Positions 1 to 64,000 of a stretch of 64,000 nt of DNA are shown here, in pieces (position 1 is the stretch's first letter; every line of letters begins with the position of its first letter). The DNA comes from Owenia fusiformis. Lineage: Eukaryota > Annelida > Polychaeta > Sabellida > Oweniidae. The DNA lies in the NCBI GenBank assembly GCA_903813345.2, contig CAIIXF020000001.1:6761098-6825097 (forward strand), read 5' to 3'. The position numbers and the translations under genes were made by a program. A model generated the notes under the pieces. The model had not been told where the DNA came from. It did not search any database and worked only from the letters and a program-made list of their open reading frames with translations.

Positions 1-321
1 GAGTACTGACGGTGGTTAGGGGAAGCTTAGCTACTAGACCTTGTCTCCCAGGCCCCCCGACCGAGACCTCTCACCATAAACACAGATTGCATGACATGTG
101 CGTATTTAATACAGGTGATGTCTCAAGACATTGTCTAAGTCACCACTCCCAAAAATAAGTTCAACACCCAGTATTGTCATAAATTTAAACCATAAATGTA
201 CAAACGATATATTTGTATGGCATTTATAATGGACACATATACATGTACATGTTTTGATGATTTGATGAATTGGTGACAAAAACTTGATGTTGATAAGTCT
301 GAACTAGATGAGAATACATAC
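1..321. other. POLRMT intron, nothing recognised
   Basis: This is intronic sequence downstream of the last visible POLRMT exon. No exon matching the next conserved block (the KWWM/ACCMEVANA region) could be found in it on the minus strand. Confidence 0.5.
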
Positions 322-3300
322 TGTCATGGGGTTATCAGCAGAATCTAAGATGTCTGCCATATGGTCATCGGCAAATGCAAGTCGGTCTGCATTTGAAGAT
401 CTGTAAATGGATAATGACATACCATTGTCAAATATTAGAAAGAGACAACATCTTATACTAATGATCATCACCAAAATATTACAGGCCTCAAGATTAATTT
501 TTCTTCTATGCCTGATTAACTCCCTTTCCTCAAAATGGAATTTGTCACTCACCTTTTTTTGAAGCCTGTGAGGTTTATGAGGTGAATCTTCAACCAATTC
601 AGGCCACTGTCACCCAGTGGCTTACCCTGTGCAAACTGTAGCATACCACGCACGACATCGCTACCTGAAACAGTAATTAAACAGTAAATGATCTCAAAGT
701 AGAAATAATATTTTCTCAAGTTATAACCATAACAATGAATGTACCTACAGTTAAGTATATTTTTCTTAGATGAGTGTCTGTGCCAATCTCTTGAAGACTG
801 AAGATAAAACATTTAACATGAATTACTTGTGGCTAACCTAGGTGATTGAAGTGAGGTGGACATGGGTATACTCTGCCTCTGAAGTCCATGTTGTGGGGAA
901 ACCAAAATATGCAATCTCGAAACTAAAACAAGAAACAGTGATATTTAGCACTTCAAAGAGCAAAATGGCTGCCATGTTACTTAATCAGCATACCAAAAAC
1001 TTAACCAGAATGATGTTGACAAAAGTGTGCTGTTGAACCTGTTAAAATTACAAGTTGAACAATTAGCCAGTTTTCCTCCTAAAGTGTGAAAAAAGGCATT
1101 ATTTTCAAAAATAAATATCAAAAATATCAAAAAAGTTCCACTACTTTGAATATATGTTGTTTTTACCTGATTTGCAATGGAAAGCCTGTAGAGCTCATTG
1201 CACCATAAACTGTACATTTCACTCTTCTGTTGTTTAAGGTGCAGTCTATCTTGGTAGACCTGAGCCCGCTCCTTACGGTCCATGTTTCTAAAAGACAAGC
1301 AACGCATTCATTGAATATATATGTACTCATGTTACTGTCAGACACATAAATGCTGTAACATGTTTCTGTATGATATTCATATAGAACATTTTCATGTTAG
1401 ACAAAAACAATTGCATCATATATATATTCATGTACATACGGATTCTTGTAATAAACATGTATACTTTAATATAACAACAGTATTGTTCTGATTTACTGAT
1501 CCAAAATACTTAATAGAAATTAATTTTTAGGATAATTTTCTACTACTTTTGATAGCGTTCCAATGCACTTACTTAAATAAATGAAGAAAATAAAGGAACC
1601 AGTGTAATTCAAATATCTTCTTTTTCATATATAATTATTTACTGTATTGCCACTCACCTGTCCAGATGTGGTATTGATGGGCACTCTGATATCGGGGGAG
1701 GAATATCAAGATTTTTATCTCCTTTTGAGTTGAACACATCAATGATAATGTCCAGGACCTACAAGATAACAGAAATGTTGAACCAGAACAAGATACACAC
1801 TGATTAATTTCGCACTTTGATGAGAACACAAACCACCAAGTAATTTACCCAGCATTAAATACCTAAGTATGCTCTAGCATGTCTACAGGTATTTTCAAAT
1901 TGAATGGATTAGTGGTTTAACTGTAATAATGACATTAGATTTATTTGCTACGATTTTCATGGCGTCAACCCACCCATCCAGACAGACACAAACATGTATG
2001 CCCATCAGCACAAGACCCATACAATACAGCACACAAAATTGCGATAAAAATATTTTTATATACATGTACATACATATCTGCTATTCCAAAAATGTAAGGC
2101 TTTAAATTTGGAATTATGTCCTAAAAGTTGATGGAATCTTCTAAATGTTCTTGTGTTCAATGAACCAAACAATGATGGATTAATTGTGCATCAACAATCA
2201 ACAACTTAGTTTTCTGTCTATACTAGGCATGCTCACACACCAAACCATTCAAAATGCATTTCATTGCACTCTTGGGTGCTATATTGTTATCAATTTGTTA
2301 TTGCACCTTTGTTTATCATTGTGTTTTTTTAATTTGACTTACTTCATTGTTGATCTTCCATGCACAGCTACTGAGTGTGTTAAGTGAGTCCAAGTGTGTT
2401 TTTCTAATTTGACTTACTTCTTTGTTGATCTTCCATGCACAGCTACTGAGAGTGTTAAGTGAGTCCAAGTGTGTTTTTCTAAGTTGACTTACTTCTTTGT
2501 TGATCTTCCATGCACAGCTACTGAGTGTGTTAAGTGAGTCCAAGTGTGTTTTTCTAATTTGACTTACTTCATTGTTGATCTTCCATGCACAGCTACTGAG
2601 AGTGTTAAGTGAGTCCAAGTGTGTTTTTCTAATTTGACTTACTTCTTTGTTGATCTTCCATGCACAGCTACTGAGAGTGTTAAGTGAGTCCAAGTGTGTT
2701 TTTCTAATTTGACTTACTTCTTTGTTGATCTTCCATGCACAGCTACCACTAGTAATCAGGATTTGGTGTGAATGGGACATTTCTGGTGTTAATTGGTATG
2801 AAAAATAATTTTACTACCATCTAACACCAAGTCACACCATAAAACTGGTGTGACTTGGTATGAAAGGATTAAGAGATTAAACCCCTGCTGTTCAACACTG
2901 AGTCATGCTGTTTGGCTGGTGTGAGATGGTGTTAGAATAAATTTTAATCCCTTTGATCTCTACAAATCAAAATCCACACCAAGTCACACTGAAAACTTGG
3001 TGTTACTTAGTAGTAAAATTTTCATAGTTCTTGATTGCAATTTATAATTCCTTTAATCTTTTGATCTGCTTATTATTGTATTTTTTCTAAGGGATTTGTC
3101 AACATGTCTAGAATGGAAACTAAACTTGAATTTTTATTTAAGAACATATTTATTTATCATTAATTACTTGATTTTAGTATATGTTTAAAACTTTAATAGT
3201 ATTCTTATAGGCTTAGTTTGAGTCTAATTCATCTTTTCCAAATAACTAGAGAAAAAACTTAATCGTCAAACATTCTAATTATTATTAATTGTTTTAAACC

Positions 3301-6300
3301 TTAAAGATTAAAAAAAACTTGATTTGTCAAGTTATTAAAATAGCATTAATGGATGAGTGTCACAAACAGGATTAGTGAAGCAATTGAGCAACTGAGTATA
3401 ATAAACAAAAATATCAAACATTGATGTCACGTTTTGTTTTTTGGTATTGCTACATTGTTTGAATAGATATGACTTAACATCTAATGAGCCTCATTTTGGA
3501 CATACAGATAAACAAGCATAGTAAAAAAAAAGTAAGGTAATATGTAATGAACTACCCATCACTGCCATGTTATTAATACATTTAAATGAAAATTGACAAG
3601 GATGGGCAAATGTGCCCATACTGTAAACATAATGGAATGACCTGCTCAGAGTGAAGTGTGGGCAGATGACAATTTGACTACTAAATGTCAGGTTTAGAGT
3701 CAATAATAGGATTAGTATGCCCATAGATGATTCCTAATTGCCCATAGATAGTCCTAATGTGCCCACACAGTACTATAGACATAATGGAATGACCTGCTCA
3801 GGGTGTCACTGAAGTCTGGGCAGATGACAATTTGACTACTCATAAATGTCAGGTTTAGAGTCAATAATGGGATTACTATGCTCATAGATAATTCCTAATT
3901 GCCCATAGATAGTCAAAATGTACCCATACATACTACTGTAGACATAATGGAATGACCTGCTCAGAGTGTCACTGAAGTGAGGGCAGATGACAATTTGACT
4001 ACTCATAAATACTACCCATATATTCCATCATATGGTAATGGACGTTTTGGCCCCATGTATGCTCAATGGACTTATCCATTTGTTGTTCAGTGTTGGGTGG
4101 CATGCCAGGCCCTGAACAAAGAGCATTAAGAAGCAACCATCATGTAAAACATATGCAGTTTACAATTGGGTGTCCCATATGGCATTAAGTGGTCAGGCAG
4201 CTAAAGTCACCAAGAAAGTTCCATCAGAAACCCCCAAGACTATGACAGAGTATATGTCAATGTCACCATCTACAGATAAATGTTGGACATTCTCTTTGTT
4301 AAAAGAGGACTATAGGAGCTCAAGAACAATTGCACATTTTTATGAAAACCTCTACCCTAATGAGAAACCAAATTTATGTGACATTGACCCAGTATGTAAG
4401 TTTGTTGGGGAGTGGTAAATATCAAGTGATAATAATGAACGGCCAGAAGAGATAGATTCCTTCTTTCATTCTCATAATATTAAATGTGATACTAAAATAT
4501 ATCACTTGTCTTTTGTGAGCAAACCCTTAGCTTTAGCTGTTGAAGGAGATAGAGTTTGGTTTGTAAATTACAAATAAGATGAAGAGTTATCCTTTTAGTT
4601 ATATGTATATTGTTGTACATGGCTAGCATATTATTTATTACGATAAAAAGACTAAATGATTTCAGTAAGTACACATAAGTTATTGCCTCTGTTGATTTGT
4701 CCACTTAGGAATACAATTTCAATTGTGATGATTATCTATATCTCCCAAAAGTATGCAAACATATTGAATAAATATAAAACTAATTTTAGAATTAATTTAT
4801 TTTAATAAATCATAGTGGATTTAATTATGAAATTACTTAATTGCTGTATTGGAACACTGTACTAATAATCTATAGAAACAAAAACAATAAGTATAAGGCA
4901 ATCAAGAGATCAAATACATGTTAAAATGCAATCAAGGATTAAGAAAATGAAGTTTTATGTTTTACTACCGATTCACACCAAACTTTCAGTGTGACTTGGT
5001 ATGAATTTTTGTTTGTAGAGATCAAGGGGATTAAATTTGATTTTCATACCATCTCACACCAGCAGTATGGTGTGACTCAGTGTTGAACAGCAGGGGTTTA
5101 ATCTCTTAATCCTTTCATACCAAGTCACACCAGTTTTATGGTGTGACTTGGTGTTAGATGGTAGTAAAATTATTTTTCATACCAATTAACACCAGAAATG
5201 TCCCATTCACACCAAACCCTGATTATACTGAGAGTGTTAAGTGAGTCCAAGTGTGTTTTTCTAAGTTGACTTACTTCTTTGTTGATCTTCCATGCACAGC
5301 TACTGAGTGTGTTAAGTGAGTCCAAGTGTGTTTTTCTAATTTGACTTACTTCTTTGTTGATCTTCCATGCACAGCTACTGAGTGTGTTAAGTGAGTCCAA
5401 GTGTGTTTTTCTAATTTGACTTACTTCTCTGTTGATCTTCCATGCACAGCTACTGAGTGTGTTAAGTGAGTCCAAGTGTGTTTTTCTAATTTGACTTACT
5501 TCTTTGTTGATCTTCCATGCACAGCTACTGAGTGTGTTAAGTGAGTCCAAGACTGGGTAGAGCTGCTCTGGGGGACAGGCTGCCATCACTTCATGCTGCT
5601 CAGGGTGAGCTTCAGGGAGACGGACAAGTTTTGCTGTAAAAATACAGTATAAGATATATACCAGGTCGTTCAATAAGTTTGCAGAAAAATCATTCAACCT
5701 GGTGGTGGTATCTAGCTCATGTTTTTGAAAATTATGTGAAAGAACACCATCATGTTTTTAATATGTCAAACTTAAGTGGTGTGGGAAACAAGTCTTTCAG
5801 ACAGGACAAATATGACCAGTCCATCTGCGTAGACCTGTGTCATAGCTGGGCATTACAGGTAAATCATTAGCTTGCAAATGTCCCTGTGTTTTTTTTTACT
5901 TACTTGAGGCAAGCATGAAGCCCCCAGATCTGACAGAGGTCCAAGGAATAGGTGGCACCAGCATAGGTACTTCATAGATGTCGAAGGTCAAGCTTCGAAT
6001 CCCTACATCTCTGTATAAACGCACTAATGCTGGATGTGGCTGAGTAAAAAAGAAAGAAAAAATAATATCATTGAAGTGTTAAACTTTTATGTACAGTTGT
6101 AGTGAACAAAAAATTGATTTCTACACATATTAAGATCAGTATTACTAACATAATGAGAATTAGGAAACGGCGACTCCACAGAGTAGCAAATCCCACCGAA
6201 CCAAACATTGATCAAATACCCCATCATATTTTGGACATTACATGATAAAAATAAAACTTGCACTTAATCCTATTGCTCAGGTGTTTTAAGTTATTATAAA

Positions 6301-9300
6301 TCATTTTTCCATGAAAAATGGCAGCCATTTTGAATGAGCAGACATCTTGAAAATTCTTTCTTGACCAGAGTCCTATGTCTCTAAGCCAAAACCACATCTC
6401 AAACATTACATTTATTGTGAAAAATGGTGGCCAACCATTCTGACCTGAGCATCTGTCTTGAAAATTCCTTCTTAAACTGACTCCCTCAAACATCAGCATA
6501 TAAAATTTGAACCAAATCCATCAATTTGTATTTGAGTACATAAACATGGTTAAACATGGTATTTGCTATTGCAACCCTATATCCCTTTGGAATTCAAGCT
6601 AGAATATGTTTGAAATATCAAGAATATGTTTGAACATAAGCCAAATAAAGTAACTCTATCATCACATGGTTATATTACCTTGACTTCTTCCTTCATTTTG
6701 TTGCTATGGTTACGGTATATGTTGTAGAATGCTGGAATACTTCTGAAACAAAAAAAATAGATTTTTAAATTGAGATGATATTCAAATGTTGAAATAACAA
6801 TAATCTTACAGAAATGTATCAATTTTCGAGTATCAGAAGAACAAAGGACAGAGAAGAAATCTTAAAAAGAATTACTACTTACATCCATTGGGCTAATCTC
6901 ATCTGATAAATGTAAATATAAGTTGCATGGCATGTTAAACTGGAAGCGCCCGATTAAACTGAATCATGTGATCTAATTATGCACAATGACTTATACATGA
7001 TTTCTGTCGCAGTGTTGCGACAGCCAATCAGATTGCGAGTTCTTAATCGGGGAAATGCTATTTGCTTATCGCAGGGGGTAAAAAGAAAGAATATATTCTG
7101 GATTTTGAAGCCCTGTGATCAGAGGATGATCAATGTAATGTCACTTACTTGATTCCTGAAACAGGGGTATTGCCTGCAGCTATCTTTGTCTCAGACAGGA
7201 TGATGTTGTACATGAAGTGACCCACCTAACAAACAAGATATGATATTATCCTATGGGAGCTTTAAGATTCAATGGGATTAGTCAATTCAATACAATGCAT
7301 ATATGTTTTCAAAATTCCAAAGATATTCCTTATTAACAATATTCATTATTAATTTTTGTTTTATATTATTAAAACTAAAAGGAATATACGCTTTTTTTCC
7401 TATGCTTTGCAATACTCACATCTCTCATGACCTGTTCGGGCCAAAGTGGATCTTTGACATCCTGAAATTAGTGAAAATGTATTTTTTTAATCATTTTTTT
7501 CAAGTGAACATATTTTGTATTCTATAAGTTCGAAACAAAAGTAAAATAGTGCTGTCCCTCGTTGACTTTAGCTGCCAGTCTTCAATGTCCCCTTCAAACA
7601 GTTTTTATTGGAGTTCAGAACTCCTTCCCCATTCAATCTTTTTCAATCACTGTTAAAGTGCTTACATGTATACTGTCTTTGTGGCAATTAGTACTTGAAG
7701 ATGCTACTTCAACAATAACCAAATAATTACATGTAGGTGTACATTCAACAAAAAAAATGAATTTACAATTATTACTTACCAGTGTAGGTCCATCGGTGAA
7801 CTTCTGGCAAAGAGTTTGCCACATTTCTCTATGATTTCCTTCCTTTAACTGGCTGGCATTGTACTTGCTTATGTATTCATGATACATCTTACGAATCTGA
7901 TAAATAAAACACACACAGTAATGAATATCTGGATTTGAAGAATGGTTCACCATGTAATTTATCCAGCATTCACAAAACCTATTCAGTTGTTGGCAATAGT
8001 CTGTTCTTCAGACTTCAGCATGTGTAAAAGTTTCAAGCTGAACAGACAAATGCCAGTTTTCCTAAAATTTTATGACAGAATTCATGAAAAGTTCGGAACG
8101 GCAGATTTGTCAATCTTTTCAAAATGGCCACCACTCGCAATTGCGTATACTGAACCCTCTTAGTTTCTTTGAAACATAGGATAATTTCCTATGCTAAGGG
8201 CTAAAAAAAAAAGTCTGATTTTAATACATCAAAAAACATAAGCTGGATTTTAGATTTTAGATACATCGTAAATGTGTTACTTTAACATGTGGTCGAATGA
8301 GAAAGTTGCATTTAATGTTTAATATGTACACAAATCAAATAGGTTACCTTCTTAGCACTGCCTGCCTTGTGCTTTGTGTGTATGACATATTTCTGCATGA
8401 GACGGTGTCCCAGTGTTGTTGCTAATATAAACATTGATGGACTGAACATTTCTGATGCCAGGCCTAGTCTTTGAATCTCCTGTAAACATTTCAAATAATT
8501 ATGTGTATGCCAATGGGAACATAATTTGGACATCCAACTACAGCATACATATTCTTATTTATACATGTAGCAAAAAATGTCCAAGACACACAGTGGTAAA
8601 TATCACACTTTTTTATCAAAAATTCAAAAAGACCGTCAAGAATGTCCAAAACCTATAATCAGAAAACAATATAAAATTTTGAGAGATAAAAACAAATCAA
8701 GCCTGGAACTTTGTGCCAGTCAACTGATATTCTTTCTTCTAATATGGACATTCTGCAGAAATCAGATATAAAATGTTGAAATACATCATACCTGCATCAT
8801 AAGCTCTACATACGTTTCAGGAGGGAACAGTTTGAGGTAGGGGTATAATCCAAGATGTATAGTACGAGTTCTATCATTCTCCAACTCTTTTAATTTCCTC
8901 TCAAAGCCAGCCTTCAATGAGTTCCTCCATGCGTGCTGTAGCTTCTTCAGTTTGACTCCCTAAAATCATATGTTCAATTTGCATAGGTAGGTGTGGATAT
9001 AATGTTGGATAATGTTGAATTACATCTAGCTCAGCCTCCCATTTATTCCCTATTGCCAATTGGAAAAGCTATATGGACTTGATAAAAGTATCAATTAAAA
9101 TATGACTTTGAGATTATTAACCATTTCATTAATAAACTTTACTTAAATTGTACTACATACCATTTCTTTTTCTTTTTCAGCATTTTCTGGATCACGTTTC
9201 TCAATGGACTGTACGGATATATGATCTTGCGTTTCCAGTTGATATTGCTCAATGGCTTGTTTCGTTAAATCCCCTACAGGCAGTACATTGGCAAATGGAT

Positions 9301-12300
9301 TATCTGGAGGTACCTAGATAAACAAATAAACACACATTACCCTTCGAGCTGCTGGATATACTCTGGGGAAAGAGAGCAAGAAACATCCCAATAAAATAAC
9401 AACCCATGAACATATAAAATGTCACCACCTGCCATTTGTTACAGACACCAACTGCCAAACACCAACTGCTGAATGCCGTTCAAAAAAAGTTGGAGACTCT
9501 GACGTGGTGAAATAAATTAAGTTAATACATCCTTAGAGCTCTCCACAAGTGATCAAATACTAAAATCAATAGACATGCACTTAACATGTACTACATCTAT
9601 TATGTGTTTCCAAATTTTGAATTGGTGATTTGTATTGAATAACTGTACCTCGTTGCTAAGATCATTTAGATCTGAGAGTAAGTCACATGAGTAGTGTTTC
9701 GCTATCTGCACTGGATTTGCTTTGAAGTTTTTGTCACACTTCTTAATAGCCTAGAAAAAAGATTCATTTGGTTTATGCTGATTCTGTATGGCATATTTGA
9801 TGATTGAATCAGGCTGATTCAGAACTGAGGTGTATTAGAGGTGTTCATCTTTGGGGGATTGAGAGGTTCAATAGAAAGAAGAACATTGTTGTATCTTTAT
9901 TTATTCTCTTTTTAAAATGATCAAATTATTGACTTTAGTATTTAAGCCCTGGACTCAGAGCATTGCATACTGCATCATTCCATTGAAGGTGTTGTTTCCA
10001 AATCTTTGCATGACTGCGCAGTGGGAATCCAAAGCTTAGGAAACAATGCCTGAGTAGAATGAAGCAGCCACAATGCATTGAGTCATAGGCTTAAATTCTT
10101 TTCACACATTGCAAAATATTTTCTACAAAATTAGCTAAAAGATACAAAATCAGTTAAAGATAATATACAATGAAACTTTTTGGAAGGGTCAAGTTGACAA
10201 AGCATCAATTACAATCTGTGAGTCTAGTTATCACATTGACAACCATACAAACAAATGGTTATTGCTTATATAACGTGAAATAGCGCGTTCTGATTGCCTG
10301 GAAATGGACACACGTTGCATAGCTATGTGTGAATCTGATATTATGATTTCAGGGCTATTGTCATTTTTGAAACTAACAAAATGAACTACTGTACCTGAAT
10401 CACTTGCTCTTTTTCATCCATTTGGAAAGCACATGAGCTTAGTATATCTTTGAGTTTAAATTTCTGAAAACATGACAAAAACAAGAAAATTCTGTAGATT
10501 CTACAATCATTATATATAAGTAAGTAGTAGTAGCAGTTGTATTAATGTCTCACGCACTAATATAGTTACTCATGTATACATAATATTGTGTAAAAATGAT
10601 ACATAAAATTTTGAAACATGCCTAGTCGATGCCGACCTATGGGAGACAATGGAATGTTAGATTATGCTACACCATTTGGCTTGCATTTTTATAATTGTTT
10701 TACCAAGTGTTCGTTGAACAGTATTTTCATTCATTATCAAACAACATTTCACTAAACTTGTTTGCATATCAAAGTCATTATAATCTAACATTTTGACAAA
10801 AAGACTAGATCATCCATTTTACATACAATTGGCCCAAGCATTCTATCAATTTTAGCATATAAAATTAATAAAAAGGCAAGGAAAAGTTATCCTTGATTGT
10901 CAAGAGTCTGTATTAAGTGATGAAGATTATATAAAAGCTGGCATTCTACAAGGCTCTGTTCTTGGATCTCTACTTTTCCTGATATGTAAAATGATCTGGG
11001 CCTGGATGTAGGCCTATAGGTAAAACAACACACCAACCTGTTTATGTATGTCATGTAGAATCATTTCAGCAGTATCATAATCAAAAGGTACATTCTTTTT
11101 TCCAGCTAGTAAAGTTTGTCGATTGAGGCACTCTAAGGTAGCAGCATAAGATTGTAAGGTAGGAGCAACTCTATTGGTTTCCATGTTATCAAATAAGGCG
11201 ATGATATCTCTTAACCGACCCTAAAGAATCAATTTCATTTTAGTTGTTATAGATTGATGACTTACAGAAAAACACATGTTTAAACTTAAAATTCCATAGC
11301 AAAGATTTTTATTGTATGTTGTTACTTTTATTGACACAAGACATTTATCATACTAGAAAACCAGCAACTCTAGAGTTGGAGATCTCAAAATGGCTAATTT
11401 TGGAAAAGGTTCCTCCAATGGATGGATGGATGGATGGATGGATTTACGAACAGATAGACATTTTCTTTATATCCCTCACAGAGGATGTTATCTACCTGTT
11501 TTGCCATAGCATGCATTAATCTATTGTATATTTCAGCATCCTTGATGACATAGCCTTTCTGCAATAATGACGGAGCAATGTTCTTGCAGCTGTAGCAGTT
11601 GGGGGTATGTTGAGCAGGTTCCAACTGAAATAAAACATAACATTGTGAATAGACAATACACAATATTACAACCTACATTAGTCTCCTACATGTTGGTATG
11701 TTTTATCAGAATTAGGTCTCAGAAAGTAAATATGATGAAATGATAAAATGATGAATAGAAATGAATTGAATGCTTGTCAAAGTGACAACTTTACTCTATA
11801 GATTGAAATTTATGCTTACTTGACCTTTACAAAAAGTTTCATTGAAAATATTTTCATTCAGTGATTTCATATCTTTTACATGATTTTGTAGAAAATATTT
11901 TGCAATATGTGAAAAGATTAAAGCCCAAGACTTGATGCATTGTGGCTGAGTCATTCCACTCAGGCATTGTTCCCTAAACTTTGGAACCCCGATGCATGGT
12001 CATGCAAAGATGTGAAAACAAAACCTTCAAAAAATTAATTCAGTCCACGATGCACTCAGTCTAGGGTAGCTTAAAACTTTAAAAATACTCACCATGTCAC
12101 AGCTAATACATGCTGTCACATATGCCTCCAGGCTTGCATTGAATTCCTTTGTTATCTTATCCATGTGTCTTTTCTCTATTATAATATTGGCTGCTGCTTT
12201 ATTCCCTAAAGCCTTAACTAACAAATCAGGATCAAGTTTCATCATATCTAATGTTTTATCCTCCAATGATTTTCTCAGTTGTTCTATCTCTTTAATTTCC

Positions 12301-13772
12301 TTTTCTATTGCATTCTGTTTTTTTGATTTAGTTACATCAGATTTGTTTGCTTTGACTATTTTGGCCTTTTTGATGCTAGTGTTATCCTTGTGAGGTATAT
12401 CAACTAGTTTATTCAGATCAATTTCAATTGGATCAAGTCTAGTATCAACTACATCAGTTTCTTTGATTATATCTTGACTAGATGTAACAGTTTCACTTCC
12501 TTGTAATTCACTTTCAAGTTGTTCTAAACTAATAGCACCACTGTTAACACACTGTTTATATTCAACCTCAAAATTTTTGCCGGGTACTTCAGTGTCACAT
12601 AGTTCAGAGGAACTTTTGGATTCATTCTCTGGTTTCATGATTTCCTCATGATAACTGTCTTGAACAACTTTATTCATTTGCTGTTTGAAAGTTGACACAC
12701 GGTTCAGCCATTGTTGGTTTGAAGGCTTTGCCTTTTTCATTTTTGAGTGTAGGACATTCACCCAGTCTGTTGAAGTGAACACTGTTTTATTGCCGTCCTG
12801 TGTAAAAAACTTTGAAGTGTCTGTTGTCCTGTTTGGTACACTGTTCTGTATGAAAGAGTTGGGTAGTGTTGCCCTATGAGGCTTGAATATGCCTGGATTG
12901 AATGAACCATCACAGTTGCTGTAGTGTTGTATAACAGGACTAGTGTCAGTATTGCAAGAAGGTTTTAGTCTTTGTAACCTCCAGTCTAAAACTAAAGAAA
13001 AATGCATGTTGGATTATAAATGTACATCATATAAATTACCCACATTGATAGTTGACTAAGGGAGCATTTCAAAGAACGGTATCGGAAAATTAACTATATT
13101 TGCACAGTTACGGAGGGAGGGGGTCACTTGTCTTAAAAGTTAGCATTCCAACATCGTTCGTGGGAATTTTCTTACAGCATGCTCTTTTTGTCCAGTGCAC
13201 TTCTGATACAAAAAATAAATAAAAAACATGTACACAGCAAAAGTAAAATCATACAAAAAATGAGTGGCTATTAATTTGTTTTCATCGGTGATACCGAATT
13301 CACAAGTCAAGATTAACTTGTCCAATATTAAACCTACTGCTGATAATGTACAGAAATACAGATTTGAATGGTTATAGAAAAGACTATATTACATGTTATT
13401 TTAGATATAGTGTGACTTTCGAAACGACGCATATAAACATTTCTCAAACACAGTTATGAGAGCGGAGGGAGGGGGTCACAGAATAACTGTGCAAATACAG
13501 TTAATAATCCTAAATCTATGAAAACCAAGTATTTGTTGCTTGGAAGAACTTGCTCTGTAACTCATGTAATGATATCCCAAACAACTTCTTGACTTGCTTT
13601 AGTCTAAACTTAACTTCTTATTTGAAAATAGAAATAAAATTGTTACCTTTAACCAATTCTTGCTCTATGATACGCTTTTTGAAATTCTTTTTCTTTTTTG
13701 GCTTTTTTGTTCTTGGTGTAGAATTTACAATGGGCAAAGTGGAATAGCGATAAAAGCCCCTGGAAGTTCTTC
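322..13772 (-). CDS. POLRMT: Mitochondrial DNA-directed RNA polymerase, partial (20 exons; C-terminal catalytic part off the left edge)
   Basis: This enzyme transcribes mitochondrial DNA and primes its replication. Exons 5'->3': 13647-13772, 12093-12991, 11496-11624, 11038-11220, 10395-10463, 9649-9750, 9161-9313, 8792-8959, 8348-8479, 7780-7896, 7420-7461, 7149-7225, 6679-6742, 5904-6039, 5500-5633, 1658-1758, 1167-1287, 838-922, 553-664, 322-400. All have GT/AG borders and join in one frame of 1009 codons. A basic N-terminus ([12 protein letters not shown]) precedes a long poorly conserved extension. PPR-like helices follow ([14 protein letters not shown], then [12 protein letters not shown] and [11 protein letters not shown]), as in human POLRMT. 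The T7-like part has [47 protein letters not shown] and [18 protein letters not shown], and stops after [10 protein letters not shown]. The HQDGSCNGLQHYAA-type catalytic exons must lie left of base 1. The start codon is unresolved: either an exon near 16193-16260 or an ATG at 13842 read through the apparent acceptor at 13773. Confidence 0.95.
2316..2746 (-). repeat. 75-bp tandem array spanning a POLRMT exon end and splice donor, left block (six donors)
   Basis: Each 75-bp unit, read on the minus strand, holds the last 50 bases of the POLRMT exon ([17 protein letters not shown]) followed by the donor GTAAGT and about 25 bases of intron. Donors recur every 75 bp, with ACTTAC on the plus strand near 2341, 2416, 2491, 2566, 2641 and 2716. 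Because 75 is a multiple of three and the intron part has no stop, the array stays open as a 25-residue repeat. Copies differ by only a few bases, so the expansion looks recent. The block ends abruptly at the 2753-5225 transposon and continues on its other side. Confidence 0.95.
2753..5225. mobile_element. 2.5-kb DNA transposon with ~265-bp terminal inverted repeats, inserted in the POLRMT donor array
   Basis: Arms at about 2753-3022 and 4961-5225 are inverted copies beginning TAATCAGG(A/G)TTTGGTGTG. They are rich in a short motif, CACCAAGTCACACC, in both orientations, so each arm can itself fold. The element splits one 75-bp unit: CAGCTAC lies on the left and TACTGAG on the right, which suggests a TA or TAC target duplication. 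Six extra bases, CACTAG, lie between the left TAC and TAATCAGG. The interior has no transposase I can recognise, only an 82-codon ORF at 4170-4418 of unknown nature, so it is probably non-autonomous. The superfamily is not assigned. Confidence 0.85.
3600..4015. repeat. Three ~155-bp tandem repeats inside the 2753-5225 transposon
   Basis: The phrase ATAATGGAATGACCTGCTCA recurs near 3629, 3781 and 3945. Each copy is followed by GGGCAGATGACAATTTGACT and then, in the first two, by a run of CCCATAGAT motifs. The copies differ by small indels. Confidence 0.85.
5226..5550 (-). repeat. 75-bp POLRMT exon/donor array, right block (four donors, including the native one)
   Basis: This is the 5' part (in gene orientation) of the same array as 2316-2746. 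The native exon starts at 5633 after an AG acceptor and encodes [14 protein letters not shown] through [17 protein letters not shown]; its first donor is at 5498-5499. Three more copies of exon tail plus donor follow in tandem toward 5226, where the transposon begins. Using the native donor joins INKE to VLDIIIDVF of the exon at 1658-1758, which matches the family. Using a later donor would add one or more 25-residue units. Confidence 0.95.
5661..5700. repeat. Mariner-like transposon terminus (weak)
   Basis: CCAGGTCGTTCAATAAGTTT resembles the outer end of Tc1/mariner inverted repeats, and a close relative, CCAGGTTGTTCAATAAGTTC, occurs at 39768. No matching opposite end was found at either place. 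Confidence 0.35.
6165..6560. repeat. Copy of the 'aaaatggcggccattttg' repeat family
   Basis: This intronic stretch begins GGAAACGGCGACTCCACAGA, carries the CAAATCCCACCGAAC phrase and then AAAATGGCAGCCATTTTG-type blocks. The same order of motifs appears in the larger array at 56533-57682, so both belong to one repeat family. Confidence 0.6.
9415..9530. repeat. Dispersed repeat, copy 1
   Basis: CACCTGCCATTTGTTACAGA followed by GCTGAATGCC is shared with copies at 25390-25480 and 29725-29790. It looks like an interspersed short element. No pol III boxes were recognised. Confidence 0.55.
9950..10250 (+). repeat. Intronic inverted-repeat arm (left) around three POLRMT exons
   Basis: This arm matches the reverse complement of 11765-12065 over nearly its whole length, for example CAAAATATTTTCTACAAAAT and CAATGAAACTTTTTG, with roughly one difference in four or five bases. 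Exons 10395-10463, 11038-11220 and 11496-11624 lie between the arms. Confidence 0.8.
11765..12065 (-). repeat. Intronic inverted-repeat arm (right) around three POLRMT exons
   Basis: This is the partner of the arm at 9950-10250, in opposite orientation. Its right edge lies only about 28 bases from the donor side of the large exon at 12093. Confidence 0.8.
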
Positions 13773-16300
13773 CTACAATTATAAAAAAAACTAAATTATT
13801 CATTATCATGTGGATCGAGTTAGAGACAACAAATAGTAGCATTAAGTTATTTTGTACAAATAGGTGTTATATTCATTTGATCTAAGCTGTTTGACATGTG
13901 TTTCTTAAAAAATTCTATAAATTGGCCTTAGGGTATCATTAGCAAGTTATACCAATATGAAAGAGATTGGTCACATACTTTGTTAGAATTGACAAATTCA
14001 AAAATATATGGTACATGGATGTCAAAAATCCAATATCAGAGCTGCGTAATGAGACCTTCATAGCATTTGTGCCTGCTATCAGGTGATTGAATCTGTCATT
14101 TAGTTTTAGTCTCAAAAACACCATACCTGCGTGTCAGGTTTATTGATTTGTTTCATTGTTCTCTGTTTCCAAAATACATAAATACATACATTCTGTCCAA
14201 AATATTAGTTGGTTAATATTAATATTAGTTTAATTGTTGGGACATTAAATGTTAAAATTCAAGAAAATATGCAAACTATATGACTTATCAATTAATTTGT
14301 ATCAGCATTGTAGTCCTGATTTTCATCTTCAATTCATCAAGGTAATTATCCAACTACACAATTTGGAATAGGTTTCAGCTGTGGGTGAGGTTTGCCTTAT
14401 CAAAGTCAAAAATTTTTAAAAAAGCAATCCGAGCCCACGTTTATGGGGGTAATGCACCCTGGCCTCAACACATGAATCTAGCTTTGAAAATCAGTTGCGC
14501 ACATCCCTGGGTCAATAGGTTATGACAAATCACTCATATTCTATGTCATCAGGTGACTTCCACGTCCATAATGGCCAGGTATATATATGCCTATATGGCA
14601 AGGAGGGTTGGCATTTGTGTTTATAATTGACATGGCCCCTATGGATCAGAGAAATGAGCAAGCATCTTTATGGGAAAACTCACATGTACAGTGGGGGACA
14701 AAAATAAAACTCAACGTTCACAGGTTGTCACAATGAGCTAATTTCAAAGTTTCATGTCTCAAACTCTCCCAAGCGGTAGAAAAATAATTCCCGTTCACTA
14801 AAGTAGCACAATAAATGAATCCAAAGCTTCATACCTGCAAATAATGGATAAATTCCTACCAAATCGAATGAATGTTTTCATGAATCGCCATGTTTGTTAT
14901 CCAAGGAAGGTTGACTCCCAGAATGCAACATCAGTTAACCGTATTTACTCATCACAAGTTTCAAAATGGCGGAACAGCATTTTGAAAGCTGGCACGTGTC
15001 ATGTTGCATTCTGGGAGCCAATCCTCTGTTCCAGCGCAATCGAGCGACAAAATCACCTCAATATTTGAAGAGTCGGCATAACATGTGAATATCCACTTTT
15101 GAAGTTCTTATTTGTCATTAGGGACACAAATTCCACTGTATTTGGACTTACTAAGACAGAGAAAATAGAGCACTGAATACACTGAGGTAAGAATATATTA
15201 CATGTGCGACAGCATGTAATTTTCATAGCTTTTGCAATTCTTTATGATCCCCACTGTAGAAGTATCGAAAAATTTGTTACATGTATCTACAAAATAAGCC
15301 ATGACTGAAGGCTGGGCATGAACCAGAGCCATTTTAGCCACGGACCTCTGCCAGATTACCTTCTGTGTCTAGGCTCAATAAAATTACTCATTTATCCTTT
15401 GAGCCTACTACCAATAGGGGCTGGATCTGGCTCCGGATCTGTGATTTTAGTCACAGATATTGGCCAGATCGTTTTGTAGTAGGATCTCATAGGCTCAAAG
15501 AATAATTCACAAGATACGACACTAAATTGGAAAATTTCAAAAAAATATGACCACCTTTCAAAAATGTTCCTTATACAAAATGGTACCTGCTTCCCCATGA
15601 CAGATTTTGCACTTATTTTATAGCTGAGATCTTCATCTTTCTATTTCTACTTGTTTGGTTCGAGTAAATAACCTATGGATGCAGTTATTTGACTTTTAAT
15701 ACGGCGAATATTTTTCACGAGATCCGGACTCTTGTGTGTCCAAATATCATTGTACTGATGACGTCACATTTCTGGAACCACGGGAGCAACATTCAGATTT
15801 GGACAGACAAGAGTCCGGCGATTAAATATCACTGTTTTGGCCTCTTATCAATGCAGCATTGCTTGAATAACGGTCATTGGTGATAAAAAAGTTAAAGAAT
15901 AACAAGATGCTTCGAATGAGGTATGATTTGTCTCATATTTTTCTAGTTCAACGTCGTTAAACTCAATAACGGCGTTCTTTATTATTAGGAATTTTCTTGG
16001 GGCCATTATTGAGTTTAACCTCCTTACTATTCTTTCCTTTGATGCAAGTTCTGAATCCATCGAAACCATTTTTCCGCGATAACGTGCAACTGATACTTGA
16101 CAATAATATAAAAACACATAACATCAAGCGATTTAACACAATATTATTGTGTTAAATGTTCATTTATACGAGTAAAATGAGGCTACACTTACCAATCTCT
16201 ACAGTGACATTTCCGCATGTCTGTCATTGTGTCTGTTCGTCTGAGTGTCCCGGATCGTAAAATTAAACTACCAGCGAAACGAAATTGTTGTCAAATAGAT
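13773..16300 (-). other. POLRMT 5' region: first intron(s) and a candidate first exon near 16193-16260
   Basis: A minus-strand ATG near 16230 reads MTDMRKCHCRDW and ends at a good donor (TTG|GTAAGT, exon edge 16193). Joined to the acceptor at 13773, however, it enters the wrong frame, so this exon may be untranslated or wrongly called. The remainder includes a hairpin at about 15945-16020 built on GTTAAACTCAATAA, and the Tc1-like remnant listed separately. Confidence 0.4.
14692..15257. mobile_element. Possible Tc1/mariner-type element
   Basis: The left end CAGTGGGGGACAAAAATAAA follows a TA. The right end, read inverted, begins CAGTGGGGATCATAAAG and is also bordered by TA. Inside, GACTCCCAGAATGCAAC and GTTGCATTCTGGGAGCC form a second inverted pair. 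The right end is clearly diverged, so the outer boundary is only probable. Confidence 0.45.
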
Positions 16301-16962
16301 TGATAATTATTATCGCCATTACTCGGGATAAAAAGATCAATTTTGAGGATAACAGGTATCTTTGATTAATTTATATAGCGCATATATACACGCAAAATAG
16401 TTATTAATTGCAAACCAACTGTTCGTTAATGCAGTGCCGTGATGACGGTTAATTCCTGAAACGATTTGCAATTTCGATGTTACCGAAACTGACCGACATT
16501 TTCGTCATATTCCAAACCTGTCTCCAATACTTTCGTAATTATGCATCAATAGGGTCTAAGGGGGATACGGGACGGGGTGTATGTGTTTATAAGGTATGTA
16601 TGCATGCTTGAATCACATTCTTTGTGTAATATTGCCATGTTTTCATGGTTCAATTAGTTCCGCTTGTCGAAACCTGCTGAACGATTAAATTAACGCATCA
16701 AAGGCAAAATGGTCATGGAGGTTAGACCTAGCCGGGCCATAACACATGTCAGATAAGAAACGAGGCCCGGGCTAGGTCTAATGTTGTTGGACTAATATTT
16801 TTCAGAAATGGCTCCATATTCGTCATTTTAAAATTTGAAATTTTCTGAGGTGTCTCATCTTGAGGAATATTTATTGAGCTACTGATCCTACTACAAAAGA
16901 ATCTTGCCGGGATCTATGATTTTAGTCACAATTTTTTTCATTTTCAGTAGACTAGTCTAGAC
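16300..16962. other. Intergenic, nothing recognised
   Basis: No exon, known repeat end or RNA gene was recognised between the POLRMT 5' region and the hAT-like element. A POLRMT promoter would be expected here. Confidence 0.4.
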
Positions 16963-17841
16963 TAGTGTTGTCGCGATGTGCCATAATCGTACATCGATGC
17001 ATCGGCAATTTCAGGAGTAAACATCGATGCATATCGCGATGTACATCGAGAAAAAGTCCGAGAAAAGTGCACTGAAATACCGAACGCTAATGCACTAAAA
17101 TACCGAACAGAACAAATTAATAAGAGTACGCTGGTACATACGGGAACTTCTAGTAACGGTGAAATGAAAGTAAAAAGTATTTTTTTTAGATTAATGGTTC
17201 ATTTCGACTAGCTAAAGCAGTTTTAAAGCGAAAGAATATCAGAAAACATTTGAAAATGAAATAAGTCATGAGAAAGGTAAGCGATTTGCGTCAAAATAAG
17301 ATAAGAAAGGGTGATTTTTAGCAAATTCAATTTTTTTTAAAAACATCGATGTTTTGTTTCAGACATCGATGCATCGCCAGAATCAGCTTTGGCGATGTAT
17401 ATCGCGATGTATCGATTAAGGTACAGCTGGAAAGTAACATTTTGGTAAAAAATTGCTATACCTGCACATGTTATTTTCTGGTACAAAATAAAGTATGAAG
17501 CCATGTGTCAATTTCCTTGCTTTTTTCAGGAAAGTATCATTACATTGTCTTCTTTTAAAATATCTGGTAGGCGTTCAATGGGAACTCCAGGAAATTCTGA
17601 TATTTCACACTTTCTATTTTTCCAAATTTTCTTTCAAAGTTTCCAGACAACACAGGAGCTACCATTGACCTGTTTCCAGATATTCTAAAAGAAGATAGTG
17701 TAATGATACTTTCCTGAAAAAAGCAAGGAAATTGATACATGCCTTCATACTTTATTTTGTACCAGAAAATAACATGTGCAGGTATGGCAATTTTTTACCA
17801 AAATGTTACTTTCCAGCTGTACCTTAATCGCGACAACACTA
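16963..17841. mobile_element. hAT-like non-autonomous transposon with an internal palindrome
   Basis: The ends are TAGTGTTGTCGCGAT and its inverse ATCGCGACAACACTA, the TAG/CTA type seen in many hAT elements. The flanks are GTCTAGAC (16955-16962) and GTCTAGTT (17842-17849), an 8-bp target duplication with two changes. ACATCGATGCATCG motifs repeat just inside the left end. The right half is a large foldback: about 17418-17610 reappears inverted at 17640-17828. No transposase was found. Confidence 0.85.
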
Positions 17842-17849
17842 GTCTAGTT

Positions 17850-18502
17850 TCTAGACTAACCTGTCTCCTGTGCTACTATCCTTACCTTTTTCGTGAATTG
17901 TTGATTGAAGAGTTTCACAATTAAGGCATCTTTGGAAGGAAACAAATTTATTTTGTACATTGGCAGCATCGGATATCTTAAGGTGTAGTCTTAATCCATG
18001 AATTCGAAAAATTTGTGACATTTTCACGTTTTAAAAATTATACAACCGGAAGTCAAAGTTTGGGAGCATATGATTTTTTATTTCAATAAATGTATTTTCA
18101 ATTAACGTATTTGAGAATGAATTTTATAAACATAGGCTATCTAGAAATTTAGAAAATCGAATCGCCTGGACATTAAGATATGCAATCATGCTACAACATT
18201 TGAGTAAATGTGTTTTGAAATTTGAATACTAAGCAGGAAGTATTGCCTGCGCATGCTCAATTGACCGCCAATTTTGATTTTTGATTTTAGGACATCTTAT
18301 CATGCAATTATCAAATACATAGCTATTTCAATTACATGTTTTCGTGAACCTAAGAATCTTGAATAAAATTTAGACATTTCCAATGAAAAGCTGTGCATGT
18401 AGATCTAAAGGTAGGTAGATATTTTACGATTCGAAAAAAATCTAAGTTACAAAACAAGGCAAGCCACAAGAACCTCAAGTGGCGTACATGTATCAACTGA
18501 CA
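17850..18502. other. Intergenic, nothing recognised
   Basis: AT-rich sequence without a supported gene or repeat boundary. Confidence 0.4.
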
Positions 18503-18504
18503 TA

Positions 18505-18741
18505 CAGTTGGGGACATAAATAAATGACAGGTGGATTTGCTGAAGTGAGGATTTGCCATGTTAAAAATAAGAGAATTTTCAAGAGGCCATACATCAGTGG
18601 ATGAGATTATACAAAATGTAAAATATACAAATTTTAAGGGATATATATCTAGACAATATTGGGAATTATGGGCTTTCAGACCACCATAATTAGGAAATGG
18701 TGATCGAAAATCGACCTGTCATTTATTTTTGTCCCCAACTG
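18505..18741. mobile_element. 237-bp Tc1/mariner-type MITE
   Basis: CAGTTGGGGACATAAATAAA and its inverse are both bordered by TA (18503-18504 and 18742-18743), the standard Tc1/mariner target duplication. The interior is AT-rich and non-coding. Confidence 0.9.
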
Positions 18742-18823
18742 TATCAGATATTGGTTGCCAAAGCTGGAAGAATAAGTTTATGTTCTTTTTACCTATTCTT
18801 CAAGATTCGGCCACAAATAGATG

Positions 18824-19197
18824 CAGGGTTCTCCCCAGAATCTAATTGCATGGCGCTCCCCCCTGCTCACCTAATTTTCCCCCCTGTTCCCCCCCTGCTT
18901 GCTTCATCCCCCCTGTTCCCCCCTGCTTGCTTCACCTGCCCAGGGTCCTCAATATAATCATAAATGGGCCATATTATCATGTAGTATTATTAAATAAAAG
19001 GTTTTCTAAATGAGATTTGGTGTTTATTTACATTTTGCAACCCTGTAACCATATGAGAGCTGCTGAAGTACATATTGACAAAGTACGCGAGTGATGCAAG
19101 CGGCAAAAATTGATACAAAAATCACGCGAGCGAAGAGAGTGGCGTTACTTGTTAAAAAATCCCCCCCTGCTATCAAAAAATCCTGGGGAGATCACTG
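18824..19197. mobile_element. 374-bp MITE with 5-bp target duplication AGATG
   Basis: The ends CAGGGTTCTCCCCAG and (inverted) CAGTGATCTCCCCAG are directly flanked by AGATG on both sides (18819-18823, 19198-19202). The interior is strongly C-biased near both ends (CCCCCCTGC runs). The family is not assigned; a CAGGG start is hAT-like, but hAT elements normally duplicate 8 bp. Confidence 0.75.
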
Positions 19198-19202
19198 AGA
19201 TG

Positions 19203-19618
19203 TGTTGATACAGTTTCCAGATGTTCCTGAGACAAAAGATAGCAATGAACATCTTCATGAACTTCATGATGAAGTTCAATGAAATCAATGTAAGATCTAG
19301 GCCGCCCCCACAAAGCTAAACTTATTGATGTTATTTTGTTGGATTTAATCTATACTACATTTTATTTGGTAACCTATTAGCTTGGGGTCTTTTGTAAAAT
19401 GTCGATGTATAGAGTTAATTCGACCATGCAGTTATTTCGACCATGGTCATGAATCAAAATTCCATGTTTGGCCATCTTGGATTAAGATGTCACTTATTGG
19501 AGATGGATTTGGTTCAAATGTTGTAGGCTAATGCTGTCATGGGCATAGAACCTTTCAAGCAAGCCACTGAATTTCAAAATGGCAAGCATTTTTCATATAA
19601 AAATTAATTAATTTCTGA
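19203..19618. other. Intergenic, nothing recognised
   Basis: No supported gene or element ends were seen. Confidence 0.4.
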
Positions 19619-19620
19619 TA

Positions 19621-21114
19621 ACTTTAAACACGGGATACTAGAGTATCCGCGTATATTCAGTATGACCGGTTCTTAGGCTACGAATATGACCTGTTTTGGA
19701 AAGTCATGAGAGGCACAGCTGCTTAAAAATGGAAAATAAAGGTTAACTTCTATATTATCCTTTTTGAAATTGTGTTTGTTGAATATAGTTTATGCTGTAT
19801 TTAATAGTAATGTAACAAAAAAATGTTAAACATGAGCTATTTTAGCAATGTAACTGTTCTTAATGGAATATCAATCAGAAAGTACAGATTTCTCGCCTTA
19901 GAGCCAAATCATTAATATCACAGTAGAAAAAAACAAATCCCAAACCTTTTTATGTCTAACCTGAACAAGATCTCCAAATCTCAGTTTATATGATCCCCCG
20001 TAGAGTGAGCAAGAGAAGGATTTATCTTTTCCCAGAGGATACGCTTGTGAAATGTCATGGAAACGAGTGTAACACGGCCCACTGATTGATGTGATCGGAA
20101 TGTTACCGGTGTAGAACATGTAGAATACGAGTGTATGCTCCTCAATAAGAGGTGTTACTGATGCTGCCATCTGAAAAATGTTGTATTTTAAGTTAAATGT
20201 GTAGTTTCAGCAATTTGGTTACAGAGTAATATGTTATATTTTCAAATACATGATAAACTTTTCTTTCCATACATTGTAATGTATTGGTATAAAACCTGTC
20301 TTATTATAGGTGATCTAAAAGCATATTTTGCCATTACTTTCGCCAACATTCTGAAATCGGGTCAACTGATTTAACCACAAATCTACAAAAGGTCTGAAAT
20401 GGGACAACATAATTATAATCAAACAAGGCTATTGTTTTCGGTCTACGTTTAACTGAATTCTTTTGGAAAAAATAGGCTCTGGACACTATAACTTATAAGT
20501 CATCTACTCTTATTTAGTTCTTCCCACTTTATATTGGAGACCTACTGCAAGCGTCTGAAGAGCCTCAACATTCTGGTATTTCGAATTACCTTTTGCATCT
20601 GTCACCGCTAAAAGTCGTATCCAAACACCGGTTAAATGCCGATCCAAGACATTTCACAACCGTATTCTCCAATAATGGGGCACCAGTGACATTCGTATTC
20701 TCAAAAATTCAAAGATGTATCATATTTGGACAGAGCAGGCTAAATTATTTAAAATATTCATGACTAATTCGTAGATCTAGCTATATATTATACATAAGAT
20801 GTGTCATCCTCTTCGGAGTTGCGTTGTGTTACACAAAAACTGATCAAAGATGCTGGAAACTAGGATTTTATGGCTTCAATCTAATATTAATACGTTTTCT
20901 CTTGATTAAGGCCCCTTGTGATATGCCTGGCATTATAAGTATACCAAGTATCATTCATTGACCAAGTAGGATAAAAAGAAAACGTTCGAAAGTGTTCATA
21001 AATAGCAAGTACTCACCTCGTCTGTTTATAGGAACAGAAATACGGTCACACTCGTAAGCTTAGAACCGGTCATACTCAATATACGCGGATACTCTAGTTA
21101 CCCGTGTTTAAAGC
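19621..21114. mobile_element. 1.5-kb inverted-repeat element with TA target duplication, carrying an exon-like ORF
   Basis: About 55-bp terminal arms start (A/G)CTTTAAACACGGG and continue CTAGAGTATCCGCGTATATT, with TA on both sides (19619-19620, 21115-21116). The interior holds a minus-strand open stretch bounded by splice-like signals, listed separately, and a donor-like CAGACGAG|GTGAGT near 21016. No transposase motif is recognisable. Confidence 0.75.
19960..20170 (-). CDS. Exon-like ORF of unknown function inside the 19621-21114 element
   Basis: The ATG lies directly after an AG acceptor (TTTTTCAG|ATG). The frame reads MAASVTPLIEEHTLVFYM and ends near KLRFGDLVQ at a donor-like CAG|GTTAGA; past it the frame stays open to 19898. 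I do not recognise the family. It could be a captured host exon, part of a small element-encoded protein, or a chance ORF. It lies wholly within the inverted repeats, so it probably travels with the element. Confidence 0.35.
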
Positions 21115-21116
21115 TA

Positions 21117-21619
21117 TGTGGAATTTGGTCTCATTTCATTATAGCCATCGTTTTTCATTAAAAATGTAATCTTTGACAACTAAGATACCAGTTGACAGAT
21201 TTGGTTCAAATCATATATGCATATTACAAAATCTTCACCACTATCCATTGCCCCTCTGGCTCTACATATCTAACCCTATCCACAAATTGGTTAAATTCAC
21301 TGCTATAAACATGTTGTCATCTTGAGTTCTTTTGACTTTTCTGATGCCTGATTTTTGAAATTGTGCCAAATGCACCAATTAAGATAATGAATTTGCCATG
21401 TTTTTAGATCCATCTTCACCTCAATTGATACAATGTAGCAATTTGTGACATTGATAGACAGGTATCAGATATGTCAATCAACATAACTTTTGATGATCTT
21501 TCCAATGATATATCACACTTAACTTGGTACCATCCATTAAGGTTTTGGATGTAGCAGGAGGGACAGGACTTTTGTTCAGTGAGACTTTTTGTGTGAAATT
21601 TATATCTTTTTCTTTCCAG
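21117..21619. other. Intergenic / TRAIP upstream region
   Basis: The TRAIP start exon begins at an AG acceptor (TCTTTCCAG, 21611-21619), so an untranslated first exon may lie in or before this stretch. It could not be placed. Confidence 0.4.
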
Positions 21620-23941
21620 GAAAGAGGAGATAGCTTACCATGCGGATCCAATGTAGTATCTGTACTGAACTTTATGAACATGATAGCATTATATCTGGGC
21701 TACCTTGTGGCCATCTATTCCACAGGGAATGTGTTCAGCGCTGGTTTACAAGCAGCAACAAAAGAGACTGTCCCCAATGCAGAAATCATGTGGATAGGAA
21801 AAAAGTTATTGATAAACTTTATTTCGTGGTTGGTGACTATGACAATGGTGAAACAGAAGACAATGCACCCGAAAGGATAAAAAACCAGTTGGATGATGCC
21901 AAAGTTACTATACGGGAGATTAAGAAAGACAAAGAAGCTGCAATAGAGAAATATGCAAAACTGCAAAGAGTTATCAATGAAATTAGTGATGAAAAACACA
22001 GTTTAAAGCTATTGTTTGAGCAAGAACAAGCTAGTAATGAAGGACTCCAGAGACAGGTTGCCTTCCTCCAGGCTCAACAGAGGGATGCTCAGAGAGCAAA
22101 AGAAGAGTGCAAAACTTACAAGAAAAGGGTTACAGAGTTAGAAAATGTAGAGAAAGTTGTTAAAGGTAAATTCTTATTTAAGATAATCAAACATTCTGTA
22201 ATTTTTCAGATTAGACACTTCCATTGTATAATTTGAACTGAATGGAGAATTCTTAGGGAAGAATACACCAGAAAATAGGCCATCAAAATTTGAATTATCC
22301 CAAAGAAAATTCATGTCTACTTTATAACATGATAATATGCAATGTTTTTAAACAGAGGCTCATGTGTTATAGAAATCCAGGAAGAATGTCAGAATGACAG
22401 AGTTTAAACCACTTTGGCTTATATGCATAGCCTAATCCAATGTAATTAAAGTGTGGTATGTGAAATGTGAAAAATCGTGAATTTATTTAAAACCAACTTT
22501 TAGAGAGAGGTCACATATATTTTTATGAGCGATAATTTACACCAATGCATTCATCCTCACATGTTTTTTGCTGAAAAATGTGTTCATAAATTAGCAAGAA
22601 ATGAACTCATCCATGTAGGAAAGTGGTTCAGAGAAAAATGCATTTCAAAATTTTAGTTCTCATAGAAACCAATGGTTCAATAATATTTAAAACATATATT
22701 CTTCCTTTCAACCTGGTTGGACATTAAACATTATTACCACCTTGCCGGACCTGTTCTAAGGGTATTTTAGTTTGGTTGAGAAAGCTTATATTTTGCTATA
22801 TTGACCTTAGCAATAGTTGACACCATAGCAGCAGGCCATAGTGGCAGGCCAAAATCATTTCAGCCCAGTGATGTTCCTTGGGAAATGAGATATCGTTCAG
22901 TGCATAACCCTTATGTATGTTCTTTTTGTATAACAGCCTGCCTTCTGGTTAAGAGAGTGATGCTAGGCTAAATATATTTCAAAACTCCAGCTATTAAATG
23001 CCCAAAATATTTTAGTTAGCTGCATAGAAAATATCTGAGTGTACTTAATGCATCTACACTGACTGGTGTTTCAATTTAATTAATCGTAACATTGTCTATT
23101 TACAGGCTGTGAAAGTGAGGTACGGGAACTGATATCCCAGCGTGGAGATGGCTCGGGGAGTATGAAGGAGCTTGCACAGTGGAATATCACACTCAAGGGA
23201 GAGTTGACACGAACAAAGAGAGACAAAAGATTCATGCAATCTGAAAATGACAAGCTACGCATCCAACTATCGAATGTTAAAAAAGCATTGATGGATAAAA
23301 CTACAGAATGTACTGCAATCAAAGAACAGTTCAATGATTCTGAAAATGATTTGAAACACACTGAGAAGGAAAATGAAAAGTTGAAGAAAAAGTTGGCACT
23401 GCTTATGTCATCACTAGGGTCACCTGGAGATACTGCAGCAGGTTTTGCCCACAGGCTTATGAATGAGAGTCCCATGCCTCTGCCCCCTAAACTCTCTACC
23501 CCCTCTTCAAGTGGCCAGATAGACCTTGATTCTGGATCCTTTGTAGTGCCATGTACACCAGAGATTGTAAAACCTAGTCCAAATACTCAGATTAAAAATG
23601 ACTGTGAAAATAATGGAATTAAATACATCAAAACGACATCATTAGCTAATCCCTCCAAGAAACGTAAAGCTGATGAGCCTGTCGAAAACTTTGTAGTAGG
23701 TTTAGGAAACTTGAATTTGTTCAAGAAAAAAGGTTTAATTGAAAACAGTCGCATTCGTAATGGCTACAATGGTATGGGTGGTCATGAAAAATTCATTGAA
23801 ATGAGGAAAGGACCTCAAATGAAACCTTTAAAAAAGCCAGTTCAGAAATCAGGTCAACTTCCCAAAGCTTCAAAGTTGGCGAAGAAAAACCCTCCTCTCC
23901 CCAAGTTAGATTTTTACTTGTCACAGAATACATCTGATTAG
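21620..23941 (+). CDS. TRAIP: TRAF-interacting protein, RING-type E3 ubiquitin ligase (two coding exons)
   Basis: TRAIP is a nuclear E3 ligase that ubiquitinates the CMG helicase and proteins crosslinked to DNA at stalled forks. Coding exons are 21640-22165 (from ATG, within an exon starting at 21620) and 23106-23941; the 940-bp intron has GT/AG ends. The product is 453 residues, close to human TRAIP (469). Residues 5-47 are a RING with C5, C8, C23, H25, H28, C31, C44 and C47 (CGHLFHREC, CPQC). A long coiled coil follows, rich in E/K/Q, from about residue 75 to 285. The C-terminal third is basic and low-complexity with KKRKADEP as a possible nuclear signal. The last residues, LPKLDFYLSQ, resemble the C-terminal PIP box of vertebrate TRAIP. 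The ATG sits 20 bases after the acceptor, and no earlier in-frame ATG lies in the exon. Confidence 0.95.
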
Positions 23942-24283
23942 GTTTGGATATGTAGTATTTTTGGAAGTAAAAAAATATAGAAATTCAAAAATCAATTTAA
24001 TTTAAATCATAATCTCAATGAATTCTACGACTTACACATATTTATTGTCTGGTTTTCTTCATGCCGACTCAAAATGTGCTATTGACTGATCAGGTTTTTG
24101 GCTTTTTTACACAATTCTGATAGCCATAATCACTTGTCTTTTTGGGGCCATTCCCATCAAGCCCAGGCTTAGGATTGGTCTTGAGATTCATATTCTGTTA
24201 ACTTACTAATGATGAAAGTTATTTGCTGTGAACTGAATAACCACATTTTACGAATTTGTTGTACAAGTAAATCATTCATAAAG

Positions 24284-24502
24284 GAGGAGGGAAAGTATCG
24301 CAACAGATTCGGACAGTCATATGTTGGATTTTGGCTATTTTCTGTTGTTTGCATCTTCCCTGTCTCAAAATCGAAATTATTTTATCATGTCTATGAGTTC
24401 TTTTCCTGGAGGTAATAACATATGCATGTGTTTAAATCCTCAGAAAATAGCCAAAGTCCAACATATGACTGTCCGAAATCTCTTGCGTACTTTCCCACCT
24501 CT
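24284..24502. mobile_element. 219-bp foldback/MITE-like element
   Basis: GAGGAGGGAAAGTATCGCAA is matched by an inverted copy ending at 24502, and CAGTCATATGTTGGA-TTTTGGCTATTTTCTG recurs inverted inside it. The arms are about 80 bp around a short centre. No clear target duplication was seen. Confidence 0.75.
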
Positions 24503-25389
24503 TTTCCCATTCTTATTAATATACAGAACAATTTTTTCGAAATAGAAATAATTTATTGTATAATTTACGCACATTCTAATGTTACTTATACATATCACAA
24601 ATTCATCATTAAATCAAGTGACATATTTCAGATTCATGAATAATTTCTTCGTTGGGATTTGCTTCTCCTATCTGTGGAGTTGCCATTTTCTAGTTCAAGT
24701 CTGTAGAACATAATTTTTTGTAATGACCATTAACAACTGGATCTGATTTTTAACATTAATACATATTATTGAGTACAATTCCTTGTATGTAAATATTGTA
24801 TAAAATAGTATATATCTACAGTTTCTATAAAATAAAGTATATATTATTTTTACACAGAATAACATCTTATTTTTGGTTTAATTTGACATCATTTACTAAG
24901 CACACAAAATTAGTTGAGTCAAAAGCCAAGATTCTTTTATTTATTGCCTCAATGCACAACCATTGCCTTCATTGAGTTATAGGTTAAAACAAAACAAGCT
25001 CTATATGAGTCTTGCTTATGTGCATGTTCAATAACAAAAATGACATGTATTTGCAATAAATCAAAGAATTCAGGTACTTGTGTCACATAATATCTGGTTT
25101 GTTTTGGTGTAAATGCATATATATGAATATCACAGTAATTGCAAATTGAGAACATCAGTCATGAACTGTAAAATGGATATAGAATAATATAAAGAACTAG
25201 CTCATGCAGTATGGTTACTCATCCTCCGAATGCAGAGCTCCAGACATCTTCCACTAGAAGGAGGTATGAGTTCTAAAGGCCTGTATTTGGAGGATGTGTT
25301 CACTACACAGGAGCAGGAATGTCTGAGTAGCTTATCCATAAAAATGAACAAAAATTGTCATAATTCTGAATATCAATTCAAATAGATAA

Positions 25390-25480
25390 AATATCACTAC
25401 CTGGCATTTGTTACAGATGCCAGACACCGATCACAAAAAGTTGAAAATATAACAACATGTCACCACTTGTGGTGGTGATG
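25390..25480. repeat. Dispersed repeat, copy 2
   Basis: CACTACCTGGCATTTGTTAC, then CAGATGCCAGACACCGA; related to 9415-9530 and 29725-29790. Confidence 0.5.
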
Positions 25481-26461
25481 TAAAAATGGATATGAGATAG
25501 TAGTTGATTGTCAGAATATTTTATGTTACTTTCTTGTAAATGTTGACCACTGGTTTAACCTAGAAGTCTAATAAGCACTGGCATGTAGCGGCCCTGATAT
25601 CGATAAATTCTACACGCAATATAACCCGATTTTAGATGCTTGGTTAAAACTTTACACGAAAAAGCCTCGATATCCGGGCATTTACTCTTACACTGAACTG
25701 AAAATAGCATCGTCTAAACGTGTATGTCTTGGCTTCCGGGTGAGTTTATCAACATTTATACTCAATTGAAAGAGCAGTCGTGCTTATATCGTGTACCAGT
25801 TTGATTGTTTTATATGTGTGTGTATTTATAATATGATAGCCTAGTAATACCGTGTCCTTAGAACAAGTGCTAGATATCGAACTGATGACCTGAAATTAGA
25901 TTATTGGACTGATCGCGCATCTGATATTAGATGATTAATTTGCATTGAATCTGATATTAGCTTGCAACCCAATACCACAGTAAATACCATGACTTTACAT
26001 TAGAATGATAACACGGCCTCATATTCTAATTTATTATACGTCCATTGCAGGCCAAAAATGTTTCAATGTGGATATTGTAATGCACACGAGAATACATTCG
26101 ATTCGTATATATTGATCATACATCAATTGAACATGGAGATTTTCCTGTACACTTTTCCCAAATATGTGGAATAGACTAGATGCGAGTAGAAATTATCTTG
26201 ATTTATCCTATGCCAAGTGGGGTTTTAGGGAGATAAGTTGGTAAGATATATCCCGTATCCTGATTTTGAGGTTTCCATATCAAGAACCTCCATATCTCCC
26301 GTCATATCTCCCGCTTCGGTGCATATCTTCCCGCTTCGGGGCGTATCTTCCCGCTTCCAAAAAAAGTGGAAATGCAATAAAATGACTTTGCATATGAATG
26401 ATTTGTTTATTTTTTACACCTTGTACTACTGAAAACTCTACTTGGTATAGGATAAAGCAGT

Positions 26462-26600
26462 TATGTACGGTCGGTTTGGATATTGGGTTCATCCCTCGTG
26501 AGATATGCACATCTACTTTCTGTCCCTACGGTCCCTCAGGTAGATATGCATATCTCCCTCTGGAAAAACCCCATATCCAAAACCCCCCAGTACATAACCC
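26462..26600. repeat. Hairpin 1 in the 25576-28995 element
   Basis: GTTATGTACGG...GGATATTGGG on the left is matched loosely by CCCATATCCAAAACC...GTACATAAC on the right, with TCCCTACGGTCCCTCAGG near the loop. It is a diverged copy of hairpin 4 (28147-28288). Confidence 0.7.
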
Positions 26601-27049
26601 TTATTTATCCCATGGTTACAAGGATATAGATCGAATATCACGTGAAGATATAATTGATACGTGGATGAAGATCATATTTTAGCAAACAATTCCCAAATCA
26701 TCGAATATCACTTTTGAAACCATCGAATGTCACTTTTTGAAAGGTGATATTCGATGGTTTCAAAAGTGATATTCGATGGTTTCAAAAGTGATATTCGATG
26801 GTTTTGATTTTTTCAATTTTTTTATTAATTCAGCAAAACGATTGTTTATATATTTATTATATATTTTTATTTTTTGGGATCTTGTTTTTACGGCGTTCGC
26901 ATTAAATACAAACCACTCTGTTACGTCACGTATATGACGTTCGTTGAATTATCGCAATCAAAATGTCAGACCAAATGGAATTTCCATTGCAATTTATCTG
27001 ACTATTCAATGTTCGCTGGATAATAATTCCCAATGGGATAAACGGACAA

Positions 27050-27182
27050 TCCTATGTTTTTTCAAAAATATCACTTATATCCACTCATGGATATCAGTAT
27101 CTTCACTCATTCGCTGCGCTCACTGGCGAAGATATCAATATCCACTCATGGATATAAGTGATATTTTTTCAGAGCCATAGGA
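27050..27182. repeat. Hairpin 2: TATCCACTCATGGATAT arms with a CGCTGCGCTCACT loop
   Basis: CCTATG...AATATCACTTATATCCACTC is mirrored by GAGTGGATATT...AAGTGATATT...CATAGG around a GC-rich loop near 27115. The stem is about 55 bp with few mismatches. Confidence 0.8.
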
Positions 27183-27504
27183 TATTCCTATATTATTCCA
27201 TAGTTAGCATGATATCCATAGGATAACATGTCAAAATAAAAACGGTATTTTTGAAATCAGTGGTAAAATATGATATTTTTGGCAAATTTTCACTTAACCA
27301 TAGCATACGGTGTTTTTGGGGGGGGGGGGGGCTTTTAGCCATGACATACGGCGCCGTATGCCATGGTTTATGGATTTTTGCTACTTCAGACTCAAAACGA
27401 GGCTAAGTGTCAATATCGCCGTATCGTTTGGAAAATTCGTTTTAAATCACTTAATTCCCGACGATTCTGATGATGACTTTAACTATGGAATATAAAGAAC
27501 ATCC

Positions 27505-27635
27505 TATGATTTACTCGTGATATGATTTTAATCCACTTATGGATGTTGATATCTGCACTCTCTCGCTACGCTCACTCGTGCAGATATCATATCCATTCGT
27601 GGATAAAAATCATATCACTCATAAATCATAGGATA
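27505..27635. repeat. Hairpin 3, sister of hairpin 2
   Basis: TCCTATGATTTACTCGTGAT is mirrored by ATCACTCATAAATCATAGGA, with CTCTCGCTACGCTCACTCG at the loop. It has the same architecture as 27050-27182 at the opposite side of the nested element. Confidence 0.8.
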
Positions 27636-28146
27636 TCCCTCTATTTAAGATGTGATATTCGATAGTTTAAAAGTGATATTCTATGGTTTGTAAATTGTTT
27701 GCTAAAATATGATATCTTGATCCACATATCAAATATATCATCATGTGATATTCGATCTATATCCTCCTTGCAACCATGGGATAAAGCTTTACGCCCCGCT
27801 ACGTCATAATCGCCGCTTGCATGTTTGTTCATAATTTGTAACGTTCGCGGAATGACTGTAAACGGCAATGGAGAAAACACAGACAATCAGGGTCTGTTTG
27901 ATAGTTAAAAAATGGGAAAGAGCATCCACTTAATCAATAAAAAATTCGAGAAAATAAATATGGGAATATTTGAGAGAACATGAAAATCCGCCCACGGCCA
28001 AGAAAACAAAACTGGACATGAATATTCTAAAATGTTTCCACGATTTAACAATGTGAACCAGATGACCAAGATTGGTATGGGATAAACATATTATCCTATA
28101 GTCGCGGTTCAGGATATTGGGATTATCCCTTGGCCAATATATAGGG

Positions 28147-28288
28147 GTTATGCAATTGGAGGTTTTGGATACAGGGAATATCCCGAGGGATATACAATAT
28201 ATCTTCCCGAGGGACCGAAGGGACCAAGGGAAGATGAATTATATATCCCTCGGGATATTCCCTGTATCCAAAACCTCCAAGTGCATAA
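28147..28288. repeat. Hairpin 4: ~65-bp near-perfect palindrome
   Basis: GTTATGCAATTGGAGGTTTT and AAAACCTCCAAGTGCATAAC are the outer arms. They continue through GGATACAGGGAATATCCCGA and its mirror to a GAGGGACCGAAGGGACCAAG centre. Confidence 0.9.
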
Positions 28289-29001
28289 CTGTTGTATATA
28301 GTTTAGCATGATATGTACTTCTTTCTGTAACTGGAATACGATTCTAATATACAAGCAGCACATACGTATTCCCGGGGAACCATAAATATTTTGTGTAGGG
28401 TGTGGACATTTTTCTTTTCATTTCTCTAAAATCAGATTATTCTCATAAAATTCATACAAAGTTGGGCCTAAGCCTCTATTTTCGTATTCTGCATGTTAAG
28501 ATATTTATAATGTAAAACCTAAGAGATAAATTCAATGTCTTCAGTTGAGAATAAGTATAAGGTAAATGTGTGAATTCTGCTTGTTGTTGCACTATTTTTA
28601 TAATAAACAAGGTTCGATACGCAACACTGAATAGACTGCAGTCATAGCTTAGTTGTAAAGAAAACAAAAGAAGTGGGGCGTGATCATGCTTGAATACGAT
28701 TTTAAATATATCGCCCTTTACATTTGTTGAAATCGGCCTGTATTAATTTCAACAGGTGATCGGTGTACAAGGGCATATATTTGAGTTATTGGTTTAACGA
28801 TAAGTATGACCTATGAGTGGGTAATGTTTTACAAATGCATGAAACAAATACTCCAATGGCCTAATCTCAATTTTCCTGCATAAAGTATTACATTGAAATG
28901 ATGGTCATTTGCTCTCTAACTTCCGCACCGCATACGTAACTTCGTAACAATTCAATAAGCCAAGACAGGACCGCTATAATCGCTACATGCCAGTGAATAA
29001 G

Positions 29002-30189
29002 GGAAAGTAGTAATACACTCCATTAGATCTTCTAATTGAGCTTAGAACTACTTTTCCCATAGCCTATGGGTTTGACACCAATTGAGAGGTGATAAACTGG
29101 TCTTGCAGTTCCATAGAACCAGAAATTAACAGACAAACATTACTACTTAAAGCATACAAATTCTAAAAAAATCAATTAATTTTCATTTGACTTTAACAAC
29201 ATATTATCAGCAATGATATGAACCAATTGAATTTTGTCAGAATAAGGCCTATTTGTAAAAGGTCCACATCAAACAAACACCAGACTCCAGACATATGGTA
29301 AATATTCACAATAAGTTCATTTATATATGGCAATGCCATATTTCATAATTATTATCATGATGACGTAAACATAAATTACATATTTTATAAGAAAAACAAA
29401 GCAAAACTTGGTTCAAATCATATGGTGAAGTGATGTGAATCACTTGACCAATACCCTTCATTTTGCTGATAATCTGCATACAAAATCAAAAGCCATTGTG
29501 ACCTAGATTTTATAAAGAATGTACATTATATGTTCTCATTTTGTCTTGAAACCAAACTGATTGTTTTTTAACCAAGAGCTCTCTAATAAAAACAGTCGGA
29601 TCTAGTAAGCAACTTTTTCAAATAATGTTTCAATAATACAATATTTTGGGCTCATATCCTTTGTCATATCTGTATTATAAAATTCAAGATTTTTATTGCA
29701 CTTTGAACAAGCAAAACATGCAAAATATCACTACCTGCCATTTGTTACAGATGCTGACTGCTGAATGCCAACCACATTATTTGTCCATATTTAAAAAGAA
29801 TATACTGGCAGGTCAATTCTTCATGTAGCTTAATATTTTGTCACCCTCTATATTTCTGATTCTGTCTTTAATAATTCACATTGATTGCACTAATCTAAAA
29901 TTTAAGATCCTTTTGTTTATGGCCTGGTGAAAATAGTCTTGTAGAAAGGTGTAATGGCACAAATAAAAAATGCACCTGCGAAAATAACATTCAAAAATAG
30001 ACCCATTCTTAAATTCGAAACTCTGGTGACCAGAAATAAAAATAGTTGTATAGCACTACATATACCCTGTATGTTTGAGCTGTACTCGAACACTACTGTA
30101 CACATGTTGTGTTCCTCCTTCATTGAGCCACACCCTGTATACAGTACAGTACATGTGTACCCTGAGATCAATAAATAAATAAATGTCGG
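29002..30189. other. Intergenic, one dispersed repeat copy only
   Basis: No supported gene. A 105-codon hydrophobic minus-strand ORF at 29917-30234 overlaps the MITE at its 5' end and is not supported by splice signals or a recognised domain. Confidence 0.4.
29725..29790. repeat. Dispersed repeat, copy 3
   Basis: CACTACCTGCCATTTGTTAC, then AGATGCTGACTGCTGAATGC; the closest relative is 9415-9530. Confidence 0.55.
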
Positions 30190-30384
30190 CAGGCACGTAG
30201 CCAGAATTTGCCAAGGGGGGGGTTCAGTTTTCAAAAATTTCCAGGGGGGTGCACATTTGATAATTTTGGCCCAAATATGGCTAAAATCACTTGAAAAGTG
30301 CTCAAAATGATGGAAAACTGAATGATTTTGAAGGAATTTTTGGCCAGGGGGGGTTAGCCCGAACCCCCCTTGGCTACGGGCCTG
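30190..30384. mobile_element. 195-bp G-rich MITE, copy 1
   Basis: The ends CAGGCACGTAGCCAG and (inverted) CAGGCCCGTAGCCAAGG each run into a G or C tract. The centre TTTTGGCCCAAATATGGCTA is shared with the copy at 35744-35939. GTCG occurs next to both ends, a possible 4-bp target duplication. Confidence 0.85.
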
Positions 30385-30763
30385 GTCGAATAAAACATTA
30401 AACTCCTGAGTCTTGCAGTCTTGATGTATAATTAGGCCTTTACTTGTATATCAGATCAACAAAATATTTATGATAATGTCTTAAGATACGACATAAGCTC
30501 TAGTTATAATCAAGGAAAGTTGATTTCAACATGTATAAAAAAAACACCATAGCAAATCAGTGGTTATCTTATTTTGACAAGTAGAGGATTGAGCTATCAC
30601 TTTTGTGATAAGTGTCACTGATTCTAAATGTACATTACTTCGAACTATATATCAAATGCACAGATCTCTAGTGTCCAAAGTGGTAGAATGACTATGCACT
30701 GCGTGCCAGGGAGGGGGGAGTCAGATTTGATACGGGCCTAGCTGCTGCATCATATTCCAGAGT

Positions 30764-33700
30764 CTATAATATAACACATGCCTGACTGCTGGGCTTCTGA
30801 CCACTTCCTCTACTAGCTGCAGGATTGACTGTAGCTGCAGCAATACCTGCAACCCTGAGCTTCTTGCTCTTATCCTCAGTCCCTTCAGGCATCAATGGAC
30901 TTCTACTACGTAATGGTTGATTATTGGAGTCAGTCTCAGATTGGCCATTAGGTGAGGTGCCTGTAGGACTTGTCATACTCAGCACAGTAGGAGCTACAAA
31001 TGTTAATTCAATATTTCATTTTTATAGGTTATTTCATGACCGTATTGCAATGGTTAATTAACTACATCTGTACATGACTATTGTACATTGTATTTTCATT
31101 AACTCACAAAAACATGTAAGAGACTCAATGTGACTCTTTACAATTTTGTAGATTTTTGATAGATATGAATAGCCATATGTTAATGCTAGGAAACATCCAT
31201 TTACTCTCATTTGATAAATGGGCATTAAGTTGGCATATGGCATAATATGAATGGATGAAAATAAAACAATGGTTGATACCATAGTAGCATTCTCAATGCT
31301 CAGGTGCCATATTACTGATTACATGTAGATTAGCTCAAATACCTCTTTTTAAGTGGATACCCCTTCTTATCTTCTCCATGTTAGTGTCATTGAGGAACTT
31401 TGCATATTTGGGGTGCTTCTCAACATACTCCTTGAGGAGGAAGTCATGTGCATTGACCACCTCAGTTTGGACATCAGCAATGGTTGTGTCAGAAAGCACA
31501 GTAATACGACTGCCCTGCTGATGGTCAGCACACAACCAATGGATTTTCCCTGTTGGCAGATGACATCTAAAGAGAGAAAAAACATAAATTGTCCAGTTTT
31601 AAAATCTGAAAGAGTACCAAAGGGAGATGGAGTCAGTTGTCCCATTTAACCTAAAAGTGCAGAAAAATGGGTAGTAATCTTAGTGATGTTTTTCATTTGA
31701 CATATAATACATCTAATCAATGAATCAAATAACTGTAGAACTAGAATTAATCTATAACAATAAAATAATATATCAAAAGCCAAAGTACTTACCTTGATAG
31801 GTTGCCTTTAACAGACTCTTCATCATGAAATATGAGTTCATCTCTTAAAACATTATATGCTTGGCCAATATCTGATCCCTCCATCCCACGCATGGCATTT
31901 TTCTGGATTCTCTTGGCAAGTTGTTCATTTTCTTCCCCTGTTGTGAAGAACTGAAGGCCAACATTGCTGTACTTGAGGATGGTGAGAAGTCTCCCGAGGT
32001 AGGCAGTTGACTTGTCTATGAGGGCTGTAGCAGAACTTTCATCACCAGTGTATGGTATGGCATTCCCACATATATGCCATCCCTAAGGAAACATATTGTA
32101 TGTAAAATAATAGTTCAGTGCATAACATTTTTGGTTTTGGGTTACCTGACACCTTCCTGAGGAAAAATCCTTTTTCCTTTGCTATTAAGGTACTTTATGC
32201 CTAGCTCTGTCACTAGGTTACTCAATATATTCTGCAAGGAAAATAGCATTGAATATTCTCACTATATTCTAGTGGGAAAATTGCATTGAAAATTGTTCAA
32301 ATAACATGCTATTTTAAAATCTGGACTCATAAAAATGATCAGTGATGTTATCGTCCCCTTCCCTACTGGCTTAACATATACAAGCAGGGCCTCAATTCAT
32401 TCAATGTGGCAATCATGTAAAGTGTGATTAAAATCTACATAGGACTGATTGTTATAATATTAAAGGGTGACGCATATCGTTTAGCAAATCGAACGCTCGT
32501 TTCTGGTGTTGCTCACCGTTTAGTATAAAAGGCCCGATCCCGGAATAATACTCAAGGGTTCACAGGTTCGAGCTCGTTGTGTCAACACCTCTAACTGTTA
32601 TATAGTATAAGTATATTATAGATCGTCACACATTTATAAAAGGATGATTTTTATTTTGACAAATCAATTCCACATTTATGGGTGAAGTTTCAGGATCTTC
32701 TATTTGTGTACAATAAGGAAAAATTGGCATCTAAATTTCCCCATAACGTACTAGCACACAGCTTGGCATATGAAATATCCTACAAATGAAACAAAGCAAG
32801 ACAAACCGGTTTCTAATACAAGGATTTATATTGGCTGTTGTACATGTATTCTTTGAACGCAATCACTCTTTGGATAACGTTTTCAAAATCATTATAAACG
32901 GATTACTTTATCTCAAAGACAATTTCAATAAACTGGATTTTACAGAACTCCCCTTATTTCTTAAAAATGGACTGATCCAGTTGATTCGCCTGGAGCCGCC
33001 ATATTGTTTTTATACGGGATGCTAATCGGAACCCTTTAAAACCATTGTTCTATCATTATTCATTTACACTTAAAAAAAAATTGATTACAATCACAGTAAC
33101 TTACATTTTCATACTCGCAGAGAATTCTGAAACAATACGTCTGCTTTTCAGTAGTGCCATCTTTATCAGCCTCCATGAGGTCAAGGACACAGAGACGTGG
33201 ATATATGGCATGTTTGATTTCTCCCTTGTGTTGTAAAACCTCCAATAAGCGCATGAATTTCCTCTGAGCTAATTCATAAACTTCCTAAAAAACAATACAT
33301 ACAGTCTGTAGAAGCTAGTCGGGCATCAATCCCCATGTTACCCCAAGTCACTCTCAGACATGGGGAAATAGATGGTGATGGTAGAAGAGATTTAATTCCA
33401 TCATAGAGACCAGTGAGAAGCAAAATTATGTCAATGCAAAACAAGTTTCATTTTCAATACTTGAAGTGTTCAATTTAGAAATTGATACCCTTAAAGGGAG
33501 GTACAGCACATGTTCACCATTTATTACTTTACCATACACCTGCTGAAAATTTTACATTAAAATAGACAAACCTGATATGAAACTTCTGTATCATTGGTTT
33601 TAAAACAACCAGAGTCATTTTCATCAGTTTTGCATCTTTGAGAGGCCGCACTTGTAGGCCTTGATGGTCTCTCTTTTCCAGCATATTTTGCTTTCTCTGA

Positions 33701-36700
33701 TTCTTTGTGTTTTTCAACATCTATTATTGTTTTTACTTTCTCTAATAGTTTATCAAATGCAGTTTCACTCTTTTCCTGGAAGTTAATTTCGTCAGACTTT
33801 CCACGCCCTGTCAGCATTGCTGCCTAAAATGTCAAACAAAATAATATTGATGATTTCAATTCATATTAATCAAATTTTCAACCGTACCATTGGTCTTTGC
33901 ATAAAAACATATTTTTAAGACTCTTTGCAGTGTTGTTGATTTTTATTTGAGGTTTTGAAGCTATTTTAAATATAGTCTAATAGTATAACGATCTGTTCCA
34001 TCCAAAATCATAAGGGCCATTTTTTGTAATGAATTCCGTGTACTAACATAGAAGCATTTTTTGGTTATTTTTCTATTCCAAGTATACTGTCCTGTGGCTT
34101 CAACTGATTAATATATTTACAAAATATTTGTAATAAACCACAACTGTGAGTGTCTCATAGTAAATTTACATTGACTGATGCAACACTAGTATAGTATACA
34201 TATACTTACCTCTGTGTACCTCCAGTTATTGGAATTTCCAACTATGGCTACAATGATTGGTTTATTCAATGCACATGCGGCAAACCTCAGCTCCATCATA
34301 CAGTTGGTAGAGTCAGCATACTGCTCAGATACACATACTACCACAACCTTAGAATGCCTTAGTCCATTACTGATCGACTCAAACAGGTCATTCTGAAATA
34401 TTTCATGCACAGAGCTTGATGATTGCTTTTAGGACTGTTTGGAATTGATAATCAAATTAACAAAATACATGTATTAAATTAGAACTTAACTCAATAGACA
34501 TTGGTGGTTTATCATAACAAACTGCAATTTGTATCATGAATAGATACAAAACTCTTTCCTGTAAATACTGTACACATGTACATATAAGAGGTTATTTCAT
34601 AATAAGAGGAAACCTTTTTTATAAGAGGTTATTTTGATTATTTAAAATGTAGGTGTATTTTAGAAGAGCTCAGCACCACACTCCACTAAATGATAATGTG
34701 TTACAAAGTCCATCTTTTCTCACCTGCCCAGTCTGTTCAATATCTATCCAACAATCTATTCCATTTTTTTCCAACATATCCTTCATGTCCCTTGGGTCTC
34801 CCCAACCAACAGAGCCATCTTTTGCTTTGGTGCCCAGTTTAACTGCCTGGCTACTGTTTGCCCAGCAGTAACTTATGAAGCATGGTGGATGAAGATCCTG
34901 TAAAAGGATTGAACAATATATACAATGAATATGAAGTTACGTAGATATAGAATTCTAATATGACTCCCAATGGGGCACTTTTAATATCACACTGTTATAA
35001 GAAAATTGCATCTTGCACGTTGCAAGTATTTTTCATCTTTTTATTTCTGACATTTGTCACCTCATTCAACAATGGGTGCCTGAATATGTACTTCTGCAGA
35101 AAGGGTAATAAAGAACACTACAGTGTCACATGAAAATGAATTCTCTTGAATTCTCTTCTCCAAACCTCTATCTGATGTAAACTGAGACAGGTTATATAAT
35201 ATATTGGCATTGGGAAAATCCCAAATCTCCTGAACCTCATTTAGAATAGTCTTAATGTACCTCATTTGCTGTTTGATTGAGAGTCTGGGTAACGGCTTGT
35301 TTCAATTCTTCTAATTTAGCCTCATATCTCTCAAGTTGTCTCATGTTGACAAATACCTGGAAATTACATTTATATTAGATCTGGAAAACAAATTAAAGTG
35401 GGACTAACGCTTATACCTAAATGAAGATTTTCTGTTTTATCAACCTTACATGTATATGTGTAGTTTTTTTCAAGTTTAGCCTGCAAGAACCTGATTTATA
35501 GGTCTTCAGTAAAACATATTACAGAAAATGTACTGTATAAAGCAATAATACAGGGAACTAGTTATACATGTATTTCAGTAAGTTCATTATATATTATGTT
35601 ATAGAAGTGAGTCAGGAGATGTCTCAGAACTAAAGTAGTCACACTAATTTGATTCTTGTGTTAAGTTGAGCTAGCTGATTTCCCTACATTGGATTGTGGT
35701 ATATTGTACTTGAGCCACTACAACCATGTTTTACTGTACTATACAGGCCCGTAGCAAGGATTTGCCAAGGGGGGGTTCAATTTTCAACAATTTCCAGGGG
35801 GGGGTTCAAATTTGACAATTTTGGCCCAAATATGGCTAAAATCACTCGAGAAGTGCTCAAAATGGTGAAAAACTGCATGATTTTGAAAGAAATTTTGGCC
35901 AGGGGGGAACTCTGCAAACCCCCCCTGGCTACAGGCCTGCTGTATATTGAGCATCTTACCTCCTCTCCCACTAGGAGTCCAGCTGGAGTTTGTTTCCAGT
36001 CATATGAAGCTCCCACTGCAATGATCTGACATGGCTTCTTTAGAGTCAACTTAATATAATGGTACAGCTCCTGACATTTGGCATCTGCAGCAAACTCATC
36101 TGACATAAACACTAGCGCCATCTAAAAAAGAAAGAAAATTAAGATTAAAATGGAGGGATTTCAGATCTAACATAATTAAATGGCCAGCCGTTATGTTATT
36201 TATCTATACATTACATATGGCAAAAAAGCTGGCCTGAATCAAAAGCAACTGGCCATGGTAGTTTAATTACTCAAAGGATAGGTATCGATATGGTGAGCTG
36301 AATTCAACAATGTTTTTCTCTTCTCTTAACCAATTTCAAATTATAATGCCACCATCCAAAAGATGACCATTAAATTGACGATGTGTAAAATTTTCAGAAT
36401 GTTTTGCTGACTGGTTTAAGAGAAACGAGTGTTCAAAAAGTTCACCATATCGATACCACTCCTTTCACCAGCTGTTCTTAAAGTATTTAATTTCTGGTTA
36501 CCTTAGCATCCTTTATTGGAACCACCAAATCATTGAAAGACCAGAGGCCCATATCTTCACGATACCAACTGAAATAATCAAAAACAAATATAACATAGAA
36601 AAATCAAATACGTTGTCTCGTACATGTAAGTAAAAAATTCTAGTAAGCGTTTTCAAGATAAAGATTGCATATTGATATAACACCAAGTACTTGGACCACA

Positions 36701-39700
36701 CCAAATGCACGGGCATTTACTTTTAAGTTAATTCTTACCATTTGTATCCCAAGTTTTCCAAGTCGACTTTCACCTTCTCAGGCTGGACAACAGAATCATC
36801 ACCAGGTGGCGCATTTGCTTGACAATAGCAGAAAAAGATGTCAGCTGACATATCCCTGTGGACATCTTGCAGTTGACGTATTGTCTGCTCTAAATTGATG
36901 TTGAACTCAACTGCATTGCTCGGAGGCATGACCGCTGAAAAGAAGCAATATCATACAAATTGAATTATTGGAAATAAATACATGATCAAAACATGCACAA
37001 ATTAAATTTAAAATCATTGAGCAAAATTTTTGAATCATGTCATTATCAGTATTTCTTTAAGCAAATCAAAATAGTCAAAGTACATGAAAATCAAGCTAGA
37101 AAGTTACTAATAATGTAGAAGTACTATATAAGCACATAAACATTAACACCTCCTTGTTTTTACAGTAGAAGTATTACCTTGAAGTTCAGCCATCGAGATG
37201 CTGTGGAAGTATTTACGACATTGTAGAAATGGCGCCTTTACATCAACAGCCATATGTACCAGGTGATGGTCAAACATGCTGGGATCCTTTGTGCCCTAGA
37301 ACAAATTGTGAATTAAACATGAACGATTTACATAGTAGATATCATAGTACTACAAGTACATTTGTGAATAATAGACTGCTTTTCTCAGATTTAACTCTGT
37401 AAAAATTTGATAGTATTTTGTGTTAAAAGTGTTCTGGCAATATTGTTTCATTAGCACGGAGCGGTAGGCAAACTGCGCGCCTACTATGCACGCAGTTTGG
37501 AACACTGACAAACTGCGCGCCTATTCACAAAATGACAGACAGGGAGGACACGACTCCCAAGAGGATGGAAATTACTGAAAATACTAGGCTAGTTTTGGTT
37601 TTCAGACAGTACCAAGATGTGGAGACTAACTTAGTTTATACGTAGCACTCGATTTTTTTCCCGATGCATATCTAGTTATCTCAAAATAAGGTTCCCAAGG
37701 AGCTTTTGTGTTAAAATTATACAGTGTTGCGTCATATAATGTCTGTTTTTCGTAGTTTGACGTTTATTCAGCCCTTGTGTTTGCATATTCTGAAAGATAT
37801 AGGATTGCTGCACATGGTTTAAGTAATATAGTTTGTTTGTTAAACAGGGACAAGCCATTAACGTGATTTTATTTTTTTCGCTGTCAAACTGCGTGCATAC
37901 TTTCACGTGGATTTCACAAACTGCGTGCCTAATATTTACAAACTGCGCGCCTATATTTACAAACTGCGCGCCTAATTTGCAAGCTGTGTGCAAGTTTGTT
38001 GTGTATTTTCAGAAAACGTAAACGCCACTCACTAAACCTGTCCCTATATAAAAAGAAACCAAAGTCTGACCCTAACAAAAATGTAAATAACAACGGCGCA
38101 TCTTCAAAAACCATGACACCCCCTTCAGAATTAAACAAGATGTTATTTTAAAACGCACCAATGAAGAAAAGGAAACCAATCAAGAAACCAAAGAGGCGAT
38201 TATTTAAAGGTACCAGTGACTCATTTGAAAAAACATTAAAAGACTGTGAAAACCTCTTGCCCGATGTCCCCTCAAACCTTAAAAGAAATAGTACATTGTG
38301 TCAACCCTTCCTCAATTTCTTTGGATTTATCAGGCTCGTATACTATACATGTACTGCAGTCGGGACATTCAAGTATTACTTCCTTTGGCATATGCTATAA
38401 AATAGACTCGGAACTATTGTATCCCCCAAAAATTCAAAGATTTAAGTGAAAAAGTTTTGAATTTCTGAATTTTTGCTCGTCATGCATGCATGGTCACTTA
38501 TTTATGGTAAATAAAAAAAGATTCAATAAATATTTACACAATTTTTATGAACGAATTGTATTTATGTTGCACCATGCATCATGCACCATGTTAGTTTGAA
38601 ATAAAGTAGTAAAATAGGCACTTCGGCACTTCGATGGGGACTAGGCGGGGGCCACCTGGGTGTCTTTTAGTAAGACCCCAATAGAACAAAACCATTTTCA
38701 TGAGATTTTTGAACTCAACTCTATATGATGAAGTCGAATTATTGCATCAATTTTTTATTAAATCATATAGACAAGAACAAGATAAAATATAAATATGCAC
38801 ATTTCCAATGGTTGTCAACCATCAACCCAATTTTAGTTTTTGATTTATTTGAACCTTTTCAATCTCTACCTTTTCAACTTACTTACGTACTCCCATGAAA
38901 TCACATAGGCCTGCATTACTGATAAGTCATCGATAATATGCACGCAGTTTGGAAGAGTAGGCACGCAGTTTGTGATTTCTGGCTAAAATAGGCGCGCAGT
39001 TTGTGTTTTATTACTTCTTTCTGTCATGTTCATCTGTTTTAATACGAAATATTTTGTATTGTACGGGAAAACTGGGTTGAGATTTACCTGTGAATCAAAA
39101 CCCAAGTGTTTTATATTTCTGTGAAACGTGCGATATCAACTTATGTATCGGTGATCGAAAAATCGATGTCAATTTTTTGTATTAATCTGCTTATATTTTT
39201 AAACCTACGTTCATCTGGACATACATTTCGCTATCACATGGTTGAATCATATAATCGCCACCGAATGGACGTGTTGAACTATAAAACAATTCAGAATAAA
39301 TGTCTTAAAATGACGTTTGAAAACACAGACTCCAACTTTTATGATGCAATGTTGATAGGCGCGCAGTTTGTCAGTCTTTCAAACTGCGTGCATAGTAGGC
39401 AAGCAGTTTGGCTACCGCACCGTGATTAGGTGCAAATATGCCTCTGTAGGGTCTGAATTATATCTGATGTAAGTCAAAACTCCAAATAATTTAACTCTTC
39501 GGTTTGTCAACATCTATTGCTTCTCATGCAATTTTCTATGCTCAATTAAAAAAGACATTATGGCAAGCTGAAATATGATTAATTAAAAGCTCAGAAATTA
39601 TTATCATAAATGTATTCCATTGATTATTGTTAACTTTAATGGACTAGTTGATTAGTGGTGAATTAAAAATGGTCAATTGGTATTTGATTTATCAAAGATT

Positions 39701-42700
39701 ACATTGTTCATGAAATATGGTGACTTTTTGAATTGAATGGCCATATTGAACATTCCTTTTCAAATTCCAGGTTGTTCAATAAGTTCACGGAAAAATGCTC
39801 TCATTTTAAAATCTTTTGATATTTTCTCATGAAATTTTCACATAATGTGTAAACAAAACATTTTTTTATTGATTCAGTAAATATCAGCTTCTCTAATGTG
39901 ATTGGTCAAACATAATGGTTACTATGGTAACTAGACTTTTGGGTAGGTGGGACCCTTTTTATGTTACATATTATTCAAAAGTATAACAGAATAGTAAGCA
40001 AGTTAATGAGTGTATCACATGCATTTTCTCATCTCCGCTTTCTATGTGAGGATGATATAACTTAATGTAATAGTCGTAACTATTGTCCCATAAGGTCCTA
40101 GATGGACACAGCTGTATGTCTCAGACCTTGACAACAGCGGAATACATGTAGATACAGAAATATATGTTCAACCCCCTAGATACACTACATATTCTTTTCT
40201 CCTTTTTTATTTTTCTCTTTTATATCTTATTGAACTCTACAAACAATACGATAATGTGACCTCAAAAATAGAAAGAAGTCAATGTCCTCATGTACATGTA
40301 GTGTACTTTGAACCTCAGGTATGGGATACATACTTTTCAATATTACCTACCTATTGATATATTTAAAGTGGGTCTTGACAGGTTCAAGTTTATCAATATG
40401 TCTGCCTTAGATAACAAAATGCTATATATGTGCAACCTTGCCTTTTCTGAATTGCTACTTAATATTGTCAAATAAGTCCTGACATAGCATACAGTATAAC
40501 CCATCAGTTGGATCAATGTTTTTTCTTTCTATGAATGTCCTGTTATATGTTTAAAGGCCCCATATAAAGTGTAAACCACTTAATATCATTATCTTACCCA
40601 ATGTTTTCAAAATGTAGTTTGTGAATCTTTTCAATCTAATTTCAAAAGCTTGATCTTTAAGGACTTTTTGTTAAAAAATTGTGAGTTTCTTCAAATAAAA
40701 TTTCAGTTGCCACACATATACAAACATACACAGATACATCGGAATCTATTTTTGTTGAGAAATTAAGAAAATTGGTTGAACAATAAGCAAGAATTTGAAA
40801 GAGTGGTTCAGAGAAAAAAGCATTTTGATATTAAAAATGATGAGAAATTAAAATATTTTAAAATTATAAGATGAATAACTATTTTTTCAAATCACAATTT
40901 TCAAATCAACTGAAACAACTGAAAATATTATAACTAATATGGATTAAAAGCATTTAACAAATTATTCATTTATATCATACTCAATGTCTGAATTAGATTT
41001 ATTTTAGATCTAATGCACTCAGATTTTCAATCTATGCAAGTAGGTTACATTTTGACCTTTTTTATGAATTCGTGTCATACAGAATTAGGTTTGGATTACT
41101 GTACTTAATGAACACTTGAGGTGATATGAAATGGTTTCAATAACTATAACTTTTTATCTAAATATGAAACACTTATCCAATTTAAATCCAAAATTGATAA
41201 AAATTTATATCATTTCAAATGGGTTTAAAGGTTGAAAAATCATATTACAGAATGCCAATGTATTGGTTCGGCATGAAAAATGAGATAAAACACCAGTCAA
41301 AACCAGTTGACATGTTGACCAGTTAACATTTATAGCACAGTTGAAATACCGTATTCTCTTTAAATTGGTCAGTTATAGACATGAATTGTTTTAATGCAAT
41401 AAAAAATAAAAATAATAGAGGCATAAACTCCAATAAATGCACACCCTACTTTTCCAAAAATGACATTGGCAATTTAATTTTGAAAAAAATATTTGGCGAT
41501 AATAGGGTTATTTGGACTTAATTCACTTATCGCTAGCGACTGAGCTGTTTTTTGCAAAAGTTACAGACATGGTTCTAGAACTTTAAGACATTTATGATAC
41601 ATAGCCTTAAAGTGGTGACTAAAAAGCTATAATGAATGTTAATTCTGACAAAAGCCTGGGTCGTCATTTATTCCTTTATAATCATGTAGTAGTATTATTA
41701 TCATCAAATTTATTTTATCTGTCTTTATGAAGTCCAGTCAGTAACAAAAAGCCTTTGGATTTTGGCCCAGGTATCGCCATTAATTTTCAAAATGGCAGTC
41801 TGCACAATGTACAAATGAATGTGAAGGAAATATTTTCATTGATATTAAATGATGCATATATGTCCATTGACCTACTAAACATATTCCATGAAATGTTATC
41901 GCCGATATATTTACCTTTCGAAAATCAGCTGGAGTTTGTAATTTAAGACTCCTATGTATATGAGAATTTGGGAGGCACACTGTGCATTCATTAGAGAGAA
42001 TATGGTAGGTGAGAATGAGCCTAATTAATTGTATGTTATCAAGCAGGCTACTTCAGGCACTTCATAATAAAAAGGTACTGAATATCATTATGGCTAAATT
42101 GTGTGTTTCGAAAATATTTTATAGAAAATCAACAACCTTAACTTATAAAATTTCCTTTGTCAGAAGGAGTTAAAAGAAGCCTCTGTTATCTTGTTCAATA
42201 TGAATATGAGGAATGGTACAGTAGCTTAATAGTAAATATAACAGTTTACCCTTCGTACCCTTCTATAATGCCATTGGGAGATTGAAGGGATACTAGTATA
42301 TAATGTAATATCTTGTAATGAAATAAATATATTTTAATAAAAAATTGAAAAAAAAGTTTACCACTTTATTCATGCAGTCAGGACATGGTATCTGGAAAGT
42401 GTAGTCTACCCCTTGAAATGACTCCGCAATCAGACCCTCCAGGACTTCATGTATTAAGAACAGAACATTTTCTGGTTGGGGCCCCCTTACAATCACAGAC
42501 AGATCCTTGTCACTGCAAAAACAATCATGCAGGTCATCCCTCATAACAACAGTAACATGAAGGGAACCATTATGAGTAACAATACATGTACGGTAGTTGC
42601 TTAGATGCTATTGCAGTATAATTTTAAACTACCAATTACAGTCACTCAGATGCGAGTAGGTAGGTGGCTAATTCATGGAAAATAACATCGCAGAGTATTA

Positions 42701-45700
42701 CAAAATTCCCTCAAACTTGAATATTGATCTGTTTTAGTGGTTCACATTTCATATTACCCTTATGTATCTGATAGTTATACAAATTAAAATATGTCCAGAA
42801 AAAGAAAATATTATCTGCCCAACACAAGAAAAGATATTTCACGTTTTGTGATTTTACAACATGGGGTCTATGGGGAACCCCCCCCCCCGGCCTACGTAGA
42901 AGTCACATTTTCAAATTAAATTAAATTTTCAAAGTTGATGAACTCATTTTAAAGCCACATTCCTAGATGTAGATTCCAAATATGACATCAGATTGACTGA
43001 ATCCAGGGACTGAATTTTGAATTATTGACGTAAATCAAGATTACTTCTCCTTGAATCTAGTCTATTAATTTTGAATTTTGGGTGTGGTTACAGTTATAAC
43101 AAAAATTTCTAAATAATGATAAACATGTTTAACATACTGTGTTATCAAAGCTGTGTGGTTATTCTTGTTCAAAATGGAACCTCGTTTCCATATTGCAGCT
43201 TTGTTTGAAAACTGGAAGAGACGAACTTGGACTCTGTTGAACAATCCGGTTGGCAGATATGTGAACTGATACACCATCTTCATCTCACGTGTCCCAGGGA
43301 CCTCGTCCTTTGGAGGCCACTCAAACTGAAATCACATTTTTAAACTTTGATTTGATATACCCAAAAGTTTATAAAATGTAAAACATGTGTTTAAAGAAAA
43401 TTAAAAACTCCAAAATAGCTGTCAGAACCGATAATGGTCACACTAAAGTTAGTCAGTTGTAAAATAAGGTTCCATGCCACATGTCTGAGAATTTAGAGGA
43501 AATCAGATAAGCAGTAATCCAGGAATTCTGATGAAAAACTGAATGGCATCACAATCATAATAAAGATTGCACAGCCATTATGATGACTATATTGCATGAC
43601 TGGTGCAAACTAATATTCAAAATACAATACAATTGGTATGTAAATTTGAACGACCCTTAGTTCAAGAACTTATTTTCCTGGAATGTACTAAAAACCCTTC
43701 GACCCTTCGACCTACGACTTACAGCGTGTCAAGAATTTTTGAAATATATTTTTAGAAAAACCCTTCGACCTTCTAGATATTTCTCAGTCCATATGAAGTT
43801 GCTGGAAATATTACTTTGTGTATAGAACTTAAGAATCTGTCCCAAGAGAGTTAAAGATATTTAAAGCTGGACTCCGATCGGAGCCGGCGATATGATTTTG
43901 GAAAGGTTTCTAAATGAAGAACGTGACGTCACTTCTGAATCATAGCATTCAAAATAAGTAGCGTTTAATTACTCCCACCATTCACATTATCACGGTGGTC
44001 CAGCGGTAGAATGCTCGCTGAGTACGCGGGAGGCCCCGGGTTTTAGTAAAAAAGTAAAATAAGACTTTAAAATAGAGGCCACTTTTCAAAATGGCCACCT
44101 GGCCAATGTGCCATACTTATGAGTATCAACATATCAAATGTGAAAAAATAGGTCCACTACTTTTCAAGTTAATATGCAAAATAACACACACTAAGTTAGA
44201 AGCCATTTTTCAAAATGGCTGCGTACTTGCCAAAGTGTCATAAGATAGTGTCCCATGCTTATGAGTTTTCACAAATTATATATGCAAAGATCGCTCCATA
44301 GCCTATTACTCTTCCCAGTTACAGCAACTTAGAATTTTGACACACATCAAATTGTCCGCTATTTCCAATTCTGATTGAACGAAATGCGATGGTACCTTCA
44401 GACCCTTGGGTTGCCATTTGGAAGTGATTGTGTTTTCTGATTTGCTTAAAATCTTGCAAGCAAAGGGATGCAAAACAAATAAGCTAATTCTCATTGCCTA
44501 TAGTCTAAATTAGTGTGTTTGTTCATTTCCCGCCTGCCGGGCATAGAAGATAATCATTCATTTTCAGTTATTCATGTTCTTTCTGGTCAAATATAGAGAA
44601 AAGTACTTCTCCATTAATCATGAAAATTATTTCTTAAATTATCGGTCAACTGTACTAAAAACCCTTCGACCTACGACCCTTTGACCCTACGACTTACTGG
44701 GTGTCAAGAATTTTTGGAATATATTTTATTGAAAAACCCTTCAACCTCTGATTTCCCAGTCCAGTTGATTACGTATAGTTCCAACTTGAGCTCCCTGTGT
44801 ACGCAAATACGCATTTTACCTGGTAATTGTCAAGCAAAAATGTTTCAGTAGAAAAATTTCTAAAAAAGTTTGTCTACACAGCAAAAATACGAACGCCGAA
44901 AAAAAAACGTATGCATTTCGTTCGGACTTTTCACGCGAATTACGTATATGTCACGCATTGTGTTCGAAATTTTTCGTCTTATTTTACTTTTTTACTAAAA
45001 CTTGAAAAGTAGTTGAACGATTTTGAGATCAAAAGTTCGATGGGATTTGCTCCACCTCACGTTGCTGTTATCTAGTTCTGAAATGTTTCATATCTATGTC
45101 TAATAAATATAGTTGTATAGATGTGTTTGTAATAACCTTTATGCCCTTAAAATGTATATATTCAGGGGGGGACATTCGTGGGTTCAAGTGGACCACTCCA
45201 TTGGCCAAATATTCTCTCAAAATCAGTACAATTTTCACGATTCTGAGCATTTTCAAGATTTCTGGGCCACTTGAAAATTGTCAAATGTTCACCCCTTGAT
45301 CCTTTTGAAAAACTTAAATTGGCAAAAGCTGGTTATACGAACCTGATATGACCTAGCTTGCAAGCTTTTTCTTGACGGTTTGTGTTTATTTTCCTTGTAC
45401 CCTTGCATGCTTTGGATTTTGTAGGATGCAAAACAAAGAATCTACTTATTTAGTTGGCATTAGATTCTTAACTATACAAATCCAAATTGAATCAAAGTTG
45501 ATAAAATCAAAAGACGGTTCTCTTTAGACTACATAAAAAATTTGACCTGAAAATATGCACGATGCGCCACTGTTACAATGTGATGGGAAAAGCACAAATA
45601 TTTTTACTGAGGAGGTAAGAAACGTTCACATTCGAATGTGCTTGAATACATTAAACCTGCACATCGCTCCAAAACGCAATATGTTGACATATATTGTTTT

Positions 45701-48700
45701 TACATTTTCAAGCTCTAATATAAAGTTTATGTAAATAAAAATAATTATCTGCGTAATGTCAAAGAACAATCATTTAGTTAAAAAAAATAAAAAGGCGAAT
45801 GCAGGTTTCGAACCCGGGCCTCCCGCGTGCTAAGCGAGCATTCTTCCGCTAGACCACCGTGATTTTATGAATGGTGAAAGTAATTAAACGCTACACATTT
45901 TGAATGCTATGATTCGGAAGTGACGTCACGTTCTTCATTTAGAAACCTTTCCAAAATCATATCGCCGGCTCCGATCAAAGTCCAGCTTTAAATATCTTTA
46001 ACTCTCTTGGGACAGATTCTTAAGTTCTATACACAAAGTAATATTTCCAGCAACTTCATATGGACTGAGAAATATCTAGAAGGTCGAAGGGTTTTTATCA
46101 AAATATATTTCAAAAATTCTTGACACGCTGTAAGTCGTAGGTTGCAGGGTCGAAGGGTCGAAGGGTTTTTAGTACATACCTTAGTGAATTAAGCTTTTTA
46201 ATGGTGTATAAAACATAGTGATTGGTCTTATATTTCTAGAGATATCGTAATTTCTAAAAATTTCGTGACATATACGTAATTCGCGTGAAAAGTCCGAACG
46301 AAATGCGTACGTTTTTATTTCGGCGTTCGTATTTTTGCTGTGTAGACCTAGGTGTAGACGAACGTTTTTAGAAATTTTTCTACTGAAACATTTTTGCTTG
46401 ACAATTACCAGGTAAAATGCCTATTTGCGTGCACAGGGAGCTCAAGTTGGAACTATACGTAATCATTTAGTAAACTGGACTGGGAAATCAGAGGTCGAAG
46501 GGTTTTTCAATAAAATATATTCCAAAAATTCTTGACACCCAGTAAGTCGTAGGGTCGAAGGGTCGTAGGTCGAAGGGTTTTTAGTACATTCCTATTTTCC
46601 AAGCAAAATGGTAACATCTTGTTGATGAAAAGGCCACAGAAATGATGTCTAGTTTAGAATGTATCTACATGTTACCTTTGGTTCTTGTTCGGATAGGAGG
46701 CAAGGAACAATACTGACTGGCTCATCAGGCAGGGGGAATGTCAGGTCAAACTCTTCTGTCAGGCGTAGCAGCCACTCATGCATGTTAATCTTTTTTTGTC
46801 CTTTTCCTTTGCTAAAATAGAATTTTCATACACTGTATAATGGTCCTATTTTTAATTAATTTAATGAATTCAAAATATGGTTACCAAAAATACAAGTAGT
46901 GGCTGTACTTTCCAGTATTCATGGCAATATTTAACCCTAATGCCTGCAACCTTTTTTTATAACAAAAGTTGGAAAGAGGGGTCATTTGGACCCCCCTCTG
47001 TGATTTTTATTACTTGTCTGATTTCATTATAATTGGTATTGTTGTAAACCTTATTCAATTACCTCTTCAGAAAAGTTTTATTTTCTTAAAAAAGTAGGTC
47101 AATAAAGGTCAAGTTGAGGTCAACGTGACCTAAGGGGTGTAAATTTTTGATATTATGTGATAAAATGTCAATTATCTTTCACAATAAATTTTTGTGCAAA
47201 AAATGCTTCGCTGCCTTAAAGGATAATCTATTATCTTTCAAATAATACTAAAATCATGGTAAAAGCTTTTCTAGAAGTTACACACTTACAAAGATAGCAG
47301 GTATCGCGAAATCCCATTGAAATCAATGTAACGTGAAATTGAGTCTGCAATTTCAAGTTCAACTTGTTTTTGTCTTTAGCATGTATATTTCAAGATGTAT
47401 AACAAATGCCAATAAGTGATTTAGTATGCAGATGTATGAATATGTGACTTGGTATTTTTTCAATAAAATTTTGGTCGATGATGTTGCCTAGCAACCACCT
47501 AGCAATGGCACAAACATCGAAATAGTGAAATTTGGGGTAAAGGAGAATAAAAAAATCATATTAAAATTTGGAAGAAGGTATCATCATAATTCTGATACCA
47601 CAGTGTGCATAGACATTTAGGAATATGCAAAACAAATACAAAGGTATTCATAAAGTAGTTTTTTTAAAACCCGTTTTTCTCTCAAATTCAAAAAGAGAAC
47701 ACGTTTCGAGACTACATGTACTTGGCAATTTACAGTTTTTTACATTTAAAAATTCATAACACAGTCAATAGTGGCTCGATGTTCATGAAATAAAGCATAT
47801 TGGAAAGAAAATCTAATATGCTACATGTAAATCATTATCTGTCAAACAAAGCAATAATCATCTTTTTGTATTTTCCTAAGCATTAGAAACAAAGTAACAA
47901 TCAATATTTCATGGATTTCAATTTTATTAGCATCAAGTTCCAACTATCATAACCTTGCCCCTCTACCCCAAATCACCTTGGTTTTTATGCCAAAAAGTGT
48001 CTTATACATTGTATCGTTGGCTCAGGCTAAGGCATAAATCTATGCATGGTCTGCTAATGTTAGCAACACGCGATTGTAGCGTGAGAGCATGAGCTAGATA
48101 ACCTATGAAAATAATCATCGGTTTCAAGTTACATTTGTGAAGGTGATTGATTAAAAATACTGTGACGAAATTGTGATTTTCATTTTTGTTTGATTTTGTA
48201 TTTTGAGTCAGTCGGCTCATTTGGAGAGTGAGATGACTCATGCATGTACCATTTAGAGATGAATTTGCTCTGCTGCCGAGGGAACCCCTGGAGTAGAATG
48301 GTACAACCTGTATGAATGGAATGTTAGCTAGACAGAAGAAGAAAGGTCAACAGGATGCCTGGATTATGGCTCATGAATATTACCCAGAATGCAACACCAA
48401 ATGGGATAAGCAAAGCAATCCAACCAATCAGAGGGTTTCCCGACGCATATAATTAGTGAAGTGAGATAGGACAGAGTGTGGCCTGATGTGCGCAGTCTAG
48501 CTTTTTGTGTCGAAGTATCAAGAGCTGTATAGTGATTCTAGGGATGATATAGCCGGAAGGTGATGGAACAAACTGTTTTATGATGGAATATTGAAGCATT
48601 CGAAGGCATTGAAGAAGCTGAAGGATTCCAAAGTGGAGAAAGGACATTTTTGGAGTATATTTGCGTGTTGAACTAGCTGTTTTGTAGGACGATTACAAAC

Positions 48701-51700
48701 AGTAAGTTATTGGATTATTAGCTGCTTGTGTGTTGGCGACCGGATCTAGGATTGGCAGAGATATATTCGTGGATTATATAAGTTGCAGTCTAGAGGCGCC
48801 TTGGAGACACCTTGCAGAGTTGCAGTTTGTGAGTGTTGATTGATTTATGTTGTTCCTTTCTCTGATAGATTTGATGTATTGATCCATTTGTTCAGCGTAG
48901 CCATTTTGTGACTTCATTTCTTCTTCGTCTTCTTCCCATAATTCATTGCGTGTCCGCCATCTTGGATAACTTCCGGGAGGCGAGTGACTCTGGTCTAATC
49001 TCAGTTTACTGATTGACATTCCTGAGTTATCTCGCCCAGAGCTGTTGTGATCTTGTTGAGAGACGTACTTACTCCCACATATGTGTGTGAGTTGGGTCTA
49101 ATCTCATCCTTGATTGAAATTCCCGACTCATTTCACCAGAGTGGCGATTCGGAGCGAGAGGAGCTCCCATTGACGTGTATTGACTACTCCCAGGAGAGGG
49201 ACAACTCTGAGAGAGAGTGTGTTCCTATTGATGAGAGTTGGCTACTTCTGAGAGGTGACGACTTAGAGCAAGTGTCTTCTATTGAGGTGGTTAGCTGTAT
49301 CTAGGGAGAGAGAGTGACAATTAGGAGCAAGAGTGCTTCCCCCTACGTGATCTGATAAGTCTCAGTAGAGAGACAACTTCGACCAAGAGGTGACTGACCA
49401 TTGAGGTGGCTGACCTGCTAGCACAGAGGCAGAAATCTTGGGTCTAATCTCATCTTTGATTGATATTCCTGACTTCTTCTGTCTGGAGCTAGAATTCTCC
49501 CATTGAAGGTGATTTCCACCCCTGCAGCAGAGCTGACAGGTAGAACCAAGCAGAGCAGGCAGAGCCGAGTAGATCAGACAGGCAGAGCTGAGCAGAGCAG
49601 AGCCGAGTAGAGCAGACAGGTAGAGCTGGGCAGAGCAGAGCCGAGTAGAGCAGGCAGAGCAGAGCAGGTAGAGCCGAGTAGAGCTAACAGGCAGAGTCGT
49701 GCAGAGCCGACAAGCAGAGCAGAGTAACCTAGACAGCTGTAGCAGAGCAGAGCTGACAGGTAGAGCAGAGTAGACTGGCAGAGTAGAGAGCAGTAGAGAA
49801 CGAGCAGAGAAGACAGGCAGAGTCGAGCAGAGCTGACAGACAGAGCCGAGTAGAGCAGACAGCTGGAGCAGAGCAGAGTAGACAGCAGAGCAGGCAGAGC
49901 AGAGACAGACAACTCGGAGTCAGAGTGTTGATTCTCAGTGTATATAGAGATATTTATATTTGAGTTGTTGAGCCATAAAGGCATTTGAGCACATTTGTGA
50001 AATTTATTGTTATATTATAGTGTTCAAAAGATTATTAAAATCCCGTAATTGATTGTTTTGTATATTCCTATATTCTCCATCTCCTAGCTCAGTGACAGCC
50101 GAAGCACCAAACTAGCTCGGCGCCTGTGAGAAACACCTCCGAATCCCTTATCATCGCCACCAGACCTTCTCCGAGGGAGTACGGGTACTCGGCGGGAGTC
50201 TGGCGCGCGACAATACCATACAAAAAGATCTTCAAGTTAATTTTTAACTCAACTTTAAGGTATGGAATATTTTCAAGAACAACTTAAAAGGAGAACTTAA
50301 AAGAGTTCAATGTCAATCTGCAATATAAGTTATTGAATGATTTGAAGTGCAATACAGGATATATTCTGCTTGAGAATTCCGTATTGGCACTCAAATTCGT
50401 CTCGTTCCAAAACAGAATTCTCGAGAACGAGACGAAGTCAAGTGCCAATACAGAATTCTCGAGCAGAATATATCCTGTATTGCACTTCAAATCATTCAAT
50501 AACGTTTTTATCGTGTGATCGATTGTCCCCTCCGTACCGATATTTTCTGTATTGCGACGGAGATGATCAACGGGGACAATCTCAGTAGCAATACAGCCTG
50601 GTACAGCACAAGAACTGACCAATCAGAGGGCTTCATTTTACAGATCATACGACAATCAAATATATTGCTTAATAAGTGGAATACAATGAGCAAAGCAGTG
50701 ATTATACATACTCAAGTGCAATAAAATCACTAGGGAAGGGCATTTGTACTGAAGGGAGTGTTTTCGGTATATTTTTAAGGACATTTTTAAGTACAAAAAT
50801 GCACTGAAAAATGTACTGATTTTTGAAAGCAATTTTAAATATAATATATATTTAAAATTGCTTTTAAAAGTCAGTATATTTGATGAACTGAAAAATATAT
50901 ATTTAAAATTGCTCTTAAAAGTCAGTGTATTTTTCAGTACATCTTTGAACTTAAGAATGTCCTTAAAAAGTCAGTATATTTTTTGGTACATTTTTACCTA
51001 AAATGTTCTTAAAAAGTCACTACATGAATATTTTTCAGTGCATTTTTGTACTTAAGAATGTCCTTAAAAAGTCAGTATATTTTTTGGTACATTTTTACCT
51101 AAAATGTTCTTAAAAAGTCACTACATGAATATTTTTCACTACATTTTTGTACTTAAAAATGTCCTTAAAAAGTAGTCAGTATATTTTTCAGTACATATGT
51201 CTCAATTTTAGAGTTCCTGATCAAGATGTCTAGAATTACACACACCTTGATTGCAAATAGAAGGGAGAAAGGAGCCCCCCTCCCCCACCCTATAAATTGC
51301 TTGCTACGTCAGTGTATCGAGTAAATGTTCCAATACAAATGAACAATTGTTAATACAAGTGATTCTTCTGATTCTAAAACAGTTAGCAGATAAACCCGGA
51401 TCTCTTAAATTGGTATATATATCTTTAATCAGCATATGTTTCAGCATGTGCACTAAAGATATTAAAAGCCCATGGTTTCAGTACATTTTTGTAATTAAAA
51501 ATGTCCTTAAAAGTCAGTATATTTTTCAGTATATTTTGTACTTAAAACGCCCTTAAAAAGTAAGTTCATTTTTCAGTATACTTTGTACTTAAAATGTTTT
51601 TAAAAAGTCAGTATATTTTTCAGTACATGAATATACTGAATTTTGTACTTAAAAAGTCAGTATATTTTTCAGTACATAAATATACTGAATTTTGTACTTA

Positions 51701-52529
51701 AAAAAGTCGGTCCATTTTTCAGTACAAATATGTATGCTGAATTGCTGATGTACTTACGAATGAATTGCATTTTTCAAAAGTGTTTCCGGCCACACACGCT
51801 TCAAGTCACGATGTTGAAAGCGTCCATTTTTGATTGGTGATTGTTTGACAGACACCACACATGACATGGCATCCACGATCCATTGAGGGTCAATGACGAT
51901 GCAATCTCGCAGGTAATCATTGTCAAAGTATTGCACGGTTCCCAGGAAAGTCAGGAATGTGATAGCCTCTTTCATCTAGATAATATAAAGGGAACATTGT
52001 TTCATGATTATAATGAGCACAATTTACAAGTGGTATAACAGACATGTGACTTGAAATAGCATTGAAAAGTGAATGAATGCTACGACTGGTCAAAATGTCA
52101 AAATTGAAATATGGATCAGTTTTCTAGTTATTTTGTTATGCAGGCTGATGAGCTGAAGATTATCAAAACAAATTGCTCAAAAATCACACCCCCAGTACCA
52201 CTGCCATCCATTGTATCAGAACTTAATGTGAACACTTAAAATACCAGTTCACACCAGCAATGCTTCATTCAGACAGGTTTAACTGTACATGTACTTTGAA
52301 ACTAAAATGAGATAACACTGAGATCCCTACTCACATCGTCATGTTCATAGATGCCACACTTTGTGCCAAGATTTAATTCCTCCATTGCATTCCATGTGAT
52401 CACAGTCTTCTCCTTGGAGAGTCTGATCATCTCTTTCTCAAGGTCTAGCCAGGCTTGTGGGATCTTCTCTCCCATATAAGGCTGCTTCATCGTCTCTGTC
52501 ATCAAATCATCCTTCAGTTTACTTATACC
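30764..52529 (-). CDS. ROCO-type COR protein with two TIR domains and a C-terminal CaaX box, 5'-partial (17 exons)
   Basis: Exons 5'->3': 52335-52529, 51758-51975, 46676-46811, 43138-43325, 42362-42512, 37178-37295, 36739-36934, 36502-36568, 35960-36121, 35261-35356, 34724-34897, 34210-34392, 33572-33823, 33105-33284, 31793-32082, 31343-31566, 30764-30993. They sum to 1019 codons plus stop in one frame. The first five or six exons form a COR domain (IPQAWLDLEKEM; TVQYFDNDYLRDCIVIDPQW; EWLLRLTEEFDLTFPLP; YLPTGLFNRVQVRLFQF; IPCPDC). TIR-1 starts ADIFFCYCQANAP and contains LENLGYKCWYRED, ALVFMSDEF and AKCQELYHY. A short coiled coil (ERYEAKLEELKQAV) leads to TIR-2 (PPCFISYCWAN, GIDCWIDIEQTG, VVVVCVSEQYADSTNCMMEL). 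The last ~400 residues I do not recognise. The end CVIL is a CaaX box with Leu, so geranylgeranylation and membrane attachment are predicted. The ROC GTPase exons expected upstream were not found up to 64000. Confidence 0.9.
32461..33040. other. Intron of the COR-TIR-TIR gene, possible short inverted-repeat element
   Basis: TTAAAGGGTGACGC on the left and GGAACCCTTTAAAA on the right form a short inverted pair around about 570 bp. A B-box-like GGTTCGAGCTC lies at about 32566. The evidence is weak and no target duplication was confirmed. Confidence 0.3.
35744..35939. mobile_element. 196-bp G-rich MITE, copy 2, next to a splice donor
   Basis: CAGGCCCGTAGC and (inverted) CAGGCCTGTAGCC ends with the same interior as 30190-30384. 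Its right end lies about 20 bases from the exon edge at 35960, inside the intron that begins at that donor. Confidence 0.85.
36273..36465. mobile_element. 193-bp MITE with GGTATCGATATGGTGA ends
   Basis: AAAGGATAGGTATCGATATG on the left is mirrored by CATATCGATACCACTCCTTT on the right. Just inside the left end is GAATTCAACAATGTTTTTCTC. A half copy of the same family is at 62503-62580. Confidence 0.8.
37455..39424. mobile_element. 1.97-kb transposon with CACGG...CCGTG ends, 5-bp target duplication ATTAG and many internal copies of a 16-bp motif
   Basis: About 75-bp terminal arms begin CACGG(A/T)GCGGTAG and are exactly bordered by ATTAG (37450-37454, 39425-39429). The motif ACAAACTGCGCGCCTA, with small changes, occurs about a dozen times in both orientations: in both arms, at 37880-37995 and at 38938-39010. 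A CAC start with a 5-bp duplication is what Transib/RAG-like elements show, but the rest of the terminus is not a clear match. Internal ORFs such as 38161-38400 (MKKRKPIKKPKRRLFKG) are basic and unidentified; no transposase core is visible. Confidence 0.85.
39430..42361 (-). other. Intron of the COR-TIR-TIR gene, nothing recognised
   Basis: AT-rich intronic sequence. A mariner-like terminus at 39768 (CCAGGTTGTTCAATAAGTTC) and a phrase shared with the TRAIP intron (AGTGGTTCAGAGAAAAA, near 40802 and 22624) are the only repeats noted. Confidence 0.4.
43989..44045 (+). repeat. tRNA-like segment at the inner end of block A
   Basis: TGGTCCAGCGG fits the pol III A box (TRGYNNARNNG) and GAATGCTCGCTGAGTACGCG follows like a D and anticodon arm. 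The B box is cut off after CCCCGGGTTTT. It is an inverted sister of 45793-45866. Confidence 0.7.
44060..44300. repeat. Degenerate copies of the 'caaaatggcc...gtgccatgctta' repeat
   Basis: CACTTTTCAAAATGGCCACC and CCATTTTTCAAAATGGCTGC, each followed by a form of GTGTCCCATGCTTATGAG, show that these two units belong to the family arrayed at 56533-57682. Confidence 0.65.
45793..45866 (-). repeat. tRNA-Ala-like segment at the inner end of block A'
   Basis: Minus strand: A box TGGTCTAGCGG, anticodon-arm region CTCGCTTAGCACGCGGGAG with AGC at the anticodon position, and B box GGTTCGAAACC. The acceptor strands do not pair well, so it is tRNA-derived rather than a convincing tRNA gene. It could still work as an internal pol III promoter. 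Confidence 0.65.
49510..49925. repeat. Minisatellite of AGCAGAGC / GACAGGTAGAG units
   Basis: About 400 bp of purine-rich short repeats (GCAGAGCAGAGCCGAGTAGA and variants, period about 5, 10 and 25-35 bp). The long open frames here come from composition. Confidence 0.9.
50325..50510. repeat. Near-perfect ~85-bp-arm palindrome
   Basis: TTATTGAATGATTTGAAGTG at the left is mirrored at the right by CACTTCAAATCATTCAATAA. Arms continue through GCAATACAGGATATATTCTG with few mismatches to a centre near 50418. A smaller inverted pair (GATTGTCCCC / GGGGACAATC) follows at 50520-50583. Confidence 0.9.
50750..51730. repeat. AT-rich tandem repeat array (CTTAAAAAGTCAGTATATTT units)
   Basis: Irregular copies of TTCAGTACATTTTTGTACTT followed by AAAAATGTCCTTAAAAAGTC recur at about 40-90 bp spacing, with a unique interruption at about 51200-51470. 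The array reaches within about 30 bp of the exon edge at 51758. Confidence 0.85.
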
Positions 52530-52997
52530 CTGCAACATGAGAAGAGATTGTCTTTACTCTATATACATAATACAGTAATCTCCCAAGCATCAAAGCAAGT
52601 GGGCGCAGTACCCACCTGAGATTTTGAAAATAAGCTTGGATCCACCTGAAAATCCATTTGAACCCAATTGAAAATGAGAAAAAAAATCATGAAAAATGAC
52701 TTTGTTCAACTGGCAATGATTCAACAGAAATTGATTAGAATTTAAAAACATAGATGGCATTACAGTCCTTCCTCCCATTAAAACCATTTACACATATAAA
52801 TAATCAGCACGTTTTGACCAATTTTGGTCTGAGTTATGCAGTAGAGATAATTTTTGAAAAACAACATTTCAATGATTCAAAATGTGTTCACGTTTGATAC
52901 ATTTCACTGTACTATACACAAATATATATCGAGGTCATTGGATTCCAGGACAGTATACTTTCAACAGTTAAAGCATTTGGATTGAGTTTTCAAAATC

Positions 52998-54596
52998 ATG
53001 GGACATTTAAAAGTGTTCATGCTTTGTTGCATGATGATGGTTGTTTTTCCGGTGCCTTGTCATGGAAGTAAAATATTAATGTATCCTCTTGATGCAGGCT
53101 ATAATAGCAGACTTATGAACATGTTTAAACTCGGCAGAATGCTCATTAAGGCCAACCACCAGATCACATTTGTTGTTTCCGACAGAATGAAAGAAGATGC
53201 TTTGTTTAAATTGGCAGAGGGAGGAAAAGTGGATTCTAACCTTAATGTAATCAGCTATAAAACTCCACCAGTGGATCCGACAGTAATGCACGTGAGTACT
53301 GAGAACCAGGACTTTCTTGAAGCATTGATCATAAGGGACTTTGCACAGACTTTGAATCTTTTTGGTCAAGCATTAAGTATTGCACTGAATAGCACACTTC
53401 AGGATAAAACTGTCATTGACCAATTGAATGCACAACAGTTTGACCTTATTATTGCGGATGAATTTTCACTGTATCCAAGAGTCATTGCTGCAGAAAGAAA
53501 CATTCCGATCATATTGTATTGCAATTTTGGCCCCATGTCTTCTGATTCTGATATCATTCCGAGGTACAGTTTGGCATATGTAAATGCAAATTTCAATAGA
53601 TTCAGTGATGTTATGACATTTCTTCAAAGGCTGGAAAATGTATGGGATTATCTAAAAATTCAATGGGAAATGTCTGGTATCTACACATTAGCAGAAGCTG
53701 TTTGCCAAGAACATGGTTACGGGAAGTCTTGTGACAATATCAGGGGGATCCACAAGACTGTTAACCTTGTGCTCATGAACAGAAATGATGTTACTTATTA
53801 CCCTGCACCCTATATGCCACATATTATTTCCTCAGAAGGGTTCTTCCTTGATAAACCAAAACCTTTGGATAGTTACTACACAGATGTTATAAAAAGGTCA
53901 GGAAGAGATGGTATCATCGTGGCTAGCTTTGGGTCAATGTTCCGGAGATTAGCACCGAAATATCGCACCATTTTTGCTGAAGCATTTTCTAAAATGCCGC
54001 AAACTGTAATATGGAGCTACGAAGGTGAAACACCAGAAGGTCTTGGAGATAACACAATTGTTTCAAAATGGATTCCTCAAACTGATCTACTGGCAAATCC
54101 TGCAGTTAAACTGCTCATAACACAGTGCGGGGCTTCTTCATTATTTGAGGCATTAAACTGTGGTCTTCCTGTTGTTGCGATTCCCTTTATTGGGGACCAG
54201 GAGTACAATTGTCTTAAACTTGCGGACAGAGTCAAATCAGCCAAGTTTGTCAAGTTGAAAACTATTACGAGTGAACAACTACAAAGTGTAATGGAAGAGG
54301 CTATAAATGATAAAACATACAGAGCAAATGCAAGGAAAGCCACATCAATATATCATGACCAACCCATTGATCCAAGAAATAAAACATTGTTTTGGATTGA
54401 GTATGTCATTCGCCATAAAGGAGCAGCACACTTGAGATCAGCTGGGGAAAATCAGCTGAACTTTTTTCAATATTATCTTCTCGACATAGCTGGATTAGTT
54501 GCAGTCATTTTGTTTACTGCTTTGATAAGTTTGATTGTGATCCTGAAAGCAGTAATTAATTGCTTGCTAAAAACTTTAAAACATAAAAAGGACTAA
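52998..54596 (+). CDS. UDP-glycosyltransferase, intronless, 532 residues
   Basis: The UGT family transfers a sugar from a UDP-sugar to small lipophilic substrates in the ER lumen. Residues 1-23 are a signal peptide (VFMLCCMMMVVFPVPCHG). Residues 24-280 are the acceptor-binding half and the rest the nucleotide-sugar half. The signature is ITQCGASSLFEALNCGLP with GDQEYN following, preceded by SKWIPQTDLL; the usual THGG is TQCG, a variation the PROSITE pattern allows. A transmembrane helix (GLVAVILFTALISLIVIL) is followed by a cytosolic tail ending KHKKD, a KxKxx ER-retrieval signal. The catalytic Asp is present (Asp154, ADEF), but the N-terminal catalytic His position is Arg38 (NSRLMNM where the family has SHWMN). 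The length is normal and there is no break. It lies opposite in strand to the COR-TIR-TIR gene, either upstream of it or within its 5' intron. Confidence 0.95.
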   Translation: MGHLKVFMLCCMMMVVFPVPCHGSKILMYPLDAGYNSRLMNMFKLGRMLIKANHQITFVVSDRMKEDALFKLAEGGKVDSNLNVISYKTPPVDPTVMHVSTENQDFLEALIIRDFAQTLNLFGQALSIALNSTLQDKTVIDQLNAQQFDLIIADEFSLYPRVIAAERNIPIILYCNFGPMSSDSDIIPRYSLAYVNANFNRFSDVMTFLQRLENVWDYLKIQWEMSGIYTLAEAVCQEHGYGKSCDNIRGIHKTVNLVLMNRNDVTYYPAPYMPHIISSEGFFLDKPKPLDSYYTDVIKRSGRDGIIVASFGSMFRRLAPKYRTIFAEAFSKMPQTVIWSYEGETPEGLGDNTIVSKWIPQTDLLANPAVKLLITQCGASSLFEALNCGLPVVAIPFIGDQEYNCLKLADRVKSAKFVKLKTITSEQLQSVMEEAINDKTYRANARKATSIYHDQPIDPRNKTLFWIEYVIRHKGAAHLRSAGENQLNFFQYYLLDIAGLVAVILFTALISLIVILKAVINCLLKTLKHKKD

Positions 54597-55074
54597 ATTC
54601 ACATTTTAAAGACAATATGTAATACTTCACATCTTGATGTCATTATTACTTTTAGAGGTACTGTACTCCAACTTATATCCGATAGTATTAAATTTCTTGT
54701 TTCAAAGCTATTATATTTAACTTATTTTCAGTTTTTAATTTACAACTATTGGAATTTCGCAGCTATTATATTTTGCTTATCCAAACCTTTGAAACAGTGC
54801 AATATATAGTTGTACGCAAAAAATACCAGGAGTACAGTTTATCATAAAATGATAAAATAACAATCACTTATTAAAATGGTTGCCCTATTTTTCAAAATAT
54901 GATCTTTGACTAATCAGCATCATTATAAGATAATTAATAAAAACCATTTTAGTCAATACTAAAATGGTCTCGAAATGATATATATTAAAAACTGCTGAGA
55001 TAACAAAACTTGTATTTGTAATCATATTCATATGGGACATTTACAAAAGTACACAAATTGATAACTCTCTCATA
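54597..55074. other. UGT 3' flank, nothing else recognised
   Basis: AT-rich sequence after the UGT stop codon. No supported gene. Confidence 0.4.
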
Positions 55075-56345
55075 TATAGCCACATAAATTATTGTATTCT
55101 TATCTGGCGAAGAGCAACTAAAGCTTTAGTGTTTCAAATTCTGAAAGTACAAAAAAGATTCTAAAGACTGATTACAAACAGTGCTAGAACAGACGATTCC
55201 TCTCCACAATTTAAGAAAATAAAGATACTTAAATTAGTAGATATTCACAAGCTAAATGTTGGTATTTTTGTATTTAATTGTCTTGAACGACCAAAAGAAT
55301 TTCCTCACTACAGTACTTCATATCAAATGCCCAAACTCATGGACAGGGACACGTTACAGATTCAATCTTAGATCTAATCAATTTAAATCCACATTTGGAC
55401 AAAGGACCATTAAATACAGAGGACAGACAACATGGAATGAATTACCTGAAACTTTTACACATCTAAATTCTAGAAATAAGTTAACCCCCCTGTCACACCA
55501 AACTAGTTCTTACCCGTTCTTGCCAGTCCTACGCAAAAGTCATAAAACGGGCTCAATCTGGCTGTGGTCAGGAAATATGTCTAAAATAATTAGCTACTTC
55601 GTTCATAAAAAGTCTTCAATACGTCCATCTCATTCGCAGTTCGTTCAGGTCGCACCAGGTCGGTGTGCAACGTCATATAACGCGTCCCTTAGTCTAGAAG
55701 GTCATCATGACCTGATTACAGAACGGTATGGTCGCCATCGAATTTTGAATCTATTCAAAATTCTAACATCACCTTCCCGTCTGAGAACGTTCATGAAGTT
55801 CGTAAATAGACCTTAGAAAGTTGCAGCTACGTTCATTCCGTTCGCACACAGTTTAAAACCAGTTTTGAAGAACACAGTAGCAACTTGTTTGGTGTGATAG
55901 CTATATTTTTGCTAACTCGTTCATAAGCAGTCTTAAATAAGTTCTTTATCAGTTTAAACCCGTTTGCAATTAGTTCTACCCCTTTCTCAATACGTCCTCA
56001 GACAGTTCAACACGTTGTTAAAACGTCCCTAGTAGGATTGAAGTACGACGGTTCCATTTGTAGTACGTCCAGCTCGTCGTTAGTACGTTGTCACTTATTC
56101 TAATTGTAGAACGTATCAACCACCAGAACATTTTGAGCATGTTCTAAGTTCTAGGGGACCTACCCATTCGAGTACGTTCGATAAAGTTTGTATATGGACC
56201 CCAAACAGTTCTAGGTATGTCCAGTCCGTTCGTACACAGTTGAAGGCCGTTTTCGAGAACATAGTAAAAATAGTTTGGTGTGATAGTAGGGTTAAGTCAG
56301 ATTTAAAAAAGTATTATCTACACACGTATTAAATTAAACTGTATA
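55075..56345 (+). pseudogene. LINE (non-LTR retrotransposon) C-terminal remnant, interrupted at 55485-56291
   Basis: The translation gives the typical tail of a CR1/L2-like reverse transcriptase: IYSHINYCILIWRRATKAL, then ILKLVDIHKLNVGIFVFN, then in a shifted frame RYRFNLRSNQ, TIKYRGQTTWNELPETF. At least one frameshift and one stop show it is dead. The TTAA-type transposon sits just after NELPETFTHLN, and LINE-like sequence resumes at 56292. Confidence 0.75.
55485..56291. mobile_element. 807-bp transposon with TTAA target duplication inside the LINE remnant
   Basis: The left end CCCCCCTGTCACACCAAACT and the inverted right end CCCTACTATCACACCAAACT are each bordered by TTAA (55481-55484, 56292-56295), the target duplication of piggyBac and Kolobok elements. 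A C-rich start fits piggyBac. A second internal copy of the right end, GTTTGGTGTGATAGC, lies at about 55889. The interior is made of diverged GTTC/AGTACGTC-rich repeats. No transposase was recognised. Confidence 0.85.
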
Positions 56346-56379
56346 ACATTTAGCTATATGTGCTTTGCTCTGTCAAAAT

Positions 56380-56520
56380 CGCCAATTTCTCGGAAACCGA
56401 GCGAACTTGAGAAATGGCGATGATAGGTCAAATAGGCATTATGGATATGCATAAAATGAATGTGAATATGACTCTATACGAATAGCAGTTTTAATTTGTG
56501 CAGCCAATGATACTTTTTGT
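56380..56520 (+). repeat. Direct repeat, copy 1, flanking the 56533-57682 array
   Basis: CAATTTCTCGGAAACCG then AGGTCAAATAGGCATTATGG and ATGCATAAAATGAATGTG are repeated at 57800-57945 in the same orientation, with small changes. Confidence 0.9.
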
Positions 56521-56532
56521 CAAATTTTATAG

Positions 56533-57682
56533 AATAACCAGAACAACGGCAACGCCAAAGCGTAGCGAATCCCATCGAACATTTTTCAAAAGGGGCACCT
56601 TCTACCAAAAGTGTCATTAGACAGTGTGCCATGCTTATAATATTCACATACCAAATATGAACAAAATCGCTCTACTACTTTTCGAGTTATAGTAAAATAC
56701 GTTAAAATGGTGGCCATTTTGAAAAATGGCCGCCTTCTACCAAAAGTCTCATTAGACAGTGTGCCATGCTTATAGTATTCACATACCAAATATGAACAAA
56801 ATCGCTCCACTACTTTTCGAGTTATAGTAAAATATGTTAAAATGGCGGCCATTTTGAAAAATGACCGCCTTCTACCAAAAGTGTCATTAGACAGTGTGCC
56901 ATGCTTATACGTATTCACGTACCAAATATGAACAAAATCGCTCCACTACTTTTCGAGTTATAGTAAAATAAGTTAAAATGGCAGCCATTTTTCAAAATGG
57001 CAGCCATTTTTCAAACTGTCTGCCATTTTTCAAAATGGTCGCCTTCTTCCAAAAGTGCCATTAGACAGTGTGCCATGCTTACAGTATTCAAATACCGAAT
57101 ATGAACAAAATCGCTCCACTACTTTTTGAGTTTTAGTAAAATAAGTTAAAATGGCGGCCATTTTTCAAAATGTCTGCCATTTTTCAAAATGGCCACCTTC
57201 TACCAAAAATGTCATTAGACAGTGTGCCATGCTTATTGTATTCACATACCAAATATGAACAAAATCGCTCTACTACTTTTCGAGTTACAGCAAAAATCGT
57301 AAAATAACGAGTAAAGGCGGCCATTTTTCAAGATGGCTGCCATGTGCTTTTTTAATATCTACATTTCTAGCTTTATTAATGTCCTATATATTTTTTTTTA
57401 CATTTAAAACATATTGCTATTACAGTTTTACATATTGCACCTAAATTACTGTAAAATCTGCACTAAAATGGCAGCCATTTTTAAATGAGTGGCCATTTTG
57501 AAAATCGGCTTTCGAGCAGAACTTTTACCCCCATAGGCTATATGTGTACAAAATATGAATAAAATCGGGCCAACGGTATTTGAGTTATTGCCCGGACGGA
57601 CGGATGTACGTACAGACGGATGGACGGACGGACGGACGGAGGCGTTCCCTATATCCCTCCGAACTTCGTTCGATGGGATAAA
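56533..57682. repeat. Tandem 'aaaatggcggccatttt' array ending in GGACGG repeats (probable non-autonomous element)
   Basis: Five units share GTCATTAGACAGTGTGCCAT and AACAAAATCGCTCCACTACT at about 135-175 bp spacing. Blocks of AAAATGGCGGCCATTTT form small palindromes. The right end is a GGACGGACGG run, then CGAACTTCGTTCGATGGGAT; the left end has AGCGAATCCCATCGAAC, so the two ends are partly inverted copies. Confidence 0.85.
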
Positions 57683-57799
57683 AACCAAAAACTGTAATTT
57701 CAAGAGTTACATATACAGCAACTAGTACAAGTTAATTGAAAGTTCTACTTCAACAAAGTGTATAGTATTTACAGAAAATTTGACTTTTTGACGTCAAAA

Positions 57800-57945
57800 G
57801 CAGCAATTTCTCGGAAACCGGGGAACTTGGGGAACTTGGGAAATGGGAAACCGCGATGATTAGGTCAAATAGGCATTATGGATATGCATAAAATGAATGT
57901 GGATATGACTCAATCTGAATAGCAGTTTTAATTATGTGGCCAATG
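57800..57945 (+). repeat. Direct repeat, copy 2, flanking the 56533-57682 array
   Basis: Partner of 56380-56520, with an expanded GGGGAACTTGGGGAACTTGG segment near the start. Confidence 0.9.
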
Positions 57946-58979
57946 TTTTTTTGTTTTTTTTATAATAAATTTATTTCTGATTTCATAAACATATCAATAC
58001 AAAACAGTGCATTTGATACATAATACAGTATAGAAATATACATGATATAAAAAGATATAATAGGATTCAGAGATAAACATTTATTTGAGGATCGTTGAAA
58101 GCCATTTAACAAAATTAATTAAGCTCACTATCAATCACTGAAAATAGATGTTTATAACATACAATATTTCTACATATCACTAAGTTTAGATCAATATTTT
58201 TCCATTTATCAATTTATTCTGACAATTAACACCACTTGGTGTAAATTGCTAAATAGATTATTGTAATAAGAATGTTTCTGAAGTGGGTTATGTTGTTTCC
58301 TAAAGGCCAACCAATAATTAAATGTTTATATTTGATATGACATTTTAGAATCTGACTAAATTTTCCCCGGGGGGTTCACTGTGTACAAAATTTGGTGGGG
58401 GTCCTAGGCTGAACCCTCAGATATCAATATATTCCCATACCAAAATGTCTAATTTGGATGTGTTCCCATACCAACCAATATAGTGTCCGAAAGCCATACC
58501 AAATGCCTAAATATGAGACCAATGCCATACCAAATGTCTAAATACAGGACCAATGCCACACCAATGCTATGACTGGTCCAAAGTAGAATATTTCCCAGGA
58601 AAAAAGCTAATATTCAATCTGAAGAAGGTCCCAAGAAGAAGGTGATTTTTAAGGAAAACATTCCAAAACAACCTCAAATTTAAGGAAATGTGTAACGACT
58701 AGACCAATGCCATACCACAAGTGTGAGATAACATATTTTCCATGACCATTCTCATTCCAGAAAATGGAAAAATGTGACCATTGCCGTACCTCAAAAGTCA
58801 TAATGTGGGGGCATTTTCATACCAGATCTTAAAATGTGGGTCCATTGCCATACCAAATGTCAAACAAGAACACAAATGTGTACAAAATGTCCCCACCAAT
58901 GGGTGATCCCGTCTAATGGTTATCTTGAAAATGGGTAAACAAGACTTAATTTGAGGATGGAAAATCCAAAATGGCGACC

Positions 58980-59930
58980 TTAAAATTTACCCAGAATGCC
59001 ATGAAAATTTGAAATTGATCCATCACACAGTTAACCAGAAAACATGTAAACAAGACTTTACAGACAAGATTTTAGGATGGAAAATCCAAAATGGCTGCCT
59101 TGACATTTACCCAAAATGTAAAAAAACTAATCAGTTTGTAAATTTTCATACTAAAATTCATCCCTGAAAATATGAAATTGATCTTCCGAATGGTTCACCT
59201 GAAAACGCATAGACAAGACTTTACAAACAAGATTTTAGGACAGAAGATCCAAAATTGCTGCCTTGACATTTACGAAGAATGCCAAAAAACTAAACAGATG
59301 TAGATTTTCATACTAAGAATCATCCCTGAAAATTTGAAATTGATCTACCAAACGGTTCACCTTAAAACGCGTAGACAAGACTTTACAGGCAAGATTTTTA
59401 GACGGAAAATCCAAAATGGCTGCATTGACATTTATCTATACTGCCAAAAAACTAATCAGATCTCGATTTTCATACTAAGAATCATCCCTGAAAATTTGAA
59501 ATTGATCTACAGAATGGTTCACCTTGAAATGCATAGACAAGACTTTACAGACAAGATTTTAGGACGGAAAATCCAAAATGGCTGCCTTGACATTTACCCA
59601 GAATGCCAAAAAACTGATCAATTCTAGATTTTCATACTAAGAATCACCCCTGAAAATTTGAAATTGATCTAAAAAACGGTTCACCTGAAAACGTGTAGAC
59701 AAGACTTTACAGACAAGATTTTAGGACAGAAAATCCAAAATGGCTGCCTTGGCATTTACCCAGAATGCCAAAAAACTAATCAGATCTAGATTTTTATACT
59801 AAGAATCATCCCTGAAAATTTGAAATTGATCCACCAAACGGTTCACCTGAAAACGCGCAGACAAGACTTCACAGACAAGATTTTAGGACGGAAAAATCCA
59901 AAATGGCCGACAATAAAAAAGTGATTATGA
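58980..59930. repeat. Six ~162-bp tandem repeats within the CCCGGGGG transposon
   Basis: Each unit has GAAAATTTGAAATTGATC, then GACAAGACTTTACAGACAAG and AAAATCCAAAATGGCTGCC. GAAATTGATC recurs near 59011, 59172, 59335, 59497, 59660 and 59822. Confidence 0.9.
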
Positions 59931-60374
59931 GTTTTTGCTAATTTCCTTTTACAAAATTATCACATATAACTACTGTTAACAATAACATAGGCTTTTACAA
60001 GAAAGTACATCTGAAATTATTTATAAAGCTACTAAATAGTTAAAGTATGAAAACTCAAAAACACCATTCAATATGATACAAAGTATTATCGCGCGCTAAC
60101 TTTTCTTAAGACATTCAAAATGGCTGCCATGACTGAGCTAACAGGTTCAAAACCTAATCAGATCTAGAATGAAGTGAGCTGAACAAGATATTAAAGTTTT
60201 AAAAGCAACTGTGAAGCCGTTTTTCTTAAAGTTTGCAGACAAGGATTTTAGCATTTGACTTCAAAATGGCCGACAGGAAGTAGGTTTCGAGTTAATTTTT
60301 TTTCATCCACATCTGTATGCGCTCATAAGTTATCCCTGAAAATTTGAAGGTGATATCTGTAGCGGTTTTGGAGA

Positions 60375-60445
60375 AAACTCCCGGACGTACGGACGGACAG
60401 ACGGACGGACGGACGGACAGACGGACAGACGGACGGACGGACGCG
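60375..60445. repeat. GGACGGACGGACAG tract
   Basis: A simple 4-bp (GGAC) repeat at the end of the satellite part of the transposon. The same tract ends the array at 57590-57645. Confidence 0.9.
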
Positions 60446-61215
60446 CCTAGGCCGACAATATGGCCCCACACTTTGTGGTGGGGACATAATAAAAAAGTAC
60501 CCCATGTGCGCCGAGGATCCCCGTCAAGGTTTATACACAGTCAACCCCCGGGAATTTTCCCCATATTGGGTTGACCTTTTTACATTCACAAAGCAAATGT
60601 TTTGAAGTACAAAGGGAGCGAGAACTTTGAATATTACCGTTCCACTTAGAAATCATATATCCACAAGCAAGTAAATTGTTTAAAATCTTATAATTAAATT
60701 CTGCAAAGTGTCTATAGTTAAGGTTTATAGATTTTTGAAGGTAAATATTGTTCCAGATTTTGTTATCTTGAATATTAAATTCTTTGTTCCATTTAAACTC
60801 TATTTTGTTATGTTTATTTTCAAATTTGAAGTTAATTAATTCATTGTAAAAGAATTTTGCCTTCTTTCATTTTCATTTAAATCAACATATCTGTTTCCTA
60901 TTAAGAATGTCTTTCTGTTTTTAAAAGTATTTAGGTATTTGCCTTTTGTTTTGTCGAAATCTTTATACAAAGACATTATTACTTTTTTAATTACACTCAA
61001 CTCAGTACTCAGCGATCCAATTTCTCTTATTTTGAAGTGATTAAAGAAAAATATCTGAACTTTTAAAATTGCCATCATTCTCAATAAAATCTTTGACTAA
61101 GATTAAACTCGATTCAGTCCAATTTTTGAAGTATAAGATATCATTTTTTATTAGATATCTTTTATTTAACCATAATATTTCATTAAAAACATCAGATTGT
61201 TTATTTTCTTAATAT

Positions 61216-63246
61216 TTGCGAAGGTTTTGTATTCATTGAAGCTGCAAAACACATCTTCATAAAATGTGCATTTTTCAACCTCTATTACCATGTCGTAGTG
61301 TAACAGTTAGTTGATTTTGTGGTAGTTTGGTTGGCTACGTTATTTTGTGGATTACTAGGTGTACATAAAATGCACTTGTGTTTTACAGTATTACAACACA
61401 ATTCAATTAATAAAAGTTTTATATACATATATTGTGCTTAACCAGCCTAATTTATTACATAAAATTTCACAAATGTCTATATCTTGACTTGCTCTTGTTA
61501 TTGTTATTGTTGTTGTTGTTCTTGTAAAAATTATTTCATCCATTATTTATAATGTTTTGATAAAGTGTATAAAAAACAAGAAAATTCAGTGAAAAAATTC
61601 AGAAAGTTTTCAGAAATTTTTTCAATTGAATTTTCTCGTTTTTTATAATTTTACAAAACAAATCTTCTCACAATTCTTTTCCAGGCACGTAAGTGCATTC
61701 TTTGTGCAAAACTGGAAGATATAGACAATGTGTGGAAGGAGTGATTCTTGTTTGAAAAATAACATGTGACTCAATTGAGGAATGCGGAAAATTCCCCATC
61801 ATGCACCCTAACCTTAACAGTAATATTTGATTTCAAATTGAAGGTGAATTAAATTTCAAAATCCAATTCTGCTCGATTATGTTGGCAACTTCCGGTCTAT
61901 GTTTCGGTGAATTTTTCAATCAGTTTTTATTTTCCTAAGTTGAACTGAGAAAAATTTATATTTTAAAATTTATACACTAAAGTGCATAATGATGAACTCT
62001 CAAAAATAAAACCCACCGTAAATCATAGTTTTTTCAATTCACAATTTCATGTCATTGTTTCTTACAAGTCTCTTTCTTTCTTTTCATATTTTTTGTCAAG
62101 TCAAAATCAGAGTTCAAAACCTGTTTCTTTACAATCTATGCTTATGTTAGTTTTTAAACAACATGAAAAATGTGAAACCATACGTGCTACATTGATTTGA
62201 TGTGAAATAATGATCATTGACCCGATTCCTGTGCTGTTAGGCTATGTTTGGATCTTTAATATAATTTTATTTTACCAGTCTTCTCTTTTTCTCATAATCA
62301 AACTTGATCCCCGATCTCTGTCGATGTGACATCACTCATTAATTATGCATGCATGCGCAGTACAATGAAGAAGGCAATATGGCGACTTACACAATTCTGA
62401 GCCTGAGTGGATATCTCCAAATTGAAATGAATATGTTTGTTTATGCATCTATCGACGACATATGTAACCAAACCAATCTTTTCAAGTTAACACCGAAATT
62501 AAAGGAGTGGTATCGATATGGAGAATTGAATTCAACAATGTTTTTCTCTTAAACCAATCATTGAAAACATTCTGTAAAAAACACGGTATTTTATGTAATG
62601 TTGACTGATTGACAACAATTTAATGCGAAAATTATTTAGAAAAATTTTATATAACTGTTTTTGTTAAATATATAAGCACTAATGCCAAAGGGAAAGGACC
62701 AAAAGTTGTAATGGAACTTAGCAAGAAAAAGCAAACTCTAAGTGCATACCAGTCAAGAAAAACAAACCCGTATAGCCCAAAACCATGATCTAACGTGTAA
62801 GGACACAATGTCTAATACCCCTTTCCCCCCACCATTCAAGAATCAATATCACAATCCAAGACCAGAAGACCAAGGGACATTTCATTTGATACTGAAGTCA
62901 TTACAATATATGTTGAAGAAAAAATTAGAAATTGATAGCCAATTGATAGCCAATACTCATAACCTCAAAAATTGTTGTAGATATAAGTACTCATACAAGA
63001 TAGAGCATTCAGTCTCAAATGATGTGGGATAGATAAAATCCAGTCTCCAAGTCCATAGGCATTTCAAAGGGTCAACATCTATTCACAAAAGCCGTTGCCA
63101 TAATCCATAAAACACAATAATTCACAATGGTCATCAGGAGAAAACTATGGCTGGTTTCGATCCCTATTTCTCAACCATTAATGCCATAGCCGGGATCCAC
63201 CTCAAAAGGTGCCAAGTGAAAATATTGTGAGTTCATTGCCAATGTC
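61216..63246. other. Intergenic, little recognised
   Basis: AT-rich sequence with a short GTTATT microsatellite at about 61497-61525 and a half copy of the GGTATCGATATGG MITE at 62503-62580. The part just below 63246 is probably the 3' tail of the reverse-transcriptase element. Confidence 0.4.
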
Positions 63247-63783
63247 TTAAACAATTCCCACATCCTTCAGCATCTCAAGTGGTAAAACTTGAAACTTCGA
63301 AATTAATGATTTGTATTTTTCAGCAAAGCCCAGAAAGAATTTCTTAAGCTTTATAGAATTATAACCTTGACCTAACAGTTTGATCACTAAAGTATTGTGT
63401 CTTGACCTAAAATCTAAATATTTAGAGCATGCCCTGCCATATCTAATAAGCTGGGATACATAGACCCCATACGCTGGATTTAATGGAATATTACTATCTA
63501 AATGGGGAAAATTCACAATATCAAAGTTGAAATCATCTCGTTTATCATCCAACTTACAATATATACTGTTGTCTTGTTCAATGTTAATGAGAAGGTCAGG
63601 ATAAGGCGCATTCATGTTCGATTCATTGGTCTTTTTTAACTCTAACTCGGAAGGGTATATCTCATTTACAAAATTTTCAAATCCAGGGTTGTCCAAACTC
63701 AACAGGTCATCTATATACCTATCTGTTTTATTAAAAAGTTTAGCTATGTGGAATTTTGTCTTATCTTTCTTCATCTTTTGCAA
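63247..63783 (-). pseudogene. Reverse-transcriptase fragment of a retroelement (possibly Penelope-like)
   Basis: The minus-strand frame has the RT catalytic box DRYIDDLLSLDNPGF, followed by IYPSELELKKT, DKRDDFNFDIVNFPHL, NIPLNPAYGVYVSQLIRYGR and LLGQGYNSIKLKKFF. This block order is common to a family of RT proteins abundant in marine animal genomes. Only the C-terminal part of the RT is in the window. The element class is uncertain; Penelope-like is my best guess. Confidence 0.7.
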
Positions 63784-64000
63784 AAACTTATATTCATACG
63801 AGAATTTTTTATTTTATGTCTAACAACAAAACAATCAATTAGAAACAAGAAAATATGAATATATTTAATTCTGCATACAAATATATACAATCAACTATTA
63901 ATTGGCTTTATTCCCTATGGCTCAAAAGAATGTTCATTGAAAACTGATAGCGAAGTCACCGTTGTGACGCAATTGCGTATATGCATAAGTCATTAAGTGG
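63784..64000. other. Right edge, nothing recognised
   Basis: AT-rich sequence upstream (minus strand) of the RT fragment; no conserved RT block was identified in it. Confidence 0.35.

Follow-up and report, generated by a model that had tools for sequence, protein, structure and literature searches.

The POLRMT Gene and Its Exon Junction

We have analyzed a stretch of 64,000 nucleotides from the annelid Owenia fusiformis (contig CAIIXF020000001.1, positions 6,761,098 to 6,825,097 of the forward strand), referred to here as the window. Its - strand holds part of the gene for the mitochondrial RNA polymerase, POLRMT, and two exons of this gene flank an intron of 3.7 kb that contains a tandem array of splice donors. 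The features of the locus are collected in Table 1. Elsewhere in the window, on the + strand, open reading frames at 21634-23941 resemble, by eye, a TRAIP-type RING-finger protein, and a stop-free frame of 536 amino acids at 52986-54596 resembles, again by eye, a UDP-glucuronosyltransferase.

Table 1. Features of the split donor array in the POLRMT intron, in window coordinates
Feature	Position	Strand	Remarks
POLRMT exon, 134 nt	5500..5633	-	reads KLVRL...CAWKINKE; ends in phase 0
Downstream POLRMT exon	1658..1758	-	starts VLDIIIDVF, phase 0; acceptor AG at 1759-1760
Donor 1, GTAAGT, presumed normal donor	5494..5499	-
Array near half: donors 1-4 and beginning of unit 5	5226..5551	-	intron G at 5499, 5424, 5349, 5274
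Array far half: donors 5-10	2317..2743	-	intron G at 2717, 2642, 2567, 2492, 2417, 2342
CACTA-type transposon inside unit 5	2747..5225		2.5 kb
Target-site duplication TAC (+ strand)	2744..2746 and 5226..5228		both sides of transposon
Terminal inverted repeat, upstream arm	4960..5225	-	inner end is the query end; arm may be longer
Terminal inverted repeat, other arm	2747..3018	+	CACTAG, then 266 bases 91% identical to the first arm; inner end approximate

When joined, the two exons match 11 distinct solved sequences of mitochondrial DNA-directed RNA polymerases. Ten of these are POLRMT sequences, which we take to be human, with E values from 1.5e-14 to 2.8e-14; the eleventh (6ymv_A, presumably from yeast) gave E = 0.0007. 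All four of the alignments shown to solved POLRMT are gapless over the exon junction, and in that to chain 9mn4_E (1230 residues, aligned over residues 669-743) the junction falls at 712/713. The upstream exon had been assigned to the T7-like part of POLRMT, directly before VLDIIIDVF, by an earlier reading made from the sequence only, and the match of the joined exons to solved chains at E about 1e-14 supports both the POLRMT identity and the position before VLDIII.

A search of the genome with PF00940 (RNA_pol), in which scoring was restricted to the best candidates, gave four matches, all on the - strand within the POLRMT gene (C1:6743558-6760853), and among the candidates scored we found no second POLRMT locus. 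POLRMT is taken to be single-copy in this genome. One of the four matches contains a TAA, which an intron spanned by the match could perhaps explain, and the intactness of the gene is therefore only partly shown.

Ten Splice Donors in Tandem

The sequence GAA/GTAAGT, where the slash marks the exon-intron boundary, occurs ten times on the - strand at a spacing of 75 bp, four times before the transposon and six times after it, and the donor 9-mer is the same at every one of them. The 75-bp unit comprises 50 bases of POLRMT exon followed by 25 bases of intron; in unit 1 the exon part is the final 50 nt of the 134-nt exon itself. Donors 1-4 thus lie at the start of the intron, and donors 5-10 lie some 2.8-3.2 kb into it. 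Tandem Repeats Finder (TRF) reports a 75-bp period on both sides of the insert, with 4.3 copies, 98% matches and a score of 631 at 5226-5551, and 5.7 copies, 97% matches and a score of 812 at 2320-2746. The donor positions and TRF confirm the proposal of the sequence-only reading that ten donors lie 75 bp apart in a unit of 50 exon and about 25 intron bases. The extent that it gave, 2316-5550, requires adjustment; the array is real, but the repeats extend from about 5551 (CTTGGACTC) down to about 2317. At the first donor, given there as 5498-5499, the first intron base is 5499 and the last exon base 5500.

The units were also described as nearly identical. They are indeed 97-98% alike, but five internal columns (17, 46, 47, 60 and 64) are variable, as is one edge column of the last unit. 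Columns 46 and 64 are each variant in one unit, and one of the five internal columns varies in the last unit only. An A-to-C change at column 60, in the intron part of the unit, is common to units 4 and 8, which lie on opposite sides of the transposon; an A-to-T change at column 17, in the exon part, is common to units 5, 6, 7 and 9 and so spans the transposon (the split unit 5 was omitted from the column count, and its T was read from its separate half). Ten near-identical units of 75 bp are far beyond chance expectation. A DNA search of the genome with the exon and first unit, using a method whose initial pass skips very common words, returned ten matches, all at the POLRMT array locus.

A CACTA-Type Transposon Splits the Array

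The sequence-only reading noted an inserted transposon, which is present and can now be described as CACTA-type with a 3-bp target duplication. Sequence matching its arm was found in at least 42 places in the genome. In all eight of the other paired copies that were fetched, CACTAG is present at both ends together with a 3-bp target duplication; both features are traits of CACTA (EnSpm/CMC) elements. The window copy has one CACTAG end. Its end at 5225 is without exactly the six terminal bases of the family, and the TAC duplication is intact. The loss of these six bases at 5225/5226 may be a scar that immobilized the element.

The two arms of the window copy differ by about 9%. This cannot be converted into an age for the insertion, and we rejected such an estimate, because the arms of six of the eight family copies differ in the same way: in these (L041-L046) one arm is 97-100% identical to the query arm and the other 91-92%. 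In the remaining two copies (L047 and L048) both arms are about 89-90% identical to the query arm. Compared with L043, the nearest of the eight copies, the matching pieces of the window copy are 96.0-98.2% identical, i.e., 1.8-4.0% different. One family copy of 9.4 kb (L046, C7:1561100-1570700) contains an open reading frame of 462 amino acids that by eye is reverse-transcriptase-like, and another element seems to be nested within it.

Order of Events

The transposon interrupts unit 5, and the array was therefore in existence when the element landed. Since units on both sides carry common variants, several units would already have been present at that time. The simplest reading of the unit sequences is that the array was already multi-unit before the transposon arrived, and had grown partly by multi-unit blocks, although the common variants could likewise stem from subsequent conversion between the two halves. 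This tempers the earlier suggestion of a recent expansion: the units are 97-98% alike, but the array was probably multi-unit before an element arrived that now differs by 1.8-4.0% from its nearest compared relative. No flanking repeat that might explain the first duplication was seen on reading the ends of the repeated segment. Variation in array length between alleles, also suggested earlier, is plausible.

Reading Frame and Predicted Longer Products

The unit is free of stop codons in the POLRMT frame, including its intron part, on both sides of the transposon. Use of donor 2, 3 or 4 would lengthen the protein in frame by 25, 50 or 75 residues, as the sequence-only reading had deduced for the downstream donors on the near side. 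The exon would lengthen from 134 to 359 nt with donor 4. Beyond donor 4 the frame meets a stop within the transposon; on the far side, the POLRMT frame stays open through the array until a stop directly past donor 10.

Other routes through the array were set aside on reading the sequence. Splicing from a donor to the CTCAG of the next unit would require an intron of 47 nt, with a TAG in frame. Cassette exons that pair donor 5 with acceptor-like sites borne by the transposon were also considered: from an AG ending at 2916 the reading meets a stop, and from one ending at 2783 the frame is shifted.

The point at which residues from donors 2-4 would be inserted lies between CAWKINKE and VLDII, in sequence conserved with solved POLRMT. 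According to passages from PMC7893070, an in-frame deletion of human POLRMT residues 742-747 occurred in a patient who also carried a second variant, and residues 742-747 are near promoter DNA. These residues lie some 30 residues past the insertion point.

Repeats modelled without an alignment often appear as long helices, a known weakness. AlphaFold2, given as input one repetitive sequence alone (the exon read through to donor 4, with four units) and with no control folded, predicted one helix over residues 21-118, with mean pLDDT 88.4 and pTM 0.49; all that can be drawn from this is that the unit is compatible with a helix. Because the product with four units still appears as a single helix in this single-sequence model, such an insertion need not be destructive.

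Chance, Selection and RNA Structure

When random DNA from the window is set behind GTAAGT, a fraction of 0.68 of the draws contains no stop within 24 nt; of 48 other GTRAGW sites on the strand, 32 likewise lack a stop. Multiplied by the one-in-three chance of a frame-keeping length, the value of 0.68 gives a joint chance of about 0.23. The open frame is therefore weaker evidence than first appears.

Read as codons, one of the five internal variants is silent and four change a residue, while all 225 possible single substitutions in the unit divide into 42 silent, 171 missense and 12 stop. There is thus no excess of silent changes (1/5) among the unit variants, five being a number that gives little power. 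Five variable columns would all fall outside the nine donor columns with a probability of 0.52, and would create no stop with a probability of 0.76. From their sequences the unit variants look neutral.

Local RNA folding gave a mean unpaired probability of 0.30 for donor 1, 0.18-0.30 for donors 2-9 and 0.56 for donor 10. Folding therefore shows no advantage for donor 1, and RNA structure was rejected as the cause of a donor 1 preference. Taking frame odds, unit variants, RNA folding and local repeats together, we found no sequence evidence of selection for extra donors.

Repeats in the Surrounding DNA

TRF was run over 82,998 bases, retaining clusters with a period of at least 30 and at least 2.5 copies. 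The 11 clusters obtained correspond to 10 arrays, as the split POLRMT array was counted twice. One of the 10 sits inside the transposon, and some lie in other POLRMT introns. GTRAGT is found on the - strand only in the donor array; on the + strand there are ten in the donor array and one each in two other arrays. At about 120 arrays per Mb, a density extrapolated from one region, some would be expected to lie across donors by chance. One array among many that spans an exon end and keeps frame is not clearly in excess over chance.

Among the individual arrays, another POLRMT intron has one of 42 bp with 13 copies and 96% matches (L039:4750-5295, at about -4250 to -3705 in window coordinates). 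Two more in the POLRMT gene have a period of 119 (in L040) and of 148/284 (in L039, as overlapping rows). The right part of the window holds several arrays with long units, among them one of 162 bp with 5.6 copies at 59002-59907.

DISCUSSION

Relation to Known Systems

Neither this array nor splice-donor repeats in POLRMT in general are reported among the literature matches listed, as judged from titles, the starts of abstracts and cited passages. The closest precedent is the splice-donor minisatellite of human IFI6 (6-16, G1P3), reportedly described by Turri, Cuin and Porter in 1995, the unit of which is very short at 12 bp. In IFI6 two downstream repeat units serve as donors, giving three mRNA species, according to the part of PMC4526556 cited here. 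The likeness lies in a tandem repeat supplying several donors in one transcript. In POLRMT ten of ten units carry a complete donor, unit 1 is a real exon end, and the 75-bp, stop-free unit keeps frame, with the chance of about 0.23 noted above. IFI6 differs in that use of its multiple donors is documented in mRNA, whereas in POLRMT such use is predicted from the sequence. Moreover, IFI6 is an interferon-induced gene, while the present array lies in a core enzyme, its unit includes 50 bp of conserved coding exon, and it is split by a transposon.

Other systems are more distant. In human genes of segmental duplications, internal tandem repeats, some at exon-intron boundaries, alter structure and splicing (excerpts of PMC2812944); the cases there are recent human paralogues with a mean of four 30-bp units, in contrast to ten 75-bp units at one locus. 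Intron gain by tandem duplication, e.g., in potato RdRp (PMC4974935), is similar in that an intragenic tandem duplication affects splice sites, but here an existing donor has been multiplied and no new intron is evident. DDX3Y/MSY2, as far as the cited part of PMC3039753 describes it, is a promoter case and unlike the donor array. With respect to CACTA (EnSpm/CMC) DNA transposons, the insert alone belongs to the family and the array does not. The kind of element, a splice-donor minisatellite, is thus already known; the new features are the unit size, the conserved coding sequence within the unit, the core enzyme that hosts the array and the interruption of the array by a transposon.

Origin and Splicing of the Array

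The best explanation of the locus is that of a passive minisatellite, in which donor 1 is the main splice site, donors 2-4 are predicted to be used leakily, and the transposon came later; we put its probability at about 0.68. A 75-bp segment over the exon end and donor of the POLRMT intron would have been duplicated in tandem, and would have grown to ten copies by single- and multi-unit duplication before the CACTA-type element split it. The array would be passive intron sequence, tolerated as repeat DNA. Splicing mainly from 5499 would produce normal POLRMT, with the array and transposon assumed to leave with the intron. Since the donor 9-mer does not vary among the ten units, donors 2-4 are likely to be used leakily to some extent, which would give in-frame products longer by 25, 50 or 75 residues at the point equivalent to 712/713 of the solved full-length chain. 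The neutral look of the variants, the frame chance of about 0.23 and the commonness of minisatellites in the region support the passive reading. Both the lack of a folding advantage for donor 1 and the model in which four units keep a helix may count against it. So may the manner in which donors can compete. In earlier work quoted in PMC5585400, the intron-proximal donor is activated by SRSF1 and the intron-distal one by hnRNP A1; in the cited part of the same paper, SRSF1 suppressed the upstream donor less when the stronger donor occupied both positions. With donors that are equal, the SRSF1 rule means that donor 4 or a later donor could be favoured; as the two proteins act oppositely, either end of the array could win in principle.

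Strict preference for the first donor and length variants of the polymerase were the two alternatives posed by the sequence-only reading. It is unlikely, in our estimation, that the downstream donors are used substantially and that POLRMT has functional length variants with one to three helical units of 25 residues. Identical donors, in-frame stop-free units, the analogy of IFI6 with its use of repeat-borne donors, and the single predicted helix would all accord with such variants. Yet the frame has its chance of about 0.23, the unit variants look neutral, the helix was modelled from one repetitive sequence and is subject to the known weakness for long helices, and the insertion would strike the conserved CAWKIN-VLDII stretch of a one-locus enzyme that is held to be essential. 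Less probable again is that the intron-proximal donor wins, making donor 4 the main site and the normal protein one with a 75-residue insertion. Competition can favour such a donor (PMC5585400, in the part cited) and the 9-mers are identical, but the exon would have to reach 359 nt, the same rule would presumably have favoured donor 10 before the transposon landed, and the gapless junctions of the solved chains shown point to a conserved enzyme that has no insert there.

We consider it very improbable that the assembly is in error, with a true array that is shorter or longer or a misplaced copy of the transposon. Arrays of near-identical units are well known to collapse or expand in assemblies, and one transposon end is without six bases; against this, each half of the array is merely about 330-430 bp, the TAC duplication is intact, and a genome of 498 Mb in 525 contigs, with a contig of 62 Mb, suggests long reads. 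Ten full GTAAGT sites in one 3.7-kb intron might also bind U1 and so regulate the transcript, as decoys or as a shield against early polyadenylation. Conservation of the donors does not exceed chance (five variable columns would spare them with a probability of 0.52) and we know of no precedent for such a regulatory role of U1 sites in a POLRMT gene; this idea we find hardly credible.

Significance

Ten donors with the same 9-mer in near-identical context, within one natural transcript, offer a means to separate position from sequence in the choice of donor. As the conserved exon end is tied to a minisatellite, intronic variants could enter the exon by conversion. Longer forms, if produced, would test the tolerance of a single-subunit RNA polymerase core to insertion. 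It is conceivable, at long odds, that the animal has a POLRMT core with a variable number of 25-residue helical units, set by donor choice and by the allele length of the minisatellite. If true, there would be natural length variants of an otherwise invariant mitochondrial RNA polymerase.
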